Positions 1-55,426 of a DNA stretch of 55,426 nucleotides are shown in pieces (the first letter of the stretch is position 1; every line of letters starts with the position of its first letter). The stretch comes from an uncultured Clostridia bacterium (GTDB lineage Bacteria > Bacillota > Clostridia > Christensenellales > Borkfalkiaceae). The notes beneath the pieces were generated by a model that worked only from the letters and a program-made list of their open reading frames with translations, was not told where the DNA came from and did no database searches. The stretch is from contig CALVHR010000048.1 in the NCBI GenBank assembly GCA_944328495.1, positions 1 through 55,426 on the forward strand, written 5' to 3'. The position numbers and the translations under genes are program-made.

Positions 1-1
1 T

Positions 2-139
2 TTTGCTATTTTTTTGGCAAAAACAGGGGATTTTTACTATGGAAAGAAAGATTTTAATTTTATGCTGTCTTTTTGCCATTTTGGAGCAAAAACAGGACTT
101 GAACCTTTATACTATTTATATTTAATCCTAATCAAATGA
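2..139 (+). CDS. Possible C-terminal end of an unknown gene cut by the left edge
   Basis: One plus-strand frame is open from the window edge to a TGA at 137-139, giving about 45 residues rich in Phe, Tyr and Leu. A terminator-like hairpin starts 5 bp later, which is what the end of a gene would look like. An 11-bp repeat, GCAAAAACAGG, occurs near 16 and again near 92. I do not recognise the peptide, and a second frame is also open over most of this stretch, so this may not be coding at all. Confidence 0.2.
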   Translation, partial: FAIFLAKTGDFYYGKKDFNFMLSFCHFGAKTGLEPLYYLYLILIK

Positions 140-144
140 ATAAG

Positions 145-174
145 GGCGGCAGGGTATACATTTACCTTGCCGCC
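145..174. terminator. Hairpin, probable bidirectional terminator
   Basis: GGCGGCA at 145-151 pairs with TGCCGCC at 168-174, and GGTA/TACC extends the stem after one mismatch. It lies between the putative gene end at 139 and the stop of the HTH gene at 193, so it could serve both. The U-tracts on both sides are weak. Confidence 0.5.
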
Positions 175-192
175 TTAATTGATGAAATAAAA

Positions 193-564
193 TTATTCTC
201 TTGCCAGTAAATAATCGATTGTGACATTGAAGTATAGAGCTAATTGGTAGCAAATTTCCAAACTGGGAATGTAATTCTTTTGCTTCCACAAATTGAACTG
301 GCTTCGGGAAATTCCAACGGCAGAAGCGATAGCTCCATACTTTTTGTTGGTGAGAATCCTGAGTTCTTCCAATCTTTCAAGAAAAGAGACATCATCCAGA
401 GTTTTTCTTTGAGGGTTATCATCGGATAGACCGAGTAAATAATCAATAGATGCTTCCAGATGGTCTGCGATTTTGATTAAAGTGCGAGTGCTCGGAATGA
501 GTCCTGCTTTTAATGCTCGTATAAAAACATCCTTGCAGAGCTTCAAAAGCAAGTATATCTCCAT
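193..564 (-). CDS. Small HTH (Cro/C1-type) transcriptional regulator with an abnormal N-terminus
   Basis: This 123-residue protein would be a DNA-binding regulator. The C-terminal ~65 residues form a standard XRE helix-turn-helix ending in the family hallmark 'IDYLLARE'. A second, incomplete copy precedes it, ending in 'SIDYLLG', so two tandem HTH units are present, but the first lacks its own recognition helices. The ATG at 564 (MEIYLLL) is chosen because residues upstream of it resemble no protein, although no convincing ribosome site precedes it. The N-terminal part overlaps, on the opposite strand, the 3' remnant at 514-762. A recombination junction near 520-545 that replaced the true 5' end would explain both. 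It may be an orphan from a mobile element, and its target is unknown. Confidence 0.6.
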   Translation of the reverse strand: MEIYLLLKLCKDVFIRALKAGLIPSTRTLIKIADHLEASIDYLLGLSDDNPQRKTLDDVSFLERLEELRILTNKKYGAIASAVGISRSQFNLWKQKNYIPSLEICYQLALYFNVTIDYLLARE

Positions 565-762
565 CCGGAACTTATCCCGATTGACGGCGAGCCGACTCCT
601 TTTGATGACGAAGAGGAAGAACAATCTGACGAGGAAGAGGACGGCAAGCAATATTTGCATAGGACGGCTTTCTTGCATGCAGGGAGGCCGTCTTATTACG
701 GATCAGCCAAGTTATACAAATTTATTACAAGCGACATAGACAGGCTGTTGCAAATCCTTTAA
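514..762 (+). pseudogene. 3' remnant of an unknown gene (about 82 codons, no start)
   Basis: A plus-strand frame is open from just after a TAA at 511-513 to a TAA at 760-762. It reads like a genuine protein end: an 'LHPELIPIDGEP' segment, an acidic run of Asp and Glu, then 'RPSYYGSAKLYKFI' and 'DIDRLLQIL'. There is no start codon with a ribosome site, and its left part collides with the convergent HTH gene. The simplest reading is the tail of a gene whose 5' part was lost at a recombination junction near 520. I do not recognise the family. Confidence 0.4.
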
Positions 763-776
763 AAACATGGTAAAAT
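748..776 (+). promoter_or_regulatory. Sigma-A-type promoter for the O-antigen-ligase-like gene
   Basis: TTGCAA at 748-753, a 17-bp spacer and TAAAAT at 771-776. It predicts a start near 783 and a leader of about 60 nt. The -35 lies within the 3' end of the remnant at 514-762. Confidence 0.6.
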
Positions 777-843
777 AAAAAAAACGCATTTCTTGCCAAA
801 CGATTTTATTATGGCGGAGAGGAATCAAAATACGGAGAAACTT

Positions 844-2301
844 ATGTACGCTCTGCGATTGCGGCTGAAAGAAGCGGCAAATATGCCAATAATGAAAAAT
901 GTCGTCGGCTTTTTCGACGGAAATGTTTACCCTGTTGCATATGCGCTGCTCGTTTTGTTGTCTTCGTTATTGGGCCTTGAAATTTTTTTGTATGTTCTCA
1001 CGTGCGCGATCGTGGTGTTTACTTCACTTTTCTCCGAAGATTCCAAGCCGATCATCGTTCCGTTGATTTTGGTCGTGTATTCAACGAGTTGGAAACATAC
1101 GCCGCAGCCTCCGTATAATTCTCAGTTTTTAAATACTCCGTCCGTTTTGGTGTGCATATGCGTACTCGCCTTCATTGCAGTTTCGGCAATGATTTTTCGT
1201 GCTGTTGTGTTTCGCGTAAAGGATGAAAGTTGCGGGTTCAGTTTAAAAAGCGGATTGCTCGCACTTTCTGCTGCATTTATGTTGAACGGTGCCGCCAGTG
1301 CAAAATTTGAAGTCAAAGACATATTTTTCGGGATTCTGATCGCTTTATCTTTCGGAGCCGTATATTTTTATCTTTCCAAAACAATGCGTAAAAGAGAAGC
1401 GATCGGCTTTTACTGCGCTTATGTGGTCGGACTTGCTTCCGCCGTCATTTTTATTCAGTTGCTGTATGTCTTGTTTGCCGAAGGCGCAATTCATGACGGA
1501 ACGATCGATAAGGATCTCGTCATTGCAGGGTGGGGTATGAGCAACAATGTCGGCGGGATGCTTGCCATGTTTCTTCCCGCAACGCTGTATTTTGCTTATA
1601 AATCAAAGAAATACGGAGTGCTGTTCTATCTGCTGTCTTTGGTGCAATTTTTTGGAGTTTGTCTTACGCAAAGCCGCGCGTCCGTTCTGATCGGCGGTAT
1701 TATCCTTGTCGCGGCCGCGATCTTGCTGTCGGTCGTGAGAAGTCCGCAAAGAAAGTATATTCGCATTTGCAACATCATTGTAGTTGCTGTTGTGATTTTG
1801 GCGTGCGTGTTCTTTTTTGAAAAGATCCTGGATATATTTGCGGTCATGATCGAGCGAGGGTTTGACGATTCCAATCGAATCTCGATATGGATCAACGGGA
1901 TGAAAAATTTTATGAGTTCGCCCTTGTTCGGAGTCGGTTTTTATGCGCCGTTTTACGTCGATATCAATATCGAAAACTGGGTTTTCCCCGATATGTATCA
2001 CAATGTTTTCATTCAGATCCTTGCAAGTTGCGGCTTGATAGGAATTTTGGCATATGTGTTTCATCTTGCGCAGATCCTTTGTCTGGCACTGCAAAAGCCG
2101 TCCGCCGAAAGATTGTTTTTCTTTGGAATGTTTCTTTTGATTACGGGGACTTCTCTTTTGGATAATCATATCTTTCACGTATTTCCCGCTCTTACCTATT
2201 CCTTGATCCTGTTTTTGTGGGAAAAAGACATTGCGAATGCTTCCTCTTTGCGAAGAGAGTTGAATCGGCGCATGAATGCGGACATCAAAGTAATTTCATA
2301 A
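844..2301 (+). CDS. O-antigen ligase / Wzy-type polymerase family membrane protein
   Basis: This 485-residue polytopic membrane protein has about ten to twelve hydrophobic segments. A long loop carries 'DSNRISIWINGMKNF' and 'PLFGVGFYAPF', followed by 'MYHNVFIQILASCGLIG', the pattern of the Wzy_C/O-antigen ligase superfamily, whose members join or polymerise lipid-linked glycans outside the membrane. I chose the ATG at 844 because GGAG lies 6-7 bp upstream; the ATG at 811 and TTG at 793 lack such a site. It is a single-gene unit with its own promoter and terminator. No glycosyltransferase or flippase is nearby, so the glycan it acts on cannot be guessed. Confidence 0.8.
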   Translation: MYALRLRLKEAANMPIMKNVVGFFDGNVYPVAYALLVLLSSLLGLEIFLYVLTCAIVVFTSLFSEDSKPIIVPLILVVYSTSWKHTPQPPYNSQFLNTPSVLVCICVLAFIAVSAMIFRAVVFRVKDESCGFSLKSGLLALSAAFMLNGAASAKFEVKDIFFGILIALSFGAVYFYLSKTMRKREAIGFYCAYVVGLASAVIFIQLLYVLFAEGAIHDGTIDKDLVIAGWGMSNNVGGMLAMFLPATLYFAYKSKKYGVLFYLLSLVQFFGVCLTQSRASVLIGGIILVAAAILLSVVRSPQRKYIRICNIIVVAVVILACVFFFEKILDIFAVMIERGFDDSNRISIWINGMKNFMSSPLFGVGFYAPFYVDINIENWVFPDMYHNVFIQILASCGLIGILAYVFHLAQILCLALQKPSAERLFFFGMFLLITGTSLLDNHIFHVFPALTYSLILFLWEKDIANASSLRRELNRRMNADIKVIS

Positions 2302-2305
2302 CTGT

Positions 2306-2329
2306 AAGCCGCGTTTTTACGCGGCTTTT
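2306..2329 (+). terminator. Rho-independent terminator
   Basis: AAGCCGCGT at 2306-2314 pairs perfectly with ACGCGGCTT at 2319-2327 around a TTTT loop, followed by a T-rich stretch. It starts 5 bp after the stop of the membrane protein gene. Confidence 0.85.
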
Positions 2330-2439
2330 CTCTTATTTTTCGATTGGAGCGATCGCAATGGAAAAGTCAAATTCTGTCGATTTTGGAATTAAATTATTGG
2401 ATATTCGTCCAAAAATTATTTATTTTTTTTTCAGAACTA

Positions 2440-2468
2440 TTGAAAAGAAAACCGATTTATTGTATAAT
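2440..2468 (+). promoter_or_regulatory. Near-consensus promoter of the glycogen operon
   Basis: TTGAAA at 2440-2445, 17-bp spacer, TATAAT at 2463-2468. The predicted start is about 2475, giving a leader of about 34 nt before glgB. No operator or structured leader is seen. Confidence 0.8.
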
Positions 2469-2508
2469 AATATAGAAGAGGCAGGATGCCGAAGTACGGA
2501 GGAACAAA

Positions 2509-4386
2509 ATGGAATCGGTTGATTTTCCCTTGTATGTATTTCATCACGGAAAGAACTTTAAAGCTTACGAATTCTTCGGCGCACATCCTTATAAAGAAGA
2601 CGGGAAAAAGGGTTTTATTTTCAGGGTATGGGCGCCTCGGGCGGTCGAAGTATCGGTCGTAGGTGATTTTAACGGCTGGGATCCCGATGCTCATATCATG
2701 ACCAGGCTTTTGGATGGAGAAACCTTTGAATTATTTATAGAAGGGTTGAAAAATTATACCATTTATAAATACTGCATCCGTACGAAAGACGGCAGATATC
2801 TGTATAAAGCGGATCCGTATGCTTTTCACGCGGAAACACCTTCGAAAACCGCATCCAAGACTTTTGATCTTACCGGATACCGTTGGGCAGACCGTGATTA
2901 TATGAAGCGGCGGAAAAAGAGGAATATTTATTCTTCACCGATGAATATTTATGAACTCAATGCTCTTTCATGGAAACAATACGGGGACGGAAATTATTTC
3001 GATTTCAACAAGCTTACCGAAGAACTGATCCCGTATATTAAGGAAATGGGGTACACGCATATTGAATTTATGCCGCTGAGCGAATATCCTTATGACGGCT
3101 CATGGGGATACCAGGTCACAGGATATTTTGCGATTACTTCCAGATTAGGCACGCCGCATGATTTTATGAGTCTGATCGACGAATGCCATAAAAACGATAT
3201 CGGCGTGATCATGGATTGGGTCCCTGCGCACTTCCCGAAAGATGCTCATGGCTTATATGAGTTTGACGGACAACCTCTCTATGAAAGTCCTGCGTGGGAC
3301 AGGCAGGAGCATAAGAGTTGGGGAACGCGTCGGTTCGATTACGGACGTGCGGAAGTTTTATCTTTCCTGATTTCCAACGCGGTATTTTTCTTTGATAAAT
3401 TTCATATTGACGGACTACGAGTGGACGCCGTCGCGTCGATGCTTTATTTGGATTACGATAAAAAGCCGGGTGAATGGCTTCCGAATAAGTACGGCGAAAA
3501 TAAAAACCTGGAAGCAATTGAATTTTTACAGCGGCTCAATACTACGGTCTTTGGGCAATATCCCGATGCATTGATGATCGCCGAAGAATCGACGGCATGG
3601 CCGCTCGTTACAAGGCCTGCGGATGTCGGAGGGCTTGGCTTCAATTTTAAATGGAATATGGGCTGGATGAACGACGTATTGGATTATATGCAGACGGACC
3701 CGTATTTCCGAAAAGGCAACCATAATAAGCTTACATTTTCAATGATGTACGCGTTTACCGAAAATTATGTTTTGCCGATTTCACATGACGAAGTTGTGTA
3801 CGGGAAACGTTCGCTGATCGATAAAATGCCGGGCTGTTATGAAGATAAATTTGCAAATGTCCGCGCGTTTATGGGATATATGATGTCGCACCCCGGAAAG
3901 AAACTGTTGTTTATGGGTTGTGAATTCGGACAGTTCAAAGAATGGAATTATCGTGAAGGGCAGGAATTTTTTCTCAAAGAATACCCTTTGCATCAAAAGC
4001 TATCCGACATGAACGCAGAGCTCAATAAATTTTACCGTGAGACGCCCGCTTTTTATGAAATCGAAGATTCTTGGGACGGATTCGAATGGCTTGCGGCAGA
4101 CGATGCCGACCGAAACATGCTTGCCTACGCGCGGCGCGACCGCCAGGGGAATACGTTTGTTGTTGTCATAAATTTTTCAGGCGAAACGTCAACCGGGTAT
4201 CGTTTGGGGGTGCCGAAAGGAAAGTATAAACTTGTTTTCAATACGGATCATCCGAAATTCGGCGGGGAAGGCAAAATTACGAAGCGTATTTTCAACACAG
4301 AACATAAGAGCAGTCACGGTAAGGAATATTCGATCCGTATCGAATTACCGAAACTTACGTGCGTTTATCTGCAAAAAATTCTTTGA
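2509..4386 (+). CDS. glgB: 1,4-alpha-glucan branching enzyme GlgB
   Basis: The enzyme transfers a cut alpha-1,4 glucan chain to a 6-position, making alpha-1,6 branches in glycogen. At 625 residues it has the usual length. An N-terminal CBM48 region (about 20-110, with 'FRVWAPRAVEVSVVGDFNGW') precedes a GH13 barrel. The three catalytic acids are Asp306 in 'DGLRVDAVASM', Glu359 in 'MIAEEST' and Asp427 in 'PISHDEVVYGK'. A C-terminal beta domain follows. The ATG at 2509 has GGAGG 7 bp upstream. It is the first gene of the operon and runs to glgC after 63 bp. Confidence 0.97.
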   Translation: MESVDFPLYVFHHGKNFKAYEFFGAHPYKEDGKKGFIFRVWAPRAVEVSVVGDFNGWDPDAHIMTRLLDGETFELFIEGLKNYTIYKYCIRTKDGRYLYKADPYAFHAETPSKTASKTFDLTGYRWADRDYMKRRKKRNIYSSPMNIYELNALSWKQYGDGNYFDFNKLTEELIPYIKEMGYTHIEFMPLSEYPYDGSWGYQVTGYFAITSRLGTPHDFMSLIDECHKNDIGVIMDWVPAHFPKDAHGLYEFDGQPLYESPAWDRQEHKSWGTRRFDYGRAEVLSFLISNAVFFFDKFHIDGLRVDAVASMLYLDYDKKPGEWLPNKYGENKNLEAIEFLQRLNTTVFGQYPDALMIAEESTAWPLVTRPADVGGLGFNFKWNMGWMNDVLDYMQTDPYFRKGNHNKLTFSMMYAFTENYVLPISHDEVVYGKRSLIDKMPGCYEDKFANVRAFMGYMMSHPGKKLLFMGCEFGQFKEWNYREGQEFFLKEYPLHQKLSDMNAELNKFYRETPAFYEIEDSWDGFEWLAADDADRNMLAYARRDRQGNTFVVVINFSGETSTGYRLGVPKGKYKLVFNTDHPKFGGEGKITKRIFNTEHKSSHGKEYSIRIELPKLTCVYLQKIL

Positions 4387-4449
4387 TCCGACATAAAACG
4401 AAGAGGGTTAAAGTATTTTATAATTGAAATAAACAAGTTGGGGGTAGTT

Positions 4450-5655
4450 ATGCAAAGAAAAAAAGATTGCGTTGCAATGTTGCTTGCCGGCGGACAAGGC
4501 AGCAGATTGTATGCACTCACGAACAATATCGCAAAACCTGCGGTACCGTTCGGCGCGAAGTATCGGATTATCGACTTTCCGCTTTCGAACTGCATCAATT
4601 CGGGCATCGATACGGTTGGGGTTTTGACGCAGTATCAGCCGCTATTGCTGAACGAATACATCGGTAACGGCCAGCCTTGGGATCTGGACCGAAATTTTGG
4701 CGGCGTGCATGTTTTATCGCCGTATCAGAAAAAATCCAAATCCGCCTGGTATGAAGGTACGGCAAATGCCATTTACCAGAATCTGAATTTTATTCGCATG
4801 TACAACCCCGATTACGTGCTGATTCTGTCGGGCGACCATATTTATAAAATGGACTACAGCAAAATGCTTCGTGCCCATATTGAAAAAGGCGCGGATTGCA
4901 CGATTGCGGCCATTGAAGTATCACTCAAAGAAGCCTCTCGCTTCGGTATATTGAATACCAACGAAGATGGCTCCATTTATGAATTTGAAGAAAAACCTAA
5001 GCAACCGAAAAGTACATTGGCTTCAATGGGAGTATACATTTTTACCGCCGAAAAAATGTATAAATATCTTGAAGAAGATGACAACGATCCGAATTCGTCC
5101 AAGGACTTCGGAAAAAACGTGTTACCTGCCATGCTTGCGGCGGGCGAGAAAATGTTTGCGTACCGCTTTGAAGGGTATTGGAAAGATGTCGGTACAATAT
5201 CCTCGCTATGGGAAGCAAATATGGATCTGCTCGGCAATAAGCCCGCTTTTGATGTTTCCGATCCTGCATGGAAAATTCATTCCCGAAATCCGCTCGCTCC
5301 CCCCGAGTATCTCGGTGAAAACGCGGTTATAAAAAATTCCATGGTTGCACTCGGTTGTGAAGTTTGCGGCATTATCGAAAATTCAGTGCTGTCCAGCAAC
5401 GTTGTGATCGAAGGCGGCGCCGTGGTAAAAGACAGCGTTATTATGAGCGGAACAACCGTCCGCAAAGGTGCTGTCGTCAATTATTCTATTATCGATGAAG
5501 ATGTCGATGTCGGAGAAAACGCAATTGTAGGGGAGCCGAAAGAAGAAGCGAAAGGAATTGCGGTGCTTGGCCGCAACGTCACGGTCGGAAAAGGCGCGAA
5601 AATTTCGTCCGGGGCGATGATCGATAAAAATATTTCGGAAAGGGAGGAGGTTTAA
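4450..5655 (+). CDS. glgC: Glucose-1-phosphate adenylyltransferase GlgC
   Basis: It makes ADP-glucose from ATP and glucose 1-phosphate, the committed step of bacterial glycogen synthesis. The 401-residue protein begins with the nucleotidyltransferase signature 'LAGGQGSRL', then '[19 protein letters not shown]', and has the 'GDHIYKMDY' metal/substrate motif; the last ~100 residues are left-handed beta-helix repeats. The ATG at 4450 is chosen because a GGGGG run ends 5 bp upstream; the in-frame TTG at 4438 would bury that site. The stop is 1 bp before glgD, so GlgC and GlgD are probably made together, as expected for a mixed oligomer. Confidence 0.96.
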
Positions 5656-5656
5656 A

Positions 5657-6763
5657 ATGTCTGCAGTTGGTGTTATTTTTTCCAATATTCATGATGAAAA
5701 CGTTCCCGAACTTTCCAATATGCGGACAATGGGGTCAATTCCATACGGCGGAAGGTATCGCTTGATCGATTTTGCGTTGTCGAATCTCGTAAATTCAGGT
5801 GTAACGACCGTCGGTATCATAACGAAAAACAATTATCAATCGCTTATGGATCATCTCGGGAGCGGTAAAGACTGGGATCTTGCCCGCAAAACAGGCGGCT
5901 TGGTATTGCTCCCGCCGTTTGGAGCAAAAGATAATGAAGGACTATACAAAAACCGCTTGGAAGCGTTGAAAAGCATTATTGGCTTTTTAACGCGCCGAAA
6001 TGAAGATTATGTGATCTTGTGCGACTGTGACGGCGTCTATCGCATGGATTTTTCGGATATAATAGATTACCATGAAGCAAAGCAAGCGGATATCACTTTG
6101 GTTTGTCATACGGAGGAAATTGCAAACTCTTCAAAATATACTTTGATCAAATCAGATGCGTCGGGTCGCGTTACAGACATCAAACTGGATGCTTCGGTGA
6201 ACGGAGTCAATAAGTTTTATACCAACATTTTGGTATTAAATCGTCTGTTTTTGATTCGATTGATCCAGGATGCGGTATCGCACGGTTATAAAAGCTGCCG
6301 AAGAGACATTTTGCAAAGAAATGTAAAAAGTCTGAAGATCTTTGCATACGATTTTGAAGGCTATCATGCGACGATCGATTCGTTTGCCTCTTATTTCCGT
6401 CATAATATGGAACTTTTAAACAAGTCTGTCCGCGATGAATTGTTCGGCGCTCGTGATATTTATACCAAAGTCAGGGATTCGGCTCCCTCAAAATACGGTG
6501 ATGAATGCATCGTTAAAAATTCACTTGTTTCGGACGGATGCATCGTGGAAGGCTGTGTCGAAAACAGCATCCTGTTCCGCGGCGTGCGCGTCGGGAAAGG
6601 CGCCGTGATTAAAAATTCTATCCTCATGCAAGATACGGTTGTAGGGGACAACGCACAGCTGAATTGCGTAATTACCGATAAAAATGTAATTATTCGAAAT
6701 AATCGTGTCCTTTCCGGGTGCGAAATTCAGCCGTACTTTTTAGGAAAAAGCACGATCGTATAG
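5657..6763 (+). CDS. glgD: GlgD, non-catalytic GlgC paralogue
   Basis: GlgD is a GlgC-like subunit known from Bacillota, where it stimulates GlgC in a hetero-oligomer. The 368-residue sequence keeps the fold ('GGRYRLIDFALSNLVNSG', C-terminal beta-helix) but has lost the glycine-rich nucleotide loop: where GlgC has 'AGGQGSRL' this protein has 'FSNIHDENVPEL'. 'CDCDGVYRMDFS' replaces the GlgC 'GDHIYKMDY' motif. It should therefore be regulatory or structural. The strong AGGGAGGAGG ribosome site lies in the end of glgC. This is the typical GlgC-GlgD arrangement and not a decaying duplicate. Confidence 0.93.
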   Translation: MSAVGVIFSNIHDENVPELSNMRTMGSIPYGGRYRLIDFALSNLVNSGVTTVGIITKNNYQSLMDHLGSGKDWDLARKTGGLVLLPPFGAKDNEGLYKNRLEALKSIIGFLTRRNEDYVILCDCDGVYRMDFSDIIDYHEAKQADITLVCHTEEIANSSKYTLIKSDASGRVTDIKLDASVNGVNKFYTNILVLNRLFLIRLIQDAVSHGYKSCRRDILQRNVKSLKIFAYDFEGYHATIDSFASYFRHNMELLNKSVRDELFGARDIYTKVRDSAPSKYGDECIVKNSLVSDGCIVEGCVENSILFRGVRVGKGAVIKNSILMQDTVVGDNAQLNCVITDKNVIIRNNRVLSGCEIQPYFLGKSTIV

Positions 6764-6824
6764 CTTCTATTTTCAGCGGGATGATTGCCCGAACAAAGAA
6801 AACACATTCGGAGGTAAGTATTTT

Positions 6825-8525
6825 ATGCCGGCAAAAGCAAAAAACACGCAAAAAGCAACAGCCGTAAAAGCGGAGAATATCGCAAAAACTGTTGAAAATA
6901 CGCCCGAAGTTAAATCGCAACCTGTAAAAAAAGCTTCGCAAAAGTCTCACGTGAAGATTTCTGTAGAAACCTTAAAACCTCATCCAACGGAGATAAAAGA
7001 ACAGTATAGTGAAAAAGCAGGTGCAGGAACCGCTGCCGACTCTAGGCAGGCGAAAGAAAATACTTCTCTTTTGGAAGAAGTTGGATCGATCGTAGTTGTG
7101 CCCAAAAAGAAAATTTTGTTTGTTGCGTCCGAAGCCACGCCGTTTATTGCTACAGGCGGGCTTGCGGAAGTAATCGGATCGCTTTCAAAAGCGATTGCTT
7201 TAAACGATGACTTCGATGTTCGCGTCGTGCTGCCGTTGTATTCCGATATCCCATGGGAATACAGGAGTAAATTCAAATATCTTGGCAATATTTTTGTTCC
7301 GCTTGCTTGGCGAAACCAGTATTGCGGTATATTCAGCTATGAGATGGAAAATGTTACTTTCTATTTCATTGACAATGAATACTACTTTAAGCGTCCCGGA
7401 TGCTACGGCTATTACGACGACGGCGAGCGCTTCGCATTTTTCTGCCGCAGCGTGCTTGAGATCATGCCGTTTTTGAATTTTTATCCGGAGATCATGCATT
7501 GTCATGATTGGCAGGCGGCATTGGCGGCAATTTATTTGAAGACGATCTATTGTTTCCGTCCGGAATACCAGTTTATACGTTCACTGTTTACCATTCATAA
7601 TATTGAGTATCAGGGCAAGTATTCTTTGGATATTTTGGAAGATTTATTTGGAATTTCCAATTCATGGAAATATTTGCTTGAATATAACAAGTGCATTAAC
7701 CTTATGAAAGCCGCGATTGAATGCAGCGAAAAATTTTCGACCGTCAGCCCGCATTATGCACAGGAAATTAAAGATCCGTTTTATGCGCACGGATTGGATC
7801 CGATCGTTCGCCGCAATGAATTCAAATTGTTTGGTATTCTCAACGGGATTGATACGGTAGCATACGACCCGCAGACGGATAAATCGATTTTTGCCCATTA
7901 CAGTGCGGAAAATCCGGGGCCGAAGAAGCTGTGTAAACAGGAATTGCAGAAAATGTTTAATCTTCCCGTCAAGGAAAATACGCCGATCATCGCAATTATT
8001 TCGCGCTTGGTTTCTCATAAAGGCCTCGATCTTGTGCGCACAGTCATTGAAGAAGTCTTGCGCCAGGATGTGCAGGTAATTATTTTAGGGAAAGGGGATT
8101 CCGCTTACGAAAACTATTTTTCAGATTTGGCAAGGCGATATGTCGGTAAATTGGTAACAGTCATTGCTTTTAACCCGGATTTATCGAGAAAAATTTATTC
8201 GGGTGCCGATTTGTTCCTTATGCCGTCAAAATCGGAGCCTTGCGGACTTTCGCAGATGATTGCAAGCCGTTATGGTGCGGTGCCGATCGTTCGTGAAACG
8301 GGTGGTTTATATGACAGTATCCGTCCGGTCGGCAACGGCGGCAACGGATTCACGTTTGCAAATTATAATGCGTACGATATGTTGTACGTCATACGCGAAG
8401 CGATCAATTGTTATTACAATAAAGATTTTTGGCCGGAGCTCGTGAAACGCGTCATGTCTGTCGATTTCAGTTGGCGGCGCTCCGCAAAAGAGTATGAACG
8501 GATCTATGGGGAAATGTTGAAATAA
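6825..8525 (+). CDS. glgA: Glycogen synthase GlgA with a ~95-residue basic N-terminal extension
   Basis: A GT5 glycogen synthase that extends alpha-1,4 glucan from ADP-glucose. The catalytic part starts near residue 96 at 'KKILFVASEATPFIATGGLAE' and has the usual ~475 residues, with 'FTIHNIEYQG', 'GILNGIDTVAYDP' and 'SEPCGLSQMIA' of the GT-B fold. In front of it lie about 95 low-complexity residues rich in Lys, Ala, Thr and Glu and without predicted fold. The N-terminal loop reads 'ATGGLAEV' in place of the 'KTGGLADV' of enterobacterial GlgA; I believe other Bacillota also show this. The ATG at 6825 has GGAGG upstream, so the extension is translated. It is the fourth operon gene. Confidence 0.95.
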   Translation: MPAKAKNTQKATAVKAENIAKTVENTPEVKSQPVKKASQKSHVKISVETLKPHPTEIKEQYSEKAGAGTAADSRQAKENTSLLEEVGSIVVVPKKKILFVASEATPFIATGGLAEVIGSLSKAIALNDDFDVRVVLPLYSDIPWEYRSKFKYLGNIFVPLAWRNQYCGIFSYEMENVTFYFIDNEYYFKRPGCYGYYDDGERFAFFCRSVLEIMPFLNFYPEIMHCHDWQAALAAIYLKTIYCFRPEYQFIRSLFTIHNIEYQGKYSLDILEDLFGISNSWKYLLEYNKCINLMKAAIECSEKFSTVSPHYAQEIKDPFYAHGLDPIVRRNEFKLFGILNGIDTVAYDPQTDKSIFAHYSAENPGPKKLCKQELQKMFNLPVKENTPIIAIISRLVSHKGLDLVRTVIEEVLRQDVQVIILGKGDSAYENYFSDLARRYVGKLVTVIAFNPDLSRKIYSGADLFLMPSKSEPCGLSQMIASRYGAVPIVRETGGLYDSIRPVGNGGNGFTFANYNAYDMLYVIREAINCYYNKDFWPELVKRVMSVDFSWRRSAKEYERIYGEMLK

Positions 8526-8546
8526 TTTAACTTAGGAGCAGCATTC

Positions 8547-10982
8547 ATGGCTAGTACGAAAAACATTACCGAAAAAGAAGTGCAGTTGTTGATTCAAGGT
8601 AAGCTGTCGCGTTACTTCGGCGTATCTTCCGCCGAGGCGACAAAGGAACAGATCTATAAAGCGGTCGTTATGAGTGTGCGCGATATATTACTTGAAAAAC
8701 GTCAACTGTTCCACAAATTAATGATGAATAAAAAGGGCAAGCGCGTGTATTATCTATGCATGGAGTTTTTGCTCGGCAGATCACTTAAAAACAATGTTTA
8801 CAATCTCGGGCTTGCTGAAGAGTATGAGAAAGCTCTGAAACATTTTAATCTTACATTGGAAGATTTGTATGAACAAGAGCCGGACGCAGGGTTGGGCAAC
8901 GGCGGGCTGGGAAGACTGGCTGCATGCTTTATGGATGCGCTCGCGACAGGAAATTATCCTGCTATGGGTTATTCTATCCGCTACGATTACGGTCTGTTTA
9001 AGCAAAAGATTGTGGATGGGTGGCAAACTGAATTGCCCGATATATGGCTTCCGGGCGGAGAGGTTTGGCTTACACAGCGCAGTGATAAATCTTGTACCGT
9101 AAAATTCGACGGATGGGTGCGAGAGGATTGGTCCGAACACGGATTAAAAGTAACGTACGGCGGATATAAAGAAGTTGAAGCCGTGGCTTACGATATGATG
9201 ATATCGGGAAAAGACAGCGAAGCTGTTTCCGTATTACGTCTTTGGCGCGCAAGGAATATTTCTCGCTTTGACATGAAGTTATTTTCGCAGGGCGATTATT
9301 TGCGTTGCATGCAGGAAGAAAATGAAGCCGAAGTCATTTCAAAAGTTTTGTATCCTGCGGATGATCATTACGAAGGAAAGTCTTTGCGCCTGAAACAACA
9401 ATACTTTTTGGTTTCTGCTTCGTTGCAAAACATTGTGAACGATCATAAACACCGCTATGGGCCTTTGTCGTTATTGCCTCAACAAGCGGCAATTCATATC
9501 AATGATACGCACCCGGCATTGGCAATTCCGGAGTTAATGCGTTTGTTGATGGATGAAAACGGTTTTACTTGGGACGACGCTTGGAGTATTACGACTGCGA
9601 CTTTTGCCTATACAAACCATACAGTTATGGCGGAGGCGCTGGAAACATGGCAGGAAGATCTGATTGCGCGCAGGTTGCCGCGTATTCATATGATCATCAA
9701 AGAGATTAATCGCCGCTTCTGCAATGATTTATGGAACCGTTATCCGGGGCAACATCAACTGATCGAGAGCATGTCGATCATGTCCAACGGGCAAATTCGT
9801 ATGGCAAATTTGTCTGTTGTCGGATCGCATAAGGTGAACGGCGTTTCTGCGCTTCACAGCAACATAATAAAGAATAGTATTTTCCACGGCTTTTATAGGC
9901 TCTGGCCGGATAAGTTTACCAATGTGACAAACGGAATTGCGCATCGTCGTTGGCTATGCCAGTCCAATCCCGAACTTTGCGAATTGTTGAACGATTGCAT
10001 TGGCGACGGATATGTAAAAGATGCCTCTCAGCTTGAAGGTTTTAAGAAATTTGTCAATGATAAGAGCGTGCTTAAACGTTTGATGGAAATCAAACAGATC
10101 AAGAAACAGCAATTTGCTGAATACGCTTATAAAAAAGAAGGCGCGGCTATTGACCCGAATACAGTTTTTGATGTGCAGGCAAAGCGATTGCATGAATATA
10201 AACGTCAGTTGCTCAATGTAATGAATATCATTTCCCTGTATTCCGATCTGAAAGAAAATCCTGATATGAATATCCAGCCGCAGACATTTATCTTTGGCGC
10301 AAAAGCGGCTCCCGGATATTTGATGGCAAAACAGATCATCAAGCTGATTTGTTTTCTTGCCGAAGATATCAAGCATCATCCGGAAATCAATAAGAAGCTG
10401 AACGTTGTTTATATGGAAGATTACAATGTCACTATGGCTGAAAAATTGATGCCTGCAAGTGATATTAGTGAGCAGATATCTCTGGCGGGTAAAGAAGCGA
10501 GCGGTACAGGCAATATGAAATTTATGATCAACGGCGCTGTAACGGTGGGAACGCTGGACGGAGCAAACGTTGAAATGAGCGAAGCAGTCGGAAACGATAA
10601 TATTTTCATCTTTGGCTTGCGTGCGGATGAAGTAGAGGATATGTGGACAAAGGGGTATAACTCCAGCCAATTCTATAATCAAAATTATCGTCTGCGCAAG
10701 ATCATTGAAATGCTCATTAAAGGGTTTAACGGCGAATCGTTTGCTGACATCGCAAACTATTTGCTTACAGGTTCGCCTGTCGCTGATCCGTATATGTGTA
10801 TGGCAGATTTTGAATCTTACCATACGACACAGCAACAAGTCAAGACATTGTATGCGGAAGATAAAACGCGCTGGGCAAAAATTTCTTTGAACAATATTGC
10901 ATCTTCCGGATTCTTCTCGGCAGACAGAAGTATTCGTGAATATGCAGATAATATCTGGAACTTAAAACCTTTGAAAGCTTAA
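8547..10982 (+). CDS. glgP: Glycogen phosphorylase GlgP
   Basis: A GT35 phosphorylase that releases glucose 1-phosphate from glucan ends, so the operon holds both synthesis and breakdown. The 811 residues are full length. Landmarks are 'YLCMEFLLGRSLKNN', 'DAGLGNGGLGRLAACFMD', 'INDTHPALAIPELMR' and the pyridoxal-phosphate loop 'EASGTGNMKFMINGA', whose Lys would hold the cofactor. An AGGAG site precedes the ATG, and the gene starts 21 bp after glgA. Confidence 0.97.
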   Translation: MASTKNITEKEVQLLIQGKLSRYFGVSSAEATKEQIYKAVVMSVRDILLEKRQLFHKLMMNKKGKRVYYLCMEFLLGRSLKNNVYNLGLAEEYEKALKHFNLTLEDLYEQEPDAGLGNGGLGRLAACFMDALATGNYPAMGYSIRYDYGLFKQKIVDGWQTELPDIWLPGGEVWLTQRSDKSCTVKFDGWVREDWSEHGLKVTYGGYKEVEAVAYDMMISGKDSEAVSVLRLWRARNISRFDMKLFSQGDYLRCMQEENEAEVISKVLYPADDHYEGKSLRLKQQYFLVSASLQNIVNDHKHRYGPLSLLPQQAAIHINDTHPALAIPELMRLLMDENGFTWDDAWSITTATFAYTNHTVMAEALETWQEDLIARRLPRIHMIIKEINRRFCNDLWNRYPGQHQLIESMSIMSNGQIRMANLSVVGSHKVNGVSALHSNIIKNSIFHGFYRLWPDKFTNVTNGIAHRRWLCQSNPELCELLNDCIGDGYVKDASQLEGFKKFVNDKSVLKRLMEIKQIKKQQFAEYAYKKEGAAIDPNTVFDVQAKRLHEYKRQLLNVMNIISLYSDLKENPDMNIQPQTFIFGAKAAPGYLMAKQIIKLICFLAEDIKHHPEINKKLNVVYMEDYNVTMAEKLMPASDISEQISLAGKEASGTGNMKFMINGAVTVGTLDGANVEMSEAVGNDNIFIFGLRADEVEDMWTKGYNSSQFYNQNYRLRKIIEMLIKGFNGESFADIANYLLTGSPVADPYMCMADFESYHTTQQQVKTLYAEDKTRWAKISLNNIASSGFFSADRSIREYADNIWNLKPLKA

Positions 10983-10986
10983 AATT

Positions 10987-12789
10987 ATGGATATTTACTA
11001 TAATCCCTTAGACTTACAGTGCAAAAGTATTACCGGAGGGATTAAGCAGAATCAAAAACTGATATTGAATATTTTTGGCAAAAGCAATGAGCCTTGTTTG
11101 TTCATCCTGCAAAAGGATGAACACGAGGCTCAATATTTGCGTATGAACAATATGGCAGACGGTTGGCAGATCGAGCTGAATTTCGACGCACCCGGCCTGT
11201 ATTTTTACAATTTTTTGATCGGCGGTAAACTGGCGGGTGCCGATGAGTATCGGAATCTATCCTTTGCCAAGAATGCAACCCGATATCAGATTTTAGTTTT
11301 CTCTGAAGACTTTGCGACTCCCGAATGGTTTAAAGGCGGGATAATGTATCAGATTTTCCCCGATCGGTTTTATAAAAAAGGCAATGTGACGGTCGAAGAA
11401 GGGAAATGGTTGCATGAGGATTGGAACGATTTACCCGTATTTCGTCCGAATGATCATGGAAAAGTCTTAAATAATGATTTTTTTGGCGGAAACCTGCAAG
11501 GGATTATTGCGAAGTTGGACTATTTAAAGAGCTTAAATGTCAGTGTGCTGTATTTAAATCCAATTTTTAAAGCTTTTTCAAATCACCGCTACGATACTGG
11601 TGATTACATGCAGATCGATCCTATGCTCGGGACTGAAAAAGATTTCTCGCAACTTGTTGAAGAATGCAATAAGCGCGGCATAAAGATCGTTTTGGACGGT
11701 GTATTTAATCATACCGGTGACGATAGCAGATATTTCAACAAATACGGCAAATATGATAGCGTAGGTGCCTATCAATCGAAAGATTCGAAGTACTATGCGT
11801 GGTATAATTTCAAACATTTTCCGGACTCTTATGATTCGTGGTGGGGAATCGACGTATTGCCTGCGGTCAATGAGCAGTGTCCTTCGTATGTTGATTTTAT
11901 TACAGGCGAAGAAGGGGTCCTGCGGCATTGGTTGAAATATGGGATCGGCGGTTATCGCTTGGATGTTGCCGATGAGCTTCCGGATGATTTTATTGAGAAG
12001 ATACGTTTTTCCGTAAAACAAGAAAATCCCGAATCAATAATCATTGGCGAGGTTTGGGAGGATGCGTCCAATAAAATTGCTTATAGCAAACGCCGCAAAT
12101 ATTTTCAGGGTGCCGAGCTGGACAGTGTGATGAATTATCCTTTAAAGGACGCTATAATCCATTTTGTGACCGAATCAAATTCTTCGATGCTTCGTCAAGT
12201 AATTGCTCAATTAAGGGACAATTATCCCAAAGTCGTCTTAGATTCTTTGATGAATATTCTCGGTACGCACGATACCGTGCGTATTTTAACGGCTTTGAGC
12301 GGAATCACGGCTTGTACGAAAGAAGAAATGAGTAAAACCAGCTTATCGCCTGAACAGCGAAAATTTGCAAAAAGCAGATTAAAAGTTGCGGCACTTTTAC
12401 AATATACATTGTTTGGTGTTCCTTGTGTTTATTATGGCGATGAGATAGGAATGGACGGATTTTCCGATCCGTTTTGCAGGCGGGCCTTTACTTGGGGCGC
12501 GATTGATTTAGATTTGCTTTCATATTATCGCCGCCTCGGACAGATTCGTTCGGGGTGTACGGTTTTTACAGACGGAGAGTACAAGGAACTCTTTGCTGAT
12601 AAATGTTGCTTAATATTTGAACGGCGTAAGGGAAAAGAGGTTGTTGTCGTTTGTATTAATTTGGGATCAAATCGATACGATTTAAAGTATTGCGGCAAAT
12701 TGCACGATTTATTGCAAGGGGATACATACTTAAACAAGTTCACTGTATTTTCTGGCTGTGCAACCATCTTGTCGAATAGGATTATTTAA
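10987..12789 (+). CDS. GH13 alpha-amylase-family glycosidase
   Basis: A probable cytoplasmic alpha-glucan hydrolase or transferase of family GH13, 600 residues, no signal peptide. An N-terminal beta-sandwich (about 1-110) precedes the barrel that opens with 'GGIMYQIFPDRFY'. Conserved region I reads 'VLDGVFNHTG', the nucleophile lies in 'GYRLDVADEL', the acid/base in 'IIGEVWED', and the third acid in 'LGTHDTVR'. A neopullulanase, cyclomaltodextrinase or debranching role is possible; the sequence does not decide. It starts 4 bp after glgP without a clear ribosome site, suggesting translational coupling. Its place in the operon suggests trimming of limit dextrins left by the phosphorylase. Confidence 0.9.
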   Translation: MDIYYNPLDLQCKSITGGIKQNQKLILNIFGKSNEPCLFILQKDEHEAQYLRMNNMADGWQIELNFDAPGLYFYNFLIGGKLAGADEYRNLSFAKNATRYQILVFSEDFATPEWFKGGIMYQIFPDRFYKKGNVTVEEGKWLHEDWNDLPVFRPNDHGKVLNNDFFGGNLQGIIAKLDYLKSLNVSVLYLNPIFKAFSNHRYDTGDYMQIDPMLGTEKDFSQLVEECNKRGIKIVLDGVFNHTGDDSRYFNKYGKYDSVGAYQSKDSKYYAWYNFKHFPDSYDSWWGIDVLPAVNEQCPSYVDFITGEEGVLRHWLKYGIGGYRLDVADELPDDFIEKIRFSVKQENPESIIIGEVWEDASNKIAYSKRRKYFQGAELDSVMNYPLKDAIIHFVTESNSSMLRQVIAQLRDNYPKVVLDSLMNILGTHDTVRILTALSGITACTKEEMSKTSLSPEQRKFAKSRLKVAALLQYTLFGVPCVYYGDEIGMDGFSDPFCRRAFTWGAIDLDLLSYYRRLGQIRSGCTVFTDGEYKELFADKCCLIFERRKGKEVVVVCINLGSNRYDLKYCGKLHDLLQGDTYLNKFTVFSGCATILSNRII

Positions 12790-12856
12790 TATTTTGCGAA
12801 GTACTACGCGTGACATAGTAAGCTCATTAATTTCTTTGCGACAGGGGGGAGGCTCA

Positions 12857-13843
12857 ATGAAAAAGATTGTAGGATCAATGACCGTCTTAATACTATTTGC
12901 AACATTTGTTTGCGGTTGTTCTTTATGGGGGTATCGACAAGAAGCAGCTCCTCGCAATGTGTACAAAGAATATTTGGTTTCTGACAATTTTGAAGCTGTA
13001 TCAAATTTCGAAGAGCGTTTGGTTTCTTGTTCCAATAGTGTTGTGACAATTGTATCCTGTACCAATCTGCGCTTGAATGGTGAATATACATCGGTGATAA
13101 ATCTTTATTCGGGTGTTATTATCAATCCGAACGGTTATTTGCTTACCTCTATACAGGCCGCACTCTTGGATGTGTTTGACGGAGGCGAGACGGTTCAAAA
13201 AGCCGCCAATGAAGTTTATGCAATTTTACCGGATATCTATAACGATAAAACACAATATAAATTGAAATTGGTCGATTATGATTCGGCGGCAGGCTTAGCT
13301 TTATATTGCTTTTACGATAATTTTTATTATTTTACGAATGAGACAAAAAGTTCGTCGGTCGAAGGTTTTCAGTTTTACAGTGTTTTTTCCGGGGAAGAGA
13401 TCGTTACAGGGGAACGATGTGCAGCCATCGGAAACAGTTTGGGAAATATTTTAAACGGTGAAATTGAAAATCGAAATGCTATATCGTATATTCAAACGAC
13501 AATAACCAGCGGTTTTGTTTCTGACAATTCGGCAAATGCAGAAATTTTTGAAAACAACGATGGAGATGGATCTTCCCGATATTTTATTGTTTCAGCTCCG
13601 ATAAATGTTGATATGGTCGGAGGCGGTTTGTTTGATTCAAACGGTTATTTGATGGGAATTATTGCTTCGAAAGTTGCATCTTCTAAAACCGAAAATGAGG
13701 ATTCTTCGTCACATTATTTATCTCGGGTTACACTTATCTATTCTTCAAAGCACGCCATGAAATATTTACAGGACGCATCAGATCGAGTCAAAAAAGATAT
13801 ACATTATTTTTATGCCGTTTCCGAAAATAGCGGAGGAAACTGA
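12857..13843 (+). CDS. Lipoprotein with a catalytically dead trypsin-like (HtrA-type) domain
   Basis: A 328-residue predicted lipoprotein: a hydrophobic N-terminus ends in V-C-G-C with Cys21 as the lipidation site. The rest resembles an HtrA-like serine protease: 'NSVVTIV', 'GVIINPNGYLLTS', 'AIGNSLGN' and 'LFDSNGYLMGIIAS' occupy the expected places. The triad is lost: 'LTSIQA' stands where LTNxHV belongs, 'AAGLAL' where xxDLAVL belongs, and 'NVDMVGGGLF' where GNSGGPL belongs. It is therefore probably a non-proteolytic binding protein. The ATG at 12857 has GGGGAGG upstream. The next gene, a partner with the same fold, starts 1 bp after the stop. It lies 67 bp after the amylase with no terminator seen. 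Confidence 0.75.
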   Translation: MKKIVGSMTVLILFATFVCGCSLWGYRQEAAPRNVYKEYLVSDNFEAVSNFEERLVSCSNSVVTIVSCTNLRLNGEYTSVINLYSGVIINPNGYLLTSIQAALLDVFDGGETVQKAANEVYAILPDIYNDKTQYKLKLVDYDSAAGLALYCFYDNFYYFTNETKSSSVEGFQFYSVFSGEEIVTGERCAAIGNSLGNILNGEIENRNAISYIQTTITSGFVSDNSANAEIFENNDGDGSSRYFIVSAPINVDMVGGGLFDSNGYLMGIIASKVASSKTENEDSSSHYLSRVTLIYSSKHAMKYLQDASDRVKKDIHYFYAVSENSGGN

Positions 13844-13844
13844 A

Positions 13845-15842
13845 ATGAAAAGAAATTTGATACAGTTTGTTGCAGTCTTGGTAATATTGATTTTTATCTG
13901 CATTTCGGGAGCATGTGCTTTTACAAGCGAAAATAATACAAACTTTCAGCAGGATGAAAATTATACCGGGAACACATCCACGCAGTTGCAATACGAAATA
14001 TCGGACGACGATTTTACAAATTTCAATGCGTTGTACGAACAAAATGTTTCATCTGTCGTCACAGTCAAATATTCTTACTCGTTGCCGTCAAATTCTGCGT
14101 TGGGAAGCTTGGAATCAAAAACAAACACAGGGACAGGATGCATCATTGATGATCAATCAGGTTATATTTTAACGTCGTCCTTATTGTTTGAAGAAGATTC
14201 CGGCGAAATAAATTCCGACGCTGAATGTTCCGTCATTTTGAATAACGGCACGACTTTAAACGCTCGATTATTGAAATATGACTATACGGTTTTGACAAAT
14301 CCGTTCGGGAGGCCTGTATCCAGTTCGATAAATCATTCAGATCTGGCAATTGTTGAGATTCTAAACGTTTCAAACGGACTATATACAGATGAAAACGGCA
14401 GCAAAATCCAAATACCCGATGCGGTGATCTTTTCCGATTCCGATTATATTCAATACGGCGATGAGTGTTTTTCGATTGCAACGATTTCGGATGAGGATGA
14501 CGATCTGCAAGGCATGCTTGATATTAACATTATAACAAACCCGTTTAATACGCATGCGTCCGCTTTTTATATGCTTTCAGCACAAAATCAAACAGAATTT
14601 TTTGACGGTTCTTTTGAATATTTGATTCAGACAGGCATTACAACAAACGATGGTTTTGAAGGAGCACCTTTGTTCAATACCGAAGGGTATTTGATCGGAA
14701 TGATGAACATGCGTGCCGAGCAAACATATATATTTAAATCAAATTCGCCGTATGGTATTTCTTTTGCGACGCCATCGTCATGCGTTACCGAATGGTTATT
14801 CTCCGAAAATATTTCGTGTGAGCAAATAGAAATTCCTGAATCCGGAGTCAATAATGCGGACAGGCAAAGTCTTATTTTAAATGCAGATAAGCTTTCGGCG
14901 GCAACAGACACTGTTGCACAGAATTTAATGAATGAAGGTTCTAAAATCGGATCATCTACCGGCAGCGATGATTATTTTGTTGCAAGCACATCGTCTGCGG
15001 TCATTTTTTCCGCCGCAACGGAAACTGGCGTAACGAATTCTGTAGCAAAGACAGCACAGAATTTTTTAACTCGCAGTGTCAAAATTATCGTACATTCGGA
15101 TTTGGGGCTTTCAGAAGGCTCCGGATTTGTCGTCAGTAAAGAGGGGTATGTTCTCACGAATTTACATGTCGTTAATAAATTAAGCGCCCTAAATGAAAGT
15201 GCAAATAAAGAAGCGAATGCTGAAGTGGATACAAGCAACATATATATTTGTGCCGCGTTTGAACAAGGAACTACGACACGTCTCGGTGAACGTAAATTCG
15301 CTCTGCTTCAAATGGAATTGGTCGCTTATGAACAAAAACAAGACTTGGCTGTTTTAAAATTTAAAAATCCAATTTATCATAGCGACGATACAGGAATTTA
15401 TACCTATTACAACATAAAATGTTCTCTTGGCTTTGAAACTATTTGTACCTTCGATACATCAGTGCCAAACGCAGGTGTACGCGTCGTCGCTCTTGGGAAC
15501 GCGCTCGGGTATGGGGTCGCGGCATCTACAGGGATCGTTTCTGTTGCAGAGTTTACTGCTTACTATAATGATTATGGATACAATATGATTCAGACGGATT
15601 GTCCGATTAACAGCGGAAATTCAGGCGGACCGCTGATCGATTTAAATGGATATGTTATAGGAATCAACACGCTGGGTTTGGGAGGCGAAGCAGCAACTGT
15701 CTATGGCTATGAAAATGTGAGCTGGGCAATTCCTGCGAAATCGGCAATTGAATTTTTAGATTCTGTCAATCAAAATAATCCTAATAAAAATACAGCATTA
15801 AAAATCTTTCGGAATGCGACTATCGAATATTCAATAAAATAA
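13845..15842 (+). CDS. Exported protein with one dead and one intact trypsin-like domain
   Basis: A 665-residue exported protein with a 23-residue signal segment and a possible but poor lipobox (S-G-A-C, Cys24). The first trypsin-like domain (about 65-305) has lost His ('LTSSLLF') and Ser ('TTNDGFEGAPLF'), though 'HSDLAIV' keeps an Asp. The second (about 405-650) is complete: His441 in 'VLTNLHVV', Asp500 in 'QDLAVLKF', Ser593 in 'NSGNSGGPLIDL'. No PDZ domain follows, unlike DegP/HtrA. The His-Asp spacing is about 25-30 residues longer than in DegP because of an insert. The ATG at 13845 has GGAGG upstream. With its lipoprotein neighbour it likely forms a surface protease complex; the substrate is unknown. 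Confidence 0.8.
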   Translation: MKRNLIQFVAVLVILIFICISGACAFTSENNTNFQQDENYTGNTSTQLQYEISDDDFTNFNALYEQNVSSVVTVKYSYSLPSNSALGSLESKTNTGTGCIIDDQSGYILTSSLLFEEDSGEINSDAECSVILNNGTTLNARLLKYDYTVLTNPFGRPVSSSINHSDLAIVEILNVSNGLYTDENGSKIQIPDAVIFSDSDYIQYGDECFSIATISDEDDDLQGMLDINIITNPFNTHASAFYMLSAQNQTEFFDGSFEYLIQTGITTNDGFEGAPLFNTEGYLIGMMNMRAEQTYIFKSNSPYGISFATPSSCVTEWLFSENISCEQIEIPESGVNNADRQSLILNADKLSAATDTVAQNLMNEGSKIGSSTGSDDYFVASTSSAVIFSAATETGVTNSVAKTAQNFLTRSVKIIVHSDLGLSEGSGFVVSKEGYVLTNLHVVNKLSALNESANKEANAEVDTSNIYICAAFEQGTTTRLGERKFALLQMELVAYEQKQDLAVLKFKNPIYHSDDTGIYTYYNIKCSLGFETICTFDTSVPNAGVRVVALGNALGYGVAASTGIVSVAEFTAYYNDYGYNMIQTDCPINSGNSGGPLIDLNGYVIGINTLGLGGEAATVYGYENVSWAIPAKSAIEFLDSVNQNNPNKNTALKIFRNATIEYSIK

Positions 15843-15868
15843 AAATAAATTTTCGTTTATAGATTCTG

Positions 15869-15894
15869 TCTGAATTCGTCTCAGAGGCTTTTTT
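15869..15894 (+). terminator. Weak terminator after the protease genes
   Basis: TCTGA at 15869-15873 can pair with TCAGA at 15881-15885, followed by GGC and six T. The five-pair stem is short; the position 26 bp past the stop is the main support. Confidence 0.4.
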
Positions 15895-15918
15895 ATAAAT
15901 AATTTATTTTCTAGTCTC

Positions 15919-15937
15919 AATTAACGTCACGTTAATT
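15919..15937. repeat. 19-bp palindrome AATTAACGT-C-ACGTTAATT
   Basis: Perfect 9-bp arms around a single C. The size suits a dimeric repressor or a recombinase site. No other exact copy was noticed. Confidence 0.7.
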
Positions 15938-15995
15938 TAATCAAAATTTGAACCGATTTTTATATTTTATAAGTTTTAACAACAATAACATTAAC

Positions 15996-16017
15996 ATTTA
16001 AACAAAATTTAAACAAA
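15996..16017. repeat. Tandem 11-bp repeat ATTTAAACAAA x2
   Basis: Two exact, abutting copies at 15996-16006 and 16007-16017 in extremely AT-rich DNA. A protein-binding iteron pair or simple AT-rich sequence; undecided. Confidence 0.7.
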
Positions 16018-16048
16018 CTCAGATTTTTATTAATTATAACAAAGAAAA

Positions 16049-16066
16049 TTCTCACATTTGTGAGAA
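16049..16066. repeat. 18-bp palindrome TTCTCACA-TT-TGTGAGAA
   Basis: Perfect 8-bp arms around TT. The half-site TGTGA recalls Crp/Fnr sites but in the opposite orientation (TCACA inside-left), so it is not a Crp box. It may be an operator. Confidence 0.7.
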
Positions 16067-16075
16067 AATCACCAT

Positions 16076-16109
16076 AACACTGCGTAAAAGCTGTGTTTTA
16101 CGCAGTGTT
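16076..16109. repeat. Perfect 14-bp inverted repeat with 6-nt loop
   Basis: AACACTGCGTAAAA at 16076-16089 and its exact complement at 16096-16109 flank GCTGTG. The part ACACTGCGTAAAA recurs in direct orientation at 16152-16164. No proper T-run follows, so it is a poor terminator. Three copies of one 13-bp word in 90 bp suggest binding sites. Confidence 0.75.
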
Positions 16110-16151
16110 GTTTCTGTACTGAAATGCCCTGCACACCTGGCTTTCCGTCAC

Positions 16152-16164
16152 ACACTGCGTAAAA
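16152..16164 (+). repeat. Third copy of the ACACTGCGTAAAA word
   Basis: Exact match to the left arm of the inverted repeat at 16076-16109, in the same orientation and 75 bp downstream. Confidence 0.7.
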
Positions 16165-16249
16165 TAAAAATTTACCTCACGTTTTCGTTCTGCATTATTC
16201 CTCTTTTAAATTGGTGCGATAAATGCCCTATTTACCTATATTTTGAACA

Positions 16250-16267
16250 GCTCATAGGCCTATGAGC
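16250..16267. repeat. 18-bp perfect palindrome GCTCATAGG/CCTATGAGC
   Basis: A gapless palindrome 56 bp upstream of the -35 of the recombinase promoter, a suitable place for an operator. Confidence 0.75.
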
Positions 16268-16291
16268 CTCAGTTGTCTAAAGTATTCTGAG

Positions 16292-16312
16292 AAATCAAAT
16301 TATGTTTGATTT
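16292..16312. repeat. Inverted repeat overlapping the recombinase -35 element
   Basis: AAATCAAA at 16292-16299 and TTTGATTT at 16305-16312 around TTATG. The right arm contains the TTGATT -35 hexamer (16306-16311), so a protein bound here would block the promoter. Confidence 0.6.
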
Positions 16313-16334
16313 TTTCTTCACAAAGCAGTATAAT
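16306..16334 (+). promoter_or_regulatory. Promoter of the tyrosine recombinase, leaderless mRNA predicted
   Basis: TTGATT at 16306-16311, 17-bp spacer, TATAAT at 16329-16334. Only 6 bp separate the -10 from the ATG at 16341, so transcription should start at or next to the A of the start codon. No ribosome site is present. Confidence 0.75.
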
Positions 16335-16340
16335 TGAAAT

Positions 16341-17408
16341 ATGAAAGATGAAAACTTTTATCAGTCCAGAAATTTAAAAAACTTGGAAAAAATTGAATAC
16401 CTGAAAGATGAACTCCCTCCTTTTATCGATGAGTACTTCTTGGGCATCGAAAATCAAACAAGTACTTTAACACGTTTGAACTATGCTTATGATCTCAGGA
16501 TATTTTTTGATTACCTTTTGCGGAAAAAATATAAAGGAAAAAGTATTCATTCATTAAGTTTGCAAGATTTAGAGGCTGTGACAAGTACTGACATTGAAAA
16601 ATTCTTAAGCTATTTGAATCGTTATGAGTTCCACGGAAATGTTGAGACGTGCAATGAACGTGCAAAAGCGAGAAAACTTTCTACAGTACGTGCCCTATTC
16701 CGATATTTTTTTGCGAAGGAAAAAATCAGTGTCGATAATGCTGCTAAAGTCTCGTTGCCCAAATTACATGAAAAAGAAATAATTCGTTTGGAAATTAACG
16801 AGATAGCGGATCTTTTAAATTGTGCCGAAAGCGGAATCGGTTTGACCAATCATCAAAAAGCATTTTTCGAACGCACCAAGATCCGCGATTTGGCAATATT
16901 GACATTGTTTTTGGGCACAGGCATTCGAATCAGTGAGCTTGTAGGATTAAACAACAACGATATAGATTTTACAAATAACAGCTTTAAAGTTACGCGAAAA
17001 GGCGGAAATCAAACCATTCTCTATTTTTCGGACGAGGTTGCAGATGCGCTCGCTCGATATATTGCCTATAAAGAAGAAGATAAAAACACTCCCGAAAACG
17101 AACCCGCCCTATTTCTTTCACTTCAAATGCGCAGGATCAGCATACGTGCCGTAGAAGATCTCGTAAAAAAATACAGTAAGATTGTTACACCGTTAAAAAA
17201 GATTTCCCCTCATAAATTGCGCAGCACATACGGGACTCAATTATACCGCGAAACTGGAGATATTTACATGGTTGCAGATGTCTTGGGACACAAAGACGTC
17301 AATACAACAAAGAAGCACTATGCTGCAATCAGCGAAGATATACGGCGAAGCGCAGCGGAAAAAATCAAATTACGGGAACGTGACTCAAACAGCCCGTCTG
17401 AAAAGTAA
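16341..17408 (+). CDS. Tyrosine site-specific recombinase (XerC/XerD-like integrase)
   Basis: A 355-residue tyrosine recombinase that would cut and rejoin DNA through a 3'-phosphotyrosine. A SAM-like core-binding domain (about 25-145) precedes the catalytic domain, which has all key residues: Arg196 in 'GTGIRISELVG', Lys220 in 'TRKGGN', His291 and Arg294 in 'PHKLRS', His317 in 'LGHKDVNTT', Tyr327 in 'KHYAAIS'. It is about 50 residues longer than canonical XerC/D. The start has no ribosome site, in line with the predicted leaderless mRNA. Neighbouring hflX and no phage genes suggest a resident housekeeping enzyme and not an element integrase. Confidence 0.88.
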   Translation: MKDENFYQSRNLKNLEKIEYLKDELPPFIDEYFLGIENQTSTLTRLNYAYDLRIFFDYLLRKKYKGKSIHSLSLQDLEAVTSTDIEKFLSYLNRYEFHGNVETCNERAKARKLSTVRALFRYFFAKEKISVDNAAKVSLPKLHEKEIIRLEINEIADLLNCAESGIGLTNHQKAFFERTKIRDLAILTLFLGTGIRISELVGLNNNDIDFTNNSFKVTRKGGNQTILYFSDEVADALARYIAYKEEDKNTPENEPALFLSLQMRRISIRAVEDLVKKYSKIVTPLKKISPHKLRSTYGTQLYRETGDIYMVADVLGHKDVNTTKKHYAAISEDIRRSAAEKIKLRERDSNSPSEK

Positions 17409-17428
17409 AATATTACAGACATAATACT

Positions 17429-18682
17429 ATGCAAAGCAATAAAAATCTATTATCAAACCATTCAATTGATGAAAATACGGAAAAAATTTATTTACTTCAA
17501 CCGCTGTTCCCCAATCAAGACGGTAAAGCATTGCAGGAAGAAGCTGTTTCATTAATAGACAGTGCGGGTGCGCTTTACGCCGGAACGATGTTTGTATCGA
17601 TTCGCGAGATTTCGCCTGCTACCTATATCGGAAAGGGCAAACTCGAAGAACTGAGCGTTCGCTTGCAAGGATTGTCCGTTACAGTTTTATTTGACGGCGA
17701 TCTGTCCCCTTCTCAAACTTTGAACATTTCCTCCGCTTTGGGTGGTTTAAAGGTAATTGACCGGACAACACTTATTCTGGATATATTTGCAAAACATGCA
17801 AAGACAAATGAAGGAAAATTGCAGGTAGAACTTGCTCAATTACAGTATATTTATCCTCGTTTAAAAGGAAAAGGCGAGGCCTTGTCGCGCCTGGGAGGCG
17901 GAATTGGCGCGCGAGGACCTGGTGAAACACAGCTGGAAACAGATCGCCGAAGGATCCGTGAAAGAATCAAGGCGATTGAAAATCGTTTGAAAGGCCTTGA
18001 AAACAGACGATCACTACTCTGTTCCCGACGTAAAAAAAATGAAATGCGGACCATTTCATTGATCGGTTATACGAATACCGGAAAGTCTACTTTACTCAAT
18101 TTGTTGACCTCATCGAATGTCTATGCCGAGGATAAACTTTTTGCCACATTAGACCCGACGTCCAGACAACTTATAATTGACGACCAAACATTTATCGTAA
18201 CGGATACAGTCGGATTTTTACGGGAACTTCCGCACAATATTATATCCGCTTTTAAATCGACATTAGAAAGTGCTTTGACCTGCGATCTTGCTTTAATTGT
18301 TTGTGATGCTACAGGTGATTATCAAATGCAATTGTCCACAACGATAAGTACTTTACAGGAACTCGATTGCAATGTTCCCTATTTGATTGTAATGAACAAG
18401 AGCGAAAAATTAACTTCATATGAGGGTTTCCCAGCGGGAAGTATTTTTATTTCGGCAAAAGAAAATATCGGCATTGACGGGTTAAAAAATCAGATCTTAA
18501 GACATTTTCGATCCAGATATACGGAAGTTCGTCTCCATATACCATATGAACAAATGAAAGCATATAGTCAACTGAAACGATATGCTGTCGAAAAAGACTT
18601 TTCTTACCAAGATGACGGACTTATGCTGACCGCGAGCATACCTGATATTTATTTAAAAAAATTTAATGAGTTTATTAAATAA
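17429..18682 (+). CDS. hflX: Ribosome-associated GTPase HflX
   Basis: HflX binds the 50S subunit and splits stalled or hibernating ribosomes. The 417-residue protein has the N-terminal HflX domain with the marker 'GARGPGETQLETDRRRI', then a G domain with G1 'GYTNTGKS', G3 'DTVGF' and G4 'NKSE'. The C-terminus is of normal length. It starts 20 bp after the recombinase stop without a clear Shine-Dalgarno sequence; a -10-like CATAAT lies directly before the ATG but has no good -35. Cotranscription with the recombinase is likely. Confidence 0.94.
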   Translation: MQSNKNLLSNHSIDENTEKIYLLQPLFPNQDGKALQEEAVSLIDSAGALYAGTMFVSIREISPATYIGKGKLEELSVRLQGLSVTVLFDGDLSPSQTLNISSALGGLKVIDRTTLILDIFAKHAKTNEGKLQVELAQLQYIYPRLKGKGEALSRLGGGIGARGPGETQLETDRRRIRERIKAIENRLKGLENRRSLLCSRRKKNEMRTISLIGYTNTGKSTLLNLLTSSNVYAEDKLFATLDPTSRQLIIDDQTFIVTDTVGFLRELPHNIISAFKSTLESALTCDLALIVCDATGDYQMQLSTTISTLQELDCNVPYLIVMNKSEKLTSYEGFPAGSIFISAKENIGIDGLKNQILRHFRSRYTEVRLHIPYEQMKAYSQLKRYAVEKDFSYQDDGLMLTASIPDIYLKKFNEFIK

Positions 18683-18717
18683 TCGATCTTCTTGTTCATA
18701 TTGTTTTATGTTTGAAA

Positions 18718-18749
18718 AGGGCACGTAACCTTAATTAGTTACGTGCCCT
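18718..18749. terminator. Bidirectional terminator between hflX and purL
   Basis: AGGGCACGTAAC at 18718-18729 pairs perfectly with GTTACGTGCCCT at 18738-18749. A T-rich run lies to the right and an A-run to the left, so it can stop both convergent operons. Confidence 0.88.
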
Positions 18750-18769
18750 ATTCATTTTTGTACAAACAC

Positions 18770-21700
18770 CTATTTAAAATACTTTACGCCGCTTTCAAAG
18801 AGTTTCATTTCAAAGTTACCCGAACAATTCTTATAAAGATTCTCGCCGGTTCTTTCAGTATGGCCCATCTTTCCGAATACCCTGCCGTCGGGTGATGTAA
18901 TTCCTTCGATCCCCCACGCCGATCCGTTCGGGTTATACGGATATTCCATTGTAGGTTTCCCAAGAAGGTCACAATATTGGGTTGCAATTTGACCGTTTTC
19001 AGCCATCTTTTCCAAAACGGAAGAAGGCGCAACAATCCTGCCTTCACCGTGAGATACGGGGACAGTAAACACATCCCCGACATTGCAAGCAGAAAGCCAC
19101 GGGCTTTTATTGGAAGAAACGCGTATATCAACCAACGTCGAAACGTGGCGGGAAATATTGTTATACGTCAGCGTTGGACTTTTTGATTCCAGCGGACGAA
19201 TTTCTCCAAACGGAACAAGCCCTAACTTGATAAGCGCCTGAAATCCGTTGCAAATTCCGAGAATAAGTCCGTCGCGTTCGTTCAACAGCTTCATTACCTG
19301 TTCGGCAATGCGCGGATTTCGGAATGTCGTTGCTATAAATTTACCGCTGCCGTCCGGTTCATCGCCACCCGAAAAACCTCCCGGAAAAGCAATAATGTTG
19401 GCGCGGGAAATCGCTTTTGCAAAAGCCAGCACACTCTCTTCAATATCGGCTGCACTTCTGTTTTTCAAAACAACGATTTCACTTTCCGCCCCGGCAAGAT
19501 TAAATTTCCGCGCCGTATCGAGCTCGCAATTCGTCCCGGGGAATACAGGAATAAATACGCGAGGTTTTGCCGCCTTATTTGCGGAATACTGATACCGTTT
19601 TCCTTTGCAATCGAAATCTACATCGCGGGCTTTGCCGTTTGCCGTTGCATGATTCGCAAAAACTCCGTCCAGAGCGCCGCAAAAAGCGTCTTGCGCTTCT
19701 TTTGAGGATACTTTTTCCTTGTCATAAACAAAGTCACTTTCCGTTGTTTCGCCGACACAGATTTTCGTGCAATGCAATTTTTCCGGGTCTTCGAGTGATA
19801 CAAGTATCTCGCCGTAATGTTCAGACAATAAGCAATCGCAATCGCCGTCGAAACTGAATCCCAGTCCGTTGCCGAGACAGGACTTCACCATCGTCGCCGC
19901 TATCCCGCCGTTTTCTACAACAGTAGCAAATTTAATATTTCCCGACAGTATGTTCCGATGGATCTCGCGATACATTTCGGCCAGCTCTTTAAAATCAGGG
20001 ATCTTGCTGAAATCCTTATGCATCGGAATCCAATAGACCTTTGTTCCCGATTTTTCGAAGACATTTGTAATCAGTTCACTCGCTTTGGAAGGCGCAAGAG
20101 CAAATGAAATGAGTGTAGGCGGAACATCGATATGTTCAAAAGTTCCGCTCATGCTGTCTTTCCCGCCGATCGCCCCTAATCCAAGCCCGATTTGCGCGTA
20201 TAAAGCCCCTAACAAAGCCGATAGCGGAACGCCCCAGCGCTTAGGATCGCGGTTTAAGCGCATGAAAAATTCTTGGAATGTTAAGCGGATCTCGTCATAA
20301 TCACATCCGCTTGCTACAAGTTTTGCAACAGATGTAACAATACTGTAAATTGCACCTGTAAACGGGCTGCTGCTCATAAGATCGGCGCAATATCCGTATG
20401 CGGATACGGTAGCCACATCTGTTTCCCCGCCGCAGATCTTTGCCGCCATTGCTATTGCAGGCGTCAGTTGTTTTTTTCCGCCGAACGGCATATAGACACT
20501 GCGCGCACCGATGGTTGAATCAAACATTTCCGAAAGTCCCTTCTTGGAGCATACGTTTAAGGATGCAAGCGTGTTCAAAAGGTCGTCTCGGAAATTTTTT
20601 CGTTTTAAATCAAAATAATTCGTAACATTATCGCATATCTGTGCGGATATTACTTGCTTTACCCCATTCGTATCAAGAAAATCACGGGAAATATCTACAA
20701 TCGGCCTTCCTTTGAAAAGCATTTTCATATGGCGGTCATCTGTGACAACGGCAACCGGTGTTGCCGAAAGGTTTTCCTGTGCCGCAAGGCGAATGAATTC
20801 ATCTTTATCCTTTTCGGCGATAACGACAGCCATTCTCTCCTGTGATTCGGAGATCGCAAGTTCCGTTCCGGAAAGCCCTTCGTATTTAAGCGGCACTTTG
20901 TCCAAATCAATGACCAATCCGTCCGCGAGTTCGCCGATCGCAACAGATACGCCGCCTGCACCGAAGTCATTGCATTTTTTAATTTTTCGAGTAACTTCCC
21001 TATTGAGGAAAAGTCTCTGCAATTTCCGTTCGGTCAAAGGATTGCCCTTCTGCACTTCAGCCCCGCATGTTTCGACGGAATGAGCATCGTGCGCCTTGGA
21101 AGACCCTGTTGCGCCGCCGCATCCATCGCGCCCCGTTTCTCCTCCGAGCAGAATGATAATATCTCCTTTTTCGGGTTTTTCGCGATAGACCATGTCACGG
21201 CGTGCTCCGCCGACTACAAACCCGGTTTCCAGCCTTTTTGCTTTATAACCGGGATGATACACTTCGTCAACAATTCCCGTTGCAAGGCCTATCTGGTTTC
21301 CGTAAGAAGAAAAACCGGCCGCAGCAGTCTTTGTAATAACGCGCTGCGGTAATTTTCCCGGCAATGTATCTTCGATTTTTTCTCGAGGATCTGCGCTGCC
21401 GGTGATTCTCATCGCCTGATAAACGTACGTTCTGCCGGAAAGCGGATCGCGGATCGCACCGCCAAGACATGTTGCCGCACCGCCAAACGGCTCTATTTCC
21501 GTAGGATGATTGTGCGTTTCATTTTTAAACATGACAAGGTATTTGTCTTTCTTGCCGTCGATTTCGGCATCAATACATATGGAACAAGCGTTGATCTCAT
21601 CCGAGACGTCCAAATTATCGAGCCGACCTTCTTTTTTTAACTTTTTGACAGCAATTGTCGCTATATCCATCAAACAAGGATATTTATCCTTGCGTTTTGC

Positions 21701-22468
21701 GTTAAATTCATCAAAAAGATTTTGATAAAGAGTGTATGCTTTTTCGATATGCGGATTATTTGACTCAATATCGACATTTTCGATTTCCGTCGCAAAAGTT
21801 GTATGCCGGCAATGATCCGACCAATAAGTGTCGATCACTTTCACTTCGGTTTCGGTCGGGTTTCTTCCTTCTTTTTTAAAATAATCGCGCACAAAAACAA
21901 GGTCTTCGACACTCATCGCAAATCCGTTTTTCTTGTGGTAGGATGCGATTTCCGATACGGACATATCGATAAACCCCTGTACGGAAGAAACATCATGCGT
22001 TTGCATTTTTGTCCGCGCCAATGTCGTGGGCTTATCCAAAGACACTTCGGAACATTCTACGGGATTGATCAAATGCTTTTTGATGCGTTCGAGTTCTTCA
22101 TCCGTGACCCCTTTCACGGCAAAAACGCGTGCACATTTAATCAAAGGCCGCTCTTTTTGTGTCAACAGCTGGACGCACTGTGCCGCACTGTCCGCACGCT
22201 GATCGTATTGCCCGTCCAAAAACGCAATTGCAAAATATTTATATTCCTCGTCTGTTTTCAACGTTTCGCGATATACGTTGTCGACCGGAGGTTCGGAAAA
22301 TACGTTTACGATCGCACCTTCCAATTCTTCCTCGCTGATGCCTTCCACGTCATAACGAATAATTTCGCGCAGATCTTCTACCCCGATCCCAAGCTGTGTT
22401 TCCAGATCTTCGCGAATTTTCTTTGCTTGTAGATTTTCCTTTTTTTCAACAAAAATTCTGTAAATCAT
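18770..22468 (-). CDS. purL: Phosphoribosylformylglycinamidine synthase PurL, single-chain
   Basis: It converts FGAR, glutamine and ATP to FGAM, step 4 of purine synthesis. At 1,232 residues it is the fused type that carries its own glutaminase, so separate PurQ and PurS are not needed; none is present here. The synthetase part has 'DTYWSDHCRHTTF' and 'MFKNETHNHPTEIEPFGGAAT'. The C-terminal amidotransferase has the Cys nucleophile in 'LGICNGFQAL' and the His in 'VSHGEGR'. The ATG is preceded by AGGG and lies 3 bp after the purD stop. It is the last operon gene and faces a terminator. Confidence 0.96.
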   Translation of the reverse strand: MIYRIFVEKKENLQAKKIREDLETQLGIGVEDLREIIRYDVEGISEEELEGAIVNVFSEPPVDNVYRETLKTDEEYKYFAIAFLDGQYDQRADSAAQCVQLLTQKERPLIKCARVFAVKGVTDEELERIKKHLINPVECSEVSLDKPTTLARTKMQTHDVSSVQGFIDMSVSEIASYHKKNGFAMSVEDLVFVRDYFKKEGRNPTETEVKVIDTYWSDHCRHTTFATEIENVDIESNNPHIEKAYTLYQNLFDEFNAKRKDKYPCLMDIATIAVKKLKKEGRLDNLDVSDEINACSICIDAEIDGKKDKYLVMFKNETHNHPTEIEPFGGAATCLGGAIRDPLSGRTYVYQAMRITGSADPREKIEDTLPGKLPQRVITKTAAAGFSSYGNQIGLATGIVDEVYHPGYKAKRLETGFVVGGARRDMVYREKPEKGDIIILLGGETGRDGCGGATGSSKAHDAHSVETCGAEVQKGNPLTERKLQRLFLNREVTRKIKKCNDFGAGGVSVAIGELADGLVIDLDKVPLKYEGLSGTELAISESQERMAVVIAEKDKDEFIRLAAQENLSATPVAVVTDDRHMKMLFKGRPIVDISRDFLDTNGVKQVISAQICDNVTNYFDLKRKNFRDDLLNTLASLNVCSKKGLSEMFDSTIGARSVYMPFGGKKQLTPAIAMAAKICGGETDVATVSAYGYCADLMSSSPFTGAIYSIVTSVAKLVASGCDYDEIRLTFQEFFMRLNRDPKRWGVPLSALLGALYAQIGLGLGAIGGKDSMSGTFEHIDVPPTLISFALAPSKASELITNVFEKSGTKVYWIPMHKDFSKIPDFKELAEMYREIHRNILSGNIKFATVVENGGIAATMVKSCLGNGLGFSFDGDCDCLLSEHYGEILVSLEDPEKLHCTKICVGETTESDFVYDKEKVSSKEAQDAFCGALDGVFANHATANGKARDVDFDCKGKRYQYSANKAAKPRVFIPVFPGTNCELDTARKFNLAGAESEIVVLKNRSAADIEESVLAFAKAISRANIIAFPGGFSGGDEPDGSGKFIATTFRNPRIAEQVMKLLNERDGLILGICNGFQALIKLGLVPFGEIRPLESKSPTLTYNNISRHVSTLVDIRVSSNKSPWLSACNVGDVFTVPVSHGEGRIVAPSSVLEKMAENGQIATQYCDLLGKPTMEYPYNPNGSAWGIEGITSPDGRVFGKMGHTERTGENLYKNCSGNFEMKLFESGVKYFK

Positions 22469-22471
22469 CGC

Positions 22472-23758
22472 TTACCCTTTTGCATTGTATTTGATCCCGA
22501 TGTCATGACGGTATTGCATACCATCAAAATGAATCTTTTCAACGTTTCGATACGCTTTTTCGCGTGCTTTAGCCACTGTCTCGCCTTTTGCACAGACACC
22601 GAGAACCCTGCCGCCGTTCGTTTTTAATATGCCGTTATCGATTTTCGTCCCTGCATGATATAAAAAGACGCCGTCTTCCAATGTACCGATCGTGATCGGT
22701 TTGCCTTTTTCATAACTTTGAGGGTATCCGCCGCTGGCGAGTACAACACAGACGCAAGCACCCTCTTCCCATTCGATTTTTATATCGGCAAGCCTCTCAT
22801 CCGTGATGGCCTGGAAAATTTCCATCAGATCGGTTTTAAGCATCGGCAAAACAACTTGTGTTTCAGGATCTCCGAAGCGGGAATTGTATTCGACAACCTT
22901 CATTCCGTCGGGTGTGCGCATTAATCCGAAATACAGCACGCCTTTGAACGGTCTGCCTTCGGCATTCATGGCCGCAACAGTCGGTAAGAGTATCTTGTTC
23001 ATCACTTCCTCTGCGATTTCCGATGAATAGAACGGACAAGGCGTAAAAGTTCCCATACCACCGGTATTCAGGCCTTTGTCGCCGTCCAGAGCGCGTTTGT
23101 GATCGCAACTCGGAATCATCGGAATAATTGTTTTACCGTCGGTAAATGTCAAAACAGATACTTCTTCTCCGGGCGTAAATTCTTTACCCGTAAGGAATTC
23201 TTCAATGACAACTCGATTGCCTGCACTGCCGAACGCCTTGTCCAGCATAATCTGTTTCAGTCCGTCTTTCGCTTGCTGCATGTCCTCACAGATCAAAACG
23301 CCCTTTCCGAGCGCCAAGCCATCCGCTTTCAGTACGACGGGGAATTTCCCCTGCTCTACGTAAGCAAGCGCTTTCTCATAATCATCAAAGATTTCATAAG
23401 CCGCCGTCGGGATCTTGTATTTTTTCATGAGCGACTTTGCAAACGCTTTGCTGGATTCAATTTCAGCCGCCTTTTTATTCGGCCCGAAAGCGCGGTGTCC
23501 GCGCGCTTCCAATGCGTCGACAAGCCCCGCAGCCAGCGGATCGTCAGGAGCTACGACGGTATATTTCACATCAGGATGTGCATCCACCCAATCGCAAACA
23601 GCATTGAGATCCATATAATCAATGTTTACACATTCTGCAAGCTCGGAAATTCCCGCATTTCCCTTCATGCAATATATTTTTTGAACGGACGGGCTTTTTG
23701 CAAGAGCCGCAACGATTGCATGCTCTCTCCCTCCGTTTCCGATAACCAAAACATTCAT
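22472..23758 (-). CDS. purD: Phosphoribosylamine-glycine ligase PurD
   Basis: An ATP-grasp ligase joining phosphoribosylamine and glycine to GAR (step 2). The 428 residues are standard: 'VIGNGGREHAI' at the N-terminus, 'VLKADGLALGKGV' in the ATP-grasp, 'GGMGTFTPCP', and 'EYNSRFGDPETQ'. It is next to last in the operon. Its upstream spacer of 53 bp is one of the longer gaps within the operon but contains no terminator or promoter I can defend. Confidence 0.96.
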   Translation of the reverse strand: MNVLVIGNGGREHAIVAALAKSPSVQKIYCMKGNAGISELAECVNIDYMDLNAVCDWVDAHPDVKYTVVAPDDPLAAGLVDALEARGHRAFGPNKKAAEIESSKAFAKSLMKKYKIPTAAYEIFDDYEKALAYVEQGKFPVVLKADGLALGKGVLICEDMQQAKDGLKQIMLDKAFGSAGNRVVIEEFLTGKEFTPGEEVSVLTFTDGKTIIPMIPSCDHKRALDGDKGLNTGGMGTFTPCPFYSSEIAEEVMNKILLPTVAAMNAEGRPFKGVLYFGLMRTPDGMKVVEYNSRFGDPETQVVLPMLKTDLMEIFQAITDERLADIKIEWEEGACVCVVLASGGYPQSYEKGKPITIGTLEDGVFLYHAGTKIDNGILKTNGGRVLGVCAKGETVAKAREKAYRNVEKIHFDGMQYRHDIGIKYNAKG

Positions 23759-23811
23759 ATTTAACTCCGTGTGTTTCGGCGCTCAAACCACCGAAAATCA
23801 AGCGCAAGATT

Positions 23812-24996
23812 TTAATGATGGAATAAACGCATTCCCGTAAACGCCATGACCATATTATATTTGTCGCACGCCTCGATCACAAGATCATCGCGTACCGAGC
23901 CGCCCGGTTGCGCCACATAAGAAACGCCACTCTTTTTCGCGCGCTCAATATTGTCTGAAAACGGGAAAAAAGCATCGCTGCCCAATGAGACGCCGCTGAT
24001 TTTCGAAAGATAGGCTTTTTGCTCTTCTTTCGTAAACGGTTCAGGACGCACGGCAAAATACTTTTTCCAAACTTCATCGCCTAACACGTCTTCACTTTCG
24101 TCAGACAGATAAATATCGATGATATTGTTTTTATCCGGCCTTCCGACCCCATCTGCAAACTGTAAACCGAGAACTTTATCATGTTGGCGAAGATGCCACA
24201 GATCCGCTTTGGTGCCGGCAAGGCGCGTGCAATGGATCCGCGATTGCTGTCCGGCTCCCACACCGATTGCCTGTCCGTCTACCGCAAAGCATACCGAATT
24301 GGACTGCGTATATTTCAATGTGATCAATGCAATGATCAAATCCGTCACCGCATTTGCAGGCAAGACTTTGTTTTTCGTCACTATATTTTTAAGAAGGTCC
24401 GCATCAATCTTGAATTCGTTGCGCCCTTGTTCGAAAGTCACTCCGAATACTTGTTTTCTTTCGATCGGATCCGGTTTATAATCTTTGTCAATTTTAACGA
24501 TATTATAATTCCCCTTGCGTTTCCCTTTGAGGATTTCCAGCGCTTTAGGAGAATATCCGGGGGCAATGATCCCGTCCGACACTTCACGTGCAATGATTTT
24601 TGCCGTTACTTCGTCGCATTCGTCGGAAAGAGCAATCCAGTCGCCGAAAGAAGACATACGGTCAGTACCGCGGGCACGGGCATATGCGCAGGCAAGCGGC
24701 GAATCGTCTAAACCTTCAATATCATCCACAAAGCAGGACTTTTTCAGCCGATCGGATAATTTTTTCCCGATCGCCGCGCTTGTAGGACTGACATGCTTAA
24801 AAGATGCGGCACAGACTTCCCCCGTATTTTCTTTTACTTCTTTGACGAGCTGCCAGCTGTTAAAGGCATCTAAAAAATTAATATATCCCGGCTTTCCGTT
24901 CAGGATTTCAATGGGAAGGTCGCTGCCGTCCGCCATAAAAATGCGCGAAGGTTTCTGATTCGGATTGCAACCGTATTTTAGCTGAAATTCTTTCAT
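23812..24996 (-). CDS. purH: AICAR formyltransferase, stand-alone (PurH lacking the cyclohydrolase domain)
   Basis: It transfers a formyl group from 10-formyl-THF to AICAR, step 9. Ordinary PurH is about 510 residues, with an N-terminal IMP cyclohydrolase; this 394-residue protein is only the formyltransferase, with 'FKHVSPTSAAIG' holding the catalytic Lys-His pair and 'QQSRIHCTRLAG', 'SDAFFPFSDN' further on. The missing second activity is supplied by the adjacent upstream gene, a PurO-type cyclohydrolase. The ATG at 24996 is preferred over the GTG at 24999 because GGAG sits 8 bp upstream of it. Confidence 0.92.
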   Translation of the reverse strand: MKEFQLKYGCNPNQKPSRIFMADGSDLPIEILNGKPGYINFLDAFNSWQLVKEVKENTGEVCAASFKHVSPTSAAIGKKLSDRLKKSCFVDDIEGLDDSPLACAYARARGTDRMSSFGDWIALSDECDEVTAKIIAREVSDGIIAPGYSPKALEILKGKRKGNYNIVKIDKDYKPDPIERKQVFGVTFEQGRNEFKIDADLLKNIVTKNKVLPANAVTDLIIALITLKYTQSNSVCFAVDGQAIGVGAGQQSRIHCTRLAGTKADLWHLRQHDKVLGLQFADGVGRPDKNNIIDIYLSDESEDVLGDEVWKKYFAVRPEPFTKEEQKAYLSKISGVSLGSDAFFPFSDNIERAKKSGVSYVAQPGGSVRDDLVIEACDKYNMVMAFTGMRLFHH

Positions 24997-25008
24997 CACC
25001 GTATCTCC

Positions 25009-25728
25009 TTATTCGTTTTTATTTATCAATATCTTGTCAAACTTACCTGTCGCAAGATCGGTATAGCGCACATACAGCGAAATTTTGTTTGCCTGGTTAA
25101 GATTGTTCCACAAATCATTTGCAAACGTCTGAATATCGTCCGGAATGATTACACGTTCCGGCTCGCCGGTAAAGGTGGGAATCGGATTTCCGTCATGATT
25201 ATATGTATGGATAAAATGACCGAGGCCGTTGCAAGGCGTATAAGAAAAAGTATAACGGTTGCAGGCACTTCCCGCCTCGTCGGCACTTTTTAAAATGCTC
25301 AACTTATACGTAAAATCAGCATCGGCAAAATGCAAAATCCCGCTGATGCGCGGAGTGAAATTCGGAGAATCGGGCTCAAAACAACGCGTTTCCAACGCCT
25401 CTTCAAAAGTTTTCCCTTGTGCAAGAAAATCATAGATCGTATCCGTTTGATCACCGTTTGTGACGATGACTGAATTTCTGTATTTGCGCACGGGCGAATA
25501 AATAATTAAAGAAGGATCGGCGACCTTGCTCGCATCAAACGGATATATTGTCACGTTTTCGCCCTCTTCTTTGAAAATACGATTGCGGCTGTTTTCGCTC
25601 CTGCCCATTATAAAGTATGCAAATACTGCCTTTTTGCCGTCCTCGCTTTTCCCGATGACTATGCCGCGCCCCACATATGTGTTGTCTTTGATCCGATCGC
25701 CGATCGTTTGAACCGAATAAATTCCCAT
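25009..25728 (-). CDS. purO: IMP cyclohydrolase, PurO-type
   Basis: This 239-residue protein belongs to the PurO/IMP_cyclohyd family, first known from archaea, which closes the ring of FAICAR to IMP, the last step. Family marks are 'NTYVGRGIVIG', 'MGRSENSRNRIF' and 'GDQTDTIYDFL'. It is unrelated to the MGS-like cyclohydrolase domain of PurH. It lies directly before the formyltransferase-only PurH, 12 bp apart, so the two genes together replace bifunctional PurH. The ATG at 25728 is taken because GGGG is then 7 bp upstream; ATG 25734 is too close to it. Confidence 0.9.
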   Translation of the reverse strand: MGIYSVQTIGDRIKDNTYVGRGIVIGKSEDGKKAVFAYFIMGRSENSRNRIFKEEGENVTIYPFDASKVADPSLIIYSPVRKYRNSVIVTNGDQTDTIYDFLAQGKTFEEALETRCFEPDSPNFTPRISGILHFADADFTYKLSILKSADEAGSACNRYTFSYTPCNGLGHFIHTYNHDGNPIPTFTGEPERVIIPDDIQTFANDLWNNLNQANKISLYVRYTDLATGKFDKILINKNE

Positions 25729-25760
25729 GATCATACCCCGTTATTAAAATGAAATTTGTT

Positions 25761-26378
25761 TCAGGAAAGGATAGTTACTTTTCTGCCGTTTTTTACAATT
25801 TTTCCCGTCGTGAGGAGGCGTACCGCCTCAGGCAAAGCGCGGTGTTCTTCTTCCAGAATGCGCGCCTGCAATGATTCGGGCGTATCGTCGTCTTTCACCT
25901 CTACCGCCCGTTGCAAGATAATTGCGCCGCTGTCGTATTGCTCGTCTACAAAATGAACGGTCAGCCCGGAAATTTTTACGCCGTATTCAAGTGCTGCCCG
26001 ATGTACGTTCAGCCCGTAACATCCTTTTCCGCAAAAACTCGGGATGAGGGAGGGATGAATGTTGATGATCTTGTCTTTGAAAGCACGGACTAAATTTTCA
26101 CCGACCTTGTTCAGATACCCAGCGAGAACAATATAATCGACACTCCGACCTTGAAGTTCTTCGACGATATTATCGAACATTTCTTCCGAAGAAACAAAAT
26201 TTTTTTTATTGCGCACGATATAAGCAATGCCGTGTTTTTTTGCCCGTTCAATTGCAAAGATCCCGTCCTTGGATGCGATCAAAAGTGCGATCTCACAAAA
26301 TTGCTCGCGCTCGTTTGCGTCGATAATCGATTGAAAATCACTTCCCGAACCGCTCGCAAATACCGCTATTTTTTTCAC
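25761..26378 (-). CDS. purN: Phosphoribosylglycinamide formyltransferase PurN
   Basis: The folate-dependent GAR transformylase of step 3. The 205-residue sequence starts with '[16 protein letters not shown]' and has '[10 protein letters not shown]', '[15 protein letters not shown]' with the catalytic His, and '[14 protein letters not shown]' with the catalytic Asp. The start overlaps the purM stop by 4 bp (ATGA), a coupled junction. Confidence 0.95.
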
Positions 26379-27403
26379 AGCAGTTGTACTCCCTTGCCTT
26401 TGACCGTTTTGCCGATCCGATACGCTTTTTCGCCCGTTGCGGTAAGCTCTGCGATTGCGGCGTCGACGTCTGAAGGATCTACACAGACAACCATGCCGAT
26501 CCCCATGTTGAATGTATTATAAATCTGGGCGTCGGTAATGCCTGAAATCTCTTTCATAATGGTAAAGATCGGCGGTACGGGGTAGGAATCTTTTTTGATT
26601 TCGCACCCGATGCCTTCAGGAAATATACGCGGAATATTCTCAAAGAAACCGCCGCCCGTAATATGTGCGATTCCTTTGACTTTGACCTTTGAAATCAAAT
26701 TCAAAATGCTTTTTACATATATTTTTGTCGGCACTAAAAGGACATTCAGGATTTTATCTTTGAGACGATCGTCATAACGCTCCAAATCATGTGATTTTTC
26801 GCTGTCGCCGAACAGCTTACGAACCAAAGAGTATCCGTTGGAATGTATCCCGCTGGAAGCAATGCCGATAAGCTCATCCCCTTCACAGATATCCGATCCG
26901 TTGATGATTTTTTTCTTATCAACAATGCCCACGGCAAAGCCCGCAATATCGTATTCACCTTCAGGATAAAATCCGGGCATTTCGGCCGTCTCGCCCCCGA
27001 TGAGGGCGCAACCTGACTGGCGGCATCCTTCTGCAACACCGGATACGACAGTTGCAACCGTTTCGGGAGATAATTTCCCTGTTGCAAAATAATCTAAGAA
27101 AAAGAGAGGCTTTGCCCCTTGGCAAACAATGTCGTTTACACACATTGCCACCGCATCGATACCGATCGTATCGTGTTTTTTTGCCAAAAAAGCATATTTA
27201 AGTTTTGTGCCGACGCCGTCCGTCCCCGCAACCAGTACGGGTTCATCCATTTTTTCGCCGGCAATGGAATAAAAGCCGCCGAACGAACCGATATCGCCCA
27301 ATACGTTTTCGTTAAATGTGGTTTTGACGTGCTTTTTCATCAATTCGACCGCTTTGTAACCACGCTCGACGTCCACGCCGCTGTCTTTATAAGATATAGC
27401 CAT
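26375..27403 (-). CDS. purM: Phosphoribosylformylglycinamidine cyclo-ligase PurM
   Basis: AIR synthetase, step 5. The 342-residue protein has '[11 protein letters not shown]' at the N-terminus, 'GTDGVGTKL', '[11 protein letters not shown]' and '[17 protein letters not shown]'. The ATG at 27403 is chosen because AAGGAG lies 8 bp upstream; the longer reading to 27421 would run into purF. It is tightly placed between purF (14-bp gap) and purN (overlap). Confidence 0.96.
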
Positions 27404-27417
27404 TTTGCCTCTCCTTC

Positions 27418-28842
27418 TCATTCAAATTTGTGCTTGTCCGCTTGATAATCATCCAATGCGTACGGATAGTTCGCATCAAAGCAACCTGTACAAAAATCCA
27501 ATTTTGCGCTTTTACAGGTCTCTTTGAGCTGATCAACGGTCAAGTATGTAAGGGAATCTGCCCCTATATATTTGCAAATTTCATCGACCGAACGATTCGC
27601 CCCGATCAGCTGCGCATACGACTGCATGTCAATACCCAAATAGCACGGGTGTTTAACGACTGGCGAACAGATCATCATGTGAACTTCTTTTGCGCCGCCT
27701 TCACGGAGCATTCTGACAATCTTACGGCTGGTTGTGCCGCGGACAATGGAATCGTCAATTATGATCAGCCGCTTTCCGCGGATATTTGCGCGCAGTGCGT
27801 TCATTTTTACGCTGACGCTGTTTTCACGCATACTTTGATCGGGCTGAATGAAGGTTCTTCCTACATAGCGATTTTTCGCCAGAGCTTCCACATACGGGAT
27901 CCCGGAAACTTCCGAATATCCACGCGCGGCAACGACGGCCGAATCAGGAACGCCGCTGACAATATCCGCGTGGATCGGATAGTATTTTGCAAGAATCCGT
28001 CCCGCTTCTTTTCGCGCGGCATAGACGCTGCAGCCGTCGATCACGCTGTCCGGACGCGCAAAATACACATATTCAAAGATACAGGAAGCCGAACATTTTT
28101 CCCTTTCGAGAAAATAGGAGTGTTCCCCTTCCGAATCGATGACAACAACTTCGCCAGGACGAATATCACGGACGACATTGCCGCCGACGGCGTCGATGGC
28201 ACAGGTTTCGCTCGCCACAATGTATTCATCCAAATTTTTGCCCAAAACGAGAGGCCGTATCCCGAACGGATCGCGGACGGCGATCAATTTGTCCGATGTC
28301 ATCACAACCAGCGCAAAGGATCCTTTGAAAAGTTTGCATGCGCGCAGTACGCCTTGCAGAATATCTCCGTCGCTGTATTTATTAATGAGCAAAGCCATGA
28401 CTTCGGAATCGATCGAGGTCTGAAATACCGCGTTGTCCCGAATCAATTCTTCGCGCAACTGTTTGGTATTCGTAAGGTTTCCGTTGTGCGCAAGAGCCGT
28501 TTTTCCGCATTTGCCTGCAAAGACGATCGGCTGGGCATTCAATAAAGAACTTGCACCCGTTGTCGAATATCGCACATGGCCGATGGCGATATCTCCTTCC
28601 GGCAGGCTTGCAAGATGTTCTTTATCAAACACTTCCGGCACAAGCCCCATTCCTTTGAAATAGCGAACCTGATTTGCGTATGCGACGGCTATGCCGCAAC
28701 TTTCCTGTCCGCGATGCTGCAGCGCATATAAGCCGTAGTAAGCAGTGTGCGCGACATCGCGCGTTTCGTTGCTGTAAATACCGAAGACGCCGCATTCCTC
28801 ATGCATTCCGTCAAACGGGAGTTTTAAGTCCCTGCGATACAT
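27418..28842 (-). CDS. purF: Amidophosphoribosyltransferase PurF
   Basis: The first enzyme of the pathway, making phosphoribosylamine from PRPP and glutamine. The 474 residues include a short propeptide ahead of the Cys nucleophile in '[10 protein letters not shown]', the 'SIDSEV' glutaminase region, and the PRPP loop '[14 protein letters not shown]'. A Cys-rich C-terminal region ('KLDFCTGCF') matches the 4Fe-4S, oxygen-sensitive Bacillus type and not the E. coli type. That fits an anaerobe. A GGAGG site precedes the ATG. Confidence 0.96.
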
Positions 28843-28858
28843 CCATGCTCCTCCGAAA

Positions 28859-29566
28859 TTACTTTGACGTCAGACGGGCGAAAACTTCTTTGTAAGCGTC
28901 TTCCACGCCTCCCATATCCCTTCTGAATCTGTCTTTGTCCAGTTTTTCTCCCGTCGTCATATCCCAGAAACGGCATGTATCGGGAGAAATTTCATCGGCA
29001 AGAATGATCTGCCCTTTAAATCTGCCGAATTCAAGCTTAAAATCGATCAGATCGATGTTCAAGGTCTTAAAGAAGTCTTTCATAATGTCATTGACTTTGA
29101 AAGCCATCTTTTTGATCGTGTCGATTTCTTCGGGAGTGGCAAGCTCCATTGCCAAAGCATGATAGTCATTGATAAGCGGATCGCCGAGATCATCGTTTTT
29201 ATAGCTGAATTCCAGCACGGTTACCGGCAGTTTTTTGCCTTCGGGAACGCCGTAACGTTTGGAAAAGCTGCCTGCTGCAGTATTGCGGATGATCACTTCC
29301 AGCGGTACGATCTGAACTTTTTTGACCGCCGTTTCACGATCGGAAAGCTCCTCCACGTAATGCGTCGGGATGCCATGGCTCTCCATGATGCGGAACATCA
29401 TATTGCTCATCTTATTATTGATGACGCCTTTCCCTGCGATCGTACCTTTTTTCAAGCCGTTAAATGCGGTAGCGTCGTCCTTATAATCAACGATCACAAT
29501 ATCCGGATCATCCGTCGCAAAGACCTTTTTTGCTTTTCCTTCATACAACTGTTCCAGTTTTTTCAT
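28859..29566 (-). CDS. purC: SAICAR synthase PurC
   Basis: It condenses CAIR with aspartate, step 7. The 235 residues show '[12 protein letters not shown]', '[15 protein letters not shown]', 'DFKLEFGRF' and '[12 protein letters not shown]', the family's ATP and product sites. I take the ATG at 29566 with GGAGG 8 bp upstream, because the 9 residues before it lack similarity. PurB, which acts next, is not in this window. Confidence 0.96.
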
Positions 29567-29602
29567 GATATATTCCTCCGAAAAAATTAACAAATTTTTA
29601 AC

Positions 29603-30100
29603 TTACAGTTCTTGCAGTTCTTCCTGTAAAGATGCATCGTCCGCATTGATCTTATCCGCCATCTGTTTCTTAAATTGTTTCAGCTTTTCCGAAATTTCCG
29701 GATAGCGGATCCCCAGTATCTGCAAAGCCAAAAGCCCCGCATTTTCTCCGCCGTTTACCCCGACTGTCGCAACGGGAATCCCCGAAGGCATCTGCACAAT
29801 CGAAAGCAGGCTGTCCAATCCGCCCATCATGTCTGTTTTTACAGGAAGCCCGATTACGGGAAGTGTCGTGTATGCTGCGATTACCCCGCCAAGATGTGCC
29901 GCTTTACCAGCAGCGCATATAATTACCTCTATGCCGTTCTTTTCAGCATTTGCCGCAAATTCATGCGCCTGCTGCGGCGTGCGATGTGCGGAAATCACGC
30001 GGACGATCGTATCGACGCCAAACTTTTTTAAAACAGAAACAGCGGGTTTCACCACCGCAAAATCTGATTTGCTGCCCATTAATACTGCGACCTTTGCCAT
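29603..30100 (-). CDS. purE: N5-CAIR mutase / AIR carboxylase PurE
   Basis: First gene of the purine operon; it makes CAIR. The 165 residues contain 'VLMGSKSDF', 'VISAHRTPQQAHEF' and 'MPSGIPVATVGV'. No purK lies beside it, so either purK is elsewhere or the enzyme takes CO2 directly. The usual AAHLPG is 'AAHLGG' here, a small departure. A GGAGG site precedes the ATG. The 69 bp to the divergent gene must hold the operon promoter, but no clear -35/-10 pair and no purine riboswitch is visible. Confidence 0.94.
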   Translation of the reverse strand: MAKVAVLMGSKSDFAVVKPAVSVLKKFGVDTIVRVISAHRTPQQAHEFAANAEKNGIEVIICAAGKAAHLGGVIAAYTTLPVIGLPVKTDMMGGLDSLLSIVQMPSGIPVATVGVNGGENAGLLALQILGIRYPEISEKLKQFKKQMADKINADDASLQEELQEL

Positions 30101-30169
30101 AACTTTAACCTCCGTTATCTATTTCATAATTAATCCGTATCAGCACATACTTTTAAAAAAGGAGTAAAA

Positions 30170-30469
30170 ATGTATCTGCAATATGTGATCCTGGCAGTTT
30201 ACCTACTTGCAATTAATCTGTACGGGTTTTTACTGGTCCGTTCCCTGAAACGCAGATCCCAAGAGCGAGGCGAACCTGCTCGCAACGGATACGGAAAGCT
30301 CTTTATTGCAGGGCTTCTCGGGGGTGCGGCGGCGGCTTATGCCGGCCTTTTGGCCTATAAATATAATACCGACAAATTGCTGCCCATGATCTTGCTTCCG
30401 ATTCTTGCGGCGCTCAACATATACGCTGTCATAGCGCTGTTGCGCAGCGGGATCCTTATCTTTGCTTAA
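30170..30469 (+). CDS. Small membrane protein, DUF1294-like
   Basis: A 99-residue protein with three hydrophobic segments (about 2-24, 44-62, 70-97) and a basic loop 'RSLKRRSQERGEPARNG' between the first two. The layout and 'INLYGFLLVRSLKRR' followed by 'LGG' resemble DUF1294, a family without known function; the similarity is by eye. AAGGAG lies 7 bp before the ATG. It is divergent from purE, and its stop overlaps the A-run that would be the U-tract of the minus-strand RNA described next. Confidence 0.7.
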   Translation: MYLQYVILAVYLLAINLYGFLLVRSLKRRSQERGEPARNGYGKLFIAGLLGGAAAAYAGLLAYKYNTDKLLPMILLPILAALNIYAVIALLRSGILIFA

Positions 30470-30522
30470 AAAACAGAACAGACAGGCCAACCGTGCGATA
30501 CTCCGCACTTATAACCTGTCTG
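30468..30522 (-). terminator. Terminator of the candidate RNA
   Basis: On the minus strand CAGACAGG pairs with CCTGTCTG (30515-30522 with 30479-30486) and GTGCG with CGCAC inside, separated by an internal loop. Transcript then reads TTCTG and six T at 30468-30473. Confidence 0.6.
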
Positions 30523-30713
30523 CAAGCGTGTGCTGCTCTATTGAACCGGAAAAATTCCCAAGAGGGTACAATGCGCCGTAAAAACAGCCGTTATGCGAAA
30601 CGGTCTGAAAAAAGTGTTTTGGGCTCAACCTTTTTACCATACGCATTTCCTCTTTTGACGGATACGCTAATGCAAATCTGCTTTTGAGCGGATTCAATAA
30701 ACTCTCCGAATAC
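30468..30713 (-). ncRNA. Candidate structured RNA of ~245 nt, rod-shaped (6S-like?)
   Basis: A minus-strand unit with its own promoter and a terminal hairpin, inside a 370-bp gap without genes. By hand it folds into a long rod: UAUUGAA (30693-30699) pairs with UUCAAUA (30539-30545) with a CCG/CGG extension; AAGAGG (30649-30654) pairs with CCUCUU (30560-30565); AUGCG/CGCAU and GUAAAAA/UUUUUAC continue inward, with a small CCGUU/AACGG hairpin inside. A large asymmetric bubble separates the outer and inner stems, as in 6S RNA. The 5' side of the bubble can form a small hairpin. I could not find SRP, tmRNA or RNase P motifs. The 6S label is only a guess. Confidence 0.5.
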
Positions 30714-30719
30714 TGTTTA

Positions 30720-30748
30720 AGTATATCATAAATACACTTTTTTATAAA
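30720..30748 (-). promoter_or_regulatory. Promoter of the candidate RNA
   Basis: Minus-strand TATACT (30720-30725), a 17-bp spacer and a weak TTTATA -35 (30743-30748). The predicted start is about 30713. Confidence 0.5.
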
Positions 30749-30806
30749 CTGTTTGACGGCACTTTTTAAAAAAAATTTCATACGAAATTTAGTCAAACTA
30801 CGGAAA

Positions 30807-30832
30807 GAACGCTTGACAAATGTCAAGCGTTC
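30807..30832. terminator. Hairpin after mscL
   Basis: GAACGCTTGACA and its exact complement flank AA. It lies 8 bp past the mscL stop. The U-tract on the minus strand is short (TTTCC). Confidence 0.65.
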
Positions 30833-30839
30833 CGATTTA

Positions 30840-31457
30840 TTATTTTTTCATATCGTCCGACGCATTCCCTTCGCTTTTTTCTTTTTCCGATTTTAAAAGA
30901 TCGCGAATTTCTGTCAAGAGTTGTTCAACGGACGCATGATCTTCAAGATTTTGCGCTTGCTGTTCGACAACAGGCGCGGCAGGTTCTTCTTTTTTTGCGG
31001 CTGTTTCCCCGCCTTCATTGTTGTCGGCGACCGTCTCCACCGTTTCCTCTTTCCGTATGAGCAAAGATTTGATTTTTTCTCCTTCATTTTGCAACCGACG
31101 ACGTGCATTGCGGATAATTCTTAAAGCTGTAAAGATGACCAATGCGTCAATAAAGAAGGTCAAAATGGCCATGATCAAGTTGCCATAGTTCAAAGTAATG
31201 GCTTCACGAATCACTTCGCCGGCCTCATTGACCGTTTCGGGCCGCAAAACGACGATCAGTTCACTAAAATCACCGCTGACCAGCAATGCGATCAACGGTT
31301 TAATAATATCGTTGACCAAACTGTTGACGATGGCCGTAAACGCAGCGCCGATTACAACGCCGATCGCAAGATCCAGGATATTTCCACGAGAAATAAATGC
31401 TTTAAAGTCTTTAAAAAAAGTACTCTTCTTTTTTGTTTTGATTTTTTTCTCTTTCAT
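30840..31457 (-). CDS. mscL: Large-conductance mechanosensitive channel MscL, long C-terminal tail
   Basis: A pressure-release channel of the cytoplasmic membrane. TM1 (about 27-55) includes '[19 protein letters not shown]', the gate region; TM2 (about 92-115) is '[19 protein letters not shown]'. The basic end '[10 protein letters not shown]' follows. Usual MscL is 130-150 residues, but this one has 205 because of an 85-residue acidic, Ala/Glu-rich tail that ends in a helical '[13 protein letters not shown]'. That last helix matches the normal C-terminal bundle, so the extra length is a linker inserted before it. GAGGAG precedes the ATG; the HAD gene lies 20 bp upstream in the same direction. 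Confidence 0.94.
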
Positions 31458-31477
31458 GACATCTCCTCTTCATAAGT

Positions 31478-32311
31478 TTAAACATATTTTTGAATATTGT
31501 CCTGCAAAAATTTGCAAACGGCATCTTCTTCCGAATATCCGATGACTCCCGTTGCGACTTTTTTTAAGGAATCTAATGCGTTCTGTACGGCATACGATTC
31601 GTCGGATGCTCGAAACAGACTCTCATCGTTGATCCCGTCCCCAAACGATACCATTCGTTCCGCGCCGAGCAAAGTTTTAAGATGACCGGCGGCGGTGCCT
31701 TTTGACGTATTGCTCGGCATGATTTCGCACCAATAATCAGTTTGGTACGTTTCTTGTTCGTATATACAGCGAATATCGAAACTCGCCTGAATATGCGCAT
31801 AGAGAGCGTCTAAGTGCTCTTTCTTTGCGATACAGGTAAAATAAAAAATATCGTCTCCGATCAAATCATCCGCGCTTTTGACGGGGTTTAGGCGGCTGTC
31901 TCCGCGCCTTCTTGCCAAGTAGCGGAGCATTCCTTCCGTCTCTTGTCCTTCTACCCAAGAAACTTTTTCGTTCCCTGCTTGCGAAAAAGAATATATAAGC
32001 GGCTGTACGTCAAATTTTATAAGGGCATCGCGAATATAATCTAACTGTCCGCGGTTGAAATGATTATTATAAAGCATCCTACGGCTCCAAGGTTCCATTA
32101 TAACCGCGCCGTTGTATAAAATCACGGGTAAATTCTGCCGCAATCCCCAGCAGGCTTTTGCCGCAGAGTTCAGCGAGCGCGCCGTGGCATAAGTGAAACA
32201 CAACCCCCGCGTATCAATCAGTGTATTCAGGTTTTTCAGGCTGTAGTCGGATATATTTTCCCTCGACGTTAAAAGCGTTCCGTCGAGATCGGAAATAAAA
32301 AGAGTTTTCAC
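31478..32311 (-). CDS. HAD-superfamily Cof-type phosphatase
   Basis: A 277-residue HAD hydrolase of the Cof/YwpJ type, acting on sugar phosphates or similar. Motif I is 'FISDLDGTLL' with both Asp residues, motif II 'YATARS', and motif IV 'FGDGINDESLF'. The cap is of the C2 class. I prefer the GTG at 32311 (MKTLFIS) because GAGG lies 7 bp upstream; the TTG at 32317 would be too close to it. Start sits about 20 nt after the predicted transcript start. It is likely cotranscribed with mscL. The substrate cannot be told. Confidence 0.88.
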   Translation of the reverse strand: MKTLFISDLDGTLLTSRENISDYSLKNLNTLIDTRGLCFTYATARSLNSAAKACWGLRQNLPVILYNGAVIMEPWSRRMLYNNHFNRGQLDYIRDALIKFDVQPLIYSFSQAGNEKVSWVEGQETEGMLRYLARRRGDSRLNPVKSADDLIGDDIFYFTCIAKKEHLDALYAHIQASFDIRCIYEQETYQTDYWCEIMPSNTSKGTAAGHLKTLLGAERMVSFGDGINDESLFRASDESYAVQNALDSLKKVATGVIGYSEEDAVCKFLQDNIQKYV

Positions 32312-32337
32312 GTTCAAGCCTCAGTCGGATTTGTTCA

Positions 32338-32366
32338 AGTATAACACATTCGTGATCGATTGGCAA
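32338..32366 (-). promoter_or_regulatory. Promoter of the HAD-mscL unit
   Basis: Minus-strand TTGCCA (32361-32366), 17-bp spacer, TATACT (32338-32343); each hexamer matches consensus at 5 of 6 positions. Confidence 0.75.
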
Positions 32367-32414
32367 GTCAAAATTGGATATAAAACAAAAACGCGAACAT
32401 ACTTCCGGCATGCC

Positions 32415-32441
32415 AAAGCGAGCGGCGCAGCCGCTCGCTTT
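32415..32441. terminator. GC-rich hairpin after the ABC transporter operon
   Basis: AAAGCGAGCGGC pairs perfectly with GCCGCTCGCTTT around GCA. It lies 39 bp past the ATPase stop. The U-tract toward the minus strand is poor. Confidence 0.6.
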
Positions 32442-32480
32442 AAAAATTATATGCATGCTCAGAAAAAAATATATGCAAAA

Positions 32481-33164
32481 TCAGATGTTTTTGCTTTCAA
32501 TACCGTCGTTTAACATAGCGGAAAGGATTTGTTTTTTATAAAAAGATTCCCTTCCGTAAACGCGAGGAATTTCACTTTCATCGCGGATATCCGCTATGAT
32601 TTTTCCGTTTTTTAATACAATAGCGCGATGAGACAGCATGTACGCTTCCTCTGCGTCATGCGTTACAAAAACAGCCGTTCGGCGCTCCTCCCGCCATAGA
32701 CAGGAAAACTCGTCGATCAATCGGATTTTCAATGCCGTATCCAAAGAAGAAAACGGTTCATCCATTAAGATTAATTCGGATGGATGCAAAAACGCGCGGG
32801 CAATGGAAACACGTTGCGCCTGACCTCCCGAAAGCTCCACCGGATATGCGTTCCGTTTATCGGCAAGCCCTACTCGTTCAAGCATATCCTCGATCTTTTT
32901 TTCGTCACGGCAGATCAGGCGTAGATTTCCATGCACTGTAAGGTTCGGGACTAAACGCGGTTGCTGAAAAATATATGAACAGGACAATTTCGGCGCTTCA
33001 CCCGTAAAATCTGTCGTACCCGCCAAAATGTTCAGCAACGTAGTTTTCCCGCAGCCGCTTTCGCCTAAAATACACGTGATCTTTCCTTCTTCCAATGTCA
33101 GATCAAAATTTTCATAGACAGAAAGCGCCCCGTATCTTTTTGTGATTTTTTTCAGTTCATACAT
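32481..33164 (-). CDS. ABC transporter ATP-binding protein (nitrate/taurine/sulfonate-type)
   Basis: The 227-residue ATPase of an importer. Walker A is 'GESGCGKTT', Q-loop 'IFQQPRLVP', signature 'LSGGQAQR', Walker B 'LILMDEP', and switch His in 'VTHDAEEA'. These fit the SsuB/TauB/ThiZ group. It overlaps the permease gene by 8 bp and closes the operon that starts at 35279. Its protein is slightly shorter than SsuB. Confidence 0.9.
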   Translation of the reverse strand: MYELKKITKRYGALSVYENFDLTLEEGKITCILGESGCGKTTLLNILAGTTDFTGEAPKLSCSYIFQQPRLVPNLTVHGNLRLICRDEKKIEDMLERVGLADKRNAYPVELSGGQAQRVSIARAFLHPSELILMDEPFSSLDTALKIRLIDEFSCLWREERRTAVFVTHDAEEAYMLSHRAIVLKNGKIIADIRDESEIPRVYGRESFYKKQILSAMLNDGIESKNI

Positions 33165-33963
33165 GAGAAGTACTTCTCCTGTTTGCTTTCGTCCCTCGCC
33201 CCTTTGTCCATCGATCGGTGATGCGCGTGAGCAAGCCGAGCAAGAACTCCAAAAGACCTCCCACGATCAGCATGACGATGGTAATCGCAAACATTTCCGC
33301 CATCTGCGAATACATTGCGGCATCATGCATCATTCCCCCGATGGAACGGAAGGTACTGGAAAGAACTTCTGCGGAGATCATCACTTTCAGTGTAAGAGAA
33401 AGGTTTGCCCCTGCCTGCGCAAAAATGCCCGGCATCATCTGCGGAATGTAGATGTGTACAAGGCGGGTCTTTTTGTCGAGCCGATAAACATCAGCCATTT
33501 CAATGAGCTTCGGATCAATTCCCTTGTAAGCAGTGATCAACTGTGTATATGTCAAGGGCAAAAGCATCATCAGCGCAACAATTACAGGAGCTATGCGCGG
33601 AGTTGTCCAGATCAAAAGCATGAGAGTGACCGCCATTGTCGGCAAAGAGCGCAGGACGCCGATAAAAGGCGCAAAAAAACGGTAAAACCGCATACTTAAA
33701 GCGCTCAAAGACGCAAAGATCACCGCGAGAACAAATGCAAGCAACCATGCATAGATCGTGCGCCAAACCGTAAGAGCAAAAGACAGCCAAAATCGCGAGG
33801 AAATCAGCTGTGCGCCGATACTCGCGATCGTATCCGAAAAAGACGGGATGATATACTCGTTGCGCACTATCGCGTGCGCGATCAGCCAAACTGCCCACAT
33901 CACCGCCACGGCCAGCACGGAGAAAAGATAATTCAGTTTTTTGTCTCTCTCCATGCTGTTCAT
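33157..33963 (-). CDS. ABC transporter permease (SsuC/TauC/ThiX-like)
   Basis: A 268-residue inner-membrane subunit with about six membrane segments. The EAA-type loop that docks to the ATPase is around 'ELIEMADVYRLDKKTRLVHIYIPQMMPGIFA' shortened here: key part 'MADVYRLDKKTRL'. It lies 7 bp downstream of the binding protein gene. Membership in the BPD_transp_1 family is clear; the substrate is not. Confidence 0.9.
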   Translation of the reverse strand: MNSMERDKKLNYLFSVLAVAVMWAVWLIAHAIVRNEYIIPSFSDTIASIGAQLISSRFWLSFALTVWRTIYAWLLAFVLAVIFASLSALSMRFYRFFAPFIGVLRSLPTMAVTLMLLIWTTPRIAPVIVALMMLLPLTYTQLITAYKGIDPKLIEMADVYRLDKKTRLVHIYIPQMMPGIFAQAGANLSLTLKVMISAEVLSSTFRSIGGMMHDAAMYSQMAEMFAITIVMLIVGGLLEFLLGLLTRITDRWTKGRGTKANRRSTSHV

Positions 33964-33970
33964 TTATCCT

Positions 33971-34984
33971 TTATACTCCATAGAAAAAGCTGTCCGCCAT
34001 TGTGAATGTTGCCCCGCCGCTGACGGAAGAAAGCTTGGTCAGGAACGTTTGTACGCCCTCTTTGCATTGTGCCGCGCTTTCAAAGCGTATCGCACAATTT
34101 GCAATAACTGTTTTGGAAAGATTTTTTGCATTAAATGTCGGAGACTGTCCATCAGGAAGATGTGACTGAATTGCACTGACTATGGTATTTGCATCCGTTG
34201 TTTCTGCAACCAGCCAATCCGCATTTGCAGATACGGCCTGGGTAAACGCAGAAATCAGGGCCTCATTTTCTTCGATCAGAGAGTTCTTAGCGACAAGAAC
34301 GGCCTGCGGATATCCGCCTTCTCCGTACAGCGCCTGCAAATCCGCAACGACAGAAAATGTTTTGATAGCGTTTGTTTTCGCACTCACTACAGGTTCCGCA
34401 GCCACAATAAAATCGTACGGAGCTCCCGCAACGATCTGTGTCGCAGGATCGGAAACGTTGAGCAGATTTACTTTGTCCGCCGCAGCCTGGCTTGCATCTT
34501 CGATCACTGCGTATTCGATGCCGTGATCGGCAAGGACGAGCTTCAATACCAATCCCACAAAGCTGTTCAGCTGGATGCAGCCCACTTTTTTCCCTACAAG
34601 AGTATCCAAAGTATCAGCCGTCAATTCTTCGGACGTCGTTTCCGATACGATATAAATATTTCCGTGCGTCACTGTGCCGAGCATGCGATAAGCATTCCCG
34701 TTTCCCAACGCCTGTGCGGCGGCATTTACGGGAAGAACGCAAAATTCCGCATCGGGATTTTCACCGGTTACATATGTCTGTATCGTATTTGCATTGACAA
34801 CATGATATTGTACGTTTGCATCAAAATCGTTCCCCTCGCTCATGAGCTGTGCCATGGAAAGAGCGGGAGCACCGTCGGGCATATACACATCGATTGCCGC
34901 ATCGTCTTTTCCGCATGCGGAGAAAAATACTGCCCCGAATGCGAGCATCAATGCGGAGAGCACTACTGCAAGAATCTTTTTCAT
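33971..34984 (-). CDS. ABC transporter substrate-binding lipoprotein (NMT1/ThiY-SsuA-like)
   Basis: A 337-residue lipoprotein with signal peptide and lipobox F-S-A-C (Cys25), then 'AIDVYMPDGAPALSMAQLM'. The fold appears to be the type II binding-protein group that holds nitrate, sulfonate, taurine and pyrimidine-precursor binders. 'TGENPDAEFCVLPVNAAAQAL' lies near what would be the ligand cleft (about 75-95). AAGGAG precedes the ATG. It follows the TM1266-like gene by 46 bp. The ligand is not evident; no thiamine or sulfonate enzyme is nearby. Confidence 0.88.
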   Translation of the reverse strand: MKKILAVVLSALMLAFGAVFFSACGKDDAAIDVYMPDGAPALSMAQLMSEGNDFDANVQYHVVNANTIQTYVTGENPDAEFCVLPVNAAAQALGNGNAYRMLGTVTHGNIYIVSETTSEELTADTLDTLVGKKVGCIQLNSFVGLVLKLVLADHGIEYAVIEDASQAAADKVNLLNVSDPATQIVAGAPYDFIVAAEPVVSAKTNAIKTFSVVADLQALYGEGGYPQAVLVAKNSLIEENEALISAFTQAVSANADWLVAETTDANTIVSAIQSHLPDGQSPTFNAKNLSKTVIANCAIRFESAAQCKEGVQTFLTKLSSVSGGATFTMADSFFYGV

Positions 34985-35030
34985 ATAACACTCCTTTTTG
35001 TTTCAGCACTTTTCGTGCCGATGAAACTGA

Positions 35031-35279
35031 TTAAAATTTCGAGATCAGTGTCTTAGCGGAAACATTTTCGAGCATTCCGAGTTTCCCGGTCAGCGCATTT
35101 ACCGTTTCCTGCGACGCGTCGAGAACAATCGAAAGAACGGAAATATGTTTCTCTTTATAAGGGATTCCCATTCTTCCGATGATATAATCACCAAACTCAT
35201 GCAAAACGGAATTTAATTTTTCCGCCGCGGAGAGATCGGTCACTATGATGCTGACAACTGCGATCCTGTTTTCTGACAT
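35031..35279 (-). CDS. TM1266-like ACT-fold protein (putative iron-only hydrogenase system regulator)
   Basis: An 82-residue protein: 'NRIAVVSIIVTD', 'LNSVLHEFGDYIIGRMGIPY', 'ISVLSIVLDASQETVNALTGKLG'. This matches the TM1266 family, a small ACT/NikR-like ferredoxin-fold protein usually found beside [FeFe]-hydrogenase maturation genes. None is present here; it heads an ABC importer operon. The ATG at 35279 has GGAGG exactly 7 nt upstream, and that ribosome site is buried in a perfect hairpin (see leader). A longer reading to 35321 would translate the hairpin and is rejected. Confidence 0.82.
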   Translation of the reverse strand: MSENRIAVVSIIVTDLSAAEKLNSVLHEFGDYIIGRMGIPYKEKHISVLSIVLDASQETVNALTGKLGMLENVSAKTLISKF

Positions 35280-35393
35280 AAAAAAACCTCCTTTTTTACC
35301 GCGGTAAAAAAGGAGGCGCAAATGAATTTACATCCTTGTATCTCCCCTTTACCGTCGGGACACACCCTTCGATTCAGGCTGATTGTCAAATTC
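35280..35393 (-). promoter_or_regulatory. Riboswitch-like leader with SD-sequestering hairpin/terminator
   Basis: The ~114-nt leader of the TM1266-ABC operon. A perfect 30-bp palindrome (35287-35316; arms CCTCCTTTTTTACCG and complement) contains the GGAGG of the first gene in its 3' arm and is followed by seven U and the ATG, so it can act as terminator and as ribosome-site mask. Upstream, CGGTAAAGGGGAG (35342-35354) can pair with the 5' arm, with one bulge and two G-U pairs, freeing the GGAGG. GAATTT (35388-35393) and AAATTC (35324-35329) enclose the upstream domain, which can form CCT/AGG and GGG/CCC hairpins. It matches no riboswitch class I know. Confidence 0.65.
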
Positions 35394-35399
35394 TGCTAT

Positions 35400-35428
35400 A
35401 TTATAGCGAAACAGGGAAAAAAAATCAA
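35400..35428 (-). promoter_or_regulatory. Promoter of the TM1266-ABC operon
   Basis: Minus-strand TTGATT (35423-35428), 17-bp spacer, TATAAT (35400-35405). The start is about 35393, directly at the outer stem of the leader. Confidence 0.78.
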
Positions 35429-35499
35429 GTAAAAATACCGCTCCGTTTTTGTTTCCATATTAAAAGAATAGTTTTTACGGGGCTGCGCAAACTTATGGT

Positions 35500-35718
35500 A
35501 TGTTCCGAAGAATTCTTTTACTGTCCGCCGCGGCAGTTTTTCTTACAGCGGCGCTCATCATAGCTTATAATTACTCGACGGAGAACCAAAGAACGTCGCG
35601 CGTCGGCTTTTTCCTTGCCGTACAATCGAGCGAGTGCAACCGTCTGATCCCGAAGACGAAAATTCCTTCGCAAGATCTGCGGCCAAAATATTACCAAATG
35701 CAGCATGGACCGTATTAA
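35500..35718 (+). CDS. Possible small membrane-anchored protein
   Basis: A 72-codon frame starting 'MFRRILLLSAAAVFLTAALII', a basic then hydrophobic segment typical of a signal anchor, with a polar remainder. The stop sits directly at a strong terminator, which supports a transcribed unit on this strand. Against it: no ribosome site, no clear promoter, and a second frame is open over the last 120 bp. I do not recognise the protein. A frameshifted remnant is possible. Confidence 0.35.
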   Translation: MFRRILLLSAAAVFLTAALIIAYNYSTENQRTSRVGFFLAVQSSECNRLIPKTKIPSQDLRPKYYQMQHGPY

Positions 35719-35753
35719 AAGTGGCGAAGCGTTACAAAGCTTCGCCACTTTTT
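35717..35753. terminator. Strong bidirectional terminator
   Basis: GTGGCGAAGC at 35721-35730 pairs with GCTTCGCCAC at 35739-35748, flanked by AAAA on the left and TTTTT on the right. It can end the macrodomain gene (minus) and anything transcribed from the left (plus). Confidence 0.85.
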
Positions 35754-35756
35754 CAT

Positions 35757-36605
35757 TTACCGTGTATTCTTCAGCACATCTTCATAAACAATACGATCTT
35801 TATCGAGAAATACATCAAATACGACACGGATATCATATTTTGATTCGTACAGCCAATTCTTAACCGCTCCTACGGCGATTGCGGCGGCCTCATCGCTCGG
35901 ATAACCGAAAATCCCTGTCGAAATGCAGCAAAAAGCAATGCTGTGCAATTGCATTTCACGCGCCAAATTCAAGCAGGAAATATAGCAGTTGCGAAGAAGA
36001 CGTTCGTCATTTTCCGTTGGCTTTGCAATGACCATCGGGCCGACCGTGTGAATAATATACTTTGAGGGAAGGTTATAAGCCAGCGTGATTTTCGCACATC
36101 CTGCCGGCTCCGACTCACCTTGCGCCCCCATGATCTTGGAACAATCCAATCGCACCTGTACGCCCGCTCGTGAATGAATTACATTGTCGATGCATTTATG
36201 ATGGGGAATAAAACAGCCTAACAGCGAGTTATTTGCCGCGTTTACAATCGCGTCCGCGCGCAATCGGGTTATATCTCCCTGCCATAATGCAATGCCGTCT
36301 TTGTATTCAAAGCCATCGACGTTTACTATGCCGTTTTCAATTGTTTCAGCCCAAAATAATTTATCCTGCAAATCCAGAAAACGATCGCTGACGGGAGTCG
36401 GCAGCCGCTGGTTCAAAAATCCCCAAATAAGATCGCGTTTAACCTTATAAGGATAACTGAACGCCGCTATCTCGTTGCGCTCTTCCAACAATATGCCGAG
36501 CATTTCATCGCAGATCACGCTCTTTTCCTCTTCCTTTAAGCAGATCGGTTTTCGAGGCTTATAATTCAGGTCTATAAAATTCCGATAATCTTTCAAAGTA
36601 AGCAT
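35757..36605 (-). CDS. Zinc-type macrodomain protein (protein-ADP-ribose hydrolase)
   Basis: A 282-residue protein predicted to remove ADP-ribose from protein side chains. The N-terminal ~115 residues are helical; the macrodomain follows with 'GDITRLRADAIVNAANNSLLG', 'IIHTVGPM' and 'ISTGIFGYP'. The insert 'HHKCIDNVIHSRAGVQVRLDC' shortened to its key residues (His, Cys, Cys) matches the metal-binding loop of the Zn-macro group known beside sirtuin SirTM in Gram-positive pathogens. No sirtuin or lipoyl-carrier gene is nearby, so the partner is missing here. The ATG at 36605 has GGAG upstream; the TTG at 36623 lacks a site. Confidence 0.88.
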   Translation of the reverse strand: MLTLKDYRNFIDLNYKPRKPICLKEEEKSVICDEMLGILLEERNEIAAFSYPYKVKRDLIWGFLNQRLPTPVSDRFLDLQDKLFWAETIENGIVNVDGFEYKDGIALWQGDITRLRADAIVNAANNSLLGCFIPHHKCIDNVIHSRAGVQVRLDCSKIMGAQGESEPAGCAKITLAYNLPSKYIIHTVGPMVIAKPTENDERLLRNCYISCLNLAREMQLHSIAFCCISTGIFGYPSDEAAAIAVGAVKNWLYESKYDIRVVFDVFLDKDRIVYEDVLKNTR

Positions 36606-36631
36606 ACGGCAATCTCCGAACAAAACGATTA

Positions 36632-38857
36632 TTATTTTCCGGCATTAAAATTGATCAGGCAACCTTTAAGTATAATATTTTTCTCGTCCTGCGTAAGCTT
36701 TCCGACGCTGAGAGTGATATCCTTTACATTGTGGCCGCTGATGTGCTTTGCGGGGATGTTTTCCGTCCCCTCGGCAATGTGCTTGTCAATGTCCTCAATA
36801 TAAATAAAATCCCCCACTTTAAAATGCAGTTTGTCTGCGGTAAACGGCAACATGCCCCAATTGATCAAATTGCTGCGATACCGTTTTGTCGCATACTCTT
36901 TTGCGATGTTCGCTATGCCGCCAAGAACTCTTTGGCAGGAAGCCGCCTGCTCGCGCGCTGAGCCATCCCCGGGTTTCACGGCTACGACGCAACTTCCGTA
37001 AATCGTATTGTCGCGGATATGGACGTCTCCGAGCTTTTTGATCACGCTTTCAGGCAATTTTCCCGTCTCGCGGCGAATCTGTTCATCGGCTTTGACTTCC
37101 TTTGCCCTTCCGACATATCCCGGATCTTTTCTGGACAGAGCAAACTCCGCCAGTTTCAAAGGATTGGATCGATAGGAAGAAGTTTCACCGGAAGGGATAA
37201 GCTCGTCTGTTGTGGTGACGGGATCATTGATGACGCTCACTGCTTTGATCAGGACATTTTTCCCGAGAGGAATCATCTCCGGCCAGTCTGCTATATTCGG
37301 GCCATATTTCAGCTCCGCATCTCTGTGTGCTTTTCCTGCTCCGTGATAAACACGGTTTTTATAAATTTCAGAATCGAAGAAATATTTTTTGACTTTTTTG
37401 GTGTATTCTGCTTCCGTTGCGGGAGTAAGTTTTCCGCCGTTTGCAGCCGTTGCCGCAATTGAACGTGCATCCATAAGCGCAACCGCAGCCAGCTGTCCTG
37501 CCGCGGGCTTGCTGCCTTCACGGCTTTCAAAGTTTCGCGTGGTATGGCGAATGGATAAACCGTTGTTTGCGGGGACATCACCGGCACCGAAACAAGGACC
37601 GCAGAAAGCAGTCTTTACGATCGCCCCCGCATCCATCAAGCCGCCGATATATCCGTTTTCGACAAGCGCTTTATAAACGGGTTGGCTGGACGGATATATG
37701 CTGAGCGAAAATTCGTCTACCCCTGTAGATTTTCCTTTCAGGATCTCGTATGCTTCGGCTATATTTTCATACATACCGCCCGCACATCCCGCAATAATGC
37801 CCTGATCGACATAGATACCGCCGTCGCGAATCTTGTCGGTTAAGCAGAACTTGTCGTCGCCGCGCAATTTTCTGCCCGCCGCCTCGACCTCGGAAAGGAT
37901 CTCCTGCGGATGATCGAGCAATTCGCGGATAGTATACGCATTGCTCGGATGGAACGGCAGAGCGATCATCGGTTCGATCGAACTCAAATTGATCGTAATG
38001 CCGCAGTCGTAATACGCCGGATCTGTCGGATGCAGTTCTTTAAAATCTTTTTCCCTGCCGTGAATTTTATAATATTCGCGTGTCTTTTCGTCTGTTTCCC
38101 AAATTGAGGAAAGGCAAGCCGTTTCCGTCGTCATAACGTCAATGCCGTTCCGATAATCCATCGAAAGATTTTTTATGCCGGGACCGACAAATTCAAGAAT
38201 CTTGTTCTTGACAAATCCGTTTTTGAACACGGCACCGCACAGAGCGATTGCCACGTCCTGCGGCCCGACGCCCTTTTTCAGATTGCCTCGCAGATAAACG
38301 GCAACCGTTTCGGGACGTGCAATATCATAAGTTTTATTGAGGATCTGTTTGACCAGTTCAGGGCCGCCTTCGCCGACCGCCAATGTTCCCAGCGCACCGT
38401 AACGCGTATGCGAATCGCTGCCCAGGATCATGCGGCCGACTTTTGCTTCCATTTCGCGCATGTATTGATGGATCACGGCCAGATGCGGCGGTACAAAATT
38501 CGCGCCGTACTTTTTTGCCGCAGAGAGCCCGAACACATGGTCGTCTTCATTGATCGTGCCACCGACGGCGCAAAGCGAATTGTGGCAGTTGGTCAAAGTA
38601 TATGAAAGCGGGAATTCCTGTAAACCGCTTGCTTTCGCCGTCTGAATGATCCCGACATATGTGATGTCATGTGAAGCGATTGCATCGAAGTGCAGTTTCA
38701 GATTTTGCTCGTCACCGTGATTGTGTGCGCGCAAAATGGAATATGCCATCGTACCTTTGCGGGCTTTCTCTTTTTGCTCAGAGGTAAGATACGCCTGATT
38801 TTCTTTCACAAGCGTTCCGTTCATGTAGTAGCAACCGCTACGGATCAATTTTATCAT
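36632..38857 (-). CDS. Aconitase-family hydratase
   Basis: A 741-residue [4Fe-4S] dehydratase of the aconitase superfamily. The cluster Cys residues lie in 'TTETACLSS' and in '[10 protein letters not shown]'; '[12 protein letters not shown]' and '[20 protein letters not shown]' are substrate-site motifs, the latter standing for the usual GSSREH. The C-terminal swivel domain is fused, so this is a single-chain enzyme. I place it with the clostridial 'hydratase' group and not with classical AcnA or LeuC. Whether it acts on citrate or another tricarboxylate is open. GGAG precedes the ATG. It may be cotranscribed with the macrodomain gene 26 bp downstream. Confidence 0.88.
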
Positions 38858-38952
38858 ACCGAATTCTCCTTTCTCTCGTAATTAATTCTATTTCTATCGA
38901 TCGCAGCCCGGCGGATAGCCGTTCTTCTCCGCACGAGCGGACAAAATATTTT

Positions 38953-39666
38953 TTATTCGATTTTGATCAGTTCGTCTTCCGAAAGATCCTGTAAAAAATC
39001 AGGCAGGTCGCTGTCCGATGCCGAAGGGTCTTGCTTATCGGACGTCGCGGCAATTTCTTCGGAAACAGGATTCTTCGCACTTTCATCCACATAAACGTTG
39101 TTTGCATACAGATAAGAATCCGGTTCGTCCGAATGAAGCTTTGCGATGCTTTCCATTAAAGTATCGTAATCGGGAAGGTCCTCAATGCTGTTCAATCGGA
39201 AACGCTTTAAAAAATTATCTGTCGTCGCATACAGGATCGGACGTCCGACGGCATCTTTTCTGCCCACCGGTTCGATCATTTTCAACTCTAAAAGCGTATG
39301 AATGGCGTAATCGCAATTCAGGCCGCGCAGAGCTTCCAACTCGCCTTTTGTTATCGGCTGTTTGTATGCAATGATCGCCGAACATTCCAAGATCGTGCGC
39401 GTAAATTCACGTTCTTTGATCGGGTTCAGTACGGAAGAGACATAGTCCTTATATTCGGGATTGCTGGAAAGCTGCATTTTCTTGTTAAAGATCAATAGCC
39501 GCAAGCCGCCCTTTTCCGAATAGCGTTCCTGTAAATTTTTCGCAGCGTCTTTTATGTCCTTTTCGCTTACGCCGAGCTTTTCCGCAATGATATCAATCGG
39601 AACCGGATTTCCCGAAACAAATAGCACACTTTCGAGTATATTACTCAAATTCTCCAAAATCTCCAA
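38953..39666 (-). CDS. scpB: Segregation and condensation protein ScpB
   Basis: A winged-helix kleisin partner of SMC-ScpA in chromosome segregation. The 237 residues include 'LESVLFVSGNPV', 'IIAYKQPITKGELEALRG' and 'VGRPILYATTDNFLKRF', plus an acidic tail. The start is a TTG at 39666, supported by GAGGAGG 5-6 bp upstream; it overlaps scpA by 26 bp, so the two are translationally linked. Confidence 0.94.
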   Translation of the reverse strand: MEILENLSNILESVLFVSGNPVPIDIIAEKLGVSEKDIKDAAKNLQERYSEKGGLRLLIFNKKMQLSSNPEYKDYVSSVLNPIKEREFTRTILECSAIIAYKQPITKGELEALRGLNCDYAIHTLLELKMIEPVGRKDAVGRPILYATTDNFLKRFRLNSIEDLPDYDTLMESIAKLHSDEPDSYLYANNVYVDESAKNPVSEEIAATSDKQDPSASDSDLPDFLQDLSEDELIKIE

Positions 39667-40432
39667 AATTTTCCTCCTCGCTTCGATCGGGATTGTACTT
39701 TATAATGATTTTATCAAACGTGGCGTTTTGTTCCACTTTGATAAACTGATATTTCAAAAGCTCTAAAAGTGCCTGAAAGGTCGTTATGATTTCGTTACGG
39801 CGCGCGTGCGGCGAAAACAATTCGTCGAATGCAACCTCTCCGCGTTCGTTTACGGTTTCGCATATATATGCCGCGCGGTCCGGAATCGTGTAAACATCTT
39901 TCGGGATTTCGCGCTGTGCGTTTTCATCACGCATCCGCGCTTCTTGCCGCAGCATAAGTTCGGTAAACGCTTTCAACAAACCGTCCAGATTGAAATCTTT
40001 ATATACGATCTTCGCTTCGCCGACATTCTTGTCCGGTTCTTTATAATAATACCCGATCGTTTCGAGCTCTTTCAGTTTTGCGCTCTCTTCTTTGAGCATC
40101 TTATACTCTTCCAAAGCACGGATCAATACCGCTTCCCCGTCTTCTTCGTCAGGATCCTGTTCCACAATTGCAGGAACAAGGCTCTTGGCTTTAATTTCCA
40201 GTATTGCCGACGCGATGCTGAGGTATTCGCTCGCTTTATCGATATCGATATACGGAAGCCCTTTCATATAATCCAGAAATTGCTCGGTTACCTTGGAAAC
40301 GAAAATGTCTTTGATCTCGATCTGTTCCTGTTTGATCAGGAAAAGCAAAAGATCAAGAGGCCCTTCAAAATTGTCCAAGACGGTCGTGTAATCCACTACC
40401 GATTCAAAATTGTCTGCCGGATTTTTTGCCAT
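39641..40432 (-). CDS. scpA: Segregation and condensation protein ScpA
   Basis: The kleisin subunit that bridges the SMC heads. The 263 residues start with the family signature 'FEGPLDLLLFLIKQEQIEI', and the C-terminus has the winged-helix 'EVAFDELFSPHARRNEIITTF' shortened to 'FDELFSPHARRNEII'. The ATG directly follows the stop of the M50 protease gene (TAAATG), without a clear ribosome site, so translation is probably coupled. Order M50-scpA-scpB is common in Bacillota. Confidence 0.95.
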   Translation of the reverse strand: MAKNPADNFESVVDYTTVLDNFEGPLDLLLFLIKQEQIEIKDIFVSKVTEQFLDYMKGLPYIDIDKASEYLSIASAILEIKAKSLVPAIVEQDPDEEDGEAVLIRALEEYKMLKEESAKLKELETIGYYYKEPDKNVGEAKIVYKDFNLDGLLKAFTELMLRQEARMRDENAQREIPKDVYTIPDRAAYICETVNERGEVAFDELFSPHARRNEIITTFQALLELLKYQFIKVEQNATFDKIIIKYNPDRSEEENFGDFGEFE

Positions 40433-41143
40433 TTAGAAAACCAACCCCCAAAGCAGATAAATGGGTTGTGCGATAAAATTGGTTACGTATGTCATAATAT
40501 AGCCCAATATATCGATATACCCGAATATTTGTGCAGCAAGCGCAAAGACCGAATAATTGGAAAGAATATTCGTCAGAAAATGGACCGCAATCAACACGAT
40601 CAGGATAATGTATCCGTATTGCTGAAAAAAACGAAATACTCTGCCCCTGCGTTTATTCACTGCTTCCACGACTCTCCATCCGTCCAACGGCGGAAGCGGA
40701 ATCAAATTAAATACACAAAATGCCAGTGAATACGAAGTCAAAAGCAAAGTAAACCAATACAAAAACTCATAAATCGGCCACCACGGCAGCACAAGGTACG
40801 TAACGACCAACAGAAACAGCGGATAAAACAAAAACGCCGTCAAATAATTCATGACTACGCCCGCTATCGCGGTAAAAGCCAACCCACGTTTATAATGCCT
40901 GAAATTAAAAGGATTAATCGGCACCGGCTTTGCCCAGCCGAAGCCCGCAAAAGCAAATAATACCAATCCCAGGATATCAAAATGCGCGAGCGGATTAATT
41001 GTAAGACGCCCGTTCATTTTCGGTGTGACATCGCCGCATTTATACGCAATGAATGCGTGCGAAAATTCGTGCAACGATAGCACGATCGCGACTGCGAGAA
41101 AGCTCGCCAACAAATAAATGACATCCTGGATGATCTGCTGCAT
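40433..41143 (-). CDS. Site-2-protease-family membrane metalloprotease (M50)
   Basis: A 236-residue polytopic protein with the zinc motif 'LHEFSHAF' (HExxH) in the first helix and 'NLIPLPPLDGWRV' (the third ligand, Asp) in a later one. This is the compact YwhC-like group without PDZ domain, of unknown substrate. The ATG lies only 6 bp after a TATAAT, and no ribosome site exists, so the mRNA is probably leaderless. Confidence 0.9.
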   Translation of the reverse strand: MQQIIQDVIYLLASFLAVAIVLSLHEFSHAFIAYKCGDVTPKMNGRLTINPLAHFDILGLVLFAFAGFGWAKPVPINPFNFRHYKRGLAFTAIAGVVMNYLTAFLFYPLFLLVVTYLVLPWWPIYEFLYWFTLLLTSYSLAFCVFNLIPLPPLDGWRVVEAVNKRRGRVFRFFQQYGYIILIVLIAVHFLTNILSNYSVFALAAQIFGYIDILGYIMTYVTNFIAQPIYLLWGLVF

Positions 41144-41149
41144 AAAAAA

Positions 41150-41178
41150 ATTATACTATAATCGCGCAAAAAAAGCAA
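41150..41178 (-). promoter_or_regulatory. Promoter of M50-scpA-scpB, leaderless mRNA predicted
   Basis: Minus-strand TTGCTT (41173-41178), 17-bp spacer, TATAAT (41150-41155), then six T and the ATG at 41143. Confidence 0.7.
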
Positions 41179-41208
41179 GGCAATCGAAAATAAATCTTAA
41201 AAGCATAT

Positions 41209-41237
41209 AAAAAAAGAGCAGGTACCTGCTCTTTTTT
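41209..41237. terminator. Bidirectional terminator after lysA
   Basis: A-run plus GAGCAGG pairing with CCTGCTC plus T-run: a symmetric hairpin 19 bp past the lysA stop, with six to seven A/T on each side. Confidence 0.85.
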
Positions 41238-41255
41238 ACAAATTGCGTCCGTCAT

Positions 41256-42581
41256 TTATTTTAAAGATTCTGGGATCACGTCGTTTCGGACCAGATCCTC
41301 ATACGTTTGCGGTTTTACAATATAATCTGCTTTACCGTCTTTTACCAGTACAACCGGAGGGACAAAATTCCGATTATAATTGCTTGCCATTGAATAATTA
41401 TATGCACCTGTGGAGAGAACCGCCAATATATCCCCGCTCTTTGCCGGCGGAAGCAAAACATTTGCACAGACGATATCTCCGCTCTCACAGCATTTTCCGG
41501 CAACCGAAACGACCTCAGTCGCCGCTTCGTCCGCACGATTTGCAAGAATTGCCGTATATTTTGCCTGGTATAAAGCATATCTCGGATTATCGAACATCCC
41601 GCCGTCTACGGCGACATATTTTTTTATTCCGGGGATCTCTTTGATGTTGCCCACAGTATACAAAGTAACTCCTGCCTCTCCGACGATCGAACGCCCGGGC
41701 TCGATCACGAGATAAGGCAGCGGAAAATTCAATTCGTTGGCTTTGCTTTTCAGCTCCGAAATGATCGCTTCAAGATACAGCGCATATTCCACGGAAGAGA
41801 TTTTTGCATCTTCATCCGTGTACCAAATCCCATATCCGCCTCCAAGATTCAAAGCAGACGCTTCGTATCCGAGCTCATTGCGCAATGCTCCCATAAAATC
41901 AAACATTTTATCGACCGCAAGCGTAAAGGACTGCTTTTCGAAAATCTGAGAACCGATATGGCAATGAAACCCTTTCAGACAAAGATTTTTTTTCTGCAAA
42001 GCATATGCCGTCACATTACGCGCCGAGCCGTCCGCAATAGAAAATCCAAACTTACTGTCCGTTTTGGCCGTTTGAATAAAACGGTGGGTATGAGCCTCTA
42101 CGCCGGGATTGATTCTAAGAAGAATATTCTGACGGATTCCCTTCTTTTCACTGAGCGCATCGAGAAGATCGAGCTCTGCATATGCATCGACAACTATCGT
42201 TCCGACTCCGCAGTCGAGAGCGTATTCCAATTCCTGCGGCAATTTATTGTTGCCATGCATATAAATCTTGTCTGCAGGGAATCCGGCTTTGATCGCCGTA
42301 TATAACTCCCCGCCCGATACAACATCCACTCCGATATTTTCCTGCGCAGCGATTTTATAAACCGCAAGACATGAGAATGCTTTCGACGCATATAAAACCA
42401 GCCCGTTTCCGCCATACTCTTTATCGATCGTGTCACGATATACCCTGCACATATCGCGGATATATTGCTCATCCATTACGTAGAGCGGAGTACCGAATTG
42501 CTTGGCCAAATCCACGGCATCAGCTCCGCCGATTTCCAAATGCCCTTTTTTATTGATTTTTAAAGTCTCGCGTGTATTCAT
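41256..42581 (-). CDS. lysA: Diaminopimelate decarboxylase LysA
   Basis: A fold-type III PLP enzyme making lysine from meso-diaminopimelate. The 441 residues show the PLP Lys in 'LVLYASKAFSC', 'LRINPGVEAHTH', 'HCHIGSQI', 'LNLGGGYGIWY' and 'CESGDIVC', all standard. I use the ATG at 42581 with AGG upstream; 16 residues before it lack similarity. It is a one-gene unit between its own promoter and terminator. No other lysine gene is present. Confidence 0.95.
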   Translation of the reverse strand: MNTRETLKINKKGHLEIGGADAVDLAKQFGTPLYVMDEQYIRDMCRVYRDTIDKEYGGNGLVLYASKAFSCLAVYKIAAQENIGVDVVSGGELYTAIKAGFPADKIYMHGNNKLPQELEYALDCGVGTIVVDAYAELDLLDALSEKKGIRQNILLRINPGVEAHTHRFIQTAKTDSKFGFSIADGSARNVTAYALQKKNLCLKGFHCHIGSQIFEKQSFTLAVDKMFDFMGALRNELGYEASALNLGGGYGIWYTDEDAKISSVEYALYLEAIISELKSKANELNFPLPYLVIEPGRSIVGEAGVTLYTVGNIKEIPGIKKYVAVDGGMFDNPRYALYQAKYTAILANRADEAATEVVSVAGKCCESGDIVCANVLLPPAKSGDILAVLSTGAYNYSMASNYNRNFVPPVVLVKDGKADYIVKPQTYEDLVRNDVIPESLK

Positions 42582-42600
42582 AGTATTTACCTCGCTACAT

Positions 42601-42629
42601 ATTGTATCAAAACTAACAAAAAAACGCAA
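42601..42629 (-). promoter_or_regulatory. Possible lysA promoter
   Basis: Minus-strand TTGCGT (42624-42629), 17-bp spacer, TACAAT (42601-42606). The -35 is weak. No lysine riboswitch fits in the ~12-nt leader. Confidence 0.5.
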
Positions 42630-42700
42630 GAAAATACACTCCGATAGTTAAAAAAAATAATTTTATTTCTTGGTTTTATTCATGCAGAATTCACATAAAA

Positions 42701-42735
42701 CGGGCAGGCAAAGTCCGTATGTCTTTGCCTGCCCG
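42701..42735 (-). terminator. Terminator of htpG
   Basis: CGGGCAGGCAAAG and its exact complement flank a 9-nt loop; TTTTATG follows on the minus strand. Confidence 0.85.
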
Positions 42736-42757
42736 CAAGTATCTTTTTGCCTCGTAT

Positions 42758-44620
42758 TTATTGGATATATTCGCCGAGCATGGACATATTGTTTTTAGAA
42801 AACTCATCCATTTCTTCGGGTGGAAGTTTTTTATAAGAAAGCATCGCGAGATAATAGATCTGATTTGCAACAAAAGCTTTTTTATCTTCGTCAAGTCCGA
42901 TAAATTTCTGAATAACAGGATTTGCGGTATTGATCACAAGTGTCATATCGCGATCGGCGTCCGCACCCGCAAGCCCATAAAAAGCGTTCATTTCTCCAAA
43001 CCTGCGTGAAAACTCGGACACGTTTATGACCGCCGGTATGTCTGCATTTTTGAATTTTTCAGGTTTGACAGAAATCGTCTTGTTTTTTAATGCCCCTTTG
43101 AATGCCTCGGTCAAATCTTTAAAATCATCCGCAGAACCCGAGTCCTCTTTCAAAGCAGAATCGACATCGGCGTCAATACGCAAAAATTTATATTTGCCCG
43201 AATCTTTAAATTCAATGTAACTGATAAAGTGCGGGTCGATAAAAGTATCGCAGACGATCGCATTTAATCCTGCACCTTTAAACATCGAAATGTATTGTGC
43301 CTGCCCGACTTCGTCCGAAACATAATAGACCGTTACAGGCTCTTGCTTTTGCTCCTCTTTCTTTTCTGTCCCTTCTGCTTCCGTGTTTTCCGATTGTCCG
43401 CCTTCCGCATCCTTTCGGCCGGTAAATTCTGCCAACGTTTTATACGAGCCGTTGAGGTCTTTAAATACGATGATATCTTTCACTTTTGAATAAAATTCAT
43501 CGTCTTTAATGCAGCCGAGTTTAATAAAAACGGAAATATCGTTCCAACAATTTTCAAATTTTTCGCGGTCCGTTTTATAAAGCCCAGTCAATTTATCCGC
43601 AACCTTTTTTGTAATATGCTTGGAGATCTTCTGGACCTGGCGATCATTCTGCAAGAAACTGCGCGACACATTCAGCGGAATGTCCGGGCAATCGATCACT
43701 CCGTTAAGAAGCAGAAGATATTCCGGAATCACTTCCTTAATATTATCGGCAATAAAAACCTGATTGCAGTATAACTTGACTTTTCCGCGTTCAAGCTCGA
43801 CTTTGCTCTTTACCTTCGGAAAATACAAAATTCCCTTCAAGCGGAACGGATAATCCATGTTCAGATGAATCCAGAAAAGCGGATCGTGATAATCGTGAAA
43901 TGTCTTACGGTAAAATTCCCTGTACTCGTCATCCGTGCAATCTTTCGGATTTTTCAAATACAACGGGTGAGTGTCGTTGAGCGGTTTATCGTCCTTACCC
44001 TGATAATTAAAATAAATATTATACGGCATGAATGCGCAGTATTTATCAATCAGCGTACGAATCGTTGCTTCGTCCAAAAATTCTTTCTCTTCAGGCAATA
44101 TGTGCATGACGATCCTGGTCCCTCGCTCTGTTTTGTCCCAGGGTTCGATCAAATATGTGCTCTCGCCGTCCGATTCCCAATGGACTGCTTCGCTCCCGTC
44201 CTTATAGGATTTCGTAAAAATTTCAATATTTTCGGAAACCATGTAAGCCGAATAAAAGCCGAGTCCGAAATGCCCGATAATACCTTCTCCGCCCGCCTTT
44301 TCATATTTTGAGAGAAAATCGGCTGCACCCGAAAAAGCGATTTGCGTAATGTATTTTTCAACTTCGTCTTCGGTCATGCCGAGACCGTTATCTTCCACGG
44401 TAAGGGTTTTTGCGTCTTTATCAACGGAAATCTTGATACAAAATTCCTCGTCGCCTTGGTTTGCTTCACCAAGATCGACAAGTTTTTTATATTTTGTGAT
44501 GGCGTCGATCCCGTTTGCCACAATTTCCCGCAGAAAGATATCCTTATCCGAATACAGCCACTTTTTAATGATCGGCATCATGTTTTCGCTTGATATGCGA
44601 ATATTCCCTTGTTTAGACAT
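42758..44620 (-). CDS. htpG: Molecular chaperone HtpG (Hsp90)
   Basis: A 620-residue Hsp90 homologue. The GHKL ATPase region has 'LREIVANGIDAITKYKKL', 'VEDNGLGMTEDEV' and 'GHFGLGFYSAYMV'; the middle domain carries 'SRSFLQNDRQVQKI'. A Glu/Lys-rich linker (about 415-435) is inserted in the middle-to-C-terminal region. The 'NGID' replaces the usual 'NASD'. The ATG at 44620 has GAGGTGA 6 bp upstream. No CIRCE element and no convincing promoter is visible between it and the ispH terminator. Confidence 0.95.
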   Translation of the reverse strand: MSKQGNIRISSENMMPIIKKWLYSDKDIFLREIVANGIDAITKYKKLVDLGEANQGDEEFCIKISVDKDAKTLTVEDNGLGMTEDEVEKYITQIAFSGAADFLSKYEKAGGEGIIGHFGLGFYSAYMVSENIEIFTKSYKDGSEAVHWESDGESTYLIEPWDKTERGTRIVMHILPEEKEFLDEATIRTLIDKYCAFMPYNIYFNYQGKDDKPLNDTHPLYLKNPKDCTDDEYREFYRKTFHDYHDPLFWIHLNMDYPFRLKGILYFPKVKSKVELERGKVKLYCNQVFIADNIKEVIPEYLLLLNGVIDCPDIPLNVSRSFLQNDRQVQKISKHITKKVADKLTGLYKTDREKFENCWNDISVFIKLGCIKDDEFYSKVKDIIVFKDLNGSYKTLAEFTGRKDAEGGQSENTEAEGTEKKEEQKQEPVTVYYVSDEVGQAQYISMFKGAGLNAIVCDTFIDPHFISYIEFKDSGKYKFLRIDADVDSALKEDSGSADDFKDLTEAFKGALKNKTISVKPEKFKNADIPAVINVSEFSRRFGEMNAFYGLAGADADRDMTLVINTANPVIQKFIGLDEDKKAFVANQIYYLAMLSYKKLPPEEMDEFSKNNMSMLGEYIQ

Positions 44621-44641
44621 AAGTATCACCTCTTTATATTT

Positions 44642-44667
44642 AAAAACCCCGCAAAATGCGGGGTTTT
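44642..44667 (-). terminator. Terminator of the ispH cassette
   Basis: AAAACCCCGCA pairs with TGCGGGGTTTT around AAA, with T5 on the minus strand. It lies just past the ispH stop and before htpG. Confidence 0.88.
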
Positions 44668-44670
44668 GTG

Positions 44671-46779
44671 TTAGTCGTTATTTTTATTCTGCAGCATCTC
44701 TGCGATCGAAGCGCCGCCGACACCGCCTTCCGTCCATTCTCTGAAATCATCGTCTTCACGATTTTCGCGAGGCTGGCGGGGCTTTCTGTTTCTGCGCTCA
44801 CCCTTGTTTTCATCACCGTTATTGTCGCGGCGGGGACGAATCTTCGTGACCTCAGGTTCCGGAAGAAGCGCTTTGATGGAAAGCGTCATTTTCTTATTCG
44901 CAGGATCAAGAAGCAGAATCTTCGCATCGATCTCTTCGCCTATGGTGAGAACGGAAGTAGGATTCTCAAGCCATTCGTGCGAGATCTGCGAAACATGCAC
45001 CAACCCGTCTACACCGTTCTCCACTTCGACAAACGCGCCGAACGGAACGATACGGACAACTTTGCCGTGAACCACATCGCCTTCCGCATATTTTTCAGCG
45101 ACGAGATCCCAAGGTTGCGGCTGCAACTGCTTATATCCGATGGAGACTTTTTTGTTCTCTTCATCGACTTTCAAAACTTTGAACTGATATTTTTTACCGA
45201 TCTCCAAAACATCGGTAACATTTTTCGCGCCCGACCAGGAAAGATCGGAAATATGCGCGAGGCAATCGAAACCGTTCACGGAAACAAAAGCACCGAAATT
45301 GGTAACGCGTTCCACTTTGCCTTCGACCACGTCGCCGACATGAATATTCGCAAAAAATTCTGCCTCTTTTTCCGCTTTGGCAGCATCTCTTGCGGCTTTT
45401 TCCTCTTCAAGAATCACGCGCTGGGATGCAATGATCTCTTTCTTGCGATCAGACTTTTTGATCTCAAGCGCTTTCAGGCGCAATTTTTTGCCGACATATT
45501 TGTCGAGCTCTTTTACGTACCCCATGCGAATTTCTTTCGCGGGAACGAACACGGAGTACGTACCCATCGAAGCGGTCAGGCCGCCTTTATTGAAGCCTGT
45601 GCATGTGACGTCAAATTCTTCGCCGTTGCTGATCGCGTCGATCTTGCTTTCTTCTTCTTTGATCTGCTTGATCACCTTCTGGGAAAGTTTTACGGGGTTT
45701 GCGGGAGAGACAACCATAACTTCGATTTCATCGCCGACTTTCGCCGCATAATCCTCAGGCTTGTACTCTTCGCAATCGATCTCGTCTTTATCGAGCATGA
45801 TTTCCTTTTTGAAGAACGGTAACAACACAGCCACGCCTTCGTCCGAAGCCGAAGAAATAATTGCAGTAACAAGCTGCCCCTTCTTTAATTTTGACTGGTT
45901 GTCCATCTGTGCAACGACTTCTTCCATTTCGTTCGTTGCTTTTACTTCCGTGTTGTTATCCATCTTAAAAAGAACCTCCTGCGTTTGCGTGAACGGAGTG
46001 GATGCTCCGAACACAATGCCTACATTTTTAAATTTTTTTATTTTTTGATACTGAAAATCGTCAGCATCTGCAAGCCGAAATACATTGGAACAGCGTTCCT
46101 TGCAAAGTTCATACAGTTTGTTGGTATTACTGCTGTTCAGACCGCCGATCACGAGTACTGCATCGCATTTTTCCGCAATCTCGACTGCCTCCCGTTGACG
46201 CTCTTTAGTAGTATAGCAAATTGTTTTAAAAATCTCAACTGTTTTTTGACAAACTTTTTCGATATTTTTAAGAATTTTGGCAAATTTTTCTTCCGAATAC
46301 GTGGTTTGCACCACAACTGCCAGATTTTTATCCCGCAACGGCGAAAAATCCGACGTGGATTCATCCACGACATATACTTCGCCCGAACACCATCCACAGA
46401 TGCCGATTACTTCCGGATGTGTTTTTTCTCCGACCACAACAACCGTCTTTCCTGCCGCCGAAGCCTCCCGCACGATATCCTGCGTATGCTTTACGAACGG
46501 ACATGTGCAGTCTATCACCTGAAGTTTTTTCCTTTCGCATTCCTCATAGACAGATTTCCCGACTCCGTGCGAGCGAAGGATCAATGTCGCCCCGTCCGGA
46601 ACCTCGCTGACACGGTCGACTGTTTGAATGCCTCGATTTTTGACCATTTGCGTCACGCTCGGGTTATGGATCAATTCTCCCAACACATACGTATTTTCCG
46701 GCTGCACGTTCATGGCCGTGTCGACAGCATGCTGCACGCCCTTACAAAATCCGCTGTGCTTAGCAACTATGACGTTCAT
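44671..46779 (-). CDS. ispH: IspH fused to four S1 RNA-binding domains
   Basis: A 702-residue fusion. Residues 1-285 are 4-hydroxy-3-methylbutenyl-diphosphate reductase, the last step of the MEP isoprenoid pathway, with its three cluster Cys in 'HSGFCKGV', 'DCTCPFV' and 'TICYTTKERQ'. Then four S1-type OB domains follow (about 295-375, 385-460, 470-545, 555-640); the last two are closest to ribosomal protein S1. An Arg-rich, disordered tail ends it. Such IspH-S1 fusions are known in Clostridia. The ATG overlaps the plsC stop by 1 bp (TAATG). Confidence 0.95.
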   Translation of the reverse strand: MNVIVAKHSGFCKGVQHAVDTAMNVQPENTYVLGELIHNPSVTQMVKNRGIQTVDRVSEVPDGATLILRSHGVGKSVYEECERKKLQVIDCTCPFVKHTQDIVREASAAGKTVVVVGEKTHPEVIGICGWCSGEVYVVDESTSDFSPLRDKNLAVVVQTTYSEEKFAKILKNIEKVCQKTVEIFKTICYTTKERQREAVEIAEKCDAVLVIGGLNSSNTNKLYELCKERCSNVFRLADADDFQYQKIKKFKNVGIVFGASTPFTQTQEVLFKMDNNTEVKATNEMEEVVAQMDNQSKLKKGQLVTAIISSASDEGVAVLLPFFKKEIMLDKDEIDCEEYKPEDYAAKVGDEIEVMVVSPANPVKLSQKVIKQIKEEESKIDAISNGEEFDVTCTGFNKGGLTASMGTYSVFVPAKEIRMGYVKELDKYVGKKLRLKALEIKKSDRKKEIIASQRVILEEEKAARDAAKAEKEAEFFANIHVGDVVEGKVERVTNFGAFVSVNGFDCLAHISDLSWSGAKNVTDVLEIGKKYQFKVLKVDEENKKVSIGYKQLQPQPWDLVAEKYAEGDVVHGKVVRIVPFGAFVEVENGVDGLVHVSQISHEWLENPTSVLTIGEEIDAKILLLDPANKKMTLSIKALLPEPEVTKIRPRRDNNGDENKGERRNRKPRQPRENREDDDFREWTEGGVGGASIAEMLQNKNND

Positions 46780-47441
46780 TATTTCTGATTCGCCTTTTCC
46801 GTTTTTTTCTTCTTGGATTTTTTTGCGAGGCGGGCCTCCTCCTGTCGACGAATATAATTGTGTTTGACTGCAAGCATATTTTCACGAATACGCAGCTCAG
46901 CCGCCGTATAATCTTCCGCCGTCATTTTTCTGTCATAAAAGTCGGAAAGGTCGATCGGATCCCCTACAATAATTTTTGTTCGATGAAACGGACGTGTCTT
47001 TCGCAGGCACATGACCGGATAGACGGGCGCTTTCGCTTTAATTGCAAATAAAGCCGCACCGCCTTTTAACGGCAGCATCTCCACATCTTTCGTCTTATTG
47101 CGCGTGCCTTCCGGAAACATTGAAATTTTTTCGCCTTTCTTTAAATAGCGCAACGCCATCATGATTGCCTTTGCATCCTGCCCGTCGCGCGAAACCGGGA
47201 TCGCTTCTACCTTATTGCAAAGATATGCCAAAAATTTACTTTTGTACAATTCCTGCTTCGTAATGAAATGTACCTTCTCTTTGGTCGTGCATGCCATGTG
47301 CACAATGTCCCAAATCCGATAATGATTCCCTACAAGAACGCACGGGCCGTCTTTCACTTTTTCTTTTCCGATCAATTTATAGGGAAAAACCAACTGCACA
47401 AAGGCATTGCACACTGTCTTTAAAAAACCATAAGATAACAT
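46779..47441 (-). CDS. plsC: 1-acyl-sn-glycerol-3-phosphate acyltransferase PlsC
   Basis: It makes phosphatidic acid at the membrane. The 220 residues have 'GNHYRIWDIVHM' (the H-x4-D catalytic motif; the usual Ser is Arg here), 'FPEGTRNK' and a basic tail 'KKSKKKKTEK'. The ATG at 47441 is chosen because it lies 5 bp after the cmk stop with AGG upstream; a TTG at 47474 would overlap. It is part of the HI0933-aroH/cmk-plsC-ispH cassette. Confidence 0.93.
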   Translation of the reverse strand: MLSYGFLKTVCNAFVQLVFPYKLIGKEKVKDGPCVLVGNHYRIWDIVHMACTTKEKVHFITKQELYKSKFLAYLCNKVEAIPVSRDGQDAKAIMMALRYLKKGEKISMFPEGTRNKTKDVEMLPLKGGAALFAIKAKAPVYPVMCLRKTRPFHRTKIIVGDPIDLSDFYDRKMTAEDYTAAELRIRENMLAVKHNYIRRQEEARLAKKSKKKKTEKANQK

Positions 47442-47446
47442 AGCTG

Positions 47447-48451
47447 TCAGACCTTTTCCTGAATTTTTGCACAAATCGTTTGCACCACTTCATTCACAGT
47501 CATATCCGAAGTGTCCACAAGAACGGCATCCTCTGCCTGCTTCAGCGGAGAAAACTCACGCGTGGAATCGTTACGATCACGCTCCTCGATTTCTTTCTGC
47601 AAAGAATCGAGATCGACATCGAATCCCTTTGCCTTCAGCTCGTCATAACGGCGCTTTGCCCGAACCTTGCTTGAAGCCGTGATGTAAAATTTAAACTCGG
47701 CTTTCGGTAAAACAAACGAACCGATATCTCTTCCGTCCAATACACAGGATTGCTCGGAAGCAATTTTCCTCTGCATTTCCACCATTTTCTCGCGAACACA
47801 ACGAAGAGCAGAAATTTTGGAAGCCGCCATCGAAACTTCCGGACGGCGTATATCTTCGGAGACATCCTTTCCGTCCAAAACAGTATGCTGCGAGCCTTCA
47901 CTGTAAACGATCTTCAGGTCCAAAGTTTGCATCAAAGAGCTTACGGCGGAATTATCCTGCATATCCACGCCCGCAGAAATCGCTTTCAACGCACATGCCC
48001 GATACATTGCTCCGGTATCCAAATATAATATATTGAATTTCTTCGCAAGAAGTTTTGCAACCGTGCTTTTACCGCTGCCCGAAGGCCCGTCCAAAGCAAT
48101 CGAAAATTTTTGCAGGTCTTTCCGCAAGGAAGCCGCATTCCGTAAATACACATGCCTGACGTCCTGGCAATTTTCAACAAGCAGCATCACGCGTATGCAC
48201 AGCGGCAATGCCCCTTCGATTTCAGGTTCGGCGGATGAAAAGAGTGCCGGGGAAGAATAACCCGCTTCACGGGCAGCTTTTGCCGGATAAAAAGACCGGA
48301 TATCCGAAGTGTTCGAAAACAAAATACAAAGTATGTCGTCTTCAAGCAAAAAATTTTTTAAGCAGATCTCATCCAACAATTCCTTTACCGCGCTGCGTAT
48401 TTCAGCGGGAGTATCTTCGATTATCGTTGTTGCTCCGCGTATCGCTTTCAT
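47447..48451 (-). CDS. cmk: Fusion of AroH-type chorismate mutase and cytidylate kinase
   Basis: A 334-residue two-domain protein. Residues 1-112 are an AroH-type chorismate mutase: 'AIRGATTI' with Arg5, 'FYPAKAAREAGY', 'LCIRVMLLV' and 'RHVYLRNAASLR' with the active-site Arg and Tyr; the Cys of the Bacillus enzyme (Cys75) appears replaced by Ser. Residues 116-334 are CMP kinase: P-loop 'LDGPSGSGKSTVAK', 'LYLDTGAMYRA', 'VLDGRDIGSFV'. Both halves look complete, without a linker. GAGG precedes the ATG. The reading frame is continuous, so this is a real fusion and not a sequencing error. Confidence 0.93.
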   Translation of the reverse strand: MKAIRGATTIIEDTPAEIRSAVKELLDEICLKNFLLEDDILCILFSNTSDIRSFYPAKAAREAGYSSPALFSSAEPEIEGALPLCIRVMLLVENCQDVRHVYLRNAASLRKDLQKFSIALDGPSGSGKSTVAKLLAKKFNILYLDTGAMYRACALKAISAGVDMQDNSAVSSLMQTLDLKIVYSEGSQHTVLDGKDVSEDIRRPEVSMAASKISALRCVREKMVEMQRKIASEQSCVLDGRDIGSFVLPKAEFKFYITASSKVRAKRRYDELKAKGFDVDLDSLQKEIEERDRNDSTREFSPLKQAEDAVLVDTSDMTVNEVVQTICAKIQEKV

Positions 48452-48507
48452 TCTAAAAACCTCATATTGTTTGAATTATGTCACATAAAGTACTTGATAA
48501 ATTCAAG

Positions 48508-49728
48508 TTAAATTGAATTACCCGCAGCATATCCTGTAGAGAAAGCGATCTGCAAGTTAAACCCGCCGGTAAGTGCATCGAGATCCAATACCTCACCGCA
48601 AAAAAACAAACCGGGAACCTTTTTGCTTTCCATGGTTTTCGGGTTTATCTCTTTCAGGTCAACGCCTCCCGCCGTGACAATACCCTCTTCGATCGGGCGT
48701 AATTTGCAATTGTGCAAAGGAAATGCTTTGATCGTCTTTATAAGAGAAGCGCGCTGTTCTTTGGTCAGATTATTGACAGGCGTTTCCGATGATATTCCGG
48801 CACGGACTAATACCGGAACAATAATGGACTTCGGCAAAAGAGCGTCAAGCGCATTGACTATTTTTTTATTCTTTCTCGTCTCGAAATCGCGCAATAGCCG
48901 TTTATCCAGAACCGTTTCATCCAACGCAGGCTTTAAATCGATCCACAAGGTTACGTCGCGCATCGGCGCTTCATTTAGAAGACTTGAAAGGGACAAAATG
49001 ATCGGGCCGGATACCCCGAAATGCGTAAAGAGCATTTCGCCGAAAAAACCGTGAATCGGCCTTCCGTTTTGTAAAGCGCTGACATGCACGTTTTTCAGCT
49101 GCAACCCCTGCAACTCGCCAAGACCGTTCATATCGCATGCAATTCCGCACAATGCTGGCCGAAGCGGATTTACGCGCAAACCGCAAGACTCCGCAAATTT
49201 ATATCCGTCGCCCGTACTGCCAGTTGCGGGATAAGAGACCCCGCCCGTGCAAACAATAACCTTATCAAAGTGCAAAGCATCTTTATGTGTGCGCACCAAA
49301 AAATCGCGGCTCGTATCACATAAAATTTCCGTTACCCCTTCCAGAAAACGAAAAATAACATTTGCGTTTTTGCAATATCGTTCCAGGCATTTCGTAACAT
49401 CGCTCGCTTTATCGGATGCAGGAAAGACTCGGTTCCCTCTCTCCGTTTTCAGAGGCAATCCCCCTTCTTCCAAAAATTGTATTGTCCTTGCAGGAGAAAA
49501 TGCGTAAATGCTGCTGATCAAAAATTTTCTGCCGTGCACGACGTTGTCAAGAAACCCTTCCGGGGTCGTGTTATTTGTGACATTGCACCGCCCTTTGCCG
49601 GTAATGTAAATCTTTTTTCCCGCCTTTTCGTTTTTGTCAAAGACGACGACCTCATTCCCGTTCTTTGCCGCAACATACGCCGCCATTAGTCCTGCGGCGC
49701 CTGCTCCGATTACTGCTACTTTACTCAT
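48508..49728 (-). CDS. HI0933-family FAD-dependent oxidoreductase
   Basis: A 406-residue flavoprotein of the HI0933/YhiN group, of unknown reaction. It shows the FAD-binding 'VIGAGAAGLMAAYVA', 'GKKIYITGKGRCNVTNN' and the C-terminal 'PGLFFCGEVLDLDALTGGFNLQ'. The ATG at 49728 is the one matching family length; its ribosome site is weak. It is the first gene of the aroH/cmk-plsC-ispH cassette, a usual order in Clostridia. Confidence 0.92.
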   Translation of the reverse strand: MSKVAVIGAGAAGLMAAYVAAKNGNEVVVFDKNEKAGKKIYITGKGRCNVTNNTTPEGFLDNVVHGRKFLISSIYAFSPARTIQFLEEGGLPLKTERGNRVFPASDKASDVTKCLERYCKNANVIFRFLEGVTEILCDTSRDFLVRTHKDALHFDKVIVCTGGVSYPATGSTGDGYKFAESCGLRVNPLRPALCGIACDMNGLGELQGLQLKNVHVSALQNGRPIHGFFGEMLFTHFGVSGPIILSLSSLLNEAPMRDVTLWIDLKPALDETVLDKRLLRDFETRKNKKIVNALDALLPKSIIVPVLVRAGISSETPVNNLTKEQRASLIKTIKAFPLHNCKLRPIEEGIVTAGGVDLKEINPKTMESKKVPGLFFCGEVLDLDALTGGFNLQIAFSTGYAAGNSI

Positions 49729-49779
49729 AACCAATCCGTTTTCTTGCCATACGGCTTTTCTTTCAGGAGACAATTCGAT

Positions 49780-49810
49780 CGGACATTTTCATTTTTGATG
49801 AAAATGTCCG
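49780..49810. repeat. Perfect 13-bp inverted repeat upstream of the HI0933 gene
   Basis: CGGACATTTTCAT and its complement flank TTTTG. There is no T-run on either side, so it is not an ordinary terminator. It lies 51 bp before the ATG and could be an operator or second stop after oadA. Confidence 0.6.
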
Positions 49811-49843
49811 GCACTATCGCCTGTTTTATTTCGGATACAAACC

Positions 49844-49882
49844 AAATATCAGCGAAAGCACTCAATACTTCCGCTGATATTT
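49844..49882 (-). terminator. Hairpin after the decarboxylase operon
   Basis: AAATATCAGCG pairs exactly with CGCTGATATTT (17-nt loop), 12 bp past the stop at 49895. The U-tract is weak. Confidence 0.6.
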
Positions 49883-49894
49883 TCATGGGTTTGC

Positions 49895-51313
49895 TTACAC
49901 AGGATAAACTTTATCTGCGCCGTCTGCAAGATTCTTATCGATACCTTCTTTGTTTGCCTTGCGCCATTTAAAGAAGTTCAAGGCTACCTGATCGAACACG
50001 GCATAGGAAAGAACATCCTCTTCCTGTTCGATGTACTCGGAAATCTCTTTCTTGAATTTTTCGTATTCGGGTTTAAGATCGTCCGCAGGGCGATACGTGA
50101 TCCGCTTTTCATTGCCGATGCACTTCTTCACCACTTCCGGATTGGGATCGGAAGGAAGTTTGCCGTATTCGCCACGCAAAAGCCCTTTGAACTCTTTCGT
50201 TACCATCTTATAACGTTCGCCCGAGATTACATTGAGAACAGCTTGCGTCCCCACGATCTGACTGGACGGCGTAACCAGCGGAGGATATCCGCAGTCCTTA
50301 CGCACATTCGGAACTTCCGCCAACACTTCCCCGAGTTTATCAGATTTATTTTGCTGCTTTAATTGAGAAATCAGGTTGGAAAGCATGCCGCCTGGAACTT
50401 GATAAATAAGGGCATTGATGTCGATGGAAAGCACCTTCGGCGAAAGGAAACCGTCTTTTTTCAAACGTTCCGCAACACCTTTGAAATGATTGACGATCGG
50501 AAGCAGTTTCTGAATATCAATGCCCGTATCGTAAGGCGTTCCGGCAAGAGTTGCAACCAGCGGTTCCGTTGCAGGCTGGCTCGTTCCGTTTCCGAGCGGA
50601 GAAAGCGCACAATCAACAATATCGACGCCCGCTTCAATCGCCTTCAAGTTCACCATATCGCCTGTTCCCGCCGTATTATGCGTATGCAGATGCACTTTTG
50701 TTTCGGGTTTCAGTTCCTTTTTCAATTTAGAAACAAGATCAAACGCTGTATAAGGCAGCAAAAGGTTTGCCATGTCCTTGATACAGATATTGTCGGCCCC
50801 CATGCTTTCAAGCTGTTTCGCCAATTTCACGAAATATTCGGTCGTATGCACGGGACTGGTCGTATAGCTGATCGCCGCTTCACAAACACCGCCGTATTTT
50901 TTGATCGCCTTCATGGATGTTTCCAGATTGCGCGGGTCATTGAGCGCATCAAAAACACGTACGACAGTCACACCGTTTTCAATGGATTTCGCAACAAATT
51001 TTTCCACGACGTCATCGGCATAATGACGATAGCCGAGAAGATTCTGTCCGCGCAAAAGCATCTGGATGGGCGTCTTTTTCAAATGCTTACGCAAAGTACG
51101 GAGACGTTCCCAAGGATCTTCATTCAAGAACCGAAGACAAGCGTCAAACGTAGCCCCGCCCCACGCTTCCAGCGAATAGTACCCGATATCGTCCAATTGC
51201 TCCAAGACCGGGAGCATTTCGTCCAACCGCATACGCGTCGCCGCCTGAGACTGATGCGCATCGCGCAGGATCGTATCGGTGATCATTACTCTTTTATTTT
51301 CTTTATTAGCCAT
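49895..51313 (-). CDS. oadA: Oxaloacetate decarboxylase alpha / pyruvate-carboxyltransferase (5S-like) subunit
   Basis: A 472-residue TIM-barrel carboxyltransferase that moves CO2 between oxaloacetate (or pyruvate) and biotin. 'ITDTILRDAHQS' supplies the metal Asp, 'NICIKDMANLL' the carbamylated Lys, and 'HLHTHNTAGTG' the metal His pair. Unlike classical OadA there is no C-terminal biotin domain; the carrier is a separate gene in the operon. It is the last gene, 64 bp after the beta subunit. Confidence 0.92.
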   Translation of the reverse strand: MANKENKRVMITDTILRDAHQSQAATRMRLDEMLPVLEQLDDIGYYSLEAWGGATFDACLRFLNEDPWERLRTLRKHLKKTPIQMLLRGQNLLGYRHYADDVVEKFVAKSIENGVTVVRVFDALNDPRNLETSMKAIKKYGGVCEAAISYTTSPVHTTEYFVKLAKQLESMGADNICIKDMANLLLPYTAFDLVSKLKKELKPETKVHLHTHNTAGTGDMVNLKAIEAGVDIVDCALSPLGNGTSQPATEPLVATLAGTPYDTGIDIQKLLPIVNHFKGVAERLKKDGFLSPKVLSIDINALIYQVPGGMLSNLISQLKQQNKSDKLGEVLAEVPNVRKDCGYPPLVTPSSQIVGTQAVLNVISGERYKMVTKEFKGLLRGEYGKLPSDPNPEVVKKCIGNEKRITYRPADDLKPEYEKFKKEISEYIEQEEDVLSYAVFDQVALNFFKWRKANKEGIDKNLADGADKVYPV

Positions 51314-51376
51314 TGCATTTCTCCTGAAAATAACTCACACTACTATCTGATTAAAAAGCTGTCGGAACTTCCGGGA

Positions 51377-52858
51377 TCAGCCCCCGAAACAAGCGAGCAA
51401 GAAGCCCGCCGCGACCGCAGATCCGATGACACCCGCTACGTTCGGCCCCATTGCATGCATCAGCAAATGGTTGTTCGGATTTTCTTCTCTGCCGACGTCT
51501 TCCGATATCCGCGCCGCCATCGGAACCGCCGAAACGCCCGCCGAACCGATCAACGGATTGATCTTTCCGCCCGAGAGTTTGTTCATGATCTTTGCCATTA
51601 ACAGCCCTCCGACCGTTCCGAAGCAGAATGCAACCAACCCGAGAGCGATGATCGACAAAGTTTCGACCTGCAAAAACGTCGTGCCGACCGCTTTGCATCC
51701 GACCGAAACGCCGAGGAATATTGTAATCGTATTCATCAACCCGTTCTGCGCCTGCGAAGAAAGCCTGCCGACAACTCCGCTTTCACGCATCAGGTTCCCA
51801 AGCATGAGCATACCGAGCAGAGGTATTGCATCCGGCAACAGCAAGCCGACAACAAGCGTTACGAGAATCGGGAAAATCACTTTCTCAAGTTTGCTGACTT
51901 CACGGAGCTGTTTCATTTGTATCGCACGTTCTTTCTTTGTGGTGAGCAGCTTCATGATCGGGCGCTGAATGATCGGTATAAGCGCCATATATGAATATGC
52001 CGCGATCGCGATCGTCGCCAAGAGATCCTGATCTGTAAATTTGGAAAGAGACTGCGTAAGATATATTGCCGTAGGCCCGTCTGCACCGCCGATGATGCCG
52101 ATGGACGCCGCAGCCGCCGCGTCAAAGCCGAGCACAATGGCGCCGACAAAAGTCAGAAAAACGCCCAACTGCGCCGCCGCACCGATCAGCATACTTTTCG
52201 GATTTGCGATCAACGGTCCGAAATCGGTCATGGCGCCGATTCCAAGGAATATCAGCGGAGGATAAATAACGTTCTGGACCCCATAGTAGAGATACCACAA
52301 CAATCCGCGGTTCGTGACCGATTCATAATCGTGACTGATAATATAGGATGCATTTTCGGCAAAGGAAATTATGCCGTTATCGACGCTGCCCTGAATATAC
52401 CCTTGCAGTGCATATTGGGAAAAATCTGCCGCAGACATCGTCTTTGACATATTCGCCGCAAGATCGGCAAGGGAAGTATAATAAGTCACCGTATCGCCGT
52501 TCTGATATCCTGCGCGGATATAAATAACCTGATCGGCCATAACACTGTGCGCATAACCCGCAACATATTCGATCGTACCGTCTGCATTTTGACCCAATGC
52601 CAATGTCAGATCGGGCGTTTCGTATCTGCCCCAAACGATTGCCTGCGCTCCGGGGATGTTGATCAAAAACATTCCGAATGCAATCGGCAGCAACAGAAGC
52701 GGTTCAAATTTTTTAACGATGGCGAGATACATCAGAACGAATGAGACAACCAGCATGACATAATTTTGCCAATCGCTTTGTGCAAGCCCGGATGATTCCC
52801 ATAGGTTCACAAACATATCTCCGATATCTTTGATACCGATGAGTAGATTGAATTGCAT
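51377..52858 (-). CDS. Sodium-ion-translocating decarboxylase beta subunit with a long insertion
   Basis: The membrane subunit that couples decarboxylation of carboxybiotin to Na+ export. 'YPPLIFLGIGAMTDFGPLIANPK', 'IGIIGGADGPTAIY' and 'GSAGVSAVPMAARI' are family signatures. The 493 residues exceed the usual 375-430 because about 120 hydrophilic residues (about 75-200, with a 'VTYYTSLADLAANMS' stretch) are inserted between the first two membrane segments. I take the ATG at 52858 with GGTGG upstream; GTG codons at 52864/52867 are alternatives. Confidence 0.9.
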   Translation of the reverse strand: MQFNLLIGIKDIGDMFVNLWESSGLAQSDWQNYVMLVVSFVLMYLAIVKKFEPLLLLPIAFGMFLINIPGAQAIVWGRYETPDLTLALGQNADGTIEYVAGYAHSVMADQVIYIRAGYQNGDTVTYYTSLADLAANMSKTMSAADFSQYALQGYIQGSVDNGIISFAENASYIISHDYESVTNRGLLWYLYYGVQNVIYPPLIFLGIGAMTDFGPLIANPKSMLIGAAAQLGVFLTFVGAIVLGFDAAAAASIGIIGGADGPTAIYLTQSLSKFTDQDLLATIAIAAYSYMALIPIIQRPIMKLLTTKKERAIQMKQLREVSKLEKVIFPILVTLVVGLLLPDAIPLLGMLMLGNLMRESGVVGRLSSQAQNGLMNTITIFLGVSVGCKAVGTTFLQVETLSIIALGLVAFCFGTVGGLLMAKIMNKLSGGKINPLIGSAGVSAVPMAARISEDVGREENPNNHLLMHAMGPNVAGVIGSAVAAGFLLACFGG

Positions 52859-52874
52859 TTGCACCACCCGACTA

Positions 52875-53234
52875 TTAACCGATCACCGCAAGCAATGTGT
52901 TTGTTTCGACGTTGTTCCCGACCGCCGTTTTGAAAGAAATTTTGCCTGCGCAGGGTGCCGTAATATCATTATCCATTTTCATCGCTTCAAGCACAAGAAT
53001 GGGTTGGTCCTTTTTCACCGTATCGCCTTCGTTGACAAGGAATTTTTTGATAAGCCCCGGGAAAGGAGAAAGAACTTTTTCGCCGCTTACGGGCGCCGAA
53101 GCCGCTTGCGGCGCTGCTTGCGCGGGTGCCGCTGCTGGAGCTGCTACTGTATTGACTACGGTCTGATCGCTTCCGATCTCTTCTACGCCGACTTCATAAT
53201 TTTTACCGTCGATGGTGACTACAAATTTACGCAT
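52875..53234 (-). CDS. Biotin carboxyl carrier protein of the decarboxylase
   Basis: A 119-residue carrier. The N-terminal ~28 residues form a small beta unit, then an Ala/Pro-rich flexible linker (about 30-47) leads to the biotinyl domain with the 'LEAMKMDNDI' motif, whose Lys is biotinylated. It would shuttle CO2 between the carboxyltransferases and the membrane beta subunit. AAGGAG precedes the ATG. Confidence 0.95.
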   Translation of the reverse strand: MRKFVVTIDGKNYEVGVEEIGSDQTVVNTVAAPAAAPAQAAPQAASAPVSGEKVLSPFPGLIKKFLVNEGDTVKKDQPILVLEAMKMDNDITAPCAGKISFKTAVGNNVETNTLLAVIG

Positions 53235-53245
53235 TTTTATTCTCC

Positions 53246-53596
53246 TTAAATTCTCTTAATTCTCTTTACTTTAAATTCGCATGTGCTGTTCTCGCCTTCA
53301 TAATACGCTGCAATCGCCGCAATAATCGCCAGCTTGATCTCCGTGCTGACTTCTCCGTCCTGTCCGGCGGTTTCCGCCAAAGGCTCCGAAGTTTCCTGCG
53401 CTTCTTTCTTTTCAATTTTTGCATTAAACGCATTGATGCCTTTGCCAACCAGCCAAACAAAAAATATCAGAATCACAATTCCGATGAATGTTACGATAAA
53501 ACCGATCAGCGCGTACAGCAATCCTTCCGCGATCGAAAGTTCGGTGATCGTCTTACCGCCTACCTCGTATACGCGCTCTAATAAAGATCCCAGCAT
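53246..53596 (-). CDS. OadG-like gamma subunit
   Basis: A 116-residue single-pass protein: a membrane helix near 20-48 ('LLYALIGFIVTFIGIVILI') followed by a charged linker and a C-terminal segment 'TEIKLAIIAAIAAYYEG'. It matches OadG-type subunits that assemble the complex at the membrane. The ATG at 53596 follows GAGGTG; the GTG at 53608 overlaps the site. Confidence 0.85.
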   Translation of the reverse strand: MLGSLLERVYEVGGKTITELSIAEGLLYALIGFIVTFIGIVILIFFVWLVGKGINAFNAKIEKKEAQETSEPLAETAGQDGEVSTEIKLAIIAAIAAYYEGENSTCEFKVKRIKRI

Positions 53597-53604
53597 GCGC
53601 CACC

Positions 53605-54993
53605 TCACTTCAAAAGCATCTGCAACGATGCAATAAGATATTGCTTGACAAATTGCGGTTCGATTATGTTATCCACATAACCGTTTTTCGCGGCGTTGAT
53701 CGGATCCGCATTTTCATCCGAATATTTTGCCTCGAGTTTTGCTTTATCCGCTTTCTTTTCGCCGGCAAATTCAATCGCGGCACCTTGCGCATTGTCAAAG
53801 AGAGCAATGTTTGCGTCTGCGAAAGCGTATACATAGTCGAATCCGACCGACTTTGCCGCAAAAAGTGTATAACCAAGCCCGACCGCTTTTTTATAAACCA
53901 CGGAAATTTTTGCATTCTCAAGCAAATCGTAGGTTTCCATCAGCTTGAAAACATTTTTCATGACAAGACTGTTTGCCGACGTAAGATCTGCCTGTATTCC
54001 TGCGGTATTGACAAAACTGATAAACGGAAGATCATAATATGCTGCCAATTCCGCAAAAGAAGTAATTTTGGCTACATTGTATTCGTTCAGGCGTACGGCT
54101 TCCTCGCCGTCAAATACGACAGCCGCAACGGAAATGCCGCCGACCCTGCCCAATACACACCGAACTTCCGGAGCACAATTTTTTCCGCATTCAATAAACG
54201 ATTCCGCGTCGAATACCGCCGATATAATTGCGTCCGCGTCGCTTTTCGTATTCAACGCAGGGAACGATTTATTCAGATCTGCACCGTTTTCAATGACCGA
54301 ATCACTATATTCAGGCAACACAGCCAAAATTTTTGCGATATCCTTGCGCACTTGAGCCATATTCTCCGCGGCAAAAGACACAAGATTCGTCTTACCCAAA
54401 GCATCCGCTCCGCCAACCTGCTCTTTGGGCAGATTTTTTCCGCTTTTTGCAGAAAGTACCAGCGGACTGTCTGCCGCAAGAACGCCGTTCTTCATGAAAA
54501 ATGTGAAATCCGCCGTCGCCGCAAGCAATGCGCTTTGTCCGTACACTTCGCCGTTGATCACGGTAAATTGCGGCACGACTCCGTGAAGCTTTGCCGATTT
54601 GGAAAGAACAGACGCCAACCCTTCCAATACCGTAACACCTTCGCCGATTTGTACGCCGAGGCTGTTCAGAATATAGACGATCGGCGTGGAATTCTTTTCC
54701 GCCAGATCCTGGCACCTGCGGATTTTTGCACAATTTTCGCTGCTGATCCCACCGCTCAGAACTTCAAAATTCTGCGCAACGATATATACCGGATACCCGT
54801 CAATTGACGCAAATCCGGTTACAACTCCTTCCCCGGCCAATTCCGTTCCATAAAAATCGTTTTTGGAAAAACTGAAACCGGAAAGTTCAACAAAGCTGTC
54901 TGCATCCACAAGCGAAGCAATCGTTTTACGGATTTCGCTGCCTGCCGCAAGGACTTCCGCACGCCTTGTCTGTAGCAATTTGATCTTGTCCAT
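53605..54993 (-). CDS. Carboxyl transferase (methylmalonyl-CoA decarboxylase alpha / PCC-beta type)
   Basis: A 462-residue crotonase-fold carboxyltransferase of the MmdA/PccB group, about 50 residues shorter than typical MmdA. Two half-domains are visible: 'ILNSLGVQIGEG' with an oxyanion-like loop in the first, and 'FVNTAGIQADLTSANSL' in the second. It would act on an acyl-CoA. GGAGGT is 5 bp before the ATG. It is the first gene of the five-gene operon. The short length and several departures from the family's Gly-rich loops ('GEVYGQSALLAA' for the usual GGxxxG) leave the substrate open. Confidence 0.85.
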   Translation of the reverse strand: MDKIKLLQTRRAEVLAAGSEIRKTIASLVDADSFVELSGFSFSKNDFYGTELAGEGVVTGFASIDGYPVYIVAQNFEVLSGGISSENCAKIRRCQDLAEKNSTPIVYILNSLGVQIGEGVTVLEGLASVLSKSAKLHGVVPQFTVINGEVYGQSALLAATADFTFFMKNGVLAADSPLVLSAKSGKNLPKEQVGGADALGKTNLVSFAAENMAQVRKDIAKILAVLPEYSDSVIENGADLNKSFPALNTKSDADAIISAVFDAESFIECGKNCAPEVRCVLGRVGGISVAAVVFDGEEAVRLNEYNVAKITSFAELAAYYDLPFISFVNTAGIQADLTSANSLVMKNVFKLMETYDLLENAKISVVYKKAVGLGYTLFAAKSVGFDYVYAFADANIALFDNAQGAAIEFAGEKKADKAKLEAKYSDENADPINAAKNGYVDNIIEPQFVKQYLIASLQMLLK

Positions 54994-55031
54994 AATACCT
55001 CCAAAAAGAATTCCAAATCTAACCAATACCA

Positions 55032-55060
55032 ATTATAACGCATTCTTGTCAAAAAATCAA
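55032..55060 (-). promoter_or_regulatory. Promoter of the decarboxylase operon
   Basis: Minus-strand TTGATT (55055-55060), 17-bp spacer, TATAAT (55032-55037); start near 55025, leader about 31 nt. A TTGACA also occurs but only 9 bp from the -10. Confidence 0.78.
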
Positions 55061-55183
55061 TTTTTTATTTAAAATTTTTCATTATGTTTTCAATAAAATT
55101 TTTTTATCTTTACTCACTGAAATATATGCGTTTGCTTTTTGCCGCGATTCTTCAAGCTTCTCAAAATTTTACCAATAAATCGA

Positions 55184-55212
55184 TTGATTTTTTTTTCAAT
55201 CTGGTGTAATAT
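55184..55212 (+). promoter_or_regulatory. Promoter of tRNA-Arg
   Basis: TTGATT (55184-55189), 17-bp spacer, TAATAT (55207-55212); a TATAAT also lies at 55210-55215 with a 20-bp spacer. Confidence 0.6.
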
Positions 55213-55239
55213 AATAACGCTTTAGCTTCAATATAAAAC

Positions 55240-55314
55240 ACTTCCGTAGTTAAATGGATATAACAGCCCCCTCCTAAGGGGCCGTTGTGGGTTCGATTCC
55301 CGCCGGGAGTACCA
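55240..55314 (+). tRNA. tRNA-Arg, anticodon CCU, reads AGG
   Basis: All four arms are visible. The acceptor ACTTCCG pairs with CGGGAGT with one G-U; the D stem is GTTA/TAAC; the anticodon stem GCCCC/GGGGC holds the loop CTCCTAA; the T arm is GTGGG-TTCGATT-CCCGC. The 3' CCA is encoded (55312-55314). It is a single tRNA gene with its own promoter and terminator. Confidence 0.95.
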
Positions 55315-55342
55315 ACGGGCGCCGCCAAACGGCGCCCGTTTT
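55315..55342 (+). terminator. Terminator of tRNA-Arg
   Basis: ACGGGCGCCG pairs with CGGCGCCCGT around CCAAA, followed by TTTCTTTT. It directly abuts the CCA. Confidence 0.9.
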
Positions 55343-55354
55343 CTTTTGCAGGTG

Positions 55355-55426
55355 AATTATACTATTAAGTGCAACAGGTAAAGAAAAAAAAAGGAGTTCA
55401 TACAAATCTGTGGTAAAATAGAGTTG
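55355..55426. other. Sequence resembling an IS30-type end and a promoter, cut by the right edge
   Basis: ACTATTAAGTGCAAC at about 55361-55375 resembles in reverse complement the GTTGCACTTAATAG end I recall from IS30-family elements. A TGTGGTAAAAT extended -10 lies at 55409-55419, with an AAGGAG upstream. No gene fits in the window. Weak evidence only. Confidence 0.25.

Follow-up and report, generated by a model that had tools for sequence, protein, structure and literature searches.

A conserved leader hairpin of TM1266-importer and TM1266-maturase operons that probably controls H-cluster supply to [FeFe]-hydrogenases

The 5′ leader of an operon for a TM1266-like protein and an ABC importer in an uncultured Clostridia bacterium contains a short, covarying hairpin whose 3′ strand can alternatively pair with one arm of a terminator-type hairpin. 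We consider it probable that this hairpin represents a conserved class of cis-regulatory RNA controlling the supply of the [FeFe]-hydrogenase H-cluster, either by maturase synthesis or by import.

Results

The leader of the TM1266 operon

The window is the whole stretch of DNA that was analysed, 55,426 nucleotides long, and the operon lies on its minus strand. The leader has the following parts.

35400–35428, minus strand: sigma-70-type promoter TTGATT-17-TATAAT, read from the sequence (TTGATT 35428–35423, TATAAT 35405–35400)
35346–35378, minus strand: motif core hairpin, with P1 CCU/AGG, a GA/AA loop, P2 AUCG/CGGU, an AA/GA loop, P3 GGG/CCC and a 5-nt loop
35342–35354, minus strand: antiterminator strand CGGUAAAGGGGAG (motif 3′ strand plus GGAG), from the pairing calculation
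35302–35316, minus strand: 5′ arm of the terminator hairpin, CCTCCTTTTTTACCG, the alternative partner of the antiterminator strand
35287–35301, minus strand: 3′ arm of the terminator hairpin, CGGTAAAAAAGGAGG, which carries the ribosome binding site
35280–35286, minus strand: U7 run directly 5′ of the start codon

A preliminary description of this DNA had listed the promoter and a perfect 30-bp palindrome, and both were found again on the minus strand, the promoter at 35428–35400 and the palindrome at 35316–35287, followed by T7 (35286–35280) and the ATG of the TM1266-like gene (35279–35277). The minimum free energy of the window leader was −41.9 compared to −28.3 ± 3.8 for shuffles (z −3.6), and 0 of 200 shuffles were as good. 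TATAAT-like boxes were also seen by eye shortly 5′ of the motif in the leaders of relatives. An aptamer-sized domain of about 58 nt closed by GAATTT/AAATTC had been suggested as well, but this was rejected: the helix (35393–35388 with 35329–35324) occurred in 1 of 50 motif leaders, namely the window's own, and any helix between these flanks beat shuffles (p ≤ 0.05) in 3 of 50. The conserved domain is instead the 33-nt hairpin at 35378–35346. Upstream of the leader lies a macro-domain gene (35757–36623, minus strand), and the gene behind it is presumably aconitase-like.

A conserved and covarying hairpin

A shared element was found just 3′ of the promoter in 29 of the first 30 TM1266 loci, the locus without it being L029. 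Twenty-six of the 29 motif-bearing leaders were aligned (alignment A2, with L004, L006 and L026 left out), and these leaders had been picked by TM1266 homology and not by structure. In this alignment 99.6% of 234 cells were paired, and 6 of the 9 pairs showed changes on both sides. None of 500 shuffles reached four of the five measures, and 10 of 500 did so for further pair types, while slid registers paired only 22–54%. RNAalifold, when run unaided on the 26 leaders, gave the same helices plus an invariant U–A pair. The 5′ leader thus contains a conserved, covarying structure of the kind expected of a riboswitch, and the comparison of orthologous leaders that the preliminary description had proposed came out in favour of an upstream hairpin.

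The consensus of the motif is CCU-GA-RYYG-AA-RGG/CCY-GA-CRGY-AA-AGG, and the letters of the core loops were near-invariant. The two strands are near-copies of each other (CCY-GA-NNNN-AA-RGG), which gives two like internal loops and, because of this likeness, a pseudo-twofold symmetry of the hairpin. Covariance model R1, which includes the window sequence itself, matched the window at 35381–35334 with 59.5 bits. In an alignment of 50 motifs, which was fitted to the model, 96.9% of cells were paired and both-side changes occurred in 7 of 9 pairs; 1 of 500 and 5 of 500 shuffles reached the two counting measures, and the outer P2 pair failed in 11 of the 50. L054, L064 and repeats of loci already included were left out of alignment A4.

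Two other models were dropped. A first stem model with ACC/GGU and GUC/GAC met mismatches at these positions, while RYYG/CRGY covaries. A kissing-hairpin model of the two halves was rejected, as the changes in P1 (CC/GG to UC/GA, CU/AG) follow the long hairpin. The Guanidine-II (mini-ykkC) riboswitch also has two near-identical halves, but there they form two hairpins that kiss by their loops, whereas the halves of the motif pair with each other in a single hairpin.

Competing pairings in the leader

The segment CGGTAAAGGGGAG (35354–35342, minus strand) complements the 5′ arm of the palindrome with a duplex energy of −14.4 kcal/mol, and the earlier proposal that this segment pairs with the other arm was borne out by calculation. 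In a window transcript ending before the 3′ arm, the antiterminator had a pairing probability of 0.96–1.0, and the fold containing it reached −25.2 kcal/mol compared to −20.9 kcal/mol with the motif forced, so that holding the motif costs 4.3 kcal/mol. Since the 3′ strand of the motif can pair with the 5′ arm of the palindrome, the motif opposes the terminator-type hairpin. The calculated preference for the antiterminator suggests that the default state would be ON and that stabilisation of the motif would turn the operon OFF.

The platform was then scanned in 49 leaders, 48 of the window's order and L085. A simple scan found a hairpin with a U-run in 47 of them and no hairpin in two, and in 33 of the 49 leaders the ribosome site lay in the 3′ arm with an ATG within 12 nt. 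In L044, L045, L046 and L053, the hairpin with its U-run ended 34–43 nt 5′ of the next ATG. Mutually exclusive pairing, another feature of riboswitches, is thus present, with an antiterminator duplex that beat shuffles at p ≤ 0.05 in only 24 of 47 leaders and was not better in the other 23. Attenuation of transcription is the best reading of the switch, combined in the window's genus with masking of the ribosome site. The preliminary description had assumed a riboswitch-type leader in which a hairpin masks the GGAGG of the first gene, and this stood in part: the leader is conserved and covarying, the pairings exclude each other and the ribosome site is in the 3′ arm, but the same hairpin is also of the terminator type, and ribosome-site masking would act together with attenuation of transcription.

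A second platform was recognised by eye in L093, L101, L110, L146, L159 and L107, and also in L054, where a copy of the motif stands between TM1266 and the next gene and its last strand is the ribosome site. The P2 strands of intergenic copies read by eye were GGCG/CGCC, GGUA/UACC, UGUC/GACA, GGGA/UCCC and UGUC/GGCA, and a folded motif would mean OFF at these sites too. Upstream of TM1266 in L244, L249, L252 and L254, two copies of the motif were seen by eye in one leader, as in tandem riboswitches. An ordinary terminator-like hairpin that senses nothing would account for the strong hairpin and the U7 run, but we hold it to be very improbable because the upstream core is conserved, covaries and recurs between genes with another platform.

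Comparison with known RNA classes

At Rfam gathering scores, no match was obtained in the leaders of the window, 13 related loci or 11 maturase/importer loci, in agreement with the earlier statement that motifs of the TPP, purine, lysine, SAM, THF, ZTP and fluoride classes are lacking. The best sub-threshold match in the window was PyrR (21.3 bits; gathering score 54), and the window search gave no TPP riboswitch. Elsewhere in the 11 loci there were three matches, including a ZMP/ZTP riboswitch (L163:2819–2901) and a T-box leader (L136:7037–7289).

LicT/SacY RAT and PyrR sites are short protein-bound hairpins with internal loops whose 3′ strand overlaps a terminator pairing. The motif resembles them in being a short internal-loop hairpin with such an overlap, but unlike in those systems no BglG-type or PyrR gene was seen in the window operon. 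The xanthine riboswitch has a consensus that we take to differ from that of the leader motif; it gave no Rfam match here and has another gene context. It is also called the NMT1 motif and thereby shares a name with the protein family of the importer, as far as the relevant section describes it (PMC7373994). The HMP-PP riboswitch (thiS motif) is described, in the section concerned, as a compact element intertwined with an intrinsic terminator (PMC6478431), and the leader is likewise compact and terminator-linked. However, the HMP-PP aptamer is located within the terminator stem, its ligand turns the switch ON and its genes are those for thiazole, whereas here a separate upstream hairpin competes via an antiterminator.

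Genes that follow the motif

The window operon and the gene after it are as follows.

35034–35279, minus strand: TM1266-like protein, putative [FeFe]-hydrogenase system regulator (PF21699, 1e-31; TIGR03959, 111.3 bits; solved relative 2nzc)
33971–34984, minus strand: NMT1/THI5-like substrate-binding protein (PF09084, 1.2e-05; AlphaFold2 pLDDT 90.9)
33157–33963, minus strand: ABC permease (PF00528)
32481–33164, minus strand: ABC ATPase (PF00005)
31478–32317, minus strand: HAD hydrolase after the importer genes (PF08282), probably outside the system

Model R1 matched 26 of 396 genomes of the order, and one of these (G119) was a 23-nt match that was read as chance. Twenty regions were fetched from the order matches, and the motif was followed by the substrate-binding protein and the permease in all 20, by TM1266 in 16 and by the ATPase in 13, with no ATPase match nearby in the remaining 7. 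A HAD hydrolase after the importer was seen in 1 of the 20 (L065), and also in L090, L091 and L101. The substrate-binding gene was next to the motif or after TM1266 in 24 of the 25 motif genomes including that of the window; in G328 the sequence stops at the contig end. Four genomes (G030, G045, G395 and G343) had the motif 94–368 nt 5′ of the substrate-binding gene with no TM1266 between them and TM1266 elsewhere.

Outside the order, the covariance models matched 4 of 391 genomes of the class, three of the window's family and G676 of another order, where the motif (29.8 bits) precedes TM1266-hydG (HydG 916 bits, TM1266 108.6 bits). Model R2 matched 7 of 398 genomes of the phylum: the window, G1046, in which the motif stands just before hydG (30.5 bits), and five others (L168–L172) that were read as chance. 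Few covariance-model matches were found at 42 HydG loci.

TM1266 loci were also collected from named genomes, and the best 80 of 586 confirmed loci comprised 21 order-type importer loci, 25 maturase-type loci, 7 other importer or ECF loci and 27 other loci, two of which (L137 and L138) have a maturase-like neighbour. All 21 order-type importer loci had an R2 match at E ≤ 0.001, and the importer was seen in 19 while two loci were cut by a contig end. With a structural descriptor and 40 shuffles (least p 0.024), the motif was found at p ≤ 0.025 in 11 of 25 maturase-type, 4 of 7 other importer/ECF and 0 of 27 other loci, and at p ≤ 0.05 in 13 of 25, 4 of 7 and 1 of 27, respectively, in a test that is not independent because the descriptor was written after these loci had been viewed. 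Among the seven other importer/ECF loci, which are of other lineages, L141, L153 and L154 had no significant motif. At L163:5868–6815, the motif and TM1266 precede a substrate component of an ECF transporter (PF12822), a second transporter type, in a genome with no HydG over the cut-off.

The descriptor was fixed beforehand for a further 16 HydG operons, taken from the 13 best-scoring HydG genomes and three others, none of which had been used to write it. When TM1266 was the first gene, 7 of 10 operons had the motif at p ≤ 0.02 and 3 missed the threshold, whereas operons without TM1266 in the upstream stretch had none (0 of 6 at p ≤ 0.05; Fisher 0.011). In one of these six (L255), inspection by eye showed a motif 5′ of hydE, and the TM1266 gene of this genome is at another site. 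Since the descriptor requires pairing of P2 and P3, no covariation is claimed from these scans. The maturase-type motifs have diverged, and some of the best descriptor windows (L118, L134 and L149) differ from those chosen by eye; except for that of L155, genes were called hydE-like from their position and an identity of about 25% to HydG. Judged from sequence, related motifs stand before many TM1266-hydE/hydG operons of other Firmicutes, which encode H-cluster maturases. The leader had first been described as that of an importer operon, and TM1266 and the importer do follow it, but the reach of the motif appears wider than that.

Hydrogenases and maturases in the motif genomes

An [FeFe]-hydrogenase domain was found in all 25 motif genomes of the order, in up to five copies, and family profiles gave 0 of 25 over the curated cut-offs for each of HydG, HydE and HydF. 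These genomes are 89–99% complete and mostly MAGs. Below the cut-offs, HydG-like matches occurred in 2 of the 25 (170 and 168 bits) and HydE-like matches in 9 (58 bits or less). HydF-like matches in all 25 were read as other GTPases, because 14 of 14 control genomes gave the same kind of match. Eight of the hydrogenases were read, and the TSC and ExMxCPGGC motifs were present in 8 of 8 and the MPC motif in 7 of 8; we take these patterns to be the H-cluster motifs of the enzyme. By these profiles, then, the importer genomes of the order appear to combine a hydrogenase with absent maturases.

Among 56 more genomes from the genus and family of the window, none had HydG over the cut-off, and 3 of 7 other genomes of the order did (G067, G076 and G092). 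The baseline in the phylum was 130 of 249 genomes, which is the fairer comparison, as six maturase-type genomes had been chosen for HydG beside TM1266 and their 6 of 6 is no test. In a search for HydG only, 0 of 8 genomes were positive among L136, L141, L150, L153, L155 and L163 of other lineages and the near kin L101 and L110, seven with the importer and one with the ECF transporter. An exception is L154 (Anaerocolumna sedimenticola), which has the importer together with HydG; this gene (L231:1530–2948) was matched over two frames, which may reflect a frame change or an error in sequencing. The importer ATPase gene of L155 is followed by a HydE-like one (201 bits compared to a cut-off of 254.6), and L153 has a hydrogenase gene close to both TM1266 and the gene for the substrate-binding protein. 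The arrangement thus shares with the HydE, HydF and HydG maturation system a related leader, the neighbour TM1266 and hydrogenases with H-cluster motifs, but the 25 order genomes have no maturase over the cut-off and the importer in its place.

The substrate-binding protein of the importer is presumably a lipoprotein, with a signal sequence followed by a cysteine. Foldseek with its predicted structure gave 3hn0 as the best match, then PqqT, and ThiY, SsuA and TauA were also among the matches; the 50 matches listed were 10–19% identical to it. A profile match to 3hn0 had an E-value of 1.3e-21. The protein in 3hn0 is BDI_1369 of Parabacteroides distasonis, named a nitrate transport protein by its depositors. 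A choice of substrate from the fold was attempted and gave no decision, as the relatives 3hn0 and PqqT do not fix the substrate. The NMT1/THI5-like domain and the presence of ThiY, SsuA and TauA among the Foldseek matches could mean that the importer takes up a thiamin pyrimidine, a sulfonate or something similar, and that the link to hydrogenase maturation is accidental. We regard this as improbable: the closest solved relatives are 3hn0 and PqqT at the low identities given above, the window has no TPP riboswitch, related motifs precede hydE/hydG operons, and a hydrogenase was found in 25 of 25 genomes of which 0 had a maturase over the cut-off.

TM1266 as a possible partner of the hairpin

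TM1266, which we take to have an ACT/NikR-like fold, was found in 70 of 101 genomes, those of the window and 100 relatives. All 7 motif genomes tested encode it, and four of these have no TM1266 in the importer operon. An action of TM1266 solely in cis was weakened by G030, G045, G395 and G343, whose motif precedes the substrate-binding gene without TM1266 in between. In three of these four, TM1266 stands beside thymidylate synthase- and DHFR-like genes, which we name by their likeness to L121 and presumably correctly. The same neighbourhood, often with an SDR gene and with no significant motif, was seen in L237, L238, L239, L088, L089, L094, L098, L121 and L135, and it may indicate that TM1266 acts outside the hydrogenase system as well. 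TM1266 was also seen near a 2-oxoacid:acceptor oxidoreductase gamma gene (L112, with a similar gene in L158), rnfA (L132) and a GcvT/serine hydroxymethyltransferase fusion (L104).

It is quite possible that no small-molecule riboswitch is involved and that the pseudo-twofold hairpin is instead bound by a TM1266 oligomer, which would thereby repress its own operon as well as others in trans, in the manner of protein-bound attenuators. The near-copy strands with their two like internal loops are consistent with this, as is the fact that 16 of the 20 fetched operons begin with TM1266, and so is its presence in all seven motif genomes tested. The lack of a significant motif in HydG operons without an upstream TM1266 (0 of 6 compared to 7 of 10) points the same way, but TM1266 also stands beside thymidylate synthase and other genes that have no motif.

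To the same degree, the hairpin may act without a protein, as a riboswitch proper whose ligand is a small molecule related to the H-cluster (a precursor, a HydG product or the imported substrate). The small conserved core with its near-invariant loop letters, the double copies seen by eye in four leaders and the two expression platforms argue for such a riboswitch. Riboswitches usually govern biosynthesis and import genes under one motif, and genes of both kinds stand under the motif here. The core is, however, short and simple for a riboswitch, and a riboswitch would not need the link to TM1266. The motif before hydE in L255, with TM1266 elsewhere, fits either explanation.

Discussion

The control of H-cluster supply that we favour would work as follows. 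In the growing transcript, the motif hairpin would compete with an antiterminator in which the hairpin's own 3′ strand is paired to the terminator's 5′ arm. A signal, which may be TM1266 itself or a small molecule related to the H-cluster, would stabilise the motif and prevent the antiterminator, so that folding of the terminator ends transcription and conceals the ribosome site (OFF). If the signal is missing, transcription would run on into the operon (ON). In many other Firmicutes the controlled genes would be TM1266 and the maturase genes hydE and hydG, and in the window genome and its kin they would be TM1266 and an ABC importer that probably supplies what the maturases otherwise provide.

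A more specific proposal is tentative, and we hold it to be somewhat unlikely. Maturase-less Clostridia with [FeFe]-hydrogenases, many of them known from samples of gut and rumen, would use the TM1266-linked ABC importer to salvage a ready-made H-cluster precursor of neighbouring cells, either a HydG product or a diiron complex with carbonyl and cyanide ligands. The RNA, alone or with TM1266, would sense this organometallic precursor and respond by stopping import in the maturase-less bacteria and synthesis in those that have maturases. The boldest suggestion for the imported substance is a diiron complex that is already assembled. Apo-hydrogenase spontaneously takes up a synthetic diiron mimic in vitro, according to the part of the account that concerns this uptake, which makes such an importer chemically sensible (PMC12933642).

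In searches of the main text of open full-text articles, no earlier account of this RNA was found, and the same literature gave nothing on TM1266 with a riboswitch or on maturation genes with uptake and an ABC transporter. Hydrogenase did not occur in the listed papers on riboswitch candidates, and in two papers that contain both riboswitch and hydrogenase the words stand apart. The main text of three motif surveys makes no mention of hydrogenase (PMC11109978, PMC8632094, PMC6429828). Another control of the hydrogenase-maturation genes exists: the relevant part of one study lists predicted Rex sites of Clostridium thermocellum for hydG and for a gene whose annotation is iron-only hydrogenase system regulator (PMC8457756).

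A few species have hydrogenase genes yet lack maturases, and the passage that reports this offers no explanation (PMC3226654). The proposed import is a testable answer to how maturase-less bacteria with [FeFe]-hydrogenases activate the enzyme. If it is true, TM1266 gains a function, and the hydrogen metabolism of gut anaerobes would be under control at the RNA level.
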